Positions 1 through 35,150 of a stretch of DNA of 35,150 nucleotides are shown here, piece by piece (within the stretch, counting starts at the first letter, position 1; the number at the start of each line of letters is the position of its first letter). The position numbers and the translations under genes are program-made. The notes under the pieces were generated by a model, which made no database searches, was not told the DNA's origin, and saw only the letters and a program-made list of their open reading frames with translations. This DNA is from a virus. Location of the stretch: the IMG/VR virus record IMGVR_UViG_3300010399_000064, positions 1-35,150 of that record. The stretch is one strand, 5' to 3'.

Positions 1-426
1 GACGCAAACCCGCTGGCCGAGCGACCCACACCCTCACCCGCCCGCTCTCTCTCCCGGGAAAACGGATCCGCTACGGAGAGTGTCCACAGTGGACGTCCAC
101 AAGGGACGGTTACTGAAAGTAACGACATCGACGGAGCGTCACAACTTACGCAGAGTAACCCCCACTGGGGAGCGGTCGAGGCGCAGGTCAGAGCAGATAT
201 AGCCGGACTTGGATTGCTCACCGGCATCCGGCGTTCACACGCCGAGATCGCATTCGCGCTGGCCCGGGCCCTGGATTACGAAGAGGTCACGGCCCCGGCG
301 CCCATCGCGCGGGAGCTGGCCGCCCGGCTGGATGCACTCAACGTGATGGCCGGCGGCGAGAAGACCGTCGTCGACGAGCTGGCCGAGAAGCGGCGCCAGG
401 CGCAGGCGGAGATCCGCCAGGCGTGA
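1..426 (+). CDS. Terminase small subunit-like protein, C-terminal part (5' end outside the window)
   Basis: The frame is open from the first base to the stop at 424-426, so this is the 3' 141 codons of a longer gene; a TTG at 214 is only an internal codon. The last ~75 residues are alpha-helical in character (GIRRSHAEIAFALARALD, then an Arg/Ala-rich amphipathic helix ending AEIRQA), resembling the C-terminus of small terminase subunits of actinophages, which bind DNA and load the large terminase. The first ~60 residues are Ser/Thr/Pro-rich and look like a linker. The position, 39 nt ahead of the large terminase, is the main support. The DNA-binding domain is not visible, so the family call is an inference. 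Confidence 0.6.
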   Translation, partial: DANPLAERPTPSPARSLSRENGSATESVHSGRPQGTVTESNDIDGASQLTQSNPHWGAVEAQVRADIAGLGLLTGIRRSHAEIAFALARALDYEEVTAPAPIARELAARLDALNVMAGGEKTVVDELAEKRRQAQAEIRQA

Positions 427-465
427 TCGCCGCCCCCTCCGGATTTCCGGGAGGAGGTGGTGGTG

Positions 466-1953
466 ATGGTCCGCGCGAGCGCCGTGGCTCTGCCGTTGGC
501 CACCGCGACTCCTCGCGAGCACCTGGTGCCTGAGCATGTGCGCACCTGGGGTCCCGAGGCGGTCAAGCTGGCCTGGGTCGCCGGGATCGCCTGCCTGCCC
601 TGGCAGGAGCAGGTACTCGGGGACATGCTCACCGAGCGCGCCGACGGGAAGTGGGCCGCGCGCGAGGTCGGCGTGACGGTCGGCCGGCAGAACGGCAAGA
701 GCATCCTCGCCGTGGTCCGCGTGCTGGCCGGTCTGTACGTGCTCGGCGAGGAGCTGCTGGTCTACACCGCACACCAGCTCAAGACGGCCGAGGAGATCTT
801 CGGCCGGCTGGTCGACAAGGTGGAGCACACCCCGGAGCTGCGGGCGCGGCACGCCAAGACGATCCACCGCGCCGGAGAGAAGGGCATCGAGCTCCACTCC
901 CCGAAGCAGCGGCTGATCGTCAGCGCGCGCAGCAAGGAGAGCGTCCGTGGCTTCTCCGCCGACCTGATCATCCTGGACGAGGCGCAGATGGGCCTCGACG
1001 AGGAGGACATGGCGGCGCTCGGCCCGACGCAGCGCACGAGGCCGAATCCGCAGACGATCATCATGGGTACGCCGCCGCTGGGCCCGGGTACGTGGTGGGG
1101 CAGGTTCCGGCGGCGGGCGCTGACCGGCGACGCGAAGATGGCCTGGGCCGGCTGGACGCCGCGGCCGCTGCTGGAGGGCGAGAGCCGCGAGCAGTGGCGC
1201 CAGGACCGGGCCGTGTGGCGCGAGACGCATCCGGCGCACGGGATCCTCGTCGAGGACGAGGCGATCGAGCACGACCGCAAGACTCTCGGCGACATGTTCG
1301 ATCGGGAGTGTCTGTGTTTGTGGCCGCGGGAGCCGGAGGACGCCGGCTGGGCGGTGTTCACCGAGGGTGACTGGGAAGACGCCGTTGATCCGGAGACGGT
1401 GATCGTTGGTGACCGTGCGTTCGCGATCGAGGCCAGCCACGACCTGTCTCACCTGTCCATCGGCGCGGCCGGGCGTAACGGCCTAGGTCGGCGGCACCTG
1501 GAATTGGCCGCCCGGTTCCCGACCGATGAGGCGAAGCTGATCGGCTGGCTGAAGAAGCGGCTGACGACGTGGACGCCACGCTGTGTGGTGGTCGACCCCG
1601 CCGGGCCCGCCGGCTACCTGATCGCCAAGATCGAAGAGCACTGCAAGATCGAGGTCGCGAAGCCTCTGGGCCGCGACGTCGCCGGCGCCTGCGGGTCCGT
1701 CTTCGTCGGCATCAGCGGCGAGGCGGCGGCCCGCGACGTGCGGGTCCGGCGCACGGATCCGGCGTTGATGGAGCCGCTGACCGCCGCGGCCCGCCGGGCG
1801 GTGTGGCGCGACCGCGGTGACGCGCGGGTCTTCGACCGCCGGGTCGAGGACGACGCGGACCCGGCCCCACTGATGGCCCTGGCCCTGGCCGACTGGGGAA
1901 TGTCGGTGCCTGCGCAGGAAGCCCAACAGCAGTTCTTCGCCGCGTGGAGGTGA
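466..1953 (+). CDS. terL: Terminase large subunit (ATPase/nuclease)
   Basis: This is the packaging motor that pumps DNA into the prohead and cuts it. The N-terminal ATPase has a Walker A-like motif VGRQNGKS (about residues 72-79) and a Walker B motif DLIILDEAQ (about 166-174), followed by a coupling motif around MGTPP (near 200). The C-terminal RNase H-fold nuclease starts near residue 317 (FAIEASHDLSHLSIG), with further acidic residues at VVVDPAG and in DDADPAPLMALALADW. At 495 residues the length is normal for the family. The ATG at 466 is chosen because GGGAGGAG (449-456) lies about 9 nt upstream; in-frame GTGs at 457, 460 and 463 are alternatives. The gene downstream begins 6 nt after the stop. 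Confidence 0.95.
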   Translation: MVRASAVALPLATATPREHLVPEHVRTWGPEAVKLAWVAGIACLPWQEQVLGDMLTERADGKWAAREVGVTVGRQNGKSILAVVRVLAGLYVLGEELLVYTAHQLKTAEEIFGRLVDKVEHTPELRARHAKTIHRAGEKGIELHSPKQRLIVSARSKESVRGFSADLIILDEAQMGLDEEDMAALGPTQRTRPNPQTIIMGTPPLGPGTWWGRFRRRALTGDAKMAWAGWTPRPLLEGESREQWRQDRAVWRETHPAHGILVEDEAIEHDRKTLGDMFDRECLCLWPREPEDAGWAVFTEGDWEDAVDPETVIVGDRAFAIEASHDLSHLSIGAAGRNGLGRRHLELAARFPTDEAKLIGWLKKRLTTWTPRCVVVDPAGPAGYLIAKIEEHCKIEVAKPLGRDVAGACGSVFVGISGEAAARDVRVRRTDPALMEPLTAAARRAVWRDRGDARVFDRRVEDDADPAPLMALALADWGMSVPAQEAQQQFFAAWR

Positions 1954-1959
1954 CTCGTC

Positions 1960-2238
1960 GTGGTCACCCTTGACCAGCTCCTCGACAGCGGTGACGATGC
2001 GCAGGACCGGGCCGGCGACACCGGCCGGCGGCTGGCCGCTGCGGTGCGGGCCGGCCTGTGGTGGATCGGCTGGGCGGCGGCGAAGCTGGTCCTGATCGTC
2101 CTGCTCGGCCTGGCGGGCGTCCTCTTCGGCGCCGGCTGGCTGGCCGGTCGGGTCCTGTGGCCGGGTCTGTGCTGGGCCGGCCGGGCGGTGAAGCTCGGCT
2201 ACCAGGAAGGCCGCGGCAGGTCACATGGGCCTGCTTGA
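1960..2238 (+). CDS. Small membrane protein between terminase and portal
   Basis: A 92-residue protein whose middle (about 30-72) is hydrophobic: LWWIGWAAAKLVLIVLLGLAGVLFGAGW, probably one or two membrane segments, flanked by an acidic N-terminus and a basic C-terminus. GTG start with GGAGG at 1946-1950, 9 nt upstream. It overlaps the portal start by 14 nt, so the two are probably translationally coupled. A membrane protein at this position is uncommon in a packaging operon. I do not recognise a family; membrane anchoring of assembly or an infection-time role are possibilities only. Confidence 0.75.
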   Translation: MVTLDQLLDSGDDAQDRAGDTGRRLAAAVRAGLWWIGWAAAKLVLIVLLGLAGVLFGAGWLAGRVLWPGLCWAGRAVKLGYQEGRGRSHGPA

Positions 2239-4864
2239 GCGGATCTCGGCCCGCGGCCGGGATGTGGAGCAGCGCTACGCCGCCGACCAGTGGCTGACCG
2301 ACTTCCTGCGTCCCTCGACGATGGCCTTCGGCGGCCACCAGTACCCGTACGGGCTGACCACCACCTGGGATCAGGGCCGCGTCCGAGAGATCACGAACAC
2401 GCTGCCGGGCTACTCGCAGGCGCTGCGGTTCTGTCCGCCGGCGTTCGCCGCGCAGATGGTGCGGGCCCTGGTCCTCTCGCAGGCCCGGTTCACGTTCCGC
2501 AACCTTCTGTCGTCGCGGACGCCGAGGCGCACGTTCGGTACACAGGCTCTGTCCATCTTGGAGCACCCGGCCCCGTCGGTGACCACCGGTGAGTTGCTGG
2601 CCCGGATGGAGTGGCATGCGGGCCTGGCCGGCAACGCCTACGTGTTGCGCCGCCCGGACCGGCTGCGGGTGCTGCGCCCGGACTGGGTGGCGGTGTTGTT
2701 CGGCTCCCACCAGGAGCCCGAGGATGCCGCGCAGGCCCTCGACGGCGAGCTGATCGGGTTCGTCTACCAGAACGGCGGCTTCTACTCCGGGTACAAGCCG
2801 CAGACGCTGCTCCCGGCTGACGTGGCGCACTGGTGCCCACTGCCCGACCCGGAGCTGTCCCACATCGGCATGTCGTGGATCACCCCGGCGGTTCGGGAGA
2901 TCCAGGCCGACGGGCTGGCCACCGACCACAAGATCCAGTATTTCCGCAACGGCGCCACCCCGAACATGGTCGTGCGCGGCATCACCGCCGCCACCCGCGA
3001 GCAGTTCAACGAGATCGTCGACATCCTCGAACAGCAGCACGCAGGCGTCGCCAACGCCTACAAGACGATGTACCTCACCGCCGGCGCCGACGCCACCGTG
3101 GTCGGCTCCAACCTCGCCGAACTGGACATGAAAGCCGTCCAGGGCGGCGGCGAAACCCGCATCGCGTTCCTGTCCCGCGTCCCCGCCCCACTGCTCGGCA
3201 TCGCCGAAGGACTCGCCGGCTCGTCGCTGAACGCCGGCAACTTCGGGATGGCCCGGCGCATGTTCGCCGACACCTGGGTCTACCCGACCCTGCAGGACCT
3301 CGCCGGGTCCCTGGCCGACATCGTCAAGGTCCCCTCCGATGCCGAACTGTGGTTCGACACCCAGGACATGCCGATCCTGCGTGAGGACGCCAAGGATGCC
3401 GCCGACATCCAGCAGGTGAAGATCGCAGCGATCGCCGCTGCCATCACCGCCGGGTTCGACCCCGACGCCTCGGTTGCTGCCCTGGCCCCCGAACTCGTCG
3501 GCGTCCTCAAGCACACCGGCATGGTCTCCGTGCAGCTGCAGCAGCCAGGCGCCGGACAGGTACCGCCCGGACCGCCCGCAGCGGGTGATGGCGGCGCCCC
3601 GGCGGCGGGTGGTGCGGGCCCAAAAGGGTTGCCCGCTTCGGCGGGCCGGTCCTCGGCCGGGACTGAACGTAAGTTCAACCCCGCCGAACCCCGCGTCCCC
3701 GGCGGTGAGCACGGCGGCGAGTGGAGCGCCGGCGGCGTCATCAAGGACGTTCTGAAACTCGCCGAGAAGATCGACCTCGGCAAGGACGAAAAGCTCATCG
3801 GCTCGGACAAGCTGATTGGCGACGGCGGAGCGGTCCGGCTGGCGCTCGTGGAGCACCACGGTGCGAAGTCCCTGCGCATCGGCATCGGGAGAAGCGACTT
3901 CGGCGGCCGCGACGACGAGGCCGGCCCCTGGAGGGCAGACCCCGGCAAGCTCGCCGCGACAAACGCCGAACGCAAGCGGCTACATGCCGAGATGGACGCC
4001 TTGACGGAGGAGGCGGATCGCCTCGACGCGGATCCGCACGCCGACAAGGCACGCAAGGCCCAGGTCCATGCCCGGCTCGACCAGCTGGGCGACATGGACC
4101 TGGGTGAGCTCACCGCGATCGGTCATACCGCCAACCTCGACGAGGCCTCAGCGCTGCGCCTGCATGCCGCCCTCTCCGACGGAATCGCCTCAGCCGTCAA
4201 GTCGCAGGCCGCCAGTGATCGGACACTCCAACAACTCGACAAGTTGGAAGCCCAACGCAAGCCGTTGCAGTACATGGGCCGCAAGTGGACGCCGGCGGAA
4301 GAGGCGCTCTGGGACGACCTGACGGCGAAGATCGACGCACTGCAGGCCAGGCTCGACGCCGACGACTACGAGATCCATGTCGAAGGCTCGGTGCCTGGCG
4401 AATGGGCCGACGTGCACTACCTGGTAGACCTGGATGACCGCGGCATCGGGCCCAGGGTCACCCTCGGCGCCGTACCGCGTGGCTCGGGCATGAGCCTGGA
4501 CGACCTCGAAGGATCCGAGTCCGCCGCGATGTTCGATGTCGGCGAAGGGCAGAAGTTGGTCCGGCTGCTTGGCCGCTATCTCGGCCCAGCAGATGCCGTG
4601 CGTGCGGCTAGCCCCGCCGGCATCAAGGGCGCACGCCGGTTGCACCAGTACTGGACCAAGGGCGAGGGCCTGGCGAAGTGGGCCGAGTCTCCGCATCCGT
4701 GGACGTCGCTGTATCACCACCTGGTCGAGTTCATGCCGCCGGAGAAGGCCAAGCGCACCGCCGCGGAATGGTTCCACGACGTGTTCCATTTCTGGCCCGG
4801 CAGCGACAAGAACCGCGTGCTTCACGGTAAGCCGCCCCGCGGCGACAAGATCGGCCCCGGCTAG
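2225..4864 (+). CDS. Portal protein with a long C-terminal extension
   Basis: The first ~440 of 879 residues are an HK97-type portal, the dodecameric ring at the capsid vertex through which DNA passes. Supporting stretches are MEWHAGLAGNAYVLRR, IQYFRNGATPNMV and AGSSLNAGNFGMARRMFADTW, as in the clip/stem/wing regions of HK97 portals. A Pro/Gly/Ala linker follows (about 445-480), then a motif RVPGGEHGGEW (about 488-498), an unrecognised region with a Glu/Leu-rich probable coiled coil (about 575-720), and a Trp/His-rich end (ESPHPWTSLYHHLVEFMPP, FHDVFHFWPG). Family members are usually 400-550 residues, so ~380 residues are extra. The C-terminal half may be a fused scaffold, capsid-delivered effector or separate domain; its function is unknown. 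Start ATG 2225 overlaps the upstream gene. Confidence 0.9.
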   Translation: MGLLERISARGRDVEQRYAADQWLTDFLRPSTMAFGGHQYPYGLTTTWDQGRVREITNTLPGYSQALRFCPPAFAAQMVRALVLSQARFTFRNLLSSRTPRRTFGTQALSILEHPAPSVTTGELLARMEWHAGLAGNAYVLRRPDRLRVLRPDWVAVLFGSHQEPEDAAQALDGELIGFVYQNGGFYSGYKPQTLLPADVAHWCPLPDPELSHIGMSWITPAVREIQADGLATDHKIQYFRNGATPNMVVRGITAATREQFNEIVDILEQQHAGVANAYKTMYLTAGADATVVGSNLAELDMKAVQGGGETRIAFLSRVPAPLLGIAEGLAGSSLNAGNFGMARRMFADTWVYPTLQDLAGSLADIVKVPSDAELWFDTQDMPILREDAKDAADIQQVKIAAIAAAITAGFDPDASVAALAPELVGVLKHTGMVSVQLQQPGAGQVPPGPPAAGDGGAPAAGGAGPKGLPASAGRSSAGTERKFNPAEPRVPGGEHGGEWSAGGVIKDVLKLAEKIDLGKDEKLIGSDKLIGDGGAVRLALVEHHGAKSLRIGIGRSDFGGRDDEAGPWRADPGKLAATNAERKRLHAEMDALTEEADRLDADPHADKARKAQVHARLDQLGDMDLGELTAIGHTANLDEASALRLHAALSDGIASAVKSQAASDRTLQQLDKLEAQRKPLQYMGRKWTPAEEALWDDLTAKIDALQARLDADDYEIHVEGSVPGEWADVHYLVDLDDRGIGPRVTLGAVPRGSGMSLDDLEGSESAAMFDVGEGQKLVRLLGRYLGPADAVRAASPAGIKGARRLHQYWTKGEGLAKWAESPHPWTSLYHHLVEFMPPEKAKRTAAEWFHDVFHFWPGSDKNRVLHGKPPRGDKIGPG

Positions 4865-4912
4865 TCCTCTGGCTCCACCCAGCTTCTGAACCCAACGGGA
4901 GGTGTGTGGGCG

Positions 4913-6091
4913 ATGACCCATGTCGTCGATCGGGCCTACAGCTCCGAACTGCACCCGCACGAGCCGGCCGGCTCCTCGCAGGGCGGCCAGTTCGCCCCGG
5001 CCGGTAGCTCGCAGAAGCAGAAGGCCAAGCCGGGCCACCCGGCAGCGCATCAGAAGGCCAAGACCCAGACGCACCAGCATTCGGACACCCTGTCCTACGA
5101 CCCGGACTCCAACCACGGCACGGGCTACGGGATGAAGGGCGGCGACCCGCGGGTCCACAAGCTGCAGCAGGCGCTGAACCGGCTGGGCCTGACCGACGCC
5201 CACGGCAAGGAGCTGGCAGACGACGGCAAGTTGGGCCCGAAGACCACCGCCGCGGTGAAGAAGGCCCAGAAGCGTCTCGGCATGCGCCCAGACGGACACG
5301 TCACCCCGGCCCTGCTCGCCCGCCTCGCCGAGGCCAAATCACTGCCGGGCAGGAGCAGCATCATGATGGACACCTGCCTGCGGGCGTTCGACTTCGACAC
5401 CCGCGCGGTCACCTCGGACGGGCGGACCCTTGAGGGCTACGCGGCCGTGTTCAACACGGCCTCCCGCATCCGGGACCTGCAGGGCGACTTCGACGAGACG
5501 ATCCTGCCGGGCGCGTTCGCCCGCAGCCTGCGCTCCCGCACTCCGGTGCTGCAGTTCGAGCACGGCAAGGACCCTCGTATCGGCGCCGCCCCCATCGGCG
5601 ACATCGAGGAGCTGCGCGAGGACGAGCACGGCCTGTACGTGCGGGCCCGCCTCTACGACCACCCCGACATCGAGCGGGTCCGTCTGGCCATCGCCGGCCG
5701 CTCGATCCGGGGCATGAGCTTCCGGTTCGGCGTCCCCGACAAGGGTGACACCTGGACGCGCCGCGCCGGCGAACCGGACCTCAGGGAGATCCGCGACGCC
5801 GACGTGCACGAGCTCGGCCCGGTCGTGTTCCCCGCCTACGACACCACCAGCGTGTCCGTCCGGTCGCTGCTCGCCCAGCTGGACCCCGACGAACACCGCG
5901 CGCTGGTCCGCGAGCTCGCAGCCGAAGTCCGGCTCGCCGCGGACCTCACAGACCTCAGCGGGCGACCCGACGCGCGGAGCGCGGGTGGCGCTGACCCCGA
6001 CACGGAGCCAGGAAACGGTGCCGCGTCACCAATGCACCTACGCCAACGCCTCGATGACGGCGCCCTACGTACCAGAGGAATCCTGCAGTGA
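4913..6091 (+). CDS. HK97-type prohead protease (peptidase U35) with N-terminal peptidoglycan-binding-like domain
   Basis: The C-terminal part (from about residue 151 of 392) is the capsid maturation serine protease: LEGYAAVFN, DETILPGAFARSL, catalytic His about 217 in LQFEHGKDPRIG, catalytic Ser about 269 in RSIRGMSFRFG. It cleaves the capsid delta domain and scaffold inside the prohead. Ahead of it lie a motif ELHPHEPAGSSQGGQF (about 12-27), a charged linker, and a PG_binding_1-like domain (about 80-128: VHKLQQALNRLGL...DGKLGPKTTAAVKKAQKRLG). ATG 4913 is preferred over GTG 4904 because GGGAGG at 4897-4902 is too close to the GTG. The protein is ~150 residues longer than a typical protease. 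An internal ATG at 5363 has its own ribosome-binding site. The last 4 nt overlap the capsid gene (GTGA, the capsid start is the GTG at 6088). Confidence 0.92.
   Translation: MTHVVDRAYSSELHPHEPAGSSQGGQFAPAGSSQKQKAKPGHPAAHQKAKTQTHQHSDTLSYDPDSNHGTGYGMKGGDPRVHKLQQALNRLGLTDAHGKELADDGKLGPKTTAAVKKAQKRLGMRPDGHVTPALLARLAEAKSLPGRSSIMMDTCLRAFDFDTRAVTSDGRTLEGYAAVFNTASRIRDLQGDFDETILPGAFARSLRSRTPVLQFEHGKDPRIGAAPIGDIEELREDEHGLYVRARLYDHPDIERVRLAIAGRSIRGMSFRFGVPDKGDTWTRRAGEPDLREIRDADVHELGPVVFPAYDTTSVSVRSLLAQLDPDEHRALVRELAAEVRLAADLTDLSGRPDARSAGGADPDTEPGNGAASPMHLRQRLDDGALRTRGILQ
5351..5365 (+). promoter_or_regulatory. Internal ribosome-binding site and ATG inside the protease gene
   Basis: AGGAG at 5351-5355 is followed 7 nt later by ATG at 5363 (with a second ATG at 5366), in frame with the protease gene and exactly at the border between the peptidoglycan-binding-like part and the protease domain. 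Initiation here would give a 242-residue product of the usual size for prohead proteases. Use of this start is an inference from spacing and domain position. Confidence 0.5.
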
Positions 6092-6746
6092 GTATCGACA
6101 TCCTTCCCGAGCTCCGCGACAAGAACCCCGACGACCTGACCAAGGCCATGCCCGACGAGCTGCGCGGCAAGACCCCCGACGAGCTGCAGCGCTACGTCGA
6201 GGTCCTCGACGCGCACCTGCGCTCGATCCACCAGGACGAGAACAGCGGCGAGCTGCGGGACAAGACACCCGACGAGCAGCGGGCCTTCGACTACGGGCTG
6301 AAGCTGCGCGATGCGGCCATCGGCCGAATCGAGGAACACCGGGCCGTACAGCAGGTCTTCGCCCGACGCCCGAAGGCGGTCGAGGCGGCCATGCTGAACC
6401 TGAACACCCGGGACAAGACCGACGCGTTCGGCAACATCCGCCGCATGTCCATCTCGGAGGCCCGCGACCGGGCGCTGCGGGTGTTGGACGACCGCAACGC
6501 CGGAGCGAACCTCAAGCCGGACCAGAAGGACGAGGTCGAGCGGCAGGTCCGCACCTCCACCGATATCGCCCGGCGCGTCCTCGTCACCGAGAACGAGGAC
6601 TACCGCAACGCCTGGCTCAAGCTCGTCACCCGCCCCAACGGGGCGATGTACCTGACCGACGACGAGCGGCACGCCATGATGGCCTGGGACGAGTACCGGA
6701 CCATGTCCGAGGGCACCAACTCGGCCGGCGGCTTCGGAATTCCGGT
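6088..6746 (+). CDS. Major capsid protein, exon 1 (N-terminal delta domain and start of the HK97 fold)
   Basis: Codes for the first 219 residues plus two bases of the next codon of the HK97-fold major capsid protein. The N-terminal ~110 residues are charged and helical (LRDKNPDDLTKAM, ELRGKTPDELQRYVEVL), as expected for a scaffolding delta domain removed by the protease. The region from about 195 (MSEGTNSAGGFGIPV) is the conserved entry to the capsid fold. Read straight through, the frame stops at 6760-6762 after five unrelated codons. The fold resumes at 7716: joining 6746 to 7716 restores the expected GIPVFIDPSII. Exons 1 and 2 total 1500 nt, that is 499 residues and a stop. Start GTG 6088 overlaps the protease stop. 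Confidence 0.92.
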
Positions 6747-7715
6747 CAAGGTGGCCGCCTGACGCCGTGAGGCGTCAGTGAAAAACCCGAGAATTGCTGG
6801 GACATCCCGTTAGACGTCCGCACCACAGCGTGAGACGAAAGCCTGAGCGCGATGGTTCGAGAAGCGGCCGGTAGGGACAATCAGCAGCCGAGCCCGCCTG
6901 GGGAAACCCGACGGGAAGGTTCAACGACCATGTACGGGTTATCTTATTTGACCCACTAGTTGTTCTAGACTCTAGTCTGTGTTCTCAGACAAGAACTGCG
7001 AGATCTGCGGTACCACCTTCACGCCCCGGCGTCGGACCGACCGAACGTGCTGCCTGGACTGCCAGATGCAGCACCGACGAAAGCTCAGCCGAGCGCGCGG
7101 CGCGCGCAACTACAAACCGCGAGCACCGCGACCCGACGTCACCTGCGAAGGCTGTCAGGCATCCGTGCCGACGCCGAAGACCGGACCGAAGCCGAAGTGG
7201 TGCAACGCCTGCCGGGCCACGAAGGAAGACGAGCGCGCACGCAAGCGCATCGCCGTCCGTCGCTGCCACAAGTGCCAGACGCCCGTCCCCGACGCCGAAC
7301 GTAAACCCGGCAAAGCCGTGTGCGACAACTGCCGTGTCGACCCTCGCAAGTACCGCGAGGCACACGAGCACCGGCGACGGCTGAGGAAGTACGGCATCGA
7401 TCAGGAGCGGTACGACCGGATGCTCGCCGAGCAGGACGGTCGCTGCCCTGGATGCCGCACGACCGACCCGGGCGTCAAGGGCTGGTGCATCGACCACTGC
7501 CACGCGACCGGACGTGTCCGCGCGTTGTTGTGCATGCGGTGCAACACCATGATCGGACTGGCCAACGAGGATCCCGCTATCCTCCGGGCGCTCGCAGACC
7601 TCGCAGAACAACTACGGATCGACCGAGATAAAGATATGGTCTGAGCTTCACGGAGACGTGAAGAGGCTGGCAGAAATGACCAGCCCCCTCGGCATGCCGA
7701 GGAGTAACAACACTG
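6747..7715 (+). ncRNA. Group I self-splicing intron in the major capsid gene
   Basis: The 969-nt interruption shows a full group I core. P1: 6743-6746 with 6754-6757, giving U.G at the 5' splice site. P10: 7716-7718 with 6748-6750. P2: 6759-6766 with 6771-6778, GUGA loop. P3: 6784-6789 with 6935-6940. P4: 6795-6799 with 6882-6886. P5: 6805-6808 with 6874-6877. P6: 6887-6889 with 6918-6920, and a P6 extension 6893-6896 with 6912-6915 ending in a GAAA loop at 6903-6906. P7: 6926-6931 with 7636-7641, inside the conserved GGUUCAACGACCA and AAGAUAUGGUCU segments. P8: 6941-6947 with 7628-7635 (one bulge). P9: 7646-7652 with 7657-7663, GAGA loop. Further hairpins lie at 7665-7685 and 7687-7702. The intron begins after U and ends in G (7715), the group I rule, and excision restores the capsid frame. 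Confidence 0.93.
6979..7644 (+). CDS. Intron-encoded HNH homing endonuclease, endonuclease VII-like
   Basis: 221 residues with four Cys pairs-of-pairs that look like stacked zinc ribbons: C7/C10/C25/C28, C56/C59/C75/C78, C96/C99/C115/C118 and C156/C159/C185/C188. The last one encloses the His-Me finger core IDHCHATGRVRALLCMRCN (about 171-189), as in recombination endonuclease VII-type HNH proteins. It lies in the P8 loop of the group I intron, so its probable role is to cut intronless capsid genes and promote intron spread. Its final codons (GAT ATG GTC TGA) also form the 3' strand of P7, so the protein end is constrained by the ribozyme. Start GTG 6979 has no clear ribosome-binding site; the true start is uncertain. 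Confidence 0.9.
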   Translation: MFSDKNCEICGTTFTPRRRTDRTCCLDCQMQHRRKLSRARGARNYKPRAPRPDVTCEGCQASVPTPKTGPKPKWCNACRATKEDERARKRIAVRRCHKCQTPVPDAERKPGKAVCDNCRVDPRKYREAHEHRRRLRKYGIDQERYDRMLAEQDGRCPGCRTTDPGVKGWCIDHCHATGRVRALLCMRCNTMIGLANEDPAILRALADLAEQLRIDRDKDMV

Positions 7716-8556
7716 CTTCATCGATCCTTCGATCATCATGACGGCGCAGGGCTCGGGTAACCCGTTCCTGCAGATCGCCCGCCAGGTCGACGTCAACACC
7801 AACGCCTGGAAGGGCGTCACCAGCGCCGGAGTCACCTGGTCGTTCGACACCGAAAACGTCGAGGTGTCCGATGACTCCCCGACGCTGGCCCAGCCCTCCG
7901 TGACCGTGTTCATGGCCCGCGGGTTCATCCCCTACTCGATCGAGGTCGGCCAGGACTACCCGTCGTTCGCGTCGGAGATGTCCACGCTGCTCGCCGAGGG
8001 CTACGACGAGTTGCTGGTCGACAAGTTCACCCGCGGCTCGGGCACCGGCGAACCGCAGGGCGTGCTGACGATCCTGTCCGCCACCGCCGGCAACCGGGTC
8101 GGCGTGCAGACCTCCGGCGCCAACTTCGGACCGGACGACCCGTACCGGGTGTGGAAGGCGCTGCCGCAGCGGTTCCGCCGCCGGGCGTCGTGGCTGATGT
8201 CGGTCGACGTCAACAACAAGATCCGCCAGATCGGTACGGCGAACGTGTTCCACGCCTACACCGAGAACCTGCCGGCGGAGTGGGCCGACCAGCTCTTCGG
8301 CAAGACCACCTACGAGTCGCCCTACATGCCTGACACGACCACGTCGACGGCGGCCAACAGTGGGCTCGCGGTCGTCGGGGACTTCCAGAACTACCTGATC
8401 GCCCGCCGGGGTGGGATGAGCGTGGAGAACATTCCGCACCTGTTCTCCACCACGACGAACCTGCCCTCGGGCACGCGCGGCTGGTTCGCCTACAGCCGCA
8501 TCGGCGGCGGCGTGGTCAACACGTCCGGCTTCCGGCTGCTCGTAAACACCGCGTGA
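7716..8556 (+). CDS. Major capsid protein, exon 2 (body of the HK97 fold)
   Basis: Continues the capsid protein after splicing: FIDPSIIMTAQGSGNPF and then the HK97-fold core (VDVNTNAWKGV, TVFMARGFIPYSIEVGQDYP, EGYDELLVDKFTRGSGTGEP, DPYRVWKALPQRFRRRASWL) to IGGGVVNTSGFRLLVNTA. The first base completes the Val codon begun in exon 1. An ATG at 7738 could be mistaken for a start, but the preceding seven codons (FIDPSII) are conserved capsid sequence and lie outside the intron. The capsid protein assembles into the icosahedral shell on the portal and scaffold. No lysine/asparagine crosslinking can be judged from sequence alone. Confidence 0.93.
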
Positions 8557-8585
8557 CCGCGGCGAGTTCCGAAGGGAGAGCGCTC

Positions 8586-8771
8586 GTGGCGGATACCAAG
8601 AAGACCGAGCCCGCACCGGCGCCGAAGCTGGCCCGGGCGTCCGAATCCGGCGACGCCGGCGTGCAGAACCTCCTCGGCGCGCGCGCCGTCGCCGCATCAC
8701 ACCCCGAGCTGGCGGACAAGCTCGCCGACATCGACCGGCAGCTCGCCGCCCTCGGATTCACCGCCGAGTAA
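8586..8771 (+). CDS. Small acidic protein after the capsid gene
   Basis: 61 residues, starting at GTG 8586 with AGGGAGAG (8573-8580) just upstream; the in-frame GTG at 8553, which overlaps the capsid stop, lacks such a site. The N-terminus is Lys/Glu/Pro-rich (MADTKKTEPAPAPKL) and the C-terminal half is a predicted amphipathic helix (ELADKLADIDRQLAALG). Small proteins at this place in actinophages are often decoration or head-completion proteins, but no family is recognised. It is followed immediately by a strong hairpin. Confidence 0.7.
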   Translation: MADTKKTEPAPAPKLARASESGDAGVQNLLGARAVAASHPELADKLADIDRQLAALGFTAE

Positions 8772-8777
8772 CACCGA

Positions 8778-8824
8778 CAGCCGCCAGCCCCCGGGACACC
8801 TATGCGCCGGGGGGCTGGCGGCTG
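8778..8824 (+). terminator. Strong intergenic hairpin downstream of the capsid block
   Basis: Perfect 15-bp GC-rich inverted repeat: 8778-8792 pairs with 8810-8824, with a 17-nt loop. There is no following T-run, so it may act as a partial terminator that steps down transcription after the abundant capsid message, or as an mRNA 3'-end stabiliser. It starts 7 nt after the stop of the small acidic gene. Confidence 0.6.
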
Positions 8825-8840
8825 CACCCAAGGAAGGACC

Positions 8841-9193
8841 AACCATCCGATGATCCCCGTCGTGTACGCCATGGGTACCGACTTCGTTCCCCTCCCGGGC
8901 GGCAGCCGGGTCCGGGTCCAGAAGGGCACGCACTGGCCGGCCAACGACCCGGCCGTGCTCACCCGCCCCGAGCTGTTCTCGTCCGACCCCCGCTGGGGCA
9001 TGCAGTACACCAGCGAGCCCGAGGGCTACGACGCGCCGATCGAAACGGCCACCGCCACCCCGGGCGAGCGGCGCAACACCCGCCGCGCCTCCTGATCTCC
9101 TCCGGCCGGACTTCTCGGATGGTTGGCCGGCCGGAGGTTCACCAACCATCCGCTCAACCATCCGAAGGACGAACCAGGTGAGCGAACCATCCG
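8841..9193 (+). repeat. Four direct and one inverted copies of AACCATCCG bracketing a small gene
   Basis: AACCATCCG occurs at 8841-8849, 9144-9152, 9156-9164 and 9185-9193, and inverted at 9116-9124. The inverted copy and the 9144 copy form an 11-bp stem (9116-9126 with 9142-9152). The repeats sit at the ribosome-binding/start regions of the gene at 8850 and of the first glycosyltransferase, so they mark the left boundary of the sugar cassette. Confidence 0.7.
8850..9095 (+). CDS. Hypothetical small virion-region protein
   Basis: 81 residues from ATG 8850, with AGGAAGGA at 8831-8838 upstream (11 nt); ATG 8871 is an alternative. The sequence (DFVPLPGGSRVRVQKGTHWPANDPAVLTRPELF) has the character of a compact beta protein, with a Thr/Arg-rich tail. 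Similar short proteins follow capsid genes in actinophages and are usually annotated as hypothetical head proteins. It is flanked on both sides by copies of the 9-mer AACCATCCG. Confidence 0.7.
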   Translation: MIPVVYAMGTDFVPLPGGSRVRVQKGTHWPANDPAVLTRPELFSSDPRWGMQYTSEPEGYDAPIETATATPGERRNTRRAS

Positions 9194-10629
9194 CCGGCGC
9201 CGTCGCCGCCGCGTACATCCACACCGATCAGGTCTGGTACTCGTGGCATCATTCGATGCTGCAACTGCTCGACCACGACATGGCCAACCACGCCCGCATC
9301 TGGACCGGCGGATATGTGACGATCCGCTGCGGCACCGGGGACCTGGCCGCCGCGCGCAACACGGCGGTCAGCGAGTTCCTGGCCGAGGCCCGGGCCGACT
9401 GGCTGTGGTGGGTCGACACCGACATGGGATTCGGCGCCGACACCGTCGACCGGCTGGTCGCCGCGGCGGACCCGGTCGAGCGGCCCGTGGTGGGCGCGTT
9501 GTGTTTCGCCAACCGCGAGGTCGACAACGACGGTATGGGTGGCCGCCGCGCACTCGCCGCACCGGTGATCATGTACTGGACCCACGACGGTGAGGAAGCC
9601 GGCTTCGACACCCGCTGGGACTATCCGGCCAACACGGTCGTGCGTTGCGATGGCGTCGGCTCGGCCTGCGTCCTGATCCACCGCTCGGTGTTCGAGCGGG
9701 TCGCAGCCGAGTACGGGCCGAACTGGTACTCGCGGGTTCGTAACCCGTCGACCAACGCGATGGTCGCCGAGGACCTGTCCTTTTGCGCCCGGCTGATGGC
9801 GCTGGGCATTCCGGTGCACGTGCACACCGGAGTGCCGACCACGCACGCCAAGACGATGTGGCTCGGCGAGGAGGACTACTGGCGGCAGCGGGCCCTGAAC
9901 GCCCCGCCACCGGCCCCGGTCGCCGAGGCGCTGGCCCGGCAGGAAAGGACCTGGACGGTCCCGCGGTACGCGATCGTCCCCACCCACAACCGGCCGGCCC
10001 GGCTGCTGGCGCTCGTCGCATCGCTCGGCGGCCAGTGCGATCGCATCGTGGTCCTCGACAACGCGAGCAGCCCGCCGGTCGACGCCGACAAGCTCAGTGC
10101 GGCGGTCCCGGCCGAATGCGTGGTCGAGATCATCCGCGACGAGGAGCAGCCGCCGCACCTGGCCCGCTTCTGGAATGTGATGTTCGACCGCTGCGACGAA
10201 CTGGCTCTCGCTGCCGGCAAGGAAGGCGACCTGTACGACGTCGCCGTCTTCAACGACGATGCGGTCGTTCCTGCGGGCTGGTACGACGCCTGCTCAACCG
10301 GGCTGCGCGCACACCCGACCGCGGTCATCGCCCACACCGGCCCCACCAGCCCGCCGCTGCTGACCGAGCTACACAACGAGCCGGGCAACCGGATGACCCC
10401 GCACGCCTTCGTCATCCGCGGCGAAGCGGGCATGCGCGCCGACGAGGACATGCGCTGGTGGTACTTCGACACCGACCTGGACTGGCGTGCCCGCCAGGCC
10501 GGCGGCGTCCTGTCCGTCCCCGGTCCGCGAGTCGCGAACTCGCTGGCGAACTCGACCACCCACGGGGCGCTCGCCGAGCAGGCCGAGAAGGACCGAGCCA
10601 CATTCGAAGCCAAATGGGCCACGCAGTGA
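9178..10629 (+). CDS. Bifunctional glycosyltransferase (two GT-A domains)
   Basis: 483 residues with two nucleotide-sugar transferase domains. The first (about 1-240) has ARNTAVSEFLAEARADWLWW followed by VDTDMGF, whose DTD is the metal/nucleotide-sugar motif, and VGALCFANRE. The second (about 262-483) begins YAIVPTHNRPARLLALVASLGG and IVVLDNASSP, typical of GT2, with an acidic motif VAVFNDDAVVPAGWYD and WWYFDTDLDWRARQAGG near the catalytic loop. It probably transfers two sugars in succession to a protein or lipid acceptor. It is the first gene of a coupled cassette; the next gene begins inside its stop codon. GTG start at 9178. The acceptor is not shown by sequence; virion proteins are the likeliest target given the position. 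Confidence 0.82.
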   Translation: MSEPSAGAVAAAYIHTDQVWYSWHHSMLQLLDHDMANHARIWTGGYVTIRCGTGDLAAARNTAVSEFLAEARADWLWWVDTDMGFGADTVDRLVAAADPVERPVVGALCFANREVDNDGMGGRRALAAPVIMYWTHDGEEAGFDTRWDYPANTVVRCDGVGSACVLIHRSVFERVAAEYGPNWYSRVRNPSTNAMVAEDLSFCARLMALGIPVHVHTGVPTTHAKTMWLGEEDYWRQRALNAPPPAPVAEALARQERTWTVPRYAIVPTHNRPARLLALVASLGGQCDRIVVLDNASSPPVDADKLSAAVPAECVVEIIRDEEQPPHLARFWNVMFDRCDELALAAGKEGDLYDVAVFNDDAVVPAGWYDACSTGLRAHPTAVIAHTGPTSPPLLTELHNEPGNRMTPHAFVIRGEAGMRADEDMRWWYFDTDLDWRARQAGGVLSVPGPRVANSLANSTTHGALAEQAEKDRATFEAKWATQ

Positions 10630-11240
10630 TCGGCTACGGCTGCTGCGTCGGCTCCTGGGACAAGCTGCGCCGCAACGTCGCACCCCGCACCGTGGATCGC
10701 CCGCTGTTTGCCCTGTCCGGACAGACGCAGCTCACCGCCGCCTACAACGCCATCCTCGACGCCCACCGCGGCCAGGATCGCGACGCCGTGATCCTGCTTC
10801 ACGACGACCTCGACATGTTCGACGCGCAGGCTGAGGAGAAGTTCCTCAGGGCCCTCGCCGAACCGGACGTCGCGCTCGCCGGAGTCTGCGGAGGCAAAGG
10901 GGACGCGACGCTGGCTTGGTGGACGTCGGAGACCGTCGGCCACCAGATGACCGACTCGGGGATGCTCGACTTCGGCACCCGCACCGGCGACGTGGCCTTC
11001 ATCGAGGGCTCGATCATGGTGTTCTCGCCGTGGGCCGTGGAGAACCTGCGCTTCGACGAGCGGTACCCGGGATTCCTCGGCTACGACGACGTCTGCCTGA
11101 CCGCCCGGGCCGCCGGCAAGCGGGTGGTCGTGGCCGACGTGGACACCCACCACCACTCCACGGTCGGGTTCAAATCCAAGGCCATCGCCGCGGCCTGGAA
11201 CGTCGCCGAGGAGATCTTCCAGGAAAAGTGGTCGCGGTGA
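10626..11240 (+). CDS. Glycosyltransferase, GT-A fold
   Basis: 204 residues starting at a GTG that overlaps the previous stop (GTGA), as elsewhere in this cassette; ATG 10614 is an alternative. The core has QTQLTAAYNAILDAH, then AVILLHDDLDMFDA (acidic metal motif), and the acceptor-side motif FDERYPGFLGYDDVCLTARAAG with an invariant-looking acidic pair and HHHSTVGFKS near the end. This matches small bacterial GT-A transferases that act on glycan ends. No membrane segment is present, so it acts in the cytoplasm, presumably on the same acceptor as its neighbours. Confidence 0.78.
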   Translation: MIGYGCCVGSWDKLRRNVAPRTVDRPLFALSGQTQLTAAYNAILDAHRGQDRDAVILLHDDLDMFDAQAEEKFLRALAEPDVALAGVCGGKGDATLAWWTSETVGHQMTDSGMLDFGTRTGDVAFIEGSIMVFSPWAVENLRFDERYPGFLGYDDVCLTARAAGKRVVVADVDTHHHSTVGFKSKAIAAAWNVAEEIFQEKWSR

Positions 11241-12424
11241 GACGGACCTCCTGCTCGGCGTGCGCCAGTCCCGACCTGGATCAGTTTCTCGACCTGGGCG
11301 CGTCCCCGATCGCCGACGCCTACACGGCCGGCCCGGATGATCCGTCGCCGACCTACCCGCTGCAGGTGGCGGCGTGCGCGAAGTGCCGACTCGTGCAGCT
11401 ACTCGAGGTCGTCGACCACGAGGTGCTCTTCGGCACCGGCTACAGCTTCTACTCCTCGGCCAGCCCGCCCCTGTCGGCCTACCACAAGGCGTACGCGCGG
11501 GACGTTCTGGCTGCACACGAGGCGCTGGCGCGCCGGGGTGTCGTCGAGGTCGGCTGCAACGACGGCGACCTGCTCCGCCACTTCGTCGCCTACCCGACGC
11601 TCGGCGTCGACCCGGCCACCGGCCCGGCCGCCGCCGCGGCGCAGCGAGGCATCGAGGTGATGGTCCGCCCGTTCGGCCTGGCCGCCGCCCACGACATCCG
11701 CGACCGGCGTGGCCGGCAGGGCCTGGTCTTCGCCAACCACGTCCTGGCCCACGTCGCCGACGTCGCCGACGTCCTGGCTGGGATCTCCGCGCTGCTCGCC
11801 GCGGACGGCGTCGCGATGGTCGAGGTGCAGTACCTGCCCGACCTGCTGGTGGGCAACGCATTCGACCTCGTCTACCACGAGCACCGCAACTTCTTCTCCC
11901 TGACCAGCCTGGAACAGGCCGCCGGCCGGCACGGGCTGCACGTGGCCGACGCGCAGCTGACCTCCCGACAGGGCGGATCCCTGCGGGTCGCCCTCACGGC
12001 CGAGCCCGGCCGGTCGCGGGCAGTGGACAAGATCCGCGCCTCGGAGACGTGGTTGAACCAGTGGGGCGCCTACGAGGGCATGCAGGGCCGGGTCGAGCGC
12101 ATCCGTGACCGCCTGCTGGACCTGCTCGCCGCCGAGCGCACCGCTGGGCGCACCGTCGCCGGCTACGGCGCGCCGGCCAAAGCCACCACCCTGCTGAACT
12201 TCTGCGGCCTGACCCGCGCGGACATCGACTGGGTCAGTGACACGACCGCGGCGAAACAGGGCCGGCACATCCCGGGAACCGCCATCCCGATCGTGGAGCC
12301 GGGCACGCGGGCCGCGGACACGCGCCTGCTGCTGGCGTGGAACTACCTGCCGCAGATCATGCGGCAGGAACGCGACTTCGCCGGCAGTTGGATCGTGCCC
12401 ATCCCGGCGCCGGTGTTGCTGTGA
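11237..12424 (+). CDS. SAM-dependent sugar C-methyltransferase (TylC3/NovU-like)
   Basis: 395 residues with the three-part layout of nucleotide-sugar C-methyltransferases: an N-terminal zinc-binding part (SCSACASPDLDQFLDLG and CAKC near residue 47), a Rossmann SAM-binding part (VVEVGCNDGDLLRHF, about 97-111), and a C-terminal part with YHEHRNFFSLTSL and VAGYGAPAKATTLLNF. Family members methylate carbon 3 or 5 of 4-keto-6-deoxy nucleotide sugars. The following gene encodes a GDP-mannose 4,6-dehydratase-like enzyme whose product would be such a 4-keto sugar, so the pair likely makes a branched methyl-deoxysugar. Start GTG overlaps the previous stop by GTGA. The methylated position is not deducible. 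Confidence 0.87.
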   Translation: MRRTSCSACASPDLDQFLDLGASPIADAYTAGPDDPSPTYPLQVAACAKCRLVQLLEVVDHEVLFGTGYSFYSSASPPLSAYHKAYARDVLAAHEALARRGVVEVGCNDGDLLRHFVAYPTLGVDPATGPAAAAAQRGIEVMVRPFGLAAAHDIRDRRGRQGLVFANHVLAHVADVADVLAGISALLAADGVAMVEVQYLPDLLVGNAFDLVYHEHRNFFSLTSLEQAAGRHGLHVADAQLTSRQGGSLRVALTAEPGRSRAVDKIRASETWLNQWGAYEGMQGRVERIRDRLLDLLAAERTAGRTVAGYGAPAKATTLLNFCGLTRADIDWVSDTTAAKQGRHIPGTAIPIVEPGTRAADTRLLLAWNYLPQIMRQERDFAGSWIVPIPAPVLL

Positions 12425-13302
12425 GAGCGCTGATCCTCGGCGTCACCGGCCAGGACGGCTCCTACCTCGCCGAGCAGCTCCTCGCCGCCGGCCACGAGGT
12501 CTTCGGCATGGTGCGCCGGTTCAACCTCGAACCCTCACCGGTGCGCCTGGTCGCCGGGGACCTGCTCGATCAGGACTCGATCGAACGGGCCCTGACCAGG
12601 GTGCGCCCCGACGAGGTGTACAACCTGGCCGCCGTAACCTCGCCCGGCGGAACCTGGGGCACGCCCCAACCGCCACTGCTGGCCGACACCACCGGTCTCG
12701 GCGTCATACGGCTCATGGACGCCATGCTCAAATGCGCACCCGAGGCCCGACTGGTCCACGCTTCCTCCTCGGCGATCTACGACCCACACCGCTACGGCCT
12801 GTACGGGGTCGCGAAGCTGTTCGCCCACCAGGCGGTCATCGGCTACCGCGGCGTGCTGCAGTGCTCGAACGCGGTCCTGTTCTCGCACACCTCACCCCGA
12901 CAGGACCCGAGGTTCCTGGCCCGGCGTATCACCTCTACCGTCGCCCGCATCGCCGCCGGCAGTCCCGAGCACCTGGTCCTCGGCGACGTCGAGTCGCGGC
13001 GCGATTGGGGCTACGCACCTGACTACGTCCAGGCCCTGCCGCTGATCGCCCGCCACGGTCCCGGCGACTACGTCATCGCCACCGGCCGCACCCACTCGGT
13101 ACGGGAACTGACCCAGGCTGCCCTGCAGGCGGCCGGCCTGGACTGGGACCGGGTCGTCCAGATCGACCCCGCCGCCCCGCGGATCCCCGACGAGATCCAC
13201 CCGGACTCGCAGGACGGCCGGCTCGCCACCAGCCACGCCTTGGGATGGAAGCCGCAGACAAGCTTCACCGACATGATCGACCAGATGGTCCGGGCCGCGT
13301 GA
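12421..13302 (+). CDS. GDP-mannose 4,6-dehydratase-like SDR enzyme
   Basis: 293-residue extended short-chain dehydrogenase. The NAD(P) loop is LILGVTGQDGSYLAEQLL at the N-terminus, catalytic YGVAK lies near residue 127-131, and the region LFSHTSPRQDPRFLARRIT followed by LGDVESRRDWGYAPDYV is the hallmark of GDP-mannose 4,6-dehydratases. These convert GDP-mannose to GDP-4-keto-6-deoxymannose. It is shorter than the usual ~340-370 residues, and the usual SSAE-type catalytic motif reads SSSAIYD, so substrate range may differ. GTG start overlapping the methyltransferase stop; the last codons overlap the next GT. Confidence 0.87.
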   Translation: MRALILGVTGQDGSYLAEQLLAAGHEVFGMVRRFNLEPSPVRLVAGDLLDQDSIERALTRVRPDEVYNLAAVTSPGGTWGTPQPPLLADTTGLGVIRLMDAMLKCAPEARLVHASSSAIYDPHRYGLYGVAKLFAHQAVIGYRGVLQCSNAVLFSHTSPRQDPRFLARRITSTVARIAAGSPEHLVLGDVESRRDWGYAPDYVQALPLIARHGPGDYVIATGRTHSVRELTQAALQAAGLDWDRVVQIDPAAPRIPDEIHPDSQDGRLATSHALGWKPQTSFTDMIDQMVRAA

Positions 13303-13898
13303 GCGCCGGCACCACCGAAGTTCCGGGCATCACCGTCGTCATCCCCGTCATCCCCCCGCGCACCGGGCCGAGCGGCACCTACGAGCGAGCCGTACGCAGT
13401 GTCCAAGCCCAGACCCGGCCGCCGGCAAAGATCCTCGTCGAGCTCGACGTCGACCGGACCGGAGCAGCGGCGACCCGTAACCGGCTCCTCGAGCGGGTCA
13501 CCACCGAGTGGGTGGCGTTCCTCGACGACGACGACGAGCTCTACCCCGACCACCTGCGCCTGCTGCTGCGCTTCGCCCGCCTCACCCGCGCCGATGTGGT
13601 CTACCCCGGCTACGACACCACCGGCACCGACGAGATCAACTGCTTCGGACTGCCCTTCGACAGTGCGCTGCTGGCGAAGGCGAACTTCATCCCCGTCACG
13701 GCGCTCGCCCGCACCCAGACGGTGCGCGACGCCGGCGGCTTCCAACCCCACGCCGACCGTAACGGCGACCCGTGCGAGGACTGGGGACTGTGGCTGGCCA
13801 TGCACCGCGCCGGGGCCAAGTTCGCCCATCTGCCCGTCAAGACGTGGCGGTGGCACAACGACCGTCCAACCACCCGAGGTAGACCCGAGCGCCGGTAG
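13299..13898 (+). CDS. Glycosyltransferase family 2-like protein
   Basis: 199 residues: N-terminal ITVVIPVIPPRTGPSGTYERA, then AATRNRLLERVTTEWVAFLDDDDELYPDHL, where the run of Asp is the metal/nucleotide-sugar motif of GT2 enzymes, and the catalytic-side GGFQPHADRNGDPCEDWGLWLAM, with ED as the likely general base. The end (KTWRWHNDRPTTRG) is typical of short GT2 proteins. It closes the five-gene coupled cassette; the following gene has its own ribosome-binding site. It probably adds the deoxysugar made by the dehydratase/methyltransferase pair, an inference from neighbourhood. Confidence 0.85.
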   Translation: MSAGTTEVPGITVVIPVIPPRTGPSGTYERAVRSVQAQTRPPAKILVELDVDRTGAAATRNRLLERVTTEWVAFLDDDDELYPDHLRLLLRFARLTRADVVYPGYDTTGTDEINCFGLPFDSALLAKANFIPVTALARTQTVRDAGGFQPHADRNGDPCEDWGLWLAMHRAGAKFAHLPVKTWRWHNDRPTTRGRPERR

Positions 13899-13906
13899 GG
13901 GGAATC

Positions 13907-14131
13907 GTGGCCACACCCATCGAGCGGGAAAAGCTCCTCAGTCTGGGCTACCTGTCCGCAGGTCGGACCATGTCCCGGGTGCGCGAAAGTCGGCGTGCTG
14001 ACGGCGTGCGGGTCAAAGCCACCACCGACGAGCTCGGCAACACCGTCACCGAACATGCGACCGGCGACCGGCAGGACGTGCACATCCGAGCCAAGCCGAT
14101 CCGTGCCCACATTGAGGAGCTACGTCGATGA
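13907..14131 (+). CDS. Small basic protein, unknown function
   Basis: 74 residues, rich in Arg, Glu and Thr (LSLGYLSAGRTMSRVRESRRADGVRVKATTDELGN is representative in pieces). GTG start at 13907 with AGGGGGA (13897-13903) upstream. The stop overlaps the next start (ATGA). No family recognised; it sits where head-associated small genes are expected. Confidence 0.72.
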   Translation: MATPIEREKLLSLGYLSAGRTMSRVRESRRADGVRVKATTDELGNTVTEHATGDRQDVHIRAKPIRAHIEELRR

Positions 14132-14382
14132 GCGACCTGCAAGATCTGCTCGCCAACCGGCGTGCGGCCGAGGATGCGCTCGCCGCGGCCGAAGGTGACC
14201 TGCTGGCCGATCTGGTGGCCGCCAAGGACGCCCACCGCGCCAACCCTACGCAGGACTCCCGGGCCCGCAAAGCCGCCGCGGTCGAGGCCGTGCAGGAGTA
14301 CCGGGCGGCAACGCGCGCCGGTCGAAGCGGCCACGGTGTCGGTGGGGACGCTTTCCTCTCGCACGAGCAGAACGAGGGCTGA
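14128..14382 (+). CDS. Small alanine-rich helical protein, unknown function
   Basis: 84 residues; the sequence LLANRRAAEDALAAAEGDLL and following Ala/Glu/Arg-rich stretch suggests one long amphipathic helix or coiled coil. ATG 14128 overlaps the upstream stop, so translation is coupled. It may be a small scaffold or connector accessory, but nothing in the sequence fixes this. Confidence 0.72.
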   Translation: MSDLQDLLANRRAAEDALAAAEGDLLADLVAAKDAHRANPTQDSRARKAAAVEAVQEYRAATRAGRSGHGVGGDAFLSHEQNEG

Positions 14383-14386
14383 TCCC

Positions 14387-14836
14387 GTGGCCGTGACCGC
14401 AAGCGGGCTGTTCGTGGCCACCTTCCTCGACGCTCTGGACACCACCCAGCTCGCGATCGATCTGGATCTGGAAACCCACAAGGGTGCGCTGTTCACGAAC
14501 ACGATCACGCCGAACTTCACCACCGACACCGCATACGGCGTCAGCCCCTACAACGCCAACGAGGTCTCGGGCACCAACTGGGCGGCCGGCGGGGTAGTCC
14601 TAACCGGCACCACCACGTCCGCCTCGTCGGGGACGCTGATCCTGGACGCCACCGATGTGTCGGTGGCCGCGACAACCATCAGCAACGCGCGCTGCTACCT
14701 GCTCTACGCTGACGCACTCGCCGGCAACAACGCGATCCTGCTCGTCGACTTCACTGCCGACTACTCGACCAGCAACGGGACCTTCGCGATCACCTGGGCG
14801 GCTGGCGGGATCGCGATTCTGGACCTGACTCCATGA
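14387..14836 (+). CDS. Putative virion structural protein
   Basis: 149 residues starting at GTG 14387, 4 nt after the upstream stop. No Cys except one, rich in Thr, Ala, Gly and Asn, with alternating hydrophobic residues (GVVLTGTTTSASSGTLILDA, AIDLDLETHKGALFTNTI), i.e. an all-beta protein of the kind found as decoration, fibre or tail-associated proteins in actinophages. It begins a run of four beta-rich genes up to 17251. Role inferred only from composition and position. Confidence 0.72.
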   Translation: MAVTASGLFVATFLDALDTTQLAIDLDLETHKGALFTNTITPNFTTDTAYGVSPYNANEVSGTNWAAGGVVLTGTTTSASSGTLILDATDVSVAATTISNARCYLLYADALAGNNAILLVDFTADYSTSNGTFAITWAAGGIAILDLTP

Positions 14837-14850
14837 TCGGGGGTTGAGCC

Positions 14851-15384
14851 ATGGCGACCGGTTCGATCCTGCTCACGCCTGGGTCGGCGATGCTGCCCGA
14901 CGGGTCAGCGTCGAACTTGGCGCCGGCTCTGCAGCGGGTCAAGTCCAGCGCGACCGCCCCGCCGCCGTACTTCCTGCAGCTGGCCTACGACGCCGCCCAG
15001 CTTGAGTTCGCGGTCTGGCAGTTCCGCGCACCGGCCGACGTCAACGCCACCCCAGCGTGGACGCTGAAGATCCAGTTCAAGATGGCGTCGGCCACCACCG
15101 GAAACGTCATCATGATCGGGCGGATTGCGGCCACGACGGCCGGCGACACGACCGACACCGACGCAAAGGCGTTCGCCTCGGCCAACACGTCGGCAGCCAC
15201 CGCGGTGCCGGCCACAACGGCGGGCAAGCTCGGTGAGATCAGCATCACCATGACGAACGATGATGGCGCCTTGGCCGGAGATTTCGTGTCGCTCTATATC
15301 GCGCGCGACGGGGCCAGCGGCTCGGACACCGCATCCGGCGATCTGGAATTCGTTGCCGCGGCCCTCACCTACACCACGGCATGA
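14851..15384 (+). CDS. Putative virion structural protein, beta-rich
   Basis: 177 residues, Ala/Thr-rich, with LamG-like strands (YFLQLAYDAAQLEFAVWQF, TPAWTLKIQFKMAS, GEISITMTNDDGALAGDFVS). The pattern resembles beta-sandwich receptor-binding or decoration domains. ATG 14851 follows GGGGGTTGAG. It belongs to the same transcription unit as its neighbours. A specific function cannot be given. Confidence 0.75.
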   Translation: MATGSILLTPGSAMLPDGSASNLAPALQRVKSSATAPPPYFLQLAYDAAQLEFAVWQFRAPADVNATPAWTLKIQFKMASATTGNVIMIGRIAATTAGDTTDTDAKAFASANTSAATAVPATTAGKLGEISITMTNDDGALAGDFVSLYIARDGASGSDTASGDLEFVAAALTYTTA

Positions 15385-15397
15385 CGGGGGTGCTGCG

Positions 15398-15676
15398 GTG
15401 GCAGTGCTGACCACGGGGCAGCGCGACCAGGTGTGGCGCGCGTTCATGCGCATCGGCACCGGCGAGGCCACGGCGGTGGTGAAGACGGTCGTTCGTGCGG
15501 CGGTTGATGACGCCGACGACTGGGCCGAGTCCGCCGGCTCGGCGGTCCCGGCAACCTCGTACAACGCCGCGCTGAACGTGACGTTCCGCAACAACGCCAC
15601 CGCCGCGCAGAAGGCCCTGATACTAGCCCTCGTATGCTGGCTGCGGGCCGGGAGGCCGCTCCCCGAAGGGCTGTAG
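15398..15676 (+). CDS. Small structural-region protein
   Basis: 92 residues from GTG 15398. N-terminal TTGQRDQVWRAFMRIGTGE, middle KTVVRAAVDDADDWAE and a hydrophobic end (KALILALVCWLRAGRPLPEG). Small proteins of this kind are found next to fibre-like genes in actinophages; no defined function is known to me. The fibre-like gene begins 3 nt after the stop. Confidence 0.7.
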   Translation: MAVLTTGQRDQVWRAFMRIGTGEATAVVKTVVRAAVDDADDWAESAGSAVPATSYNAALNVTFRNNATAAQKALILALVCWLRAGRPLPEGL

Positions 15677-15679
15677 CCG

Positions 15680-17251
15680 ATGGCTCGCACGTTCAACGGC
15701 TCCACCCAGTCGATCCAGACCTCGCCCGGCGCGTTGTCGGCGATGACGTTCGGCACCATCGCCGTCGTCTGCAAGCGCAACTCAACCGGCTGGAACTCGC
15801 TGCTGACCCTGCACAACAGCACCGGCACCTCCCGGACTGGCATCGAAATCGAGGGCGCCGCCTCCGGCAAGCTGCAGTGGCAGTACGACGGCACCTTCGT
15901 CCTGTCCACGGCCATCACCGTGGCCAACGCTGACGGCTGGGTCCTGGTCGCGATGGGCAAGGCCACTGGCACCACCACGCCGAGGGTGCACAAGTACGTC
16001 TACTCGACCGATACCTGGACCCACGAGAACGCCGCAGGTACGGCCACAAACTCCACATCCATCGCCGGAACCGGCACCTGCCGGTTCGGCGAATGGGAAG
16101 GTGGCGACTGGCTTAACGGCGACGTCGCTGTAGCTGCCGTCTGGTCAGGCCGCAACCTCGCCGACGCAGAGGTCGAGCAGTTGCCGTTCAGCCTCGCCGG
16201 CTGGTTGGCGACCGCCCCGGACGCGATGTGGCTGTTCGACCAGCAGGCCACCGGCACCAAGCTCCTCGACCTGACCGGTGGCGGCGCCAACGAATCCGGT
16301 GGCACCGCGCCGTCGATCAGCGCCAACTCGGTGCCGATCCTGGGATACGGCCACGAAATCGTCGCATCCTCGCCGGCGGCCGGCGGCGCGGACGCCACCG
16401 CCACCCCGGTGGCGATCACCACTACGGCGAGCCTGCCTGCCCCAACCCTGTCGGCCGGATCGACCGTCACCGCGGCCGCGGTCTCGGCGACGTCGAGCAT
16501 CCCCGTCGTCGGGGTCACCGCGGTCACAACCGTCAGCCCGGTCGCGATCGCCGGCGCGTCGAGCATTCCGGCGCCAAGTCTGGCCGCCGGATCCACGGTC
16601 TCGCCAGCCGCGATCGCCGCGACCACCTCGTTGCCGGCACCGGTCGTATCGACCGGTTCGACGGTCTCGCCAACCTCGATCCTGGGCTCGACCTCGCAGC
16701 CGGCCCCGACGCTGTCGACCGCATCCACGGTTGCACCGAATGCCATCCAGGCGACCGCGGCCCTGCCCGCGCCGGCCGTGTCGGCCGGCGGCAGCGTCAC
16801 CGTTGCACCGGCCACCACCCAGGCCACCAGCTCGATGCCGGCGCCGACCCTGTCGGCCGGGTCTGTTGTTACTCCGGCAACGGCGACCGCAACCACCTCG
16901 ATGCCGGCACCGGTCCTGTCCGCCGGCTCCCGCGTCTCACCGCCCGTACTGGCCACCACTACCACGCTGCCGGCGCCGGCCCTGCACTCGGCGGCCGAGG
17001 TCGCCGCCATGGCGATCCTCGCATCGACCACGCTGCCGGCGCCGGCCCTGTCTACCAGCATGGTCGTCGCCCCGGCGGCGATCCTCGTGACCGCCGCGAT
17101 GCCGCCGCTGGCCGCCGCGGCCGCCAACGCCAGCAGCGCGCCGACCCTGGCCGCCACCCGCACCTCCAATGCGGTGATGACCGCGAGCCACACGTCCATG
17201 TCCACCGTAGGTGGACGCACCGCGTCCACTCCCACGGTCAGCGACGGGTAG
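15680..17251 (+). CDS. LamG/concanavalin-like protein with eleven 22-residue repeats (fibre-like)
   Basis: 523 residues. The first ~235 form a LamG/concanavalin-type beta-sandwich (FNGSTQSIQTSPGA, VAVAAVWSGRNLADAEVEQL, MWLFDQQATG), which commonly binds glycans. From about 241 to 478 there are roughly eleven copies of a 22-residue repeat of the form PxAIxATTSLPAPxLSAGSTVS, poor in charge and rich in Ser, Thr, Ala and Pro. A Ser/Thr-rich tail follows (about 480-523). This architecture suits a head or neck fibre. The Ser/Thr-rich repeats are also good candidates for O-glycosylation by the upstream transferases, though this is an inference. ATG start at 15680. Confidence 0.78.
   Translation: MARTFNGSTQSIQTSPGALSAMTFGTIAVVCKRNSTGWNSLLTLHNSTGTSRTGIEIEGAASGKLQWQYDGTFVLSTAITVANADGWVLVAMGKATGTTTPRVHKYVYSTDTWTHENAAGTATNSTSIAGTGTCRFGEWEGGDWLNGDVAVAAVWSGRNLADAEVEQLPFSLAGWLATAPDAMWLFDQQATGTKLLDLTGGGANESGGTAPSISANSVPILGYGHEIVASSPAAGGADATATPVAITTTASLPAPTLSAGSTVTAAAVSATSSIPVVGVTAVTTVSPVAIAGASSIPAPSLAAGSTVSPAAIAATTSLPAPVVSTGSTVSPTSILGSTSQPAPTLSTASTVAPNAIQATAALPAPAVSAGGSVTVAPATTQATSSMPAPTLSAGSVVTPATATATTSMPAPVLSAGSRVSPPVLATTTTLPAPALHSAAEVAAMAILASTTLPAPALSTSMVVAPAAILVTAAMPPLAAAAANASSAPTLAATRTSNAVMTASHTSMSTVGGRTASTPTVSDG
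16400..17113 (+). repeat. 66-bp tandem repeat coding for the 22-residue fibre repeat
   Basis: About 11 diverged tandem units with a 66-nt period in frame with the fibre-like gene; for example the SxPAP codons at 16431 and 16563 lie exactly two periods apart. The copies differ at many positions, so they are old or under selection at protein level. Copy number could change by slippage or recombination. Confidence 0.8.
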
Positions 17252-17259
17252 GTGAGCCA

Positions 17260-18189
17260 GTGAGTGCGACGGTCTTCTTCAGCTCGGCCAACGAGTTGGC
17301 AACCCTGTCCAACACGTTCGCCGTCGACGGCACCGCCACCGACCCGACCGCGGTGACCCTGACCGTGACCTCGCCGTCGAGCGTGGTCACCTCCTACACC
17401 TGGCCTACCCCGGCGACTCTGACCAGGACCGGACCCGGGGCGTTCACCACGGACAAGGTCAGCGACGAGTCGGGAACCTGGACCGGCCGGTGGGACGGAA
17501 CCGGCAGTGCCAGCGATACCGCCCTCGTCACCTGGGACGTGCAGGAAACCGCCCTCGGCCGCCTCTACGCCACCGTCGAAGCGCTCAAGTCGCGGATGCG
17601 GATCACCGGCACCAACGACGACTACGAACTGCACACGGCCTGCTTCTCGGCCTCCCGGGCCGTCGAGCAGGAGTGCGAGCGCCACTTCTGGCGAACCACC
17701 GCGGCCGAGGTGCGCACCTTCGAGCCCTGCGGCACCTACGTCGTGAACATGACCGAGTTCAACGACCTGGTCTCGATCGCCACCCTGAAGACCGACTCCA
17801 GCGGCGACGGCGTCTACGACACCACGTGGGCCGTGTCGGACTACCAGCTGTGGCCGCCCAACCCTTCTGCCGCCCCCGAACCCAAGCCGCACAGCCACGT
17901 CCGGGCGGTCGGCAACCAGGTGTTCCCGACCGTGTTCACGGTCGGGGCACGCACCAACGTCGTGGAGATCACCGGCGTGTTCGGCTGGCCGGCGGTGCCG
18001 CGCACCATCCAGCAGGCGGCGTTGCTGCTGGCGCAGGACACCTTCAGCCTCAAGGACACCAAGTTCGGGGTGGCACAGTTCGGCGACCTGACCGTCAGCG
18101 TCGGGACGGCCGGCCGGATCAACCCGATGATCGATCCGTATCGGCGCAACCCGCGGGCCCGTGACGGGCAGAAAATGTTCGTCCGGTGA
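17260..18189 (+). CDS. Head-tail connector (gp6-like) with an N-terminal Ig-like domain
   Basis: 309 residues from GTG 17260 (AGGTGAG upstream). The first ~95 form an Ig-like beta-domain (TVFFSSANELATLSNTFAVD ... WTGRWDGTGSASDTALVTWD). The rest (about 105-309) resembles the helical head-tail adaptor: ALKSRMRITGTNDDYELHTA, CFSASRAVEQECERHFW, GVFGWPAVPRTIQQAALLLA, FSLKDTKFGVAQFGDL, NPMIDPYRR. The adaptor ring sits on the portal and receives the tail. An Ig-like extension on a connector is unusual and may project outward for surface binding. The stop overlaps the next gene (GTGA). Confidence 0.82.
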   Translation: MSATVFFSSANELATLSNTFAVDGTATDPTAVTLTVTSPSSVVTSYTWPTPATLTRTGPGAFTTDKVSDESGTWTGRWDGTGSASDTALVTWDVQETALGRLYATVEALKSRMRITGTNDDYELHTACFSASRAVEQECERHFWRTTAAEVRTFEPCGTYVVNMTEFNDLVSIATLKTDSSGDGVYDTTWAVSDYQLWPPNPSAAPEPKPHSHVRAVGNQVFPTVFTVGARTNVVEITGVFGWPAVPRTIQQAALLLAQDTFSLKDTKFGVAQFGDLTVSVGTAGRINPMIDPYRRNPRARDGQKMFVR

Positions 18190-18599
18190 CCGCGACCTTG
18201 ACGCAGGTCCGGCAGGCCCTGGCCGCCGTGCTGGGCACCGTCGACGGGCTGAATCCCTACGCGTTCCGGGCCGGCACGATCGTCGAGCCGGCCGCCGTGG
18301 TCACGCCGGCGCCGGGCGAGTTCCTGAATTTCAAGCCCACCCTGGCCACCGCGGTGGACATGCGGCTGCTGGTCGGGCTGTTCGTGTCCGCGGCCAGTGA
18401 CGAGGCCGGCAGCACCAACCTCGACGCGTTCCTCGCCGACTCGGGCCCGTCCTCGATCTACGCCGCGCTCGCCGCGGACTCGACCCTCGGCGGCCTGGTC
18501 GACGACGCGTCACTGACCGCCGCGCAGGACTACGGCACCTACAGCTACAACAGCGTCGACTACTACGGGTGCGAGTTCCTGGTGGAGGTCATGCTGTGA
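18186..18599 (+). CDS. Tail terminator / neck protein candidate
   Basis: 137 residues; GTG start inside the connector stop. The sequence has LTQVRQALAAVLGTVDGL, RLLVGLFVSAASDEAGSTN and a C-terminal beta stretch (YGTYSYNSVDYYGCEFLVEV), the alpha/beta layout of tail-terminator proteins, which close the tail tube and join it to the head. Position directly after the connector and ahead of the tail tube supports this. Its stop overlaps the start of a glycosyltransferase. Confidence 0.68.
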   Translation: MTATLTQVRQALAAVLGTVDGLNPYAFRAGTIVEPAAVVTPAPGEFLNFKPTLATAVDMRLLVGLFVSAASDEAGSTNLDAFLADSGPSSIYAALAADSTLGGLVDDASLTAAQDYGTYSYNSVDYYGCEFLVEVML

Positions 18600-19612
18600 G
18601 GTTCCTCGTGGCCCAGCCCGGCCCGGCCTTCGCGGTGGCCGACGTGCACAACGGCTGGTGCGAAGCGCTGCGCGAACTCGGGCAGGACGTGTTCGAGTTC
18701 AACCTCGACGCCCGGCTGTCCTTCTACAACTCGGTGCTGCTGCCCGACGTCGATGGCCAGCCGAAGCCGGCGTTGACCGGCGAGCAGGCCAACGAGCTTG
18801 CGGTCAACGGCCTGTACGCGGCGATCCTGAAGGTACGCCCGCACGTGCTGCTGTCGGTGTCGAGTTTCTTCACCCCGCCGGAGCTGCTCGACATCGCCCG
18901 GGCGGCCGGCGTGAAGGTCGTGCTCCTGCACACCGAGTGCCCGTACGAGAACGAGCGCCAGGTCCAGATCGGCCAGCATGCCGACCTGAACATCGTCGAC
19001 GACCCGACCGGCATCGAGGAGTTCCCGCCGGGTACCAGTTACTTCTGCAAGGCGTACCGGCCAAGCGTCCACCGGCCGGGCCCGGCCGAGCCGGACCTCG
19101 CCAGCGACCTCGTGTTCGTCGGCACTGCGTTCCCGTCGCGGATCCGTTTCCTCGAGGCGATGGACCTCGACGGCATCGACGTCGCGCTGGCCGGCAACTG
19201 GACGATGCTCGCCGAGGACTCCCGCCTGCGCGAGTACCTCGCCCACGAGATCGGCACCTGCCTGCCCAACGAGGACACGGTCCGGCTCTACCGCAGCGCC
19301 AGGGTCGGCATCAACCTGTACCGGCGCGAGGCCCAGGCCCGGCACCTGTCCAGGGGCTACAGCCTGGGACCCCGCGAGTTGGAGATGGCAGCCTGTGGGC
19401 TGTTCTTCCTCAGGGAGCCCAGACCCGAGGGTGACGACGTCCTCGACATGCTGCCCACCTTCACCGGCGCCGGGGACGCCTCCGAACAGCTGCGCTGGTG
19501 GCTTGCCCATCCGGACCAAGCCGAGGCGGCAGCGCTGAAAGCCCGCGAAGCGATCGCGGACCGTACGTTCGTTCGTCATGCTCGCCGCTTGCTGCGGCTG
19601 CTCGACACGTAG
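18596..19612 (+). CDS. Glycosyltransferase, GT-B (CgeB-like)
   Basis: 338 residues starting at GTG 18596, overlapping the previous stop. The N-terminal half (FLVAQPGPAFAVADVHNGWCEAL, LKVRPHVLLSVSSFFTPPELL, VVLLHTECPYENERQ) and C-terminal half (DLVFVGTAFPSRIRFLEAM, VRLYRSARVGINLYR, GPRELEMAACGLFFLREP) form the two Rossmann-like domains of GT-B enzymes. The final motif, with Glu-Met-Ala-Ala-Cys-Gly, is the nucleotide-sugar site seen in CgeB and related GT1-like proteins. It sits in the tail operon, 12 nt before the tail-tube gene, which suggests the tail tube or another tail protein as acceptor. It has no companion sugar-synthesis genes here. Confidence 0.83.
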   Translation: MRFLVAQPGPAFAVADVHNGWCEALRELGQDVFEFNLDARLSFYNSVLLPDVDGQPKPALTGEQANELAVNGLYAAILKVRPHVLLSVSSFFTPPELLDIARAAGVKVVLLHTECPYENERQVQIGQHADLNIVDDPTGIEEFPPGTSYFCKAYRPSVHRPGPAEPDLASDLVFVGTAFPSRIRFLEAMDLDGIDVALAGNWTMLAEDSRLREYLAHEIGTCLPNEDTVRLYRSARVGINLYRREAQARHLSRGYSLGPRELEMAACGLFFLREPRPEGDDVLDMLPTFTGAGDASEQLRWWLAHPDQAEAAALKAREAIADRTFVRHARRLLRLLDT

Positions 19613-19624
19613 GAGGCGAGTCTC

Positions 19625-20023
19625 ATGGCCAGGATCCATGGAAGAAACGGGCGCGTGTACATCGCGTTGACGTCCGGCGGCGTTGCTCAGCCGCTGGCGT
19701 TCCAGGCGAGGTGGTCGATCAGCTTCGCCACCGACAAGGCCGACGTCACGTCCATGGGCGACGGCAACAAGGTCTACGTCTCCGGCCTGCCCGACGCCTC
19801 GGGCCAGTTCTCCGGCTTCTACGACGACGCCACCGTCCAGACCTACACGGCAGCCACCGACGGTGTCTCGCGGGCGTTCTACCTGTACCCGAGCACGCTC
19901 AACACCGGCCAGTACTGGTACGGCCTGGTCCTGCCGGACTTCTCCGTCGACGGCGCGGTGGACGGGCCGGTGGCGGTGTCGGCGTCGTGGAACGCCGCCG
20001 GAGCCATCACCAAGATCGGCTGA
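19625..20023 (+). CDS. Major tail (tube) protein
   Basis: 132 residues; ATG with AGGAGG (19611-19616) 8 nt upstream, the best ribosome-binding site in this region, as expected for an abundant protein. Features FQARWSISFATDKADVTSMGD, VYVSGLPDASGQFSGFYDD and TKIG at the end match small tail-tube proteins that polymerise as hexamer rings around the tape measure. It lies between the tail terminator/GT and the tail chaperones. Confidence 0.82.
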   Translation: MARIHGRNGRVYIALTSGGVAQPLAFQARWSISFATDKADVTSMGDGNKVYVSGLPDASGQFSGFYDDATVQTYTAATDGVSRAFYLYPSTLNTGQYWYGLVLPDFSVDGAVDGPVAVSASWNAAGAITKIG

Positions 20024-20026
20024 GCG

Positions 20027-20524
20027 GTGCGGGTCACCCTGCGGGGCGAGCGGCAACTCCGCGACCTGGCCCGCGACCTGCGCCGCGCCAAGGGCACCCT
20101 TCGCCGCGAGATGGCCCAGGCGCTGCGCAGGCCCACCGAACAGGGCGTCCGCAAGGCCAAGCGGGCCATCGAGGAACTGAACATCCGGGGCCAGCGCAAG
20201 GGCGGAGAACGGTTCACCGCGCCGACCACGGGCGGGCACATCCGCCGCCGGATCGCCCGGGTCATCGAATCGTCGGTGTCGACATCGGCGGCGAACCCGC
20301 ACGCGACGATCGTCGTGCGCAACGACCGCCTCGGCAACGCCAGGAACGTGCCCTGGCATCTGGACACCGGCAAGGTCTTCCGACATCCGATCATGGGCAA
20401 CCGGGAAGCTTGGGCGGCATCCCGGGGTGCGCCCTGGTTCTACGCCTCCATCGATCGCGAACAGTACGAAAAGGCAGTCGACGAGGGACTGGACCGAGTG
20501 GTCGCCCAGATCGAGAAAGGCTGA
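20027..20524 (+). CDS. HK97 gp10-like protein
   Basis: 165 residues, basic N-terminus with paired helices (LRGERQLRDLARDLRRAKGTLRREM in two parts, RKAKRAIEEL), then beta strands (ATIVVRNDRLGNARNVPWHL, FRHPIMGNREAW) and a C-terminal helix; this is the layout of the HK97 gp10/neck family. It usually comes before the tail-tube gene; here it follows it. GTG 20027 starts 3 nt after the tail-tube stop. Confidence 0.7.
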   Translation: MRVTLRGERQLRDLARDLRRAKGTLRREMAQALRRPTEQGVRKAKRAIEELNIRGQRKGGERFTAPTTGGHIRRRIARVIESSVSTSAANPHATIVVRNDRLGNARNVPWHLDTGKVFRHPIMGNREAWAASRGAPWFYASIDREQYEKAVDEGLDRVVAQIEKG

Positions 20525-20526
20525 GC

Positions 20527-20952
20527 GTGCCCCGCCTCCATATCCATCTCTCCGACGCCGACCGGGAACGCCTCGGCTACACCGAACCCCTCGAGCTGCA
20601 CTACCTGGACCTGATGCAGCTCGAGGCCGAGGTCCTGCAGAAGGAGATCCCCGGCTTCGACCCCGACGACTGGGGTGGCTTCCTCAAGGACGACAAGAAC
20701 CTGCACTGGCGCAAGGCGATCCTCTGGTGCGCGCTGCGCCGCCAAGGCGTCCACATCCCCTACCAGGAGCTGGACTTCAACCGTCGCGCCTGGGACTTCA
20801 CCAACCCCGACGCCGCCGAGCCCGAGGGAAAAGACGAAAGCTCCACCCACGACAAGACATCGAGCGGGAACGACGAGCCTACGAGCCCGTCTTCGCCCAC
20901 CTCTACGGAATCCTCCCCCTCGGACCAGACGGAAACCCCGTCCGTTCCGTAG
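20527..20952 (+). CDS. Tail assembly chaperone G
   Basis: 141 residues from GTG 20527. Folded N-terminal part (LHIHLSDADRERLGYTEPL, ELHYLDLMQLEAEVLQKEI, LHWRKAILWCALRRQG) then a Ser/Thr/Pro-rich tail from about 95. It corresponds to lambda gpG, which coats the tape measure during tail assembly. A canonical slippery heptamer at 20826-20832 lets a fraction of ribosomes shift to the overlapping T frame, giving a 172-residue GT form. Both forms are normally required in a fixed ratio. Confidence 0.82.
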   Translation: MPRLHIHLSDADRERLGYTEPLELHYLDLMQLEAEVLQKEIPGFDPDDWGGFLKDDKNLHWRKAILWCALRRQGVHIPYQELDFNRRAWDFTNPDAAEPEGKDESSTHDKTSSGNDEPTSPSSPTSTESSPSDQTETPSVP

Positions 20953-21044
20953 CGGACATGACCCGAGACCAGTGGGTGGCATTCCAGGAATACGCCGACT
21001 CAGTCCAGCCAACAGAGGCAGGTGAGTCGTGGCCAGACAGCTGA
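20527..21044 (+). CDS. Tail assembly chaperone GT (programmed -1 frameshift product)
   Basis: Joining 20527-20832 to 20832-21044 after a -1 slip gives 172 residues: 102 from the G frame and 70 from the T frame. The T part (RRAYEPVFAHLYGILPLGPD, DMTRDQWVAFQEYADSV) has the look of gpT-like segments. The T frame stops at 21044, inside the first codons of the tape-measure gene (start 21029). No start codon with a ribosome-binding site precedes the T part, which supports frameshifting. Confidence 0.82.
20826..20832 (+). promoter_or_regulatory. -1 ribosomal frameshift slippery site GGGAAAA
   Basis: In the chaperone G frame this reads G GGA AAA, an X XXY YYZ heptamer, exactly where the G reading must pass to the overlapping T frame. 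I did not identify a clear downstream pseudoknot by eye. Confidence 0.82.
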
Positions 21045-22945
21045 AACTCGACACCTCCATCGAGGGCGTGGCCCCGGTCGTTGCCGGCTTCGAGGGCATG
21101 GCCAAGGGCATCGACAAGGCCGGCGACCAGGCGGCCCAGACCGAGCGGCAACTGTCCCGGCTGTCCCGGCAGATCACCGAGACCCAAGCCAAGATGGCGC
21201 TGCTCACCAAGCAGTTCAACGAGACCGGCGACTCGAAATTCATCAAGGAGTTCGGCCACGAGAAGCGCGCCCTGGCCGGGCTGCGGTCGATGCAGCAGGA
21301 ACTGGACAAGACCGAAGCGTCAGCGAAGAAGGCCGGAGTCGCGCTGGACGCGCTCACGCCGGGCGGCGACAAGAGACCTGGGATTTCCGGCCAACTGCGC
21401 CTACCGGGCCTCGACATTGCTAAGGCGATCGGCCCGGGCGGCCTGACGGCGATCGCGGCGCCGCTACTGGCCGAGACAGGCGGCCTGATCGCCGCAGGCG
21501 GACTCCTCACAGCCGGCATCGGCGCCACAATCGGTGGCGTCGCCCTGGCTGCGAGGCGGAAAGAAGTCAAGGACGCTTTCTCCAGCCTGACCCAGGAGGT
21601 CGGTCGGGAACTCGACCGCGACGCCGAGGTATTCGCCGCGCCCCTGATCCGTTCGGCCCACCTGTTCGGTGACGCCTTCCGGAAGGAAGAGGCGGGTATC
21701 CGAGGGGCACTAAGGGATGCGTCGGGCTATGTCGAACCACTGGCCGCTGGTGTCGCCGGATTGGCCCATGGGTTTCTTCCCGGGTTCGAGCATGCCGTAG
21801 CGGCGGCGGGCCCGGTTGTTAAGGAGTTGTCTGAGAGCGTCCTTCCGGCTATCGGCCAAGGTGTAGGCAACCTGTTCGATGCGACGGCCCGCTCGGTCCC
21901 CGGCGCGGTCGATGCGTTGCGCGATCTGGGCCAGGCCACAAAGGTCACCCTGACTGGTCTCGGTAGTCTGGTGGAGGTGCTATCAGCTGTCAATCATGGA
22001 CTGCACGAAGTTGACACGCTCGGTGGTCGAGTGCCCAGCACTCTCGAACGCACCGGGGTTGCGGTTGACTTTCTGAGTCAGGGCATAGATGGCCTGCTCC
22101 ACGGCGACTTCGAGGGCCGGGGCGCCTCGCCGGGCAACACCTCTGTGATGAAGGGCCTGGAGCGCGATCTACGCGACCTCGGTGGCGCAACCGCATCCAC
22201 GGCTGCCGAATTTCGGGGATTGCACCAAGCGATGGCCGATGCCTTCGACGAGACACTCAATCTCGACAAGGCAAATCTGGACTTCAAAAAGGGCTATCTC
22301 GACCTCAAAGAATCGATAGCGGACAACGGAAAAACCCTCAACGAGAACACCCGCGAGGGCCAGGCCAACCTGGAAACGCTCAGGAGTTGGATCGACAGCG
22401 CCAAGAATGCCAGGGATGCCGCCATTCTGCAGGCCGGCGGCGTAAAAGCATCCACCACCGCCGTCGCCAATGCCGATGCCGGCCTCAAGGTCCACCTGGA
22501 TCAGATCCGGCAATGGGCACTGAAACTCGGACTTCCTCTGGCGGTGATCGACCAGATTCTCGCTAAGTACTACGCGCTGCTCAACGCGCCCGCAATCAAC
22601 AAACAGGTGTCCATTGGCGGACCTGCCCGTTCCGGTGGATCCAGTCGAAACAAGGTCCAAGCCTTCGCCGAGGGCGGCACCGTCGATGCGCCGGCCGGAC
22701 AGCCGGTACTGGCCATCGTCCACGGCGGCGAGGAGGTCCTGACTCAGCAGAAGGCGGCCGCACTGCGCGCTGGCCGTAGCTATGTCAACCCGTACATGCC
22801 GACCCGCGCCGCATCCGGCGGCGTCGCGGTCGCGATAAACTTCGGCGGCTCTGCCAGTGATTTCGACCGATTGATGGCTTCGTGGTTTATGGCCAAGAAA
22901 CGCACCGGAGAGATCATCATCGAGGCGCGCGATGTACGTCAGTAG
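21029..22945 (+). CDS. Tape measure protein
   Basis: 638 residues from GTG 21029. The N-terminus is a coiled coil (TERQLSRLSRQITETQAKM, EFGHEKRALAGLRSMQQEL), the middle has Gly/Ala-rich hydrophobic segments (LIAAGGLLTAGIGATIGGVAL, about 150-172) that can enter the host membrane, and the C-terminus has the common tape-measure end AEGGTVDAPAGQPVLAIVHG with GGEEVLTQ. It sets tail length; at about 0.15 nm per residue, a tail near 95 nm would be expected. That is short for an actinophage, so the tail is probably small. It overlaps the T frame by 16 nt and converges with an antisense gene 9 nt after its stop. Confidence 0.9.
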   Translation: MARQLKLDTSIEGVAPVVAGFEGMAKGIDKAGDQAAQTERQLSRLSRQITETQAKMALLTKQFNETGDSKFIKEFGHEKRALAGLRSMQQELDKTEASAKKAGVALDALTPGGDKRPGISGQLRLPGLDIAKAIGPGGLTAIAAPLLAETGGLIAAGGLLTAGIGATIGGVALAARRKEVKDAFSSLTQEVGRELDRDAEVFAAPLIRSAHLFGDAFRKEEAGIRGALRDASGYVEPLAAGVAGLAHGFLPGFEHAVAAAGPVVKELSESVLPAIGQGVGNLFDATARSVPGAVDALRDLGQATKVTLTGLGSLVEVLSAVNHGLHEVDTLGGRVPSTLERTGVAVDFLSQGIDGLLHGDFEGRGASPGNTSVMKGLERDLRDLGGATASTAAEFRGLHQAMADAFDETLNLDKANLDFKKGYLDLKESIADNGKTLNENTREGQANLETLRSWIDSAKNARDAAILQAGGVKASTTAVANADAGLKVHLDQIRQWALKLGLPLAVIDQILAKYYALLNAPAINKQVSIGGPARSGGSSRNKVQAFAEGGTVDAPAGQPVLAIVHGGEEVLTQQKAAALRAGRSYVNPYMPTRAASGGVAVAINFGGSASDFDRLMASWFMAKKRTGEIIIEARDVRQ

Positions 22946-22954
22946 CCCTCCCCG

Positions 22955-23533
22955 TCAACCCAAGGTCAGGCCAACGCCCAGCTCCTCGCGAGCGTCGCTT
23001 TCGGAGAACTGCACTCGGCCGCGGTGCGTAACCTCTACCCCGTAGAAGCCGCGCCCGAGTGGCACCGCCACGGCTCGGAACCCGAAGAAACACTCTTTGT
23101 CAAGGACCACGCCCTCGCCGAGTTCTGTGACCGCGATGACCGCGCCGGCCGCGTCGGTGACGACGACCTGTGCGCCCACGTGAATGTCGCTAAATCCGCC
23201 CGAGCCGGTACAGCTGCCCGTCCCTGATCGCAACCAACCGTGGTTGAGGGTGAGGACGCCGCGCAGCACGAACGTTGTCGGAGCGGGTGCTGGCGGAGGA
23301 GCCGCCCGTTTAGCGACCATCAGGATCTGCCTGGGCGGGTTGAGGAATGGCCACGCGAGTGGCGCGGAGCCGAGCACGACGATCAGGAGTGCGGCTGGCA
23401 GAAGCCAACTGGGCCGCACTGGCCAACGCCGCCGCGCGCGCGGCGCCTGGACCGCAGCAAGCTGTTCGAGGGCGAACGGCCGGTCAGGCCCAGGGACATA
23501 GGGCGCCACTTCACCGAGGTCGGGGTAGGCCAT
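22955..23533 (-). CDS. Membrane-anchored extracytoplasmic protein on the opposite strand (paralogue of 31340-31807)
   Basis: 192 residues from ATG at 23533. Proline-rich cytoplasmic N-terminus, one membrane segment (WLLPAALLIVVLGSAPLAW, about 41-62), a Pro/Ala linker, and a C-terminal domain of ~100 residues with two Cys (CTGSGGFSDIHVG and ECFFGFRAVAVP). The C-terminal domain ends in FYGVEVTHRGRVQFSES and LTLG. The second copy at 31340-31807 shares this pattern. It lies between the tape measure and a tail gene but is antisense to both, as expected for a cargo (moron) gene expressed in the lysogen. Surface exposure is inferred from topology. Host actinomycetes carry similar small anchored proteins. 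The ribosome-binding site is weak and no promoter is clear. Confidence 0.8.
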   Translation of the reverse strand: MAYPDLGEVAPYVPGPDRPFALEQLAAVQAPRARRRWPVRPSWLLPAALLIVVLGSAPLAWPFLNPPRQILMVAKRAAPPPAPAPTTFVLRGVLTLNHGWLRSGTGSCTGSGGFSDIHVGAQVVVTDAAGAVIAVTELGEGVVLDKECFFGFRAVAVPLGRGFYGVEVTHRGRVQFSESDAREELGVGLTLG

Positions 23534-23599
23534 GCCTCGAAAGGTACCGCCATCCACCAAGAGATCACCGCCCGCTGATCGGATGAGTAGGGGTGCCAA

Positions 23600-26344
23600 T
23601 TGCCCGCCCTTCTGATCAAGATTGAGGCGGCGCTCGGGGCGGATTTCACGGTGGGACCGTCGAGCTGGCCGTGGACCGACATCACCGCGTACTGGCTCAA
23701 GGCTGACGATCTGACCATTCAGCGTGGAGTGCAGAACGAGTTCGACACCTTCCAGGCGAGCCGCATCACGTTCACGCTGAACAACAGCGACGGGCGGTTC
23801 ACCACCACCAACCCCGCCGGCGCCTGGTACGGCACCTGGGGACTGAACACTCCCATCCGGGTGTCGATCAACGCGACCGGTTCGTATGTGTCCCGCGGTA
23901 TCTGCTTCGTGTCGCAGATCAACCACGCTTGGCCGCTGGTCAAGGAAACCCTCGCCGTTGTTCGGATCACCGCCGATGGGCCCATTCGCCGCATCAACGC
24001 AGGCCGGCCGTTGCGTTCCTTCCTGTACCGGACCAGCCGCGGCGGCGCCACGGGCCCGATCGAGTACTGGCCGATGGAGGAGGCCGCCGGTACGGTCCAG
24101 TTCAGTAGCGCGGTCGGTGGGCTGCCGCTGTCGACGCAGGGATCGCTGACGGCTGGTTCGTTCTCCGGCTTTCCGGGCTCTGAGCCGATCGCCGTGGTGC
24201 CGGTCAACACCAGCTTCGCGGCGACCGTCCGCCCCTACACAAGCCCGTCACCCAACCAGTGGCTGTGGCAGTTCGTCATGTACCTGCCCAACGTGGTGGG
24301 CGGGACCGTCCCGTTCGTCTACATGTACTCGACCGGGACCGTGCAGCTGTGGCGGTTCACGCTGGCCCCGGGCGCGCCGGACACGATCCTGTTGCAGGGC
24401 TACAACTCGGCCGGCACCGAGGTGCTGGGTGCCGCGCCGACCAGCTTCATCAACAACAACACCGGAGCCGAGGCATACAACCAGCCGGCCGGCCTGCAGC
24501 TGATCGTGGCCCAGAACGGTTCCAACATCGACTGGACGTATTACGTCTATACCAACCAGGGCGGCGTCGGCGCCGGCGGATCGGTCGCCGGCACGCTGGG
24601 CAACACGACCAAGTTCGCCTTCGGCGCCGGTGCCCTGCTGGCCGACGCCGCGGTCGGGCACTTGGCCGCCGTCATCGACGGCATCGGCCTGAGCAACCAG
24701 AACCTCACCGGCGCGGCTGGTGACGAGGCGTGGAGCCGCTGGCTGACGCTGGTCAACACGGTTCCGGGTGCCATCGGCGACGGCGCCGGACCGGTCGCCG
24801 TGAACACGGTCCTCGGCGAGGAGCAGTCGGGCGACACGGGCACCCTGCTGCGCCAGATCATCGAGGCCGACCTTGGTGTCGGCTACGAGCGCACCGACTC
24901 GCACATCTACCTGCAGCCGCGCTACAACCTCTACAACCAGGCCGTCGCGCTGAGCCTGGACTTCGATCAGCACCACGTCGCACTGCCGTGGCTGCCCGTC
25001 GAGGACGACCAGAAGCTGCGCAACGACTGGACCGTGTCCCGCTTCGGGGGCGGCACGGCCCGCTACACCCTGCCGAAGGTGGATCCCACCTCGGTCGACT
25101 TCGACCCGACGGTGGCCGTTTACGAGGACCAGGCCACGGTCAACCTGTTTGCCGACTCGGACTTGCCGTTCCACGCCCAGTGGCGGGTGCATCTCGGCAA
25201 CGCGGCGACACAGCGCTACCCGCAGCTGTCGATCAACCTGGCCCGCAACCCGTCGCTCGCGGCAGCATGGCTGTCCACGGACATCGGCGAGCGGATCCAG
25301 ATCGCCAACCCGCTCCAGCAGTTGCCGCCGGATCCGCTCGACCTGCTCCTGGTCGGCTACATCGAGACGTTCTACCTGCACGGCACGGCCTGGAAGGCCG
25401 ACCTCAACTGTGTGGACTACCGGCCCTACGAGGTGTTCAAGATCGAGGACACCCGACTCGGCCGACTCGACTCGGCCGACTCGACGTTGCTGGCCGCCGC
25501 CACCTCGAGCGCGACCACGCTGCGGATCTGGACCGACACCACGCTGGGTCCACTGTGGACGACGACAACCGGCTACGACCTCGAGATCGCCGGCGAGCGC
25601 ATCACGCCCACCGCGGTCTCCTCCTCGGCGATCAGTTTCGTCACCGCCGGCACCGCGACGCACGGCAACAACGCTTCGGTGGTGCCGGGCATGCCCGCCT
25701 CGATCCAGGCCGGCGATGCCCTGTTCGTGCTGGCCGCCATCCGCAACTCGGGCACGGGGACGGTCAACACCCCGGCCGGGTACACGCACCTGTTCGAGGC
25801 CGACTCGATGGCCCTGTTCGGCAAGATCTACGACGGCAGTGAATCCGCTCCGACGATCAGCTTCACCAACGGCGTGGCCAACGCGACCACCTCGGCGCAG
25901 ATGGCCGCGTTCCGCAACTGCTCGCTCGAGGTGTGCAACTTCGCCACCCAGTCCAACGCGAGCGCGCAGAACATCGCCTACCCGACCATGGGATCCGACC
26001 GGTGGAACTCGCTGTTCCTGGTGCTCGGCTGGAAGCAGGACGACTGGACCTCCGTGGCCGCGTTGGGCGGCATGAACGAGATCGGCGAGCCGTCCTCGAC
26101 GACGGGCGACGACCAGGGCCTGGTCTGGGACTACCTGATCCAGGGCGCGACTGGCAACCAGGAGATCGCGGCCGGCTCGTTCGTGGTGACCGGCGGCGCC
26201 TCGGCCATCTCCCGCGGGGCGGTCGTGTCCATCGCCGGAGACGTGCAGACCTTCACGGTCACCCGCTCGGTCAACTCGGTCGCCAAGGCGCAGGTCGCGG
26301 GCACGCCGGTCCACGTGTGGCGCACCGGATACGCCGCCCTATGA
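23600..26344 (+). CDS. Large tail protein with LamG-like domain
   Basis: 914 residues. The N-terminal ~110 (DITAYWLKADDLTIQRGVQN, ASRITFTLNNSDGRFTT) resembles distal tail/minor tail proteins that start the tail tip. A LamG-type domain follows (about 150-370; IEYWPMEEAAGTVQF), then a central alpha/beta part (about 390-610, with RPYEVFKIEDTRLGR) and a C-terminal beta domain (about 680-890; GTATHGNNASVVPGMPASIQ). This would be the tail-tip or receptor-binding component. The start is a TTG at 23600 with AGGGGTG (23588-23594) upstream; no ATG or GTG in frame before the conserved part suits better. The antisense cargo gene ends the space before it. Confidence 0.82.
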   Translation: MPALLIKIEAALGADFTVGPSSWPWTDITAYWLKADDLTIQRGVQNEFDTFQASRITFTLNNSDGRFTTTNPAGAWYGTWGLNTPIRVSINATGSYVSRGICFVSQINHAWPLVKETLAVVRITADGPIRRINAGRPLRSFLYRTSRGGATGPIEYWPMEEAAGTVQFSSAVGGLPLSTQGSLTAGSFSGFPGSEPIAVVPVNTSFAATVRPYTSPSPNQWLWQFVMYLPNVVGGTVPFVYMYSTGTVQLWRFTLAPGAPDTILLQGYNSAGTEVLGAAPTSFINNNTGAEAYNQPAGLQLIVAQNGSNIDWTYYVYTNQGGVGAGGSVAGTLGNTTKFAFGAGALLADAAVGHLAAVIDGIGLSNQNLTGAAGDEAWSRWLTLVNTVPGAIGDGAGPVAVNTVLGEEQSGDTGTLLRQIIEADLGVGYERTDSHIYLQPRYNLYNQAVALSLDFDQHHVALPWLPVEDDQKLRNDWTVSRFGGGTARYTLPKVDPTSVDFDPTVAVYEDQATVNLFADSDLPFHAQWRVHLGNAATQRYPQLSINLARNPSLAAAWLSTDIGERIQIANPLQQLPPDPLDLLLVGYIETFYLHGTAWKADLNCVDYRPYEVFKIEDTRLGRLDSADSTLLAAATSSATTLRIWTDTTLGPLWTTTTGYDLEIAGERITPTAVSSSAISFVTAGTATHGNNASVVPGMPASIQAGDALFVLAAIRNSGTGTVNTPAGYTHLFEADSMALFGKIYDGSESAPTISFTNGVANATTSAQMAAFRNCSLEVCNFATQSNASAQNIAYPTMGSDRWNSLFLVLGWKQDDWTSVAALGGMNEIGEPSSTTGDDQGLVWDYLIQGATGNQEIAAGSFVVTGGASAISRGAVVSIAGDVQTFTVTRSVNSVAKAQVAGTPVHVWRTGYAAL

Positions 26345-26360
26345 GGACAAGGGGGACGGC

Positions 26361-26852
26361 GTGACCAAGGTCGTCAGCTTTGCCGCCGGCATGCAACCCA
26401 CGGCCGCCCAGCTGGACTATCCCGTCCCCAACTGGGCCCGCAAGACCATCGACCAGATCGTCAACAATTCCACCACCCTGGTCAACGACGCCGACCTCGC
26501 CTGGGCGGTTGCCGCGAGCAAGGTGTACGAGCTCCGCGTCGAGCTGATCTACAACTCGGGGATCACGCCCGACATCAAGTGGGCCTGGACGTTTCCGACC
26601 GGCCTGACGATGACCTGGCAGCACCGCGGTACCGACTCCGGCGGCGCGGTCCAGTTCCGAGGCGGCTACACGCAGGCCACGGTTCTTGCCACCGGCGGCA
26701 CCGCGGCCGAGGAGTACCTGACCCTGACGGGCATCGTCACCGTCGGGGTCAACGCGGGCACGCTGCAGCTGCAGTGGGCGCAGAACACCGCCAACGCGTC
26801 GAATACCATCGTGCGCGCCGGGTCGTACGGCGTGCTCACCCAGATCTCCTAG
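26361..26852 (+). CDS. Minor tail protein / tail-tip component
   Basis: 163 residues from GTG 26361, 16 nt after the large tail gene. Starts with FAAGMQPTAAQLDYPVPNWA, then a beta-sandwich (YELRVELIYNSGITPDIKWA, TMTWQHRGTDSGGAVQFRGG, GTLQLQWAQNTANASNTIV). Proteins of this sort lie just before the endolysin in actinophages and are usually tail fibres or tip proteins. No catalytic signature is present. Confidence 0.75.
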   Translation: MTKVVSFAAGMQPTAAQLDYPVPNWARKTIDQIVNNSTTLVNDADLAWAVAASKVYELRVELIYNSGITPDIKWAWTFPTGLTMTWQHRGTDSGGAVQFRGGYTQATVLATGGTAAEEYLTLTGIVTVGVNAGTLQLQWAQNTANASNTIVRAGSYGVLTQIS

Positions 26853-26880
26853 GACGGATCCTCCCGGAGGGAGGTTGAGC

Positions 26881-27810
26881 ATGGCGCAGAGCCGCGAGTA
26901 TCCCGACCTGACCTTCCTGGCGCCGAAGTCGTGGACGCCCGGACGCCGGCCGGGCTGCCCGAAGCTGATCGTCATCCACTACACGGCCGGCACCGAAGGC
27001 CCGGCCTCCGCGGAGGCGGGCGCCTCCTACGACCAGCGGCGCACCGACGGGACGAGCACCCACTACCACGTCGACTCCGACTCGGTCATCCAGTGCGTCT
27101 ACACCTGGAACGAGGCGCACGCCGCCCGGACCCGGGGCAACGACGTGGGCATCCAGTACGAGTTGGCCGGCACCCGGCAGACCCGCCAGCAGTGGCTGGA
27201 CGCGGTCTCCGAAGCGACGCTGACCAACGCGGCCCGCCAGGCGGCGCGTGATGCTGTCAAGTACGGGATCCCGGTGCGCCAGTTGTCCCCGGCGCAGGTG
27301 CGCGCGGCGCACCCGGATTTCGGCGATCAGCCGATCAAGGGCTTCTGTGGCCACGCCGACGTGACGTTGGCCTTCCCGGAGGACGCCGGTGACCACCTGG
27401 ACCCGGGCGGCGAGTTCCCGTGGGACGTGTTCCTGGACCGCGTACGACGATTCATGGAAGGTGGCATGACCATGGGCCAGCAGGTGCTGATCCGGGCCAA
27501 CGACGACACGCAGGTGTGGCTGGCCGACGGCATGTTCCGCCGGCGCATCCCCGCCGCGGCGATCCCCGGCGTGTCCAACGCCCAGACCCACCAGGCGGGC
27601 TTCCTCGGCCCGCTGGGCAACGGCGGCAACGTCTACACGACCGGCCCGGCGGCCACGCTGGACGTCTGGGGTGTGGACGTGGAGACCCTGGCGGTCGAGC
27701 CCGCACCGGTGGACGTGGCCACGCTCACCGCCGCCCTGCAGGATCCGGCCGTGCGGGGCGTGCTCGTGGCGACCGCCGAGGAAGGCGCCAACCGCGCCGA
27801 GGACGAGTAG
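26881..27810 (+). CDS. Endolysin, N-acetylmuramoyl-L-alanine amidase (Amidase_2)
   Basis: 309 residues. The N-terminal ~200 is an Amidase_2 domain: first zinc ligand in LIVIHYTAG (His33), substrate-pocket STHYHVDSDSVIQCV, and WNEAHAARTRGNDVGIQYEL; the second His and the Asp lie in FCGHADVTLAFPEDAG and HLDPGGEFPW. It cuts the amide between MurNAc and the stem peptide. The C-terminal ~100 residues (about 200-309, WLADGMFRRRIPAAAIPG) is a separate part, probably for wall binding. ATG 26881 is preferred because GGAGGGAGG (26866-26874) lies 6 nt upstream; an in-frame TTG at 26875 is an alternative. Confidence 0.9.
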   Translation: MAQSREYPDLTFLAPKSWTPGRRPGCPKLIVIHYTAGTEGPASAEAGASYDQRRTDGTSTHYHVDSDSVIQCVYTWNEAHAARTRGNDVGIQYELAGTRQTRQQWLDAVSEATLTNAARQAARDAVKYGIPVRQLSPAQVRAAHPDFGDQPIKGFCGHADVTLAFPEDAGDHLDPGGEFPWDVFLDRVRRFMEGGMTMGQQVLIRANDDTQVWLADGMFRRRIPAAAIPGVSNAQTHQAGFLGPLGNGGNVYTTGPAATLDVWGVDVETLAVEPAPVDVATLTAALQDPAVRGVLVATAEEGANRAEDE

Positions 27811-27817
27811 CAGAACT

Positions 27818-28198
27818 GTGCCAGAGCCGCCGGACGACGCCTACGACCGCGGGCACCTCGCCGGCGAGATCGCTGCCCGGTTGGCCGGCCACGATGATCA
27901 TTTCCGGGACATCAACGGGCAGATCAAGAATCTGGTCGAGGAGGTGCACGACCTGGTGCTGGCCGTGCAGCGTCTCGCCGATCAGGCCATCGCCGACGCG
28001 AAGACCCGGGTGAGCACCGCCGAGGCGGTGGAGAAGGCCCGCAAGGAAGCCGCGGACGCGCTGGAGAGCGAGCGGGTGATCCGCCGGGACCGTTCCGACA
28101 CGGCCTGGTCGCCGGTGGCGAAGGCGGCCGCACTGCTCGGTGCGCTCGCCGCGGTCGTGGCGGTGGTCCTGGGCGTCAAGGCCCTCACCGGCAGATAG
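27818..28198 (+). CDS. Coiled-coil protein with C-terminal membrane segment (lysis-associated)
   Basis: 126 residues from GTG 27818. Residues ~20-90 are helical with heptad-like spacing (FRDINGQIKNLVEEVHDLVL, STAEAVEKARKEAADALESE), followed by one membrane segment (VAKAAALLGALAAVVAVVLG) and a short end. This is an N-in topology typical of holin-accessory or antiholin-like proteins. It lies immediately after the endolysin. The exact role in lysis is inferred from place and topology. Confidence 0.75.
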   Translation: MPEPPDDAYDRGHLAGEIAARLAGHDDHFRDINGQIKNLVEEVHDLVLAVQRLADQAIADAKTRVSTAEAVEKARKEAADALESERVIRRDRSDTAWSPVAKAAALLGALAAVVAVVLGVKALTGR

Positions 28199-28218
28199 GT
28201 GGTACCGCACAACCCGCC

Positions 28219-28485
28219 GTGGCCAAGACCCCGCCGCGGTGGCTGCCCGACGAACCCCCGAGACCAGAGGAGCAGATGATCCGTGAAGCGCTCATGGTCG
28301 TCTTCGCCGCTGCGTGGCTGTTCGTCGTCGTGCTGACGGCCTGGCGCACCGGCACCGTACCCGCCGAACTGTGGGCGGTTCTCGGCGTCGGCGAAGGCGC
28401 CCTGCTCGCTGTGTTCCGCACCGAGCGGTACCTCGGTCGCCGCCGGCGCGAGGACCAAGACCAGGTGGAGGACACCAGCCCATGA
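28219..28485 (+). CDS. Small two-segment membrane protein, holin candidate
   Basis: 88 residues with a short proline-rich N-terminus and two hydrophobic segments (MIREALMVVFAAAWLFVVVL and AELWAVLGVGEGALLAVF) followed by a charged tail, a class II holin-like layout. GTG 28219 has no good ribosome-binding site; ATG 28276 has AGAGGAG (28266-28272) close by, giving a 69-residue form with both segments. The stop overlaps the next start (ATGA). Confidence 0.7.
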   Translation: MAKTPPRWLPDEPPRPEEQMIREALMVVFAAAWLFVVVLTAWRTGTVPAELWAVLGVGEGALLAVFRTERYLGRRRREDQDQVEDTSP

Positions 28486-28598
28486 CTCACGTCGCGTACT
28501 GGGTCCTGGCCAGCGTCTACCTGCTGTCCGGGGCGCTGGTCGGGCTGCTGGTGGGCCGGCCGATCAGGCGCAAGCTGCTGGAGCGGGAGCGGCGATGA
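28482..28598 (+). CDS. Very small single-pass membrane protein
   Basis: 38 residues: THVAYWVLASVYLLSGALVG forms one membrane helix, ending in a basic tail (RRKLLERERR). ATG 28482 overlaps the stop of the preceding gene and its own stop overlaps the next start, so it is translationally coupled on both sides. Too short for family assignment; coupling argues that it is real. Confidence 0.65.
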   Translation: MTHVAYWVLASVYLLSGALVGLLVGRPIRRKLLERERR

Positions 28599-28993
28599 GC
28601 ATGACCGAGCGGCGTTTCGGCGTGGCGGTCTTCGTCTCGATGCTGCTCCTGCTGGCCTTCACCGGCTTCACCGGCTACCGCGCGGCGGCCTTCGCCCGCT
28701 GCCAGGCCCACTACAACGACGTCAACAACGAGCGCACGCGGATCCTGACCGACGTCGGGGCCAGTGAACGCGACGCCCAGCGGGCCCGCGACGACGCCCT
28801 GGACGCCACACTGCTCGATCCGTCGCTGCTCCGCCCGCCCGACGAGCGCACCCCGGCCGAGCAGCAGCGGGTCCGGGACCTGTTCCTGGCCTACGTTCGC
28901 GCCGCCGACGCCCTCCGGGCCGAGCGGGCCAAGGCCGACGCGGCCCGCGTCGCCAACCCCGTACCGCCGCCGCCGTCCCAGATCTGCAGCTGA
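28595..28993 (+). CDS. Membrane-anchored helical protein (possible spanin-like or lysis accessory)
   Basis: 132 residues: one N-terminal hydrophobic helix (FGVAVFVSMLLLLAFTGFTG) and then a long charged helical segment (NERTRILTDVGASERDAQRA, DLFLAYVRAADALRAERAKA) with Pro-rich end. This is the topology of inner-membrane spanins, but actinobacteria differ in envelope, so I only suggest an accessory lysis role. ATG 28595 overlaps the preceding stop (ATGA). Confidence 0.68.
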   Translation: MSMTERRFGVAVFVSMLLLLAFTGFTGYRAAAFARCQAHYNDVNNERTRILTDVGASERDAQRARDDALDATLLDPSLLRPPDERTPAEQQRVRDLFLAYVRAADALRAERAKADAARVANPVPPPPSQICS

Positions 28994-29003
28994 GGAGGAC
29001 ACC

Positions 29004-29159
29004 GTGTTCGCCCTGATCGCGCTGATCCTGTTCCTGCTGAGCCCGTTCGTCCCCGCCCTCGGCCCCTGGCCTACGGGCACCCTCGGGCTGGCCTTCATCG
29101 CCTTGCACCTGCTCTGGACGGTCGCCCTGCCCTGGGTCCGACCCAGACCCAACCCCTGA
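29004..29159 (+). CDS. Small hydrophobic protein, last gene of the lysis run
   Basis: 51 residues from GTG 29004 with AGGAGG at 28993-28998. Almost wholly hydrophobic (FALIALILFLLSPFVPALGP, TLGLAFIALHLLWTVALPWV), two membrane segments and a basic end. Together with the three preceding genes it makes four small membrane proteins in a row after the endolysin. No family recognised. Confidence 0.65.
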   Translation: MFALIALILFLLSPFVPALGPWPTGTLGLAFIALHLLWTVALPWVRPRPNP

Positions 29160-29180
29160 TCGTCAGGCCGGGGTACGACA

Positions 29181-29357
29181 TCACGTCCGGCCCGGCGCCC
29201 AGCCCTTCGGCATCTTCGCGCTTGCGAAGGCCAGCATGCGGCGGATCATCTCCGACCGATTCACCCCCTGCTCCTCGGCGAGCTTGTCCACGTGGGCGAT
29301 CCCCTCGTCGCTGAGGCGGATCGCGACGAGGGGACGGCGCGGACCTGGGCGGGGCAT
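29181..29357 (-). CDS. Ribbon-helix-helix DNA-binding protein
   Basis: 58 residues: RPLVAIRLSDEGIAHVDKLA gives the strand and first helix, and EEQGVNRSEMIRRMLAFAS the second helix of an RHH/CopG-type fold, which binds operator DNA as a dimer and often autoregulates. Its start overlaps the stop of the upstream gene (ATGA), so both come from the promoter at 29646-29675, which carries two palindromes; this protein is the best candidate to bind them. Toxin-antitoxin antitoxins also have this fold, but no known toxin is next to it. Confidence 0.8.
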   Translation of the reverse strand: MPRPGPRRPLVAIRLSDEGIAHVDKLAEEQGVNRSEMIRRMLAFASAKMPKGWAPGRT

Positions 29358-29611
29358 CAGCGCTCGACCGCGTGTACTTCGTCGCCGGCCACGACGGTGA
29401 GGACGTACTCGGTGCCGTCGACCTCGACAACCGCGGCGTCGTGGTTTAGGTCGGGGACCTCGTAGCTGACGATGTTGACCTTGAGGCCGGCTTCGCGGGC
29501 AGCGAGACACCATGCCTTGGTGGCTTCGTCGGCCCAGTTCCAGTCGCTGCCGAACAGCTCGTCGTTGCTGGGTGTGATGATCGTGGCGGTGATGTTCGTC
29601 GCGATGGTCAT
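29357..29611 (-). CDS. Small protein of unknown function, upstream partner of the ribbon-helix-helix protein
   Basis: 84 residues from ATG 29611, with AAGGAG (29618-29623 on this strand's complement) 6 nt upstream; an in-frame start 12 codons earlier would lie within the promoter region and is unlikely. Predicted mixed alpha/beta: ADEATKAWCLAAREAGLKVN, AAVVEVDGTEYVLTVVAGDE. No recognised motif. Its placement ahead of an RHH protein with overlapping codons recalls two-gene regulatory or toxin-antitoxin modules, but I can name no toxin family. Confidence 0.75.
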   Translation of the reverse strand: MTIATNITATIITPSNDELFGSDWNWADEATKAWCLAAREAGLKVNIVSYEVPDLNHDAAVVEVDGTEYVLTVVAGDEVHAVER

Positions 29612-29634
29612 TGGGAACTCCTTCGTCTCGGGTT

Positions 29635-29681
29635 TTGTGTATAACACTATACCCGGGCCGAGACGGTAGTGTCAAACACTA
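29635..29681 (-). promoter_or_regulatory. Two 15-bp palindromic operators in the minus-strand promoter
   Basis: Operator 1, 29667-29681, TAGTGTCAAACACTA, overlaps the -35. Operator 2, 29635-29649, TTGTGTATAACACTA, overlaps the -10 and start region. The centres are 32 bp apart, about three helical turns. Shared core TxGTGTnnnACACTA. A dimeric repressor, probably the RHH protein two genes downstream, would block the promoter; this assignment is inferred. Confidence 0.75.
29646..29675 (-). promoter_or_regulatory. Sigma-70-like promoter for the 29611-29181 operon
   Basis: On the minus strand: -35 TTGACA (29675-29670), 18-nt spacer, -10 TATAGT (29651-29646), about 35 nt before the ATG at 29611. 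One palindromic operator covers the -35 and another overlaps the end of the -10. It is the best match to consensus seen in the window. Confidence 0.8.
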
Positions 29682-29691
29682 CAATGCTCCT

Positions 29692-29934
29692 TCACGTCCG
29701 GCGCGTCCACCGCCACGGATCGACCGCCAGCCGCCGGTCGAACTCGGCTCGGGCGTCGGCCTCGGACTCGTACGCCCAGGACGGCTTCTCCCGGGTGTCG
29801 TCGATGAACCAGCGCCCGTCGGCCAGCCGGCCGAGGTACAGCACGCCGTCTCCGGAGATGTGGTCGGCCTTGTAGGACCAGCCCTCCAGGCGGACGACGC
29901 CCTCGAACAGCCACGGGTAGAACCGCTCAGCCAT
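29692..29934 (-). CDS. Small conserved-looking protein, unknown function
   Basis: 80 residues from ATG 29934: FYPWLFEGVVRLEGWSYKAD, DGVLYLGRLADGRWFIDD, and a charged helical end (ESEADARAEFDRRLAVDPW). It is rich in Trp, Arg and Asp and has no membrane segment. It lies upstream of the promoter for the 29611-29181 pair and divergent to a zinc-ribbon gene on the plus strand. No function recognised. Confidence 0.7.
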   Translation of the reverse strand: MAERFYPWLFEGVVRLEGWSYKADHISGDGVLYLGRLADGRWFIDDTREKPSWAYESEADARAEFDRRLAVDPWRWTRRT

Positions 29935-29974
29935 GAACGCACGATAGCGAACAGGTGTACGAAAGGGCAGGCCA

Positions 29975-30181
29975 ATGCACTGCGAGAACTGTGGTCACGA
30001 GATGGCCAACATGACGTTCCAGGCCACCCAATGCCCGCAGGCGGGCGTTCCTGCCGGGCAGGGCTGCCGCTGCAACGTCTGCCGGCCCGACCTGCACTGG
30101 GCGACGAACTTCCCGCGGGTGAACACGACGGTCGTCATCCCGCCCGGCTCGTACTTCCGCTGGCCGGCCGCGGCAGCCTGA
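29975..30181 (+). CDS. Small zinc-ribbon-like protein
   Basis: 68 residues with MHCENCGHEM, a Cys at 20, and GCRCNVC near 30-36, so up to five or six Cys arranged as one or two CxxC pairs. ATG 29975 with AAAGGGCAGG upstream; the stop overlaps the next start (TGATG). Possibly a small DNA- or RNA-binding protein. No partner or pathway is evident. Confidence 0.7.
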   Translation: MHCENCGHEMANMTFQATQCPQAGVPAGQGCRCNVCRPDLHWATNFPRVNTTVVIPPGSYFRWPAAAA

Positions 30182-30408
30182 TGGACGGCTGGTCCTACGC
30201 CTGGCTGGCCTGGGGCCTGGTCTTCCTCGTGATCGAGGGCCTGGCCCTGGCCCGTACCGCACACGGGGCCGGGACGCTGTCGGCGAACATCTGGCGCTGG
30301 ATGGGCGTCAAAGATCACCGGTACACGTGGTGGGTGATCGCCCGCCGGCTGCTCCTCGCCCTCGCGCTGGTCGTGTTGACCACGCACCTCGCGCTCGGCG
30401 TGCCGTGA
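30181..30408 (+). CDS. Small membrane protein, two segments
   Basis: 75 residues: first segment SYAWLAWGLVFLVIEGLALA, a loop with Trp/Arg residues (SANIWRWMGVKDHRYTWW), second segment LLLALALVVLTTHLALG. It overlaps the genes on both sides and is thus translationally coupled. Similar short proteins occur in actinophage lysis regions; function unknown, a holin partner is possible. Confidence 0.7.
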   Translation: MDGWSYAWLAWGLVFLVIEGLALARTAHGAGTLSANIWRWMGVKDHRYTWWVIARRLLLALALVVLTTHLALGVP

Positions 30409-30578
30409 GGGGCGCACTTCCCGATCGACGGCAAGCGGAACAGCGCCTGTGTGCCGCATGGTTCCAACCCGACCTCACCGAGGAGGACCGGGACTGGCTG
30501 CGCCGGCACATCGAGCTCGGCGGTCAGCAGGTACCCGAGGTCGACACGTCGTGGATCGAGATGGACTACTGCCGCTGA
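30405..30578 (+). CDS. Small soluble protein, unknown function
   Basis: 57 residues from GTG 30405, overlapping the upstream stop (GTGA). Sequence LCAAWFQPDLTEEDRDWLRR followed by an acidic end (EVDTSWIEMDYCR). Amphipathic helix in the middle, no membrane segment. No family recognised; coupled position is the main argument that it is a gene. Confidence 0.62.
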   Translation: MRGALPDRRQAEQRLCAAWFQPDLTEEDRDWLRRHIELGGQQVPEVDTSWIEMDYCR

Positions 30579-30648
30579 TCTGCGCCGGGCTCGCGGTGGT
30601 CCTGGGGAGGATCCGCGTCCCGAATCCCCGAGCCCGAGGAGGCTCACC

Positions 30649-30900
30649 ATGTCCCAGCCGTTACCGGTCCCGCCCGACGCGCGCACCGACGCGCGGAACC
30701 GGGCGTTCCGCACGTTCGTCCAGGGCCTGCTCGTCGACGTCACCGTCGGGGTCCTGGCCGCGGTGGGCCCGTCGCTGGCCTCTTCGGGCTTCGCGTTCAC
30801 CAAGGACTACTGGCAGCTGATCGCCGCGCTGGCGGCGAAGACCGCGGTCATGACGGCCGTGGCGTACGTGTCCCGCAAGCTGGTCCCGCCGAGCTTCTGA
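30649..30900 (+). CDS. Holin-like membrane protein
   Basis: 83 residues with GAGGAGG (30636-30642) and ATG 30649. A polar N-terminus, first hydrophobic segment (VQGLLVDVTVGVLAAVGPSL), a short loop (FTKDYW), a second segment (LIAALAAKTAVMTAVAYV) and a basic end (SRKLVPPSF). This is the layout of actinophage holins of this kind. It lies just upstream of the major terminator at 30992-31033. It is the strongest single holin candidate. Confidence 0.78.
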   Translation: MSQPLPVPPDARTDARNRAFRTFVQGLLVDVTVGVLAAVGPSLASSGFAFTKDYWQLIAALAAKTAVMTAVAYVSRKLVPPSF

Positions 30901-30991
30901 CCGTGGCCACCTGGCACCGGTACCTGTCCGGTATCCGCGGCGGCTGGTACGACCGGCCGGCCACCCTCCGTCCGCATCCCGCCCACTACCT

Positions 30992-31033
30992 CGAAGCGCC
31001 CCCGTCCTCCTCCGGGAGGACGGGGGCGCTTCG
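30992..31033 (+). terminator. Strong, probably bidirectional terminator after the lysis genes
   Basis: Perfect 19-bp stem (30992-31010 with 31015-31033) with a 4-nt loop TCCG. Very GC-rich, followed by TCGTGTT rather than a T-run. It separates the late plus-strand operon from the minus-strand accessory genes. Confidence 0.9.
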
Positions 31034-31057
31034 TCGTGTTCGCGGTCAGCGGAAGGT

Positions 31058-31231
31058 TCAGGCGATCCGACCCGGCATCGACACCGGGTAAGCCAGGTCG
31101 TCCCACTCGTCGTCTTCGATCGATGGCGCGGCTGAGTCGTTCTCGATGACCTTGCGGCTGATTTCGATCAGCCGGTACTCGTCCGTCTGGAGCCGGTACG
31201 TGGTGTCCAGAGTCCGTACGTCGGCGATCAT
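31058..31231 (-). CDS. Small acidic protein, unknown function
   Basis: 57 residues from ATG 31231 with GGGGAGA 5 nt upstream; longer in-frame starts lack a ribosome-binding site. Middle TYRLQTDEYRLIEISRKVIE is likely helix, followed by an acidic stretch (SIEDDEWDDLAYPV). It lies downstream of the membrane-anchored paralogue on the same strand, so it is probably in the same operon. Its stop lies 25 nt from the terminator. Confidence 0.7.
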   Translation of the reverse strand: MIADVRTLDTTYRLQTDEYRLIEISRKVIENDSAAPSIEDDEWDDLAYPVSMPGRIA

Positions 31232-31339
31232 CTCGGTCTCCCCTTGGCTGCTTGCCGGCTCGGAATGTCCGGCGTTCGTGCCCCGCCCGGGCCGCGGCAC
31301 GCACCTGCGTAAGGCGGCACCGAAGAAGACCCGCCGGGA

Positions 31340-31807
31340 CTAGCCGATGGTCAGCTTCAGCTTCTCCCGGGCCTGCGCCTCCGAGAAGCGCAGTACCGGC
31401 CGCCGGCCGATCTCGATCCCGTAGAACCGCTTGCCGCCGGGCACGTTCTCGACCCGGAAGTCCCAGACGCAGCTGTGCTGGTGGATGTCGACCTCGCCGA
31501 CACCGAGCGTCCCGATCGCGATCACCGCCGACGTCTCGTCGTGCACGGTCACCTGGCCGCCGTCGCTGATGTCGCCGTACCCCGGCTCGCGGCATCCCTT
31601 CCCGGCCTGGAGGGTGAGGGTGCCGGTCATCGTGAACGACTCGCCGCGCAGCGCCAGGTACATGAGCGCGGCGCCGGCCAGGACGACGAGCGCCGCCGCG
31701 GCCAGTGCGATTCGCAGCCCGGTCCGTCGCCGCTTCGCCGGCTGGAGCGGGTACGGCGCCACGTGGGGGAAGGTGTCGGGCTCGCTCATGCCGGCAGTGT
31801 GACGCAT
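31340..31807 (-). CDS. Membrane-anchored extracytoplasmic protein (paralogue of 22955-23533)
   Basis: 155 residues from ATG 31807, with AGGAGGT 5 nt upstream (ATG 31789 alternative). A short cytoplasmic N-terminus with KRRRT, one membrane segment (LRIALAAAALVVLAGAALMY), then a ~100-residue domain: MTGTLTLQAGKGCREPGYGD, GGQVTVHDETSAVIAIGTLG, CVWDFRVENVPGGKRFYGIE, and FSEAQAREKLKLTIG. The same two Cys, DI, QV, FYG and FSE...ARE positions occur in the other copy. The conserved Cys pair outside the cell may form a disulfide. Probable lysogenic cargo; a surface role such as blocking superinfection is a hypothesis only. Confidence 0.85.
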   Translation of the reverse strand: MRHTAGMSEPDTFPHVAPYPLQPAKRRRTGLRIALAAAALVVLAGAALMYLALRGESFTMTGTLTLQAGKGCREPGYGDISDGGQVTVHDETSAVIAIGTLGVGEVDIHQHSCVWDFRVENVPGGKRFYGIEIGRRPVLRFSEAQAREKLKLTIG

Positions 31808-31836
31808 GGCTACCTCCTGGTCACCAGATGATCGGG

Positions 31837-32022
31837 TCAGGTCGTCCGGACCAACGCCGGATCCACCGCGGCGATCGCCCGCCGCAGGTGCTCCTGCTGG
31901 TGCTCCCGGACCCGCCGGTCCCACACGTCCCGCTCCACCCGCACGCCATTCGGCGGGTCCTGGCGGTGCGTTCCACCGTCGTAGTGCAGCAGCTCGTCGC
32001 CCGGCTGGTCGAGGATGCTCAC
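31837..32022 (-). CDS. Small charged protein, unknown function
   Basis: 61 residues from GTG 32022 with GGGAGGG 6 nt upstream. Sequence LDQPGDELLHYDGGTHRQDP, ERDVWDRRVREHQQEHLRRA, ending in a hydrophilic tail; no membrane segment. It ends 29 nt before the membrane-anchored gene start, forming a small minus-strand operon with it. I find no family match. Confidence 0.7.
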   Translation of the reverse strand: MSILDQPGDELLHYDGGTHRQDPPNGVRVERDVWDRRVREHQQEHLRRAIAAVDPALVRTT

Positions 32023-32227
32023 GGCCAACCCTCCCTTCGCGAGGGGGCGGGCCCGGCGGCCGCGCGCTGAACGCCAACGACCGCCGCGCCCTGACCTGGG
32101 AGCCGCTCTCCGCCGCGGGCCGGTCCGAGTCAGACTGCCCCGGGGTTGCCTGCGGCGGAGGGCGGTAGGGGTGATGGTAGCCACTTGGCCTCTTGGCCAA
32201 CACCCCTTGTGCCGAATTGGCGACCGT
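32023..32227. other. Divergent intergenic region between the minus-strand accessory operon and the GntR-like gene
   Basis: 205 nt without a supported gene. It holds the GC-rich ribosome-binding site of the minus-strand gene (32029-32035) and, near its right end, the TTGGCC repeats (32183-32200). No sigma-70 consensus pair is clear for either direction. Confidence 0.6.
32183..32200 (+). promoter_or_regulatory. Putative operator: repeated CTTGGCC and palindrome TTGGCCAA
   Basis: ACTTGGCC at 32183-32190 and TCTTGGCC at 32191-32198 stand 8 bp apart, and TTGGCCAA (32193-32200) is a perfect palindrome; a third weaker TTGGC is at 32217-32221. They are in the divergent space before the GntR-like regulator, whose own family commonly binds such palindromes. 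Autoregulation is inferred. Confidence 0.6.
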
Positions 32228-32626
32228 ATGGTCCGTGCCGTGATCGATCCGCGTAGTGGCGTGCCGCTGTACCGGCAGCTCGCCGCGCTGCTGCGCGCCC
32301 GCATCGTGGATGGCACCTGGGCGCCCGGGCATCCCTTGCCGGCCGAGCCGGACCTGGCCGCGGAGTACGGGTTGGGCAAGGACACCGTCCGTGACGCCCT
32401 GTCGGAGCTGCGCGCCGAGGGTCTGATCGAGACCCGTCGTGGTCATCGGACGCGGGTGCGTGAGCAGGTCGAGCCGCAGCTGGTACGCCTGCGTCGCGGC
32501 GAGCGGGTCGCGGCCCGGATGCCGAGTCCGGCGGAGCGGGCCGAGTATGACCTGCCGGACGGCGTGCCGATGCTGGTGGTTGGCGACCAGGTGTACCCGG
32601 CGGACCGGTACGTCCTGGTGATCTGA
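32228..32626 (+). CDS. GntR-family transcriptional regulator
   Basis: 132 residues from ATG 32228. The winged HTH is clear: PLYRQLAALLRARIVDGTWA, PGHPLPAEPDLAAEYGLGKD and TVRDALSELRAEGLIETRRG. The C-terminal ~55 residues (RLRRGERVAARMPSPAERAE, PMLVVGDQVYPADRYVLVI) are far shorter than usual effector domains, so it resembles the small GntR-like regulators of actinobacterial mobile elements. It faces the minus-strand accessory operon across a 205-nt divergent region and probably controls one or both sides. Confidence 0.85.
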   Translation: MVRAVIDPRSGVPLYRQLAALLRARIVDGTWAPGHPLPAEPDLAAEYGLGKDTVRDALSELRAEGLIETRRGHRTRVREQVEPQLVRLRRGERVAARMPSPAERAEYDLPDGVPMLVVGDQVYPADRYVLVI

Positions 32627-32757
32627 GTAGTCCGAACGGCCTCGACCAGGCGGCGGCGAGTAACCCGATCGGGTGAACGTCGTTGCGCCCGGTACGTGCA
32701 GGTCGATATTTCGGTGAGGGCTGCTCCGGGATCAACCTCGGATGACGGGATCACCCC
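32627..32757. other. Intergenic gap ahead of the resolvase-like gene
   Basis: 131 nt without a supported gene. It could hold a promoter or the phage attachment site, but I see no tRNA 3' end or long repeat that would identify attP. Confidence 0.4.
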
Positions 32758-33168
32758 ATGGACGGCGGGGAGGTGCCGGTTCGGGCGGTCATCTTCGTGC
32801 GCCAAGACGGCCCGGATCCGGCCAAGCAGGAGGCGGTGGTGCTGCGCCACTGCGACCGGCAGGGCTACGAGGCCCATTCGCTGTGCTTCCACGCGGTGGA
32901 CTGCGCGGCGCTGGTCGCCGCCGACGCGGCCGAGGTGGTCGTGGCCGCGTACGGGTCGCCGGGCGACGAGTTGGCCCGGGCGGTGTGGCAGGCCGGCGGC
33001 CGGGTGGAGTACGTGCACACCGCGGCCCGGCGCAGGCTCGACCTGGCGGCGCTGATCCGCCGGTGGCGCCGCGGCGGGCGGAGCGTCGGCGAGATCGCCG
33101 ACCTGCTCGACACGAACACGGGCGAGATCCGGACGTGGCTGCCGGACGACGAATCTCCCGACCGGTGA
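32758..33168 (+). CDS. Resolvase-like protein without catalytic serine, with C-terminal HTH
   Basis: 136 residues from ATG 32758. The first ~85 follow the serine-resolvase N-terminal fold (VRAVIFVRQDGPDPAKQEAV, LRHCDRQGYEAHSLCF, AEVVVAAYGSPGDELARAVW), but the place of the catalytic Ser (as in RVS) reads RQD, so recombinase activity is unlikely. The end (about 100-131; LIRRWRRGGRSVGEIADLLD) is a helix-turn-helix like the resolvase DNA-binding end. It may be a DNA-binding regulator derived from a recombinase. The transcript ends in the terminator at 33176-33209. Alternatives: divergent recombination directionality factor. Confidence 0.72.
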   Translation: MDGGEVPVRAVIFVRQDGPDPAKQEAVVLRHCDRQGYEAHSLCFHAVDCAALVAADAAEVVVAAYGSPGDELARAVWQAGGRVEYVHTAARRRLDLAALIRRWRRGGRSVGEIADLLDTNTGEIRTWLPDDESPDR

Positions 33169-33175
33169 AAGAACG

Positions 33176-33209
33176 GGCGCCCCGCTCGCTGTCGCGCGAG
33201 CGGGGCGCC
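33176..33209 (+). terminator. Bidirectional terminator between the resolvase-like gene and the integrase
   Basis: Perfect 14-bp stem (33176-33189 with 33196-33209), 6-nt loop. It lies between convergent genes that stop at 33168 and 33231 and would stop transcription from both sides. No clear T-run. Confidence 0.85.
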
Positions 33210-33230
33210 GATACTGACCGGGCCCGGTTC

Positions 33231-34049
33231 CTAGCGGGATTCAGGGCGCGGGAGGGGGAGTGACCTGATTGCGGTCCGGCACTCCTCCTCCGACGCCTGG
33301 ACGTAGACCTGGACGCTGCTCAGGGACTTCCACCGGCCGGCGCGCTGGATGGTGAAGCTGTCGGCCCCGCCCGCCCGGAGGGCGAACGCGAAGGTGTGCC
33401 GACCGCGGTGGAGCGCGACGCCGGGCAACCCGAGTTGATATCGGAAGTGGCCGGCGCAGCGAAGCGAGACCCACTTCGCGTCCGCCACCCCCCCGAGGTG
33501 CTCGACGATCGAGCCGGGCGGCAGGTCGCGGACCTTCGCCCAGATCTCCGGCGCGGTCGGTACGGAGGCGCGCCGGCCGCCCTTGGCCACCCGCAGGTAG
33601 ATGGTGTCCTCGGTGATGTCCTCGCGACGCAGCGCGGCGATCTCGCAGGCCCGCAGCCCCGCGTACAGGGCCAGCACGAAGCAGGTCCGGTACGGCTCGC
33701 CGGCTCCGGTCAGCACCTGCCTGATCTGCTGGCCGGTGAGGGGCCGCGGCTCGCCGGGCGGGGCCGGCGGCCGGGGCAGGTTGAGCATCGGGTTGCGATC
33801 CAGGTGGCCGAACACCACGCACCAGGAGTAGAAGCCGGACAGGTGCCGCCAGTAGATGTTGCGGGTGGCCGGCCCGAACCGGGGGTTCCCGAGGAACGCC
33901 ACGATGTCGGTCTCGTCCACCAGCTCGACGCCGAGCGGCAACTCCCGGTCCGCCCTACCCAGGAGCTTGCCCCGATCTTCGATGGTTCGTCGGGCTCTGC
34001 CCGAACTCCGCAGCCACGCGAGGTGCGGCACAATAAGGTCTGAACTCAT
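33231..34049 (-). CDS. int: Tyrosine recombinase / phage integrase
   Basis: 272 residues from ATG 34049 (GAGG about 10 nt upstream; ATG 34070 alternative). The core-binding domain (about 1-95) has a charged N-terminus and YWRHLSGFYSWCVVFGHLDR. The catalytic set is complete: Arg in LYAGLRACEIAAL, Lys in RVAKGGRRASV, HRGRH (His and Arg), Trp in AGRWKSLSSV (as H/W position), and Tyr in VQVYVQASEEE. It integrates the phage at a bacterial attachment site. It is 10 nt downstream of the repressor gene on the same strand, so the two are likely co-transcribed. Confidence 0.92.
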   Translation of the reverse strand: MSSDLIVPHLAWLRSSGRARRTIEDRGKLLGRADRELPLGVELVDETDIVAFLGNPRFGPATRNIYWRHLSGFYSWCVVFGHLDRNPMLNLPRPPAPPGEPRPLTGQQIRQVLTGAGEPYRTCFVLALYAGLRACEIAALRREDITEDTIYLRVAKGGRRASVPTAPEIWAKVRDLPPGSIVEHLGGVADAKWVSLRCAGHFRYQLGLPGVALHRGRHTFAFALRAGGADSFTIQRAGRWKSLSSVQVYVQASEEECRTAIRSLPLPRPESR

Positions 34050-34059
34050 TCTGTGATCC

Positions 34060-34458
34060 TCACGCTGCATCGCGTAGTGCCGGAACGGGCATCGGGGGAC
34101 TCGTGCGCCGCGTTCGGCCGACCCGGCCTGGACCCCGGCCCGGCCCACCGACCGGCCGATTGTCGACCGGCCGAACAGGTGGACCCGGCTCCCCGTGGGT
34201 AGCTTGTTCCGTCGATCGGACATCGGTCGTTGGTAACAGGTTGACCCACGGCACGCCGAGCGCGTCGCCGATGCGTTCCAGGTCATCCAGGTCGAACGCG
34301 GTCTCCCCAGTGAGCCGGCGCCAGATGTAGGTCTGGCTGACGCCGAGCTGCCGCGCCAACGCCGCCGCGCTCATTCGCCGGCGGGTCAGTGCGACCCGGA
34401 CTTCCTCGGCTACCCGCTCGCGGAGCGGTGCCCCGGCCGAGGTGGAATCTGCAGTCAT
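34060..34458 (-). CDS. XRE-family immunity repressor candidate
   Basis: 132 residues with an HTH in MSAAALARQLGVSQTYIWRR LTGE (about residues 27-50), then FDLDDLERIGDALGVPWVNL, and a Pro/Arg-rich C-terminus (about 80-132). ATG 34458 is chosen because the predicted promoter would start the mRNA right there (leaderless); ATG 34467 is alternative. The gene diverges from the Cro-like gene at 34584, shares its HTH pattern, and lies between the operators and the integrase, as a lysogeny repressor would. It is short, with no peptidase domain for SOS cleavage. Confidence 0.83.
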   Translation of the reverse strand: MTADSTSAGAPLRERVAEEVRVALTRRRMSAAALARQLGVSQTYIWRRLTGETAFDLDDLERIGDALGVPWVNLLPTTDVRSTEQATHGEPGPPVRPVDNRPVGGPGRGPGRVGRTRRTSPPMPVPALRDAA

Positions 34459-34466
34459 GCCCGGCA

Positions 34467-34495
34467 TTGTTACCCGCTCAGCGAGTCAGAGGCAA
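34467..34495 (-). promoter_or_regulatory. Promoter for the repressor (PRM-like)
   Basis: On the minus strand: -35 TTGCCT (34495-34490), 17-nt spacer, -10 TAACAA (34472-34467). Transcription would begin about 7-9 nt beyond, close to 34460-34458, so the mRNA would be leaderless with ATG at 34458. The third palindromic operator lies within the spacer. Confidence 0.7.
34473..34485. promoter_or_regulatory. Immunity operator O3
   Basis: 13-mer CCCGCTCAGCGAG, with a perfect CGCTCAGCG core; 11 of 13 positions match O1. It sits in the spacer of the repressor promoter, so repressor or Cro binding would shut that promoter. Confidence 0.65.
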
Positions 34496-34499
34496 CCGT

Positions 34500-34523
34500 T
34501 AGGGGGAGAATGGCACCCCCCTA
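34500..34523. repeat. Hairpin-forming inverted repeat between the two switch promoters
   Basis: TAGGGGG at 34500-34506 is inverted at 34517-34523 with a 10-nt loop. It lies between the repressor promoter and O1. It could be another protein-binding site or a stem; no function is assigned. Confidence 0.5.
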
Positions 34524-34533
34524 GCGTAGTCAT

Positions 34534-34546
34534 CACGCTCAGCGTG
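34534..34546. promoter_or_regulatory. Immunity operator O1
   Basis: Perfect palindrome CACGCTCAGCGTG (13 bp), directly next to the -35 box of the Cro-like gene's promoter. With O2 (24 bp away centre to centre) it has consensus CACGCYNRGCGTG. Confidence 0.75.
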
Positions 34547-34576
34547 TTGACATCCATCACGCCAGGCGTGTAGAAC
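34547..34576 (+). promoter_or_regulatory. Promoter for the Cro-like early gene (PR-like)
   Basis: -35 TTGACA (34547-34552), 18-nt spacer, -10 TAGAAC (34571-34576). Only 7 nt separate the -10 from the GTG at 34584, so the transcript should be leaderless or nearly so. O2 covers the promoter-proximal side of the spacer and O1 abuts the -35. Confidence 0.75.
34558..34570. promoter_or_regulatory. Immunity operator O2
   Basis: Perfect palindrome CACGCCAGGCGTG in the spacer of the early promoter. Its centre is 24 bp from that of O1, close to two helical turns and compatible with cooperative dimer binding. Confidence 0.75.
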
Positions 34577-34583
34577 TCTCGGT

Positions 34584-34952
34584 GTGAGCGACGCTATCAC
34601 CACCACCGTGGCGGGCGAGGTACGCGCCGAACTGGCCCGACAGAACGTGCCGCAGCGGATGGTCGCGGACGCCTTGGGCATGTCCCAGGCCGCGGCGTGG
34701 CGTCGCCTTCGAGGCGACGTCCCGTTCGACATCTCGGAGTTGGCCCGGGTCGCCGACCTCCTGAACGTCCCGTTAGCCCGGTTCCTGCCAACCGCGGCTT
34801 CGGACACTCCTCCTCCTGGTACTCCTGGTCCGTCTGGTCCTCCTCCTGGCCCACGGGGTCCGTCCCCGTCGAGTCCGGGTCATGATCCGGCCCATCCGCG
34901 TCCGCCGGCGCCGAAGCCTCCGCGGGTGGAGCAGGTTCGGGGTGCGGCGTGA
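34584..34952 (+). CDS. Cro-like HTH regulator with proline-rich tail
   Basis: 122 residues from GTG 34584. The HTH region (VPQRMVADALGMSQAAAWRR, RGDVPFDISELARVADLLNV) aligns in pattern with the divergent repressor, including the RRLxGDxxFDxxxLxR segment. After about residue 72 the protein is mostly Pro, Gly and Ser (DTPPPGTPGPSGPPPGPRGP), a flexible tail. As the first gene of the plus-strand early operon it is the likely Cro-type antagonist. The stop overlaps the next start (GTGA). Confidence 0.8.
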   Translation: MSDAITTTVAGEVRAELARQNVPQRMVADALGMSQAAAWRRLRGDVPFDISELARVADLLNVPLARFLPTAASDTPPPGTPGPSGPPPGPRGPSPSSPGHDPAHPRPPAPKPPRVEQVRGAA

Positions 34953-35110
34953 GGGCCCGGGCGGTTCGGGGTGCGGCCCGGTACGTGTGGGCGCACCGGT
35001 GGGGTCGGCTGGCGGCGCTGATCACGGTGGTCGGGGTCTTGGCGATGGTCGGGGTGGTCACGCCGAATCCGCTGCTGTACGCGTTGCCTGATCTTCGGAG
35101 CGGGTCGTGA
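34949..35110 (+). CDS. Small membrane protein in the early operon
   Basis: 53 residues from GTG 34949, overlapping the preceding stop. A basic N-terminus (RGAARYVWAHRWGR), one membrane helix (LAALITVVGVLAMVGVVTPN) and a short polar end. It is coupled to the genes on both sides. A role early in infection or in lysogens is possible; no family recognised. Confidence 0.68.
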   Translation: MRARAVRGAARYVWAHRWGRLAALITVVGVLAMVGVVTPNPLLYALPDLRSGS

Positions 35111-35150
35111 GGGCCGGGGAGCGCCGGGAGCTGGTGCTGGCGGCGATCGA
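35107..35150 (+). CDS. Early gene, partial (continues beyond the window)
   Basis: GTG 35107 overlaps the preceding stop (GTGA) and the frame stays open to the window end: RAGERRELVLAAI. Only 14 codons are visible; the charged N-terminus gives no function. Confidence 0.5.
   Translation, partial: MRAGERRELVLAAI

Follow-up and report, generated by a model that had tools for sequence, protein, structure and literature searches.

The window, that is, the whole stretch of DNA analysed here (35,150 nt; a metagenomic contig of an uncultured virus, IMG/VR record IMGVR_UViG_3300010399_000064), contains a major capsid gene split by a 969-nt group I intron (6747–7715), within which lies a predicted HNH homing endonuclease gene (6979–7644), all on the plus strand. 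Upstream of these features, a portal protein of 879 aa (2225–4864) showed a portal domain match at residues 106–397 followed by a long C-terminal extension, and the N-terminal part of a prohead protease (4904–6091; Peptidase_S78) was a fused peptidoglycan-binding domain (PG_binding_1, E 1e-12), which is unusual in a protease of capsid maturation. A tRNA search of the window found none.

Exon 1 of the capsid gene (6088–6746; GTG start) comprises codons 1–219 plus 2 nt of codon 220, and exon 2 (7716–8556) matched PF05065 (Phage_capsid, E 9e-29) and phrog_10 (major head protein), confirming the capsid-gene assignment of the original prediction. Joining 6746 to 7716 yields an HK97-type capsid protein of 499 aa that reads GGFGIPV-FIDPSII across the junction, with codon 220 split as GU|C. 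The assignment of exon 1 is based on this spliced ORF and on its collinearity with 77 uninterrupted capsid genes. The spliced sequence would be unchanged if both intron ends moved by one base; the boundaries 6747–7715 were therefore chosen by the rule that U precedes the intron (U6746) and G is its last base (G7715).

The junction was compared with those of 80 related IMG/VR capsid genes, retrieved by the second exon alone. The gene passed uninterrupted through the predicted junction in 77 of them, and inserts were found exactly there in the remaining three (L006, L026 and L038). This comparison with intronless relatives, suggested by the original prediction, upheld its splice sites and frame. 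Nine further introns occupied the same site (L084, L085, L086, L093, L094, L099, L102, L103 and L105), that of L083 lay 6 nt upstream in the alignment, and those of L087 and L140 lay downstream, at a D|P boundary.

Group I structure of the insert

The group I identity of the insert was assessed using the Rfam model Intron_gpI (RF00028), the junction comparison and covariation among related introns. At the default cut-off, Rfam gave no match in the window. A permissive search of the region detected two pieces, at 6732–7002 (24.5 bits, E 7e-4) and 7629–7661 (19.6 bits, E 0.022), both below the curated cut-off of 50 bits. This split into sub-threshold pieces is due to the endonuclease gene inserted between them; the ORF-less introns at the same site (L026, L038, L093, L094, L099, L102 and L103) gave single matches of 67.9–80.4 bits. 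The covariance-model search envisaged in the original prediction, together with the covariation described below, thus agreed with its group I identification.

An alignment of twelve introns, in which the window was entered without its ORF, supported a structure with 16 helices and 84 pairs. In this structure, 95.9% of cells were paired and both sides had changed in 45 of the 84 pairs; none of 500 shuffles was as high, and slid controls were 30%–43% paired. Because both the window and the consensus were in view when the structure was drawn, the double changes carry more weight as evidence than the pairing percentage. By helix, 93% of cells were paired in P3, 95% in P8 and 100% each in P4, P5, P6a and P7, and compensatory changes were seen in P3, P5, P7 and P8. 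All elements from P1 to P9.2 were present; covariation supported each of them other than P1, which is short, and P4 and P6a, which are invariant. These comparisons, made at the sequence level, establish both the structure and the splice junction.

P1 (6743–6757) pairs CGGUCA (6743–6748) with UGGCCG (6752–6757) and places U6746.G6754 at the 5′ splice site; in L087 and L140, an exon end CGAU lies opposite intron GUCG in P1. It is followed by the covarying P2 hairpin (6760–6777) and the core (6784–6940), which comprises P3 (6784–6789/6935–6940) and P4 (6795–6800/6881–6886) and, within 6805–6930, P5 with its P5a–c extension (6805–6877), P6a/P6b (6893–6915) and the 5′ strand of P7 (GACCA, 6926–6930). 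The latter pairs with the 3′ strand UGGUC (7637–7641), with a C-G to U-A exchange in relatives. P8 (6941–7629; strands 6941–6945/7625–7629) holds the endonuclease gene in its loop, and the P9 domain (7646–7702) consists of P9 (7646–7663), P9.1 (7665–7685) and P9.2 (7687–7702); in this domain, relatives show double changes in 16 of the 20 pairs. Thus, among the helices initially proposed, P1, P2 and P3–P9 stood. P10 was not established, since its three possible pairs in the window, AAG (6748–6750) with CUU (7716–7718), were not kept in L026, L083 and L084 when compared by eye. Minimum-energy folding alone (z −3.6) did not recover the full pseudoknotted core.

Early stop codon and endonuclease gene

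The first triplet of P2 in the window, UGA (6760–6762), is a stop codon in the frame of exon 1. An in-frame stop was found within the first 27 intron nt in all 22 introns examined, which are related and represent about seven independent cases, counted as sites. In 19 of the 22, the stop (UGA or UAG) opened P2 as its first triplet, preceded by one further C-G pair, and lay opposite UCA or CUA on the partner strand, with one mismatch (L083), and UGA/UAG exchange was accompanied by a compensatory change on the partner strand. The stop began at intron nt 14 or 17 in phase 2, at nt 10, 13 or 16 in phase 0 and at nt 12 in phase 1, and was therefore in frame for all three insertion phases. The exceptions were the first intron of L100 (L100a), where the opening triplet of P2 is UGC and a stop already occurs at nt 2, and L128b and L153, where the stop lies deeper in P2. 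In-frame stops are known in many group I introns, as noted in passages of PMC3984707; no description of a stop fixed in a covarying helix and tracking the phase was found in the literature. The P2 stop codon provides a concrete, testable tie between translation and ribozyme folding.

The endonuclease gene encodes 221 aa from a GTG start to a TGA stop and contains an intact PF02945 domain (Endonuclease_7, E 4e-20). It lies in the peripheral loop of P8, and its TGA lies directly 3′ of the P7 3′ strand, so that its last codons also encode the sequence of P8, J8/7 and P7. Relatives of this endonuclease were found in eight introns, including that of the window. For seven of these eight ORFs, a GTG start is possible 6–9 nt after a TANACT-like hexamer, with no visible Shine–Dalgarno sequence; in the window the hexamer, a candidate −10 element, is TAGACT (6966–6971), and siblings have TATACT, TACACT or TGTACT-like versions. 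The endonuclease is possibly made from a leaderless transcript.

Both L026 and L102 had kept C-terminal endonuclease remnants in the P8 loop, which evidently represent ORF decay. Furthermore, six loci with intron-less capsid genes (L005, L011, L018, L043, L048 and L064) carried a free-standing Endonuclease VII-type gene starting 31–99 nt after the capsid gene. In L099, on the reverse strand, an ORF-less capsid intron is located at ~5339–5634, and a free-standing Endonuclease VII-type gene directly follows the capsid gene (region from ~6470). Such arrangements, with putative cutting of the intron site, would be expected under collaborative homing, an idea described in part of PMC2988022.

The intron lineage and known systems

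The lineage was sought in two scans, one for an exact core pattern of 23 bases, which took no account of the host gene, and one for a relaxed core pattern, from which members were taken among the matches listed. Both were scored with a sequence profile (nhmmer) of the core, built from an alignment of 460 columns. Complete members scored 133–194 bits, and the next introns scored 75 bits or less. At least 27 non-redundant members were identified, and among the matches listed, 26 of 27 interrupted a capsid or capsid-like gene; these occupied at least seven insertion sites in three capsid families, with up to two introns per gene. Of these 27 listed members, 16 interrupted the same type of capsid gene as in the window and seven a phrog_1357-type major head gene, that of Streptomyces L107 among them; three lay in a capsid-like gene (L096 twice, L158) placed by resemblance and context alone. 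The capsid-like gene belongs to phrog_13692, which has no assigned function, and a Pfam search of it returned no helpful match. The one listed non-capsid member (L156, around 1494) lay in a gene similar to the one for the window's tail tube protein (19625–20023). Two introns in one phrog_1357-type gene were found in L100 and L128, and L111, a Streptomyces rimosus prophage with two introns, duplicates L100. The lineage of the window intron would accordingly appear to occur almost only in viral capsid genes.

Several loci showed further features. The two introns of L100 lie at 9727–10023 and 10826–11116; an opposite-strand ORF, like that of mycobacteriophage LittleE, is apparently present in the second L096 intron; and one intron each of L106 and L111 is cut off at the locus start. 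In addition, a group I core was located near a tRNA-like sequence in L110 (~750–815), a Candidatus Taylorbacteria MAG, with the P4–P6 motif in common.

Among 58 listed fragments downstream of other relaxed-core phage introns, a set in which any redundancy was retained, major-head families were the commonest match (10 to phrog_267 alone), and this lineage may not be the only one with a preference for capsid genes. A DNA search of a phage collection returned short matches to intron parts alone and none at the window's site in a sequenced isolate, and no description of the lineage was found in the literature (open-licence papers). The introns could represent an actinophage lineage specialised for capsid genes, with a stop built into P2 and a P1 loop whose length follows the insertion phase, such that translation of exon 1 would always end at the edge of the ribozyme; we regard this broader reading as evenly poised. 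The capsid preference and the phase-tracking P2 stop would form a pattern at the level of the lineage.

A group I intron in a capsid gene is already precedented by LittleE, in which splicing was shown by RT-PCR and N-terminal sequencing (PMC3706429), and the window adds a further member. Both introns carry an endonuclease ORF, occur in actinobacterial phages and interrupt the major capsid gene within one conserved stretch, immediately past the prohead cleavage site (LittleE, GG|YAVP; window, GGFGIPV|FIDP). They share a related P9 domain (34.5 bits to the lineage profile) and a GAGTAACA-like 3′ end. LittleE also has an early in-frame stop, although it is located in the P2 loop. In contrast to the window, LittleE splices ~14 nt further upstream in the alignment, its 5′ domain is unmatched by the lineage profile, its P5 looks short on visual inspection, and a LAGLIDADG/I-CreI-like endonuclease has been reported on its opposite strand, whereas that of the window is Endonuclease VII-type and on the same strand.

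More distant parallels were found in other phages. According to parts of PMC2988022, the T4 td intron with I-TevI likewise has its endonuclease ORF in a peripheral loop, with the 3′ end extending into the core of the ribozyme, and early in-frame stops are known in introns of this type (portions of PMC2988022 and PMC3984707); however, the host gene and endonuclease class differ, and the same portions describe no stop built into a covarying P2. F-CphI of cyanophage S-PM2 is a homing endonuclease with the Endonuclease VII catalytic motif, but it is free-standing, while that of the window is encoded within the intron (PMC6083498). Lactococcal phage Tuc2009, a phage of low-GC bacteria, has a capsid subunit gene with a group I intron, as cited in PMC3706429; this likeness is by description.

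Splicing, mobility and alternative explanations

The insert is very probably a mobile group I intron with an Endonuclease VII-type HNH homing endonuclease, carried by an actinobacterial phage in its major capsid gene. The ribozyme would excise itself from the capsid mRNA by two transesterifications that use the U.G pair of P1 and a guanosine occupying the P7 site; excision would restore codon 220. Ribosomes translating exon 1 would halt at the UGA opening P2 and so be kept off the catalytic core. The endonuclease in the P8 loop would cut the intron-less capsid genes of co-infecting phages at a conserved site, leading to spread of the intron. Since both exons are intact, the core is conserved and the relative in LittleE has been spliced experimentally, it is a sound inference that the intron is active, as originally proposed; the mobility of the intron, the ORF for an endonuclease within the P8 loop and the precedent of phage capsid-gene introns go beyond that proposal. 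A capsid gene requires very high expression, and thus every virion would depend on efficient ribozyme action.

Two alternatives concern the removal of the insert. The two mismatches in the P5 extension (one A-C in P5c and one U-C in P5a) might indicate a decayed or poorly splicing intron in a broken or weakly expressed capsid gene, e.g., of a defective prophage. This is very improbable given that every core helix is intact and conserved, the G-site helix P7 included, and that both exons are open and collinear with their relatives. The insert length is divisible by three, and exon 1, the endonuclease ORF and exon 2 share one frame, as might be expected if the insert were handled otherwise; such a reading is scarcely credible. 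An intein is excluded by the in-frame stops and a group II intron by the covarying group I structure and Rfam identity, and translational bypassing would leave the conservation of the ribozyme unexplained.

A further alternative accepts splicing and holds that the endonuclease is inactive and the intron now inherited vertically with the capsid gene. The rarity of the intron (3 of 80 related capsid genes) is in line with this, which we nevertheless consider unlikely. The endonuclease domain is intact, and identity of the 5′ core was uncorrelated with that of the second capsid exon among 14 introns (Spearman rho 0.05, p 0.67); between the window and L087, for example, the intron core was 86% identical and the capsid 35% identical. 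Moreover, the same intron was found at three nearby sites in the window's capsid family and also in other capsid families. Because intron similarity does not follow capsid similarity, these comparisons demonstrate horizontal movement of the intron: empty sites exist (77 of 80 relatives), and its history differs from that of the host gene.

The mobile intron and its relatives present a natural series in one small stretch of one gene, from an empty site, an empty site followed closely by a free-standing endonuclease, an ORF-less intron and an ORF-less intron with a neighbouring endonuclease to an intron with an ORF and one with a decayed ORF. The proposed routes of intron and endonuclease combination and decay would thereby become testable. 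In practical terms, gene callers split the capsid genes of such phages, and introns with long inserted genes escape Rfam's default cut-off.

Follow-up and report, generated by a model that had tools for sequence, protein, structure and literature searches.

The five genes at 9178-13898 of an uncultured, soil-type tailed bacterial virus seem, on balance, to form a virion-glycosylation cassette in which a C-methyltransferase (g3) would methylate a host-made sugar, an SDR descended from GDP-mannose dehydratase (GMD; g4) would finish it and glycosyltransferases would attach it to the virion. In the window (the whole stretch of DNA analysed, 35,150 nt; IMGVR_UViG_3300010399_000064) these five (+)-strand ORFs are flanked by the capsid gene on one side and the head-tail adaptor on the other. 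The upstream flank encodes terminase, portal, protease and major capsid protein (7738..8556, +; PF05065, 100 bits), the last likely an acceptor or neighbour outside the pathway itself, and the downstream flank encodes adaptor, tail terminator and major tail protein. The ORFs, junctions and flanks are all present as in the first-pass annotation, which had described five genes joined by 4-nt GTGA overlaps amid structural genes; at all four junctions the shared letters are exactly GTGA. Overlaps of 4 nt also occur outside the cassette (6088-6091, 8553-8556, 14128-14131 and 18186-18189); being so widespread in this phage, they indicate a single operon and nothing special, and we rejected them as a distinguishing feature. 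In total the cassette encodes four glycosyltransferase domains on three proteins, the C-methyltransferase and the GMD-like SDR. An additional GT-B-type glycosyltransferase gene (18569..19612, +; PF13524, 55 bits), missed in the first pass, sits between the tail terminator and the major tail protein and is 53-60% identical in relatives.

The products of g1, g2 and g5 are predicted glycosyltransferases, as had been supposed. The g1 protein (9178..10629, +, 483 aa) is a tandem two-module GT-A/GT2 enzyme, with a first module matching phrog_34859 (E 7.6e-21, residues 48-234) and a second matching PF00535 (33 bits, cut-off 23.3; residues 265-323); in several relatives the similarity is confined to its second half. 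By sequence the small g2 protein (10626..11240, +, 204 aa) is a weak match (PF13632 20.1 bits, below the 27-bit cut-off), and its assignment comes from the predicted GT-A fold (AF2 model pLDDT 95.7; Z 20.4 against 2nxv/2qgi and roughly 15 against ppGalNAc-T2), with HDDLD, ED-like and HHH motifs conserved in a 27-row alignment. The g5 protein (13299..13898, +, 199 aa) is a GT2 enzyme (PF00535, 44.3 bits; phrog_14775, 2.7e-32).

Judged from its domains and catalytic residues, g3 (11237..12424, +, 395 aa) is an intact sugar C-methyltransferase of the TylC3/NovU/TcaB9 type, and the NovU/TylC3-like assignment made earlier holds. All three domains of this architecture, Methyltransf_13, Methyltransf_23 and Methyltransf_14, score above their cut-offs (PF08421 63.2, PF13489 61.4 and PF08484 126 bits). 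C6, C9, C47, C50, Y69, H172, Y213 and H216 are present in 48/48 rows of the g3 alignment and E215 in 47/48; we take the cysteines to be zinc ligands and the histidines to belong to the active site. For the Tyr and Glu the active-site assignment is backed by mutant PDB chains (4e31, 4e2y). The best match in the PDB is MtmC (4rv9, 1.3e-72), followed by TcaB9 (8e-70), and the gene is under purifying selection (median dN/dS 0.32; 169/171 pairs). Known C-methyltransferases of the TylC3/NovU family use 4-keto-6-deoxysugars, and the sequence of g3 carries the features of 3-/5-C-methyltransferases for NDP-4-keto-6-deoxysugars. The same substrates are given for the family in PMC3539893, where a TylCIII-type enzyme of Streptomyces argillaceus is also reported to have 4-ketoreductase activity itself.

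The SDR encoded by g4 (12421..13302, +, 293 aa) is the point at which the analysis departs from the first-pass annotation, in which this GDP-mannose dehydratase-like gene made the phage's own 4-keto-6-deoxysugar. The protein belongs to the GMD/extended SDR family (PF16363, 216.1 bits, cut-off 27) and its AF2 model (pLDDT 90.9) matches GMD structures with Z about 34. On the gmd equivalog (TIGR01472, NCBIfam) it scores 181.4 bits and two of its cassette relatives 172.5 and 153.8 against a cut-off of 415, a shortfall that is weak evidence alone as Glu-bearing phage GMDs (L044, 349; L088, 325) also fall below 415. The active site is more telling. PMC8987622 writes the GMD pattern as [ST]SExnYx3K, in which a single Glu is the sole additional acid/base residue, and the GalE pattern as [ST]xnYx3K, which has none. 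PMC3584063 treats Glu133 and Arg190 as signature residues of GMD. At the position of the catalytic Glu all 22 distinct cassette SDRs have Ala (Ala118), and Glu or Asp is found in 64/64 other distinct phage GMDs compared. The conserved Arg is likewise replaced by Gln161 in 22/22, against Arg in 63/64 of the other phage GMDs, the equivalence of Gln161 to the GMD Arg (Arg190 of BceN, Arg185 of the Pseudomonas aeruginosa enzyme) having been read by eye from the alignment with 1rpn. The substrate loop is 11 residues long versus 22-24 in GMDs (22/22), and the RR-loop segment of the tetramer interface has 15-19 residues versus mostly 26-28 (range 20-32), a loss that is only partial as the two leading Arg of the loop are retained in 21/22. 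Ser116, Tyr128, Lys132, GxxGxxG and RDW are invariant in all 22, H113, D162 and D189 are newly fixed, and g4 too is under purifying selection (median dN/dS 0.39; 170/171 pairs). The result is the [ST]xnYx3K pattern, without the dehydratase acid/base residue, of 4-ketoreductases and 4-epimerases, and the SSAIY motif resembles SSCIY, the form seen in the 4-keto epimerase/reductase GDP-fucose synthase; none of the reductase/epimerase equivalogs scored on g4 reached its cut-off. With Glu replaced by Ala, Arg by Gln and the loops shortened throughout, a dehydratase step of the phage's own is unsupported and we rejected GMD activity for g4. From its sequence g4 is best described as a GMD-derived SDR in which the dehydratase Glu is gone but Ser/Tyr/Lys and the cofactor site remain, and it probably performs a step other than dehydration.

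Forty-eight viral contigs encode a relative of g3 at 48-78% identity, many of them with the same gene order and capsid-adjacent site, and this conservation of methyltransferase and gene order, together with the purifying selection on g3 and g4, is better than chance. A capsid gene lies upstream in 14 of 23 loci with the cassette SDR; of the nine other contigs, seven begin inside the cassette or no more than about 0.6 kb away from it, and in two (L004, L025) over 6 kb of upstream sequence gave no capsid match. In the methyltransferase tree, rows with the cassette SDR are explained by one change (support 92/82), and four SDR-less unlabelled rows (L014, L020, L023, L031) that nest inside them are best read as SDR losses or replacements. 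Rows in which the methyltransferase is paired with a Glu/Asp-bearing GMD (L042, L044, L064-L067 and L088) fall outside this group, and in L022 and L029 the gene before the methyltransferase encodes a different SDR (RmlB-like in L022, 165 bits, below the 365 cut-off). No Epimerase-family gene was found in 11 of 27 viral records searched, so that in many cases the phage has retained the methyltransferase but no SDR. One lineage (two contigs, L016 and L017) has an RmlC-family epimerase in the same operon (PF00908, 138.8 bits) whose best solved match is NovW (6.1e-38). We considered and discarded a complete phage-borne pathway: PF00908 occurs in 1/28 records and PF00483 in 3/28, all three being phages of the SDR-less group, and the A-type records searched yielded no other dehydratase or nucleotide-sugar activation gene. 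These records are fragments, and missing pathway genes may lie beyond them. In the phage collection there was no nucleotide match to the window and no tblastn match to g2, and the methyltransferase matched seven records, all at 36.7% identity or less.

In the scheme we favour the host would supply a 4-keto-6-deoxysugar, most likely dTDP-4-keto-6-deoxyglucose made by RmlA/RmlB, and g3 would add the methyl branch to this NDP-4-keto-6-deoxysugar. The 4-ketone would then be reduced, or reduced and epimerized, by g4, which would take the place of NovS in noviose synthesis. Finally, the glycosyltransferases would transfer the branched sugar to capsid or tail proteins, perhaps within a short glycan. 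The glycosyltransferases adjoin virion structural genes, as expected of a virion glycosylation cassette, and the conserved capsid/tail-adjacent placement in relatives favours this target. The host is tentatively assigned from one MAG contig and from actinophage-like terminase matches: in the one genome collection scanned, the only cellular occurrence of the cassette SDR was on this small contig (3150 bp), which itself looks phage-derived, and in the 61 genomes sampled from the family of the MAG RmlB exceeds its cut-off in 51 and GMD in nine. We count the methyltransferase features of g3, the loss of the dehydratase residues from g4, the SSAIY motif, the RmlB frequency, the NovW-like epimerase, the other SDR of L022 and L029, the relatives with a methyltransferase and no SDR, the placement between capsid and adaptor and the purifying selection in favour of the scheme. 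Against it we count the pairings with Glu/Asp-bearing GMDs, the restriction of the NovW-like gene to one lineage, the host assignment from a single short contig and terminase matches, and the GDP-mannose ancestry of g4, from which a GDP-sugar would be expected in preference to a dTDP-sugar. As MtmC is the closest PDB match of g3 and 4-ketoreductase activity is reported for a TylCIII-type enzyme (PMC3539893), g4 might also have another job. Of the earlier idea that the phage makes a C-methyl-6-deoxysugar for its virion, the C-methyltransferase, the glycosyltransferases and the capsid-adjacent site stand, and a GDP-mannose dehydratase of its own does not.

Four other explanations were weighed. 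It is possible, if unlikely, that g4 acts as a C4 oxidoreductase/epimerase without any dehydration, oxidizing C4 before methylation by g3 and re-reducing it afterwards, to give a non-6-deoxy C-methyl hexose in a redox-neutral loop. The residual pattern is that of GalE, the Ser, Tyr, Lys and glycine motif are retained in 22/22, and no dehydratase would be required, consistent with none being found in the records searched; the known substrates of the methyltransferase family (see also PMC3539893) and the NovW-like partner in L016/L017, however, point to 6-deoxysugars. We think it rather improbable that DNA or the host cell surface, and not the virion, is what the cassette modifies, for example in superinfection exclusion or serotype conversion. 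The phage does have an integrase (33231-34286), and phage glycosyltransferases that modify DNA or serotype are known (PMC12619734), but the cassette lies in a late structural operon with its capsid-to-adaptor placement conserved in relatives, and the window proteins scanned included no recognizable membrane flippase or base-hypermodification enzyme (a weak point, as some small ORFs lay outside the scan). There is very little likelihood that g4 is a dead paralogue serving as scaffold or partner for an MtmC-like g3 that alone methylates and reduces: MtmC is indeed the best solved match and many relatives have the methyltransferase without any SDR, but invariant catalytic, cofactor and RDW residues together with low dN/dS are expected of a working redox enzyme. 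Least probable of all is a working GDP-mannose dehydratase, for although family score, fold and the Glu/Asp-bearing GMDs beside the same methyltransferase family in related loci speak for it, the altered residues and shortened loops of all 22 members and the equivalog score speak against it.

Returning to the favoured scheme, one close known counterpart is the NovW-NovU-NovS module for noviose-type sugars in the antibiotic clusters of actinomycetes. Both place a NovU/TylC3/TcaB9-family C-methyltransferase beside an SDR, with a NovW-like epimerase too in L016/L017; the phage cassette differs in adjoining capsid genes, in having an SDR derived from GMD rather than a NovS-type reductase and in that a search of the A-type phage records gave no RmlA/RmlB. 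From GMD itself g4 differs in the residues and loops described, while sharing family, fold, cofactor motif and Ser/Tyr/Lys. In mycobacteriophages virion glycosylation targets capsid and tail tube proteins (Freeman et al., 2023, as cited in PMC11600133 and PMC12619734), and these actinophages similarly combine several glycosyltransferases with a methyltransferase gene, there an O-methyltransferase, in contrast to the C-methyltransferase and SDR here. A virenose (C-methyl 6-deoxysugar) pathway has been proposed in silico for Coxiella LPS (PMC3539893), with the same order of NDP-4-keto-6-deoxyhexose, TylCIII-type 3-C-methylation and reduction; it serves a bacterial surface polysaccharide and has an intact dehydratase. 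In Synechococcus phage DSL-LC02 (OR032571), a metagenome-assembled T4-like cyanophage (PMC10611076), GMD, C-methyltransferase and GDP-L-fucose synthase are consecutive genes. As here, the methyltransferase has PF08421/PF13489/PF08484 and many glycosyltransferases lie in a row, but the GMD is a true one (557 bits, cut-off 415) with a separate reductase, and the methyltransferase is only 21.5% identical to g3, with a very long branch and unsure placement in the tree. The portion of PMC10611076 available discusses the GMD and fucose synthase, not the methyltransferase, and in the open-licence literature, as far as it was accessible, we found no description of a phage C-methyl sugar pathway. The first-pass suggestion that a phage branched-sugar pathway is unprecedented must nevertheless be trimmed, as DSL-LC02 already has these three genes.

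Tentatively, we also propose that loss of the single catalytic Glu and of half the substrate loop may have turned a phage-specific branch of GMD from a dehydratase into a C4 oxidoreductase partnering a C-methyltransferase. Such a repurposed dehydratase would offer a clear natural experiment on how the reaction type of an SDR depends on one residue and a loop, and g3 and g4 are small, directly assayable enzymes. If the proposal is true, even GDP-mannose could serve as substrate, by a redox-neutral cycle of oxidation, methylation and reduction. Virion glycans are known to alter phage recognition. If our reading of the cassette is right, this virus builds methyl-branched sugars from host nucleotide sugars and coats its particle with them, and a recurrent phage C-methyl-sugar cassette would carry deoxysugar chemistry of the actinomycete antibiotic type to virus particles.

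The five genes at 9178-13898 on the plus strand (g1 9178-10629, g2 10626-11240, g3 11237-12424, g4 12421-13302 and g5 13299-13898) are joined through four GTGA overlaps, as the first-pass annotation had described, and start directly 3' of the capsid gene and a likely connector gene. As at least four further gene pairs of this phage also overlap by 4 nt, such junctions are ordinary for it. The g1 product is a single chain with two glycosyltransferase modules and that of g5 is a GT2 enzyme. g2 gave a weak score by sequence, but in a structure comparison its predicted fold (pLDDT 95.7) aligned with the GT-A protein majastridin (Z 20.4, rmsd 2.6, 193 residues) and with ppGalNAc-T2 (about Z 15). 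An additional GT-B-type glycosyltransferase gene (18569-19612; PF13524, 55 bits) lies between the tail terminator and major tail protein genes; it is found at 53-60% identity in many relatives, those with a paired GDP-mannose 4,6-dehydratase (GMD) among them, and may serve tail glycosylation.

g3 is built of the three parts typical of sugar C-methyltransferases, and among solved structures it matches MtmC (E 1.3e-72) and TcaB9 (E 8e-70). Its zinc cysteines and active-site residues are kept over 48 aligned sequences with one exception (E to Q). Scanning for this methyltransferase gave 56 loci, 48 at 48-78% identity and eight at about 30%.

The short-chain dehydrogenase (SDR) encoded by g4 had been read as GMD-like. 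It falls clearly within the GMD sequence family but is not a standard GMD, as the catalytic motif AS[TS]SE[ML][FY] is replaced by ASSSAIY; GDP-fucose synthase has SSCIY where g4 has SSAIY. The residue so changed to Ala is, according to PMC8987622, the lone extra acid/base Glu of GMD, and PMC3584063 gives the GMD signature as this Glu, a conserved Arg and an RR loop. Comparison of 86 distinct phage SDRs separated 22 of the cassette type from 64 others: the Glu position is Ala in 22/22 versus Glu or Asp in 64/64, the conserved Arg is Gln in 22/22 versus Arg in 63/64, the conserved Asn is Ser in 22/22 versus Asn in 64/64, and the loop has 11 residues in all 22 versus 22-24 in the 64. Both sets share, without exception, the cofactor glycines, Tyr128, Lys132 and Arg-Asp-Trp 194-196, and all 86 have Ser or Thr at position 116. 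As selection on the cassette type is purifying (median dN/dS 0.39), these sequences argue for a specialised enzyme and not for decay.

SDRs with this Ala (A-type) are present in 26 viral contigs. One scan of 84,980 genomes placed such an SDR on a single 3,150-base contig of a Micromonosporaceae metagenome-assembled genome (MAG), which also encodes a methyltransferase of the g3 family; that contig aside, the closest cellular methyltransferases are only about 40% identical (394 sampled genomes of the class). The order g1-g2-g3-(g4)-g5 is retained in many relatives, and the capsid gene lies upstream at 14/23 cassette-SDR loci, seven of the other nine being on contigs that begin inside the cassette or shortly ahead of it, and the remaining two differing in upstream context. 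Some loci (L020, L023, L031, L034, L036, L038-L040, L046 and L048) keep g2 and the C-methyltransferase without an adjoining GMD-like SDR and have at least two g5-like glycosyltransferases; three of these (L034, L040, L048) have in addition a gene for about 170 aa whose beginning resembles a class I methyltransferase, the L048 copy having no Pfam match. A different SDR precedes the methyltransferase in L022 (RmlB-like, 165 bits against a cut-off of 365) and L029, and a Glu/Asp-bearing GMD is paired with it in L042, L044, L064-L067 and L088. At L015 an HNH-endonuclease-like gene (5922-6455, identified by eye) has been inserted into the cassette, between the methyltransferase and SDR genes.

The window record, an uncultured virus of 35,150 bases and 69% G+C, carries terminase, portal, prohead protease, capsid, adaptor, tail terminator, major tail protein, endolysin and integrase genes. 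Its terminase is nearest those of Rhodococcus, Mycobacterium and Gordonia phages (about 27-34% identity among the matches listed). The integrase (33231-34286, minus strand) and a GntR-family regulator (32015-32626) indicate that the phage is probably temperate. The prohead protease (Peptidase_S78, 4904-6091) bears a peptidoglycan-binding domain (PF01471, 48 bits) at its N terminus, which we consider an unusual fusion. Between the capsid gene and the protease region there is an endonuclease VII-like gene (6979-7644); its matches in relatives L008 and L037 are placed elsewhere, which suggests a mobile insertion.

In the A-type records examined, the phages showed no gene for activating or dehydrating a sugar; as these records are fragments, such absence is no proof. 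Since RmlB exceeded the cut-off in 51/61 sampled genomes of the MAG's family and GMD in 9/61, supply of the precursor by the host is plausible, provided that the host resembles this family. In one lineage (L016, L017) a GT4-type gene and an RmlC-family epimerase, with NovW as its best PDB match, occupy the expected place of g2, and noviose biosynthesis, the template used here, thus offers the simplest scheme, although one wholly inferred beyond the sequence evidence: the host would provide a 4-keto-6-deoxysugar, which might be epimerised, g3 would C-methylate it, g4 would reduce or epimerise the 4-keto group and g1, g2 and g5 would transfer the product. The carrier could be either nucleotide, the ancestry of g4 suggesting GDP and the epimerase dTDP. 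The likely acceptors are virion proteins, as suggested by the location of the genes and by the case of the mycobacteriophages. In those phages glycosyltransferases adjoining an O-methyltransferase, rather than a C-methyltransferase as here, modify capsid and tail tube proteins (PMC11600133, citing Freeman et al. 2023).

Phage GMD with fucose synthase is already known from cyanophages, as described in PMC9602691 and PMC10611076. A branched-sugar pathway, which the first-pass annotation had thought unfamiliar in phages, appears, from gene content, to be already present, unremarked, in Synechococcus phage DSL-LC02, where a C-methyltransferase of the g3 domain type lies between GMD and fucose synthase. 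As far as literature searches show, what is new is that the actinophage-type cassette recurs as a family, that it lies next to the capsid gene and that it includes a GMD offshoot lacking the catalytic Glu.
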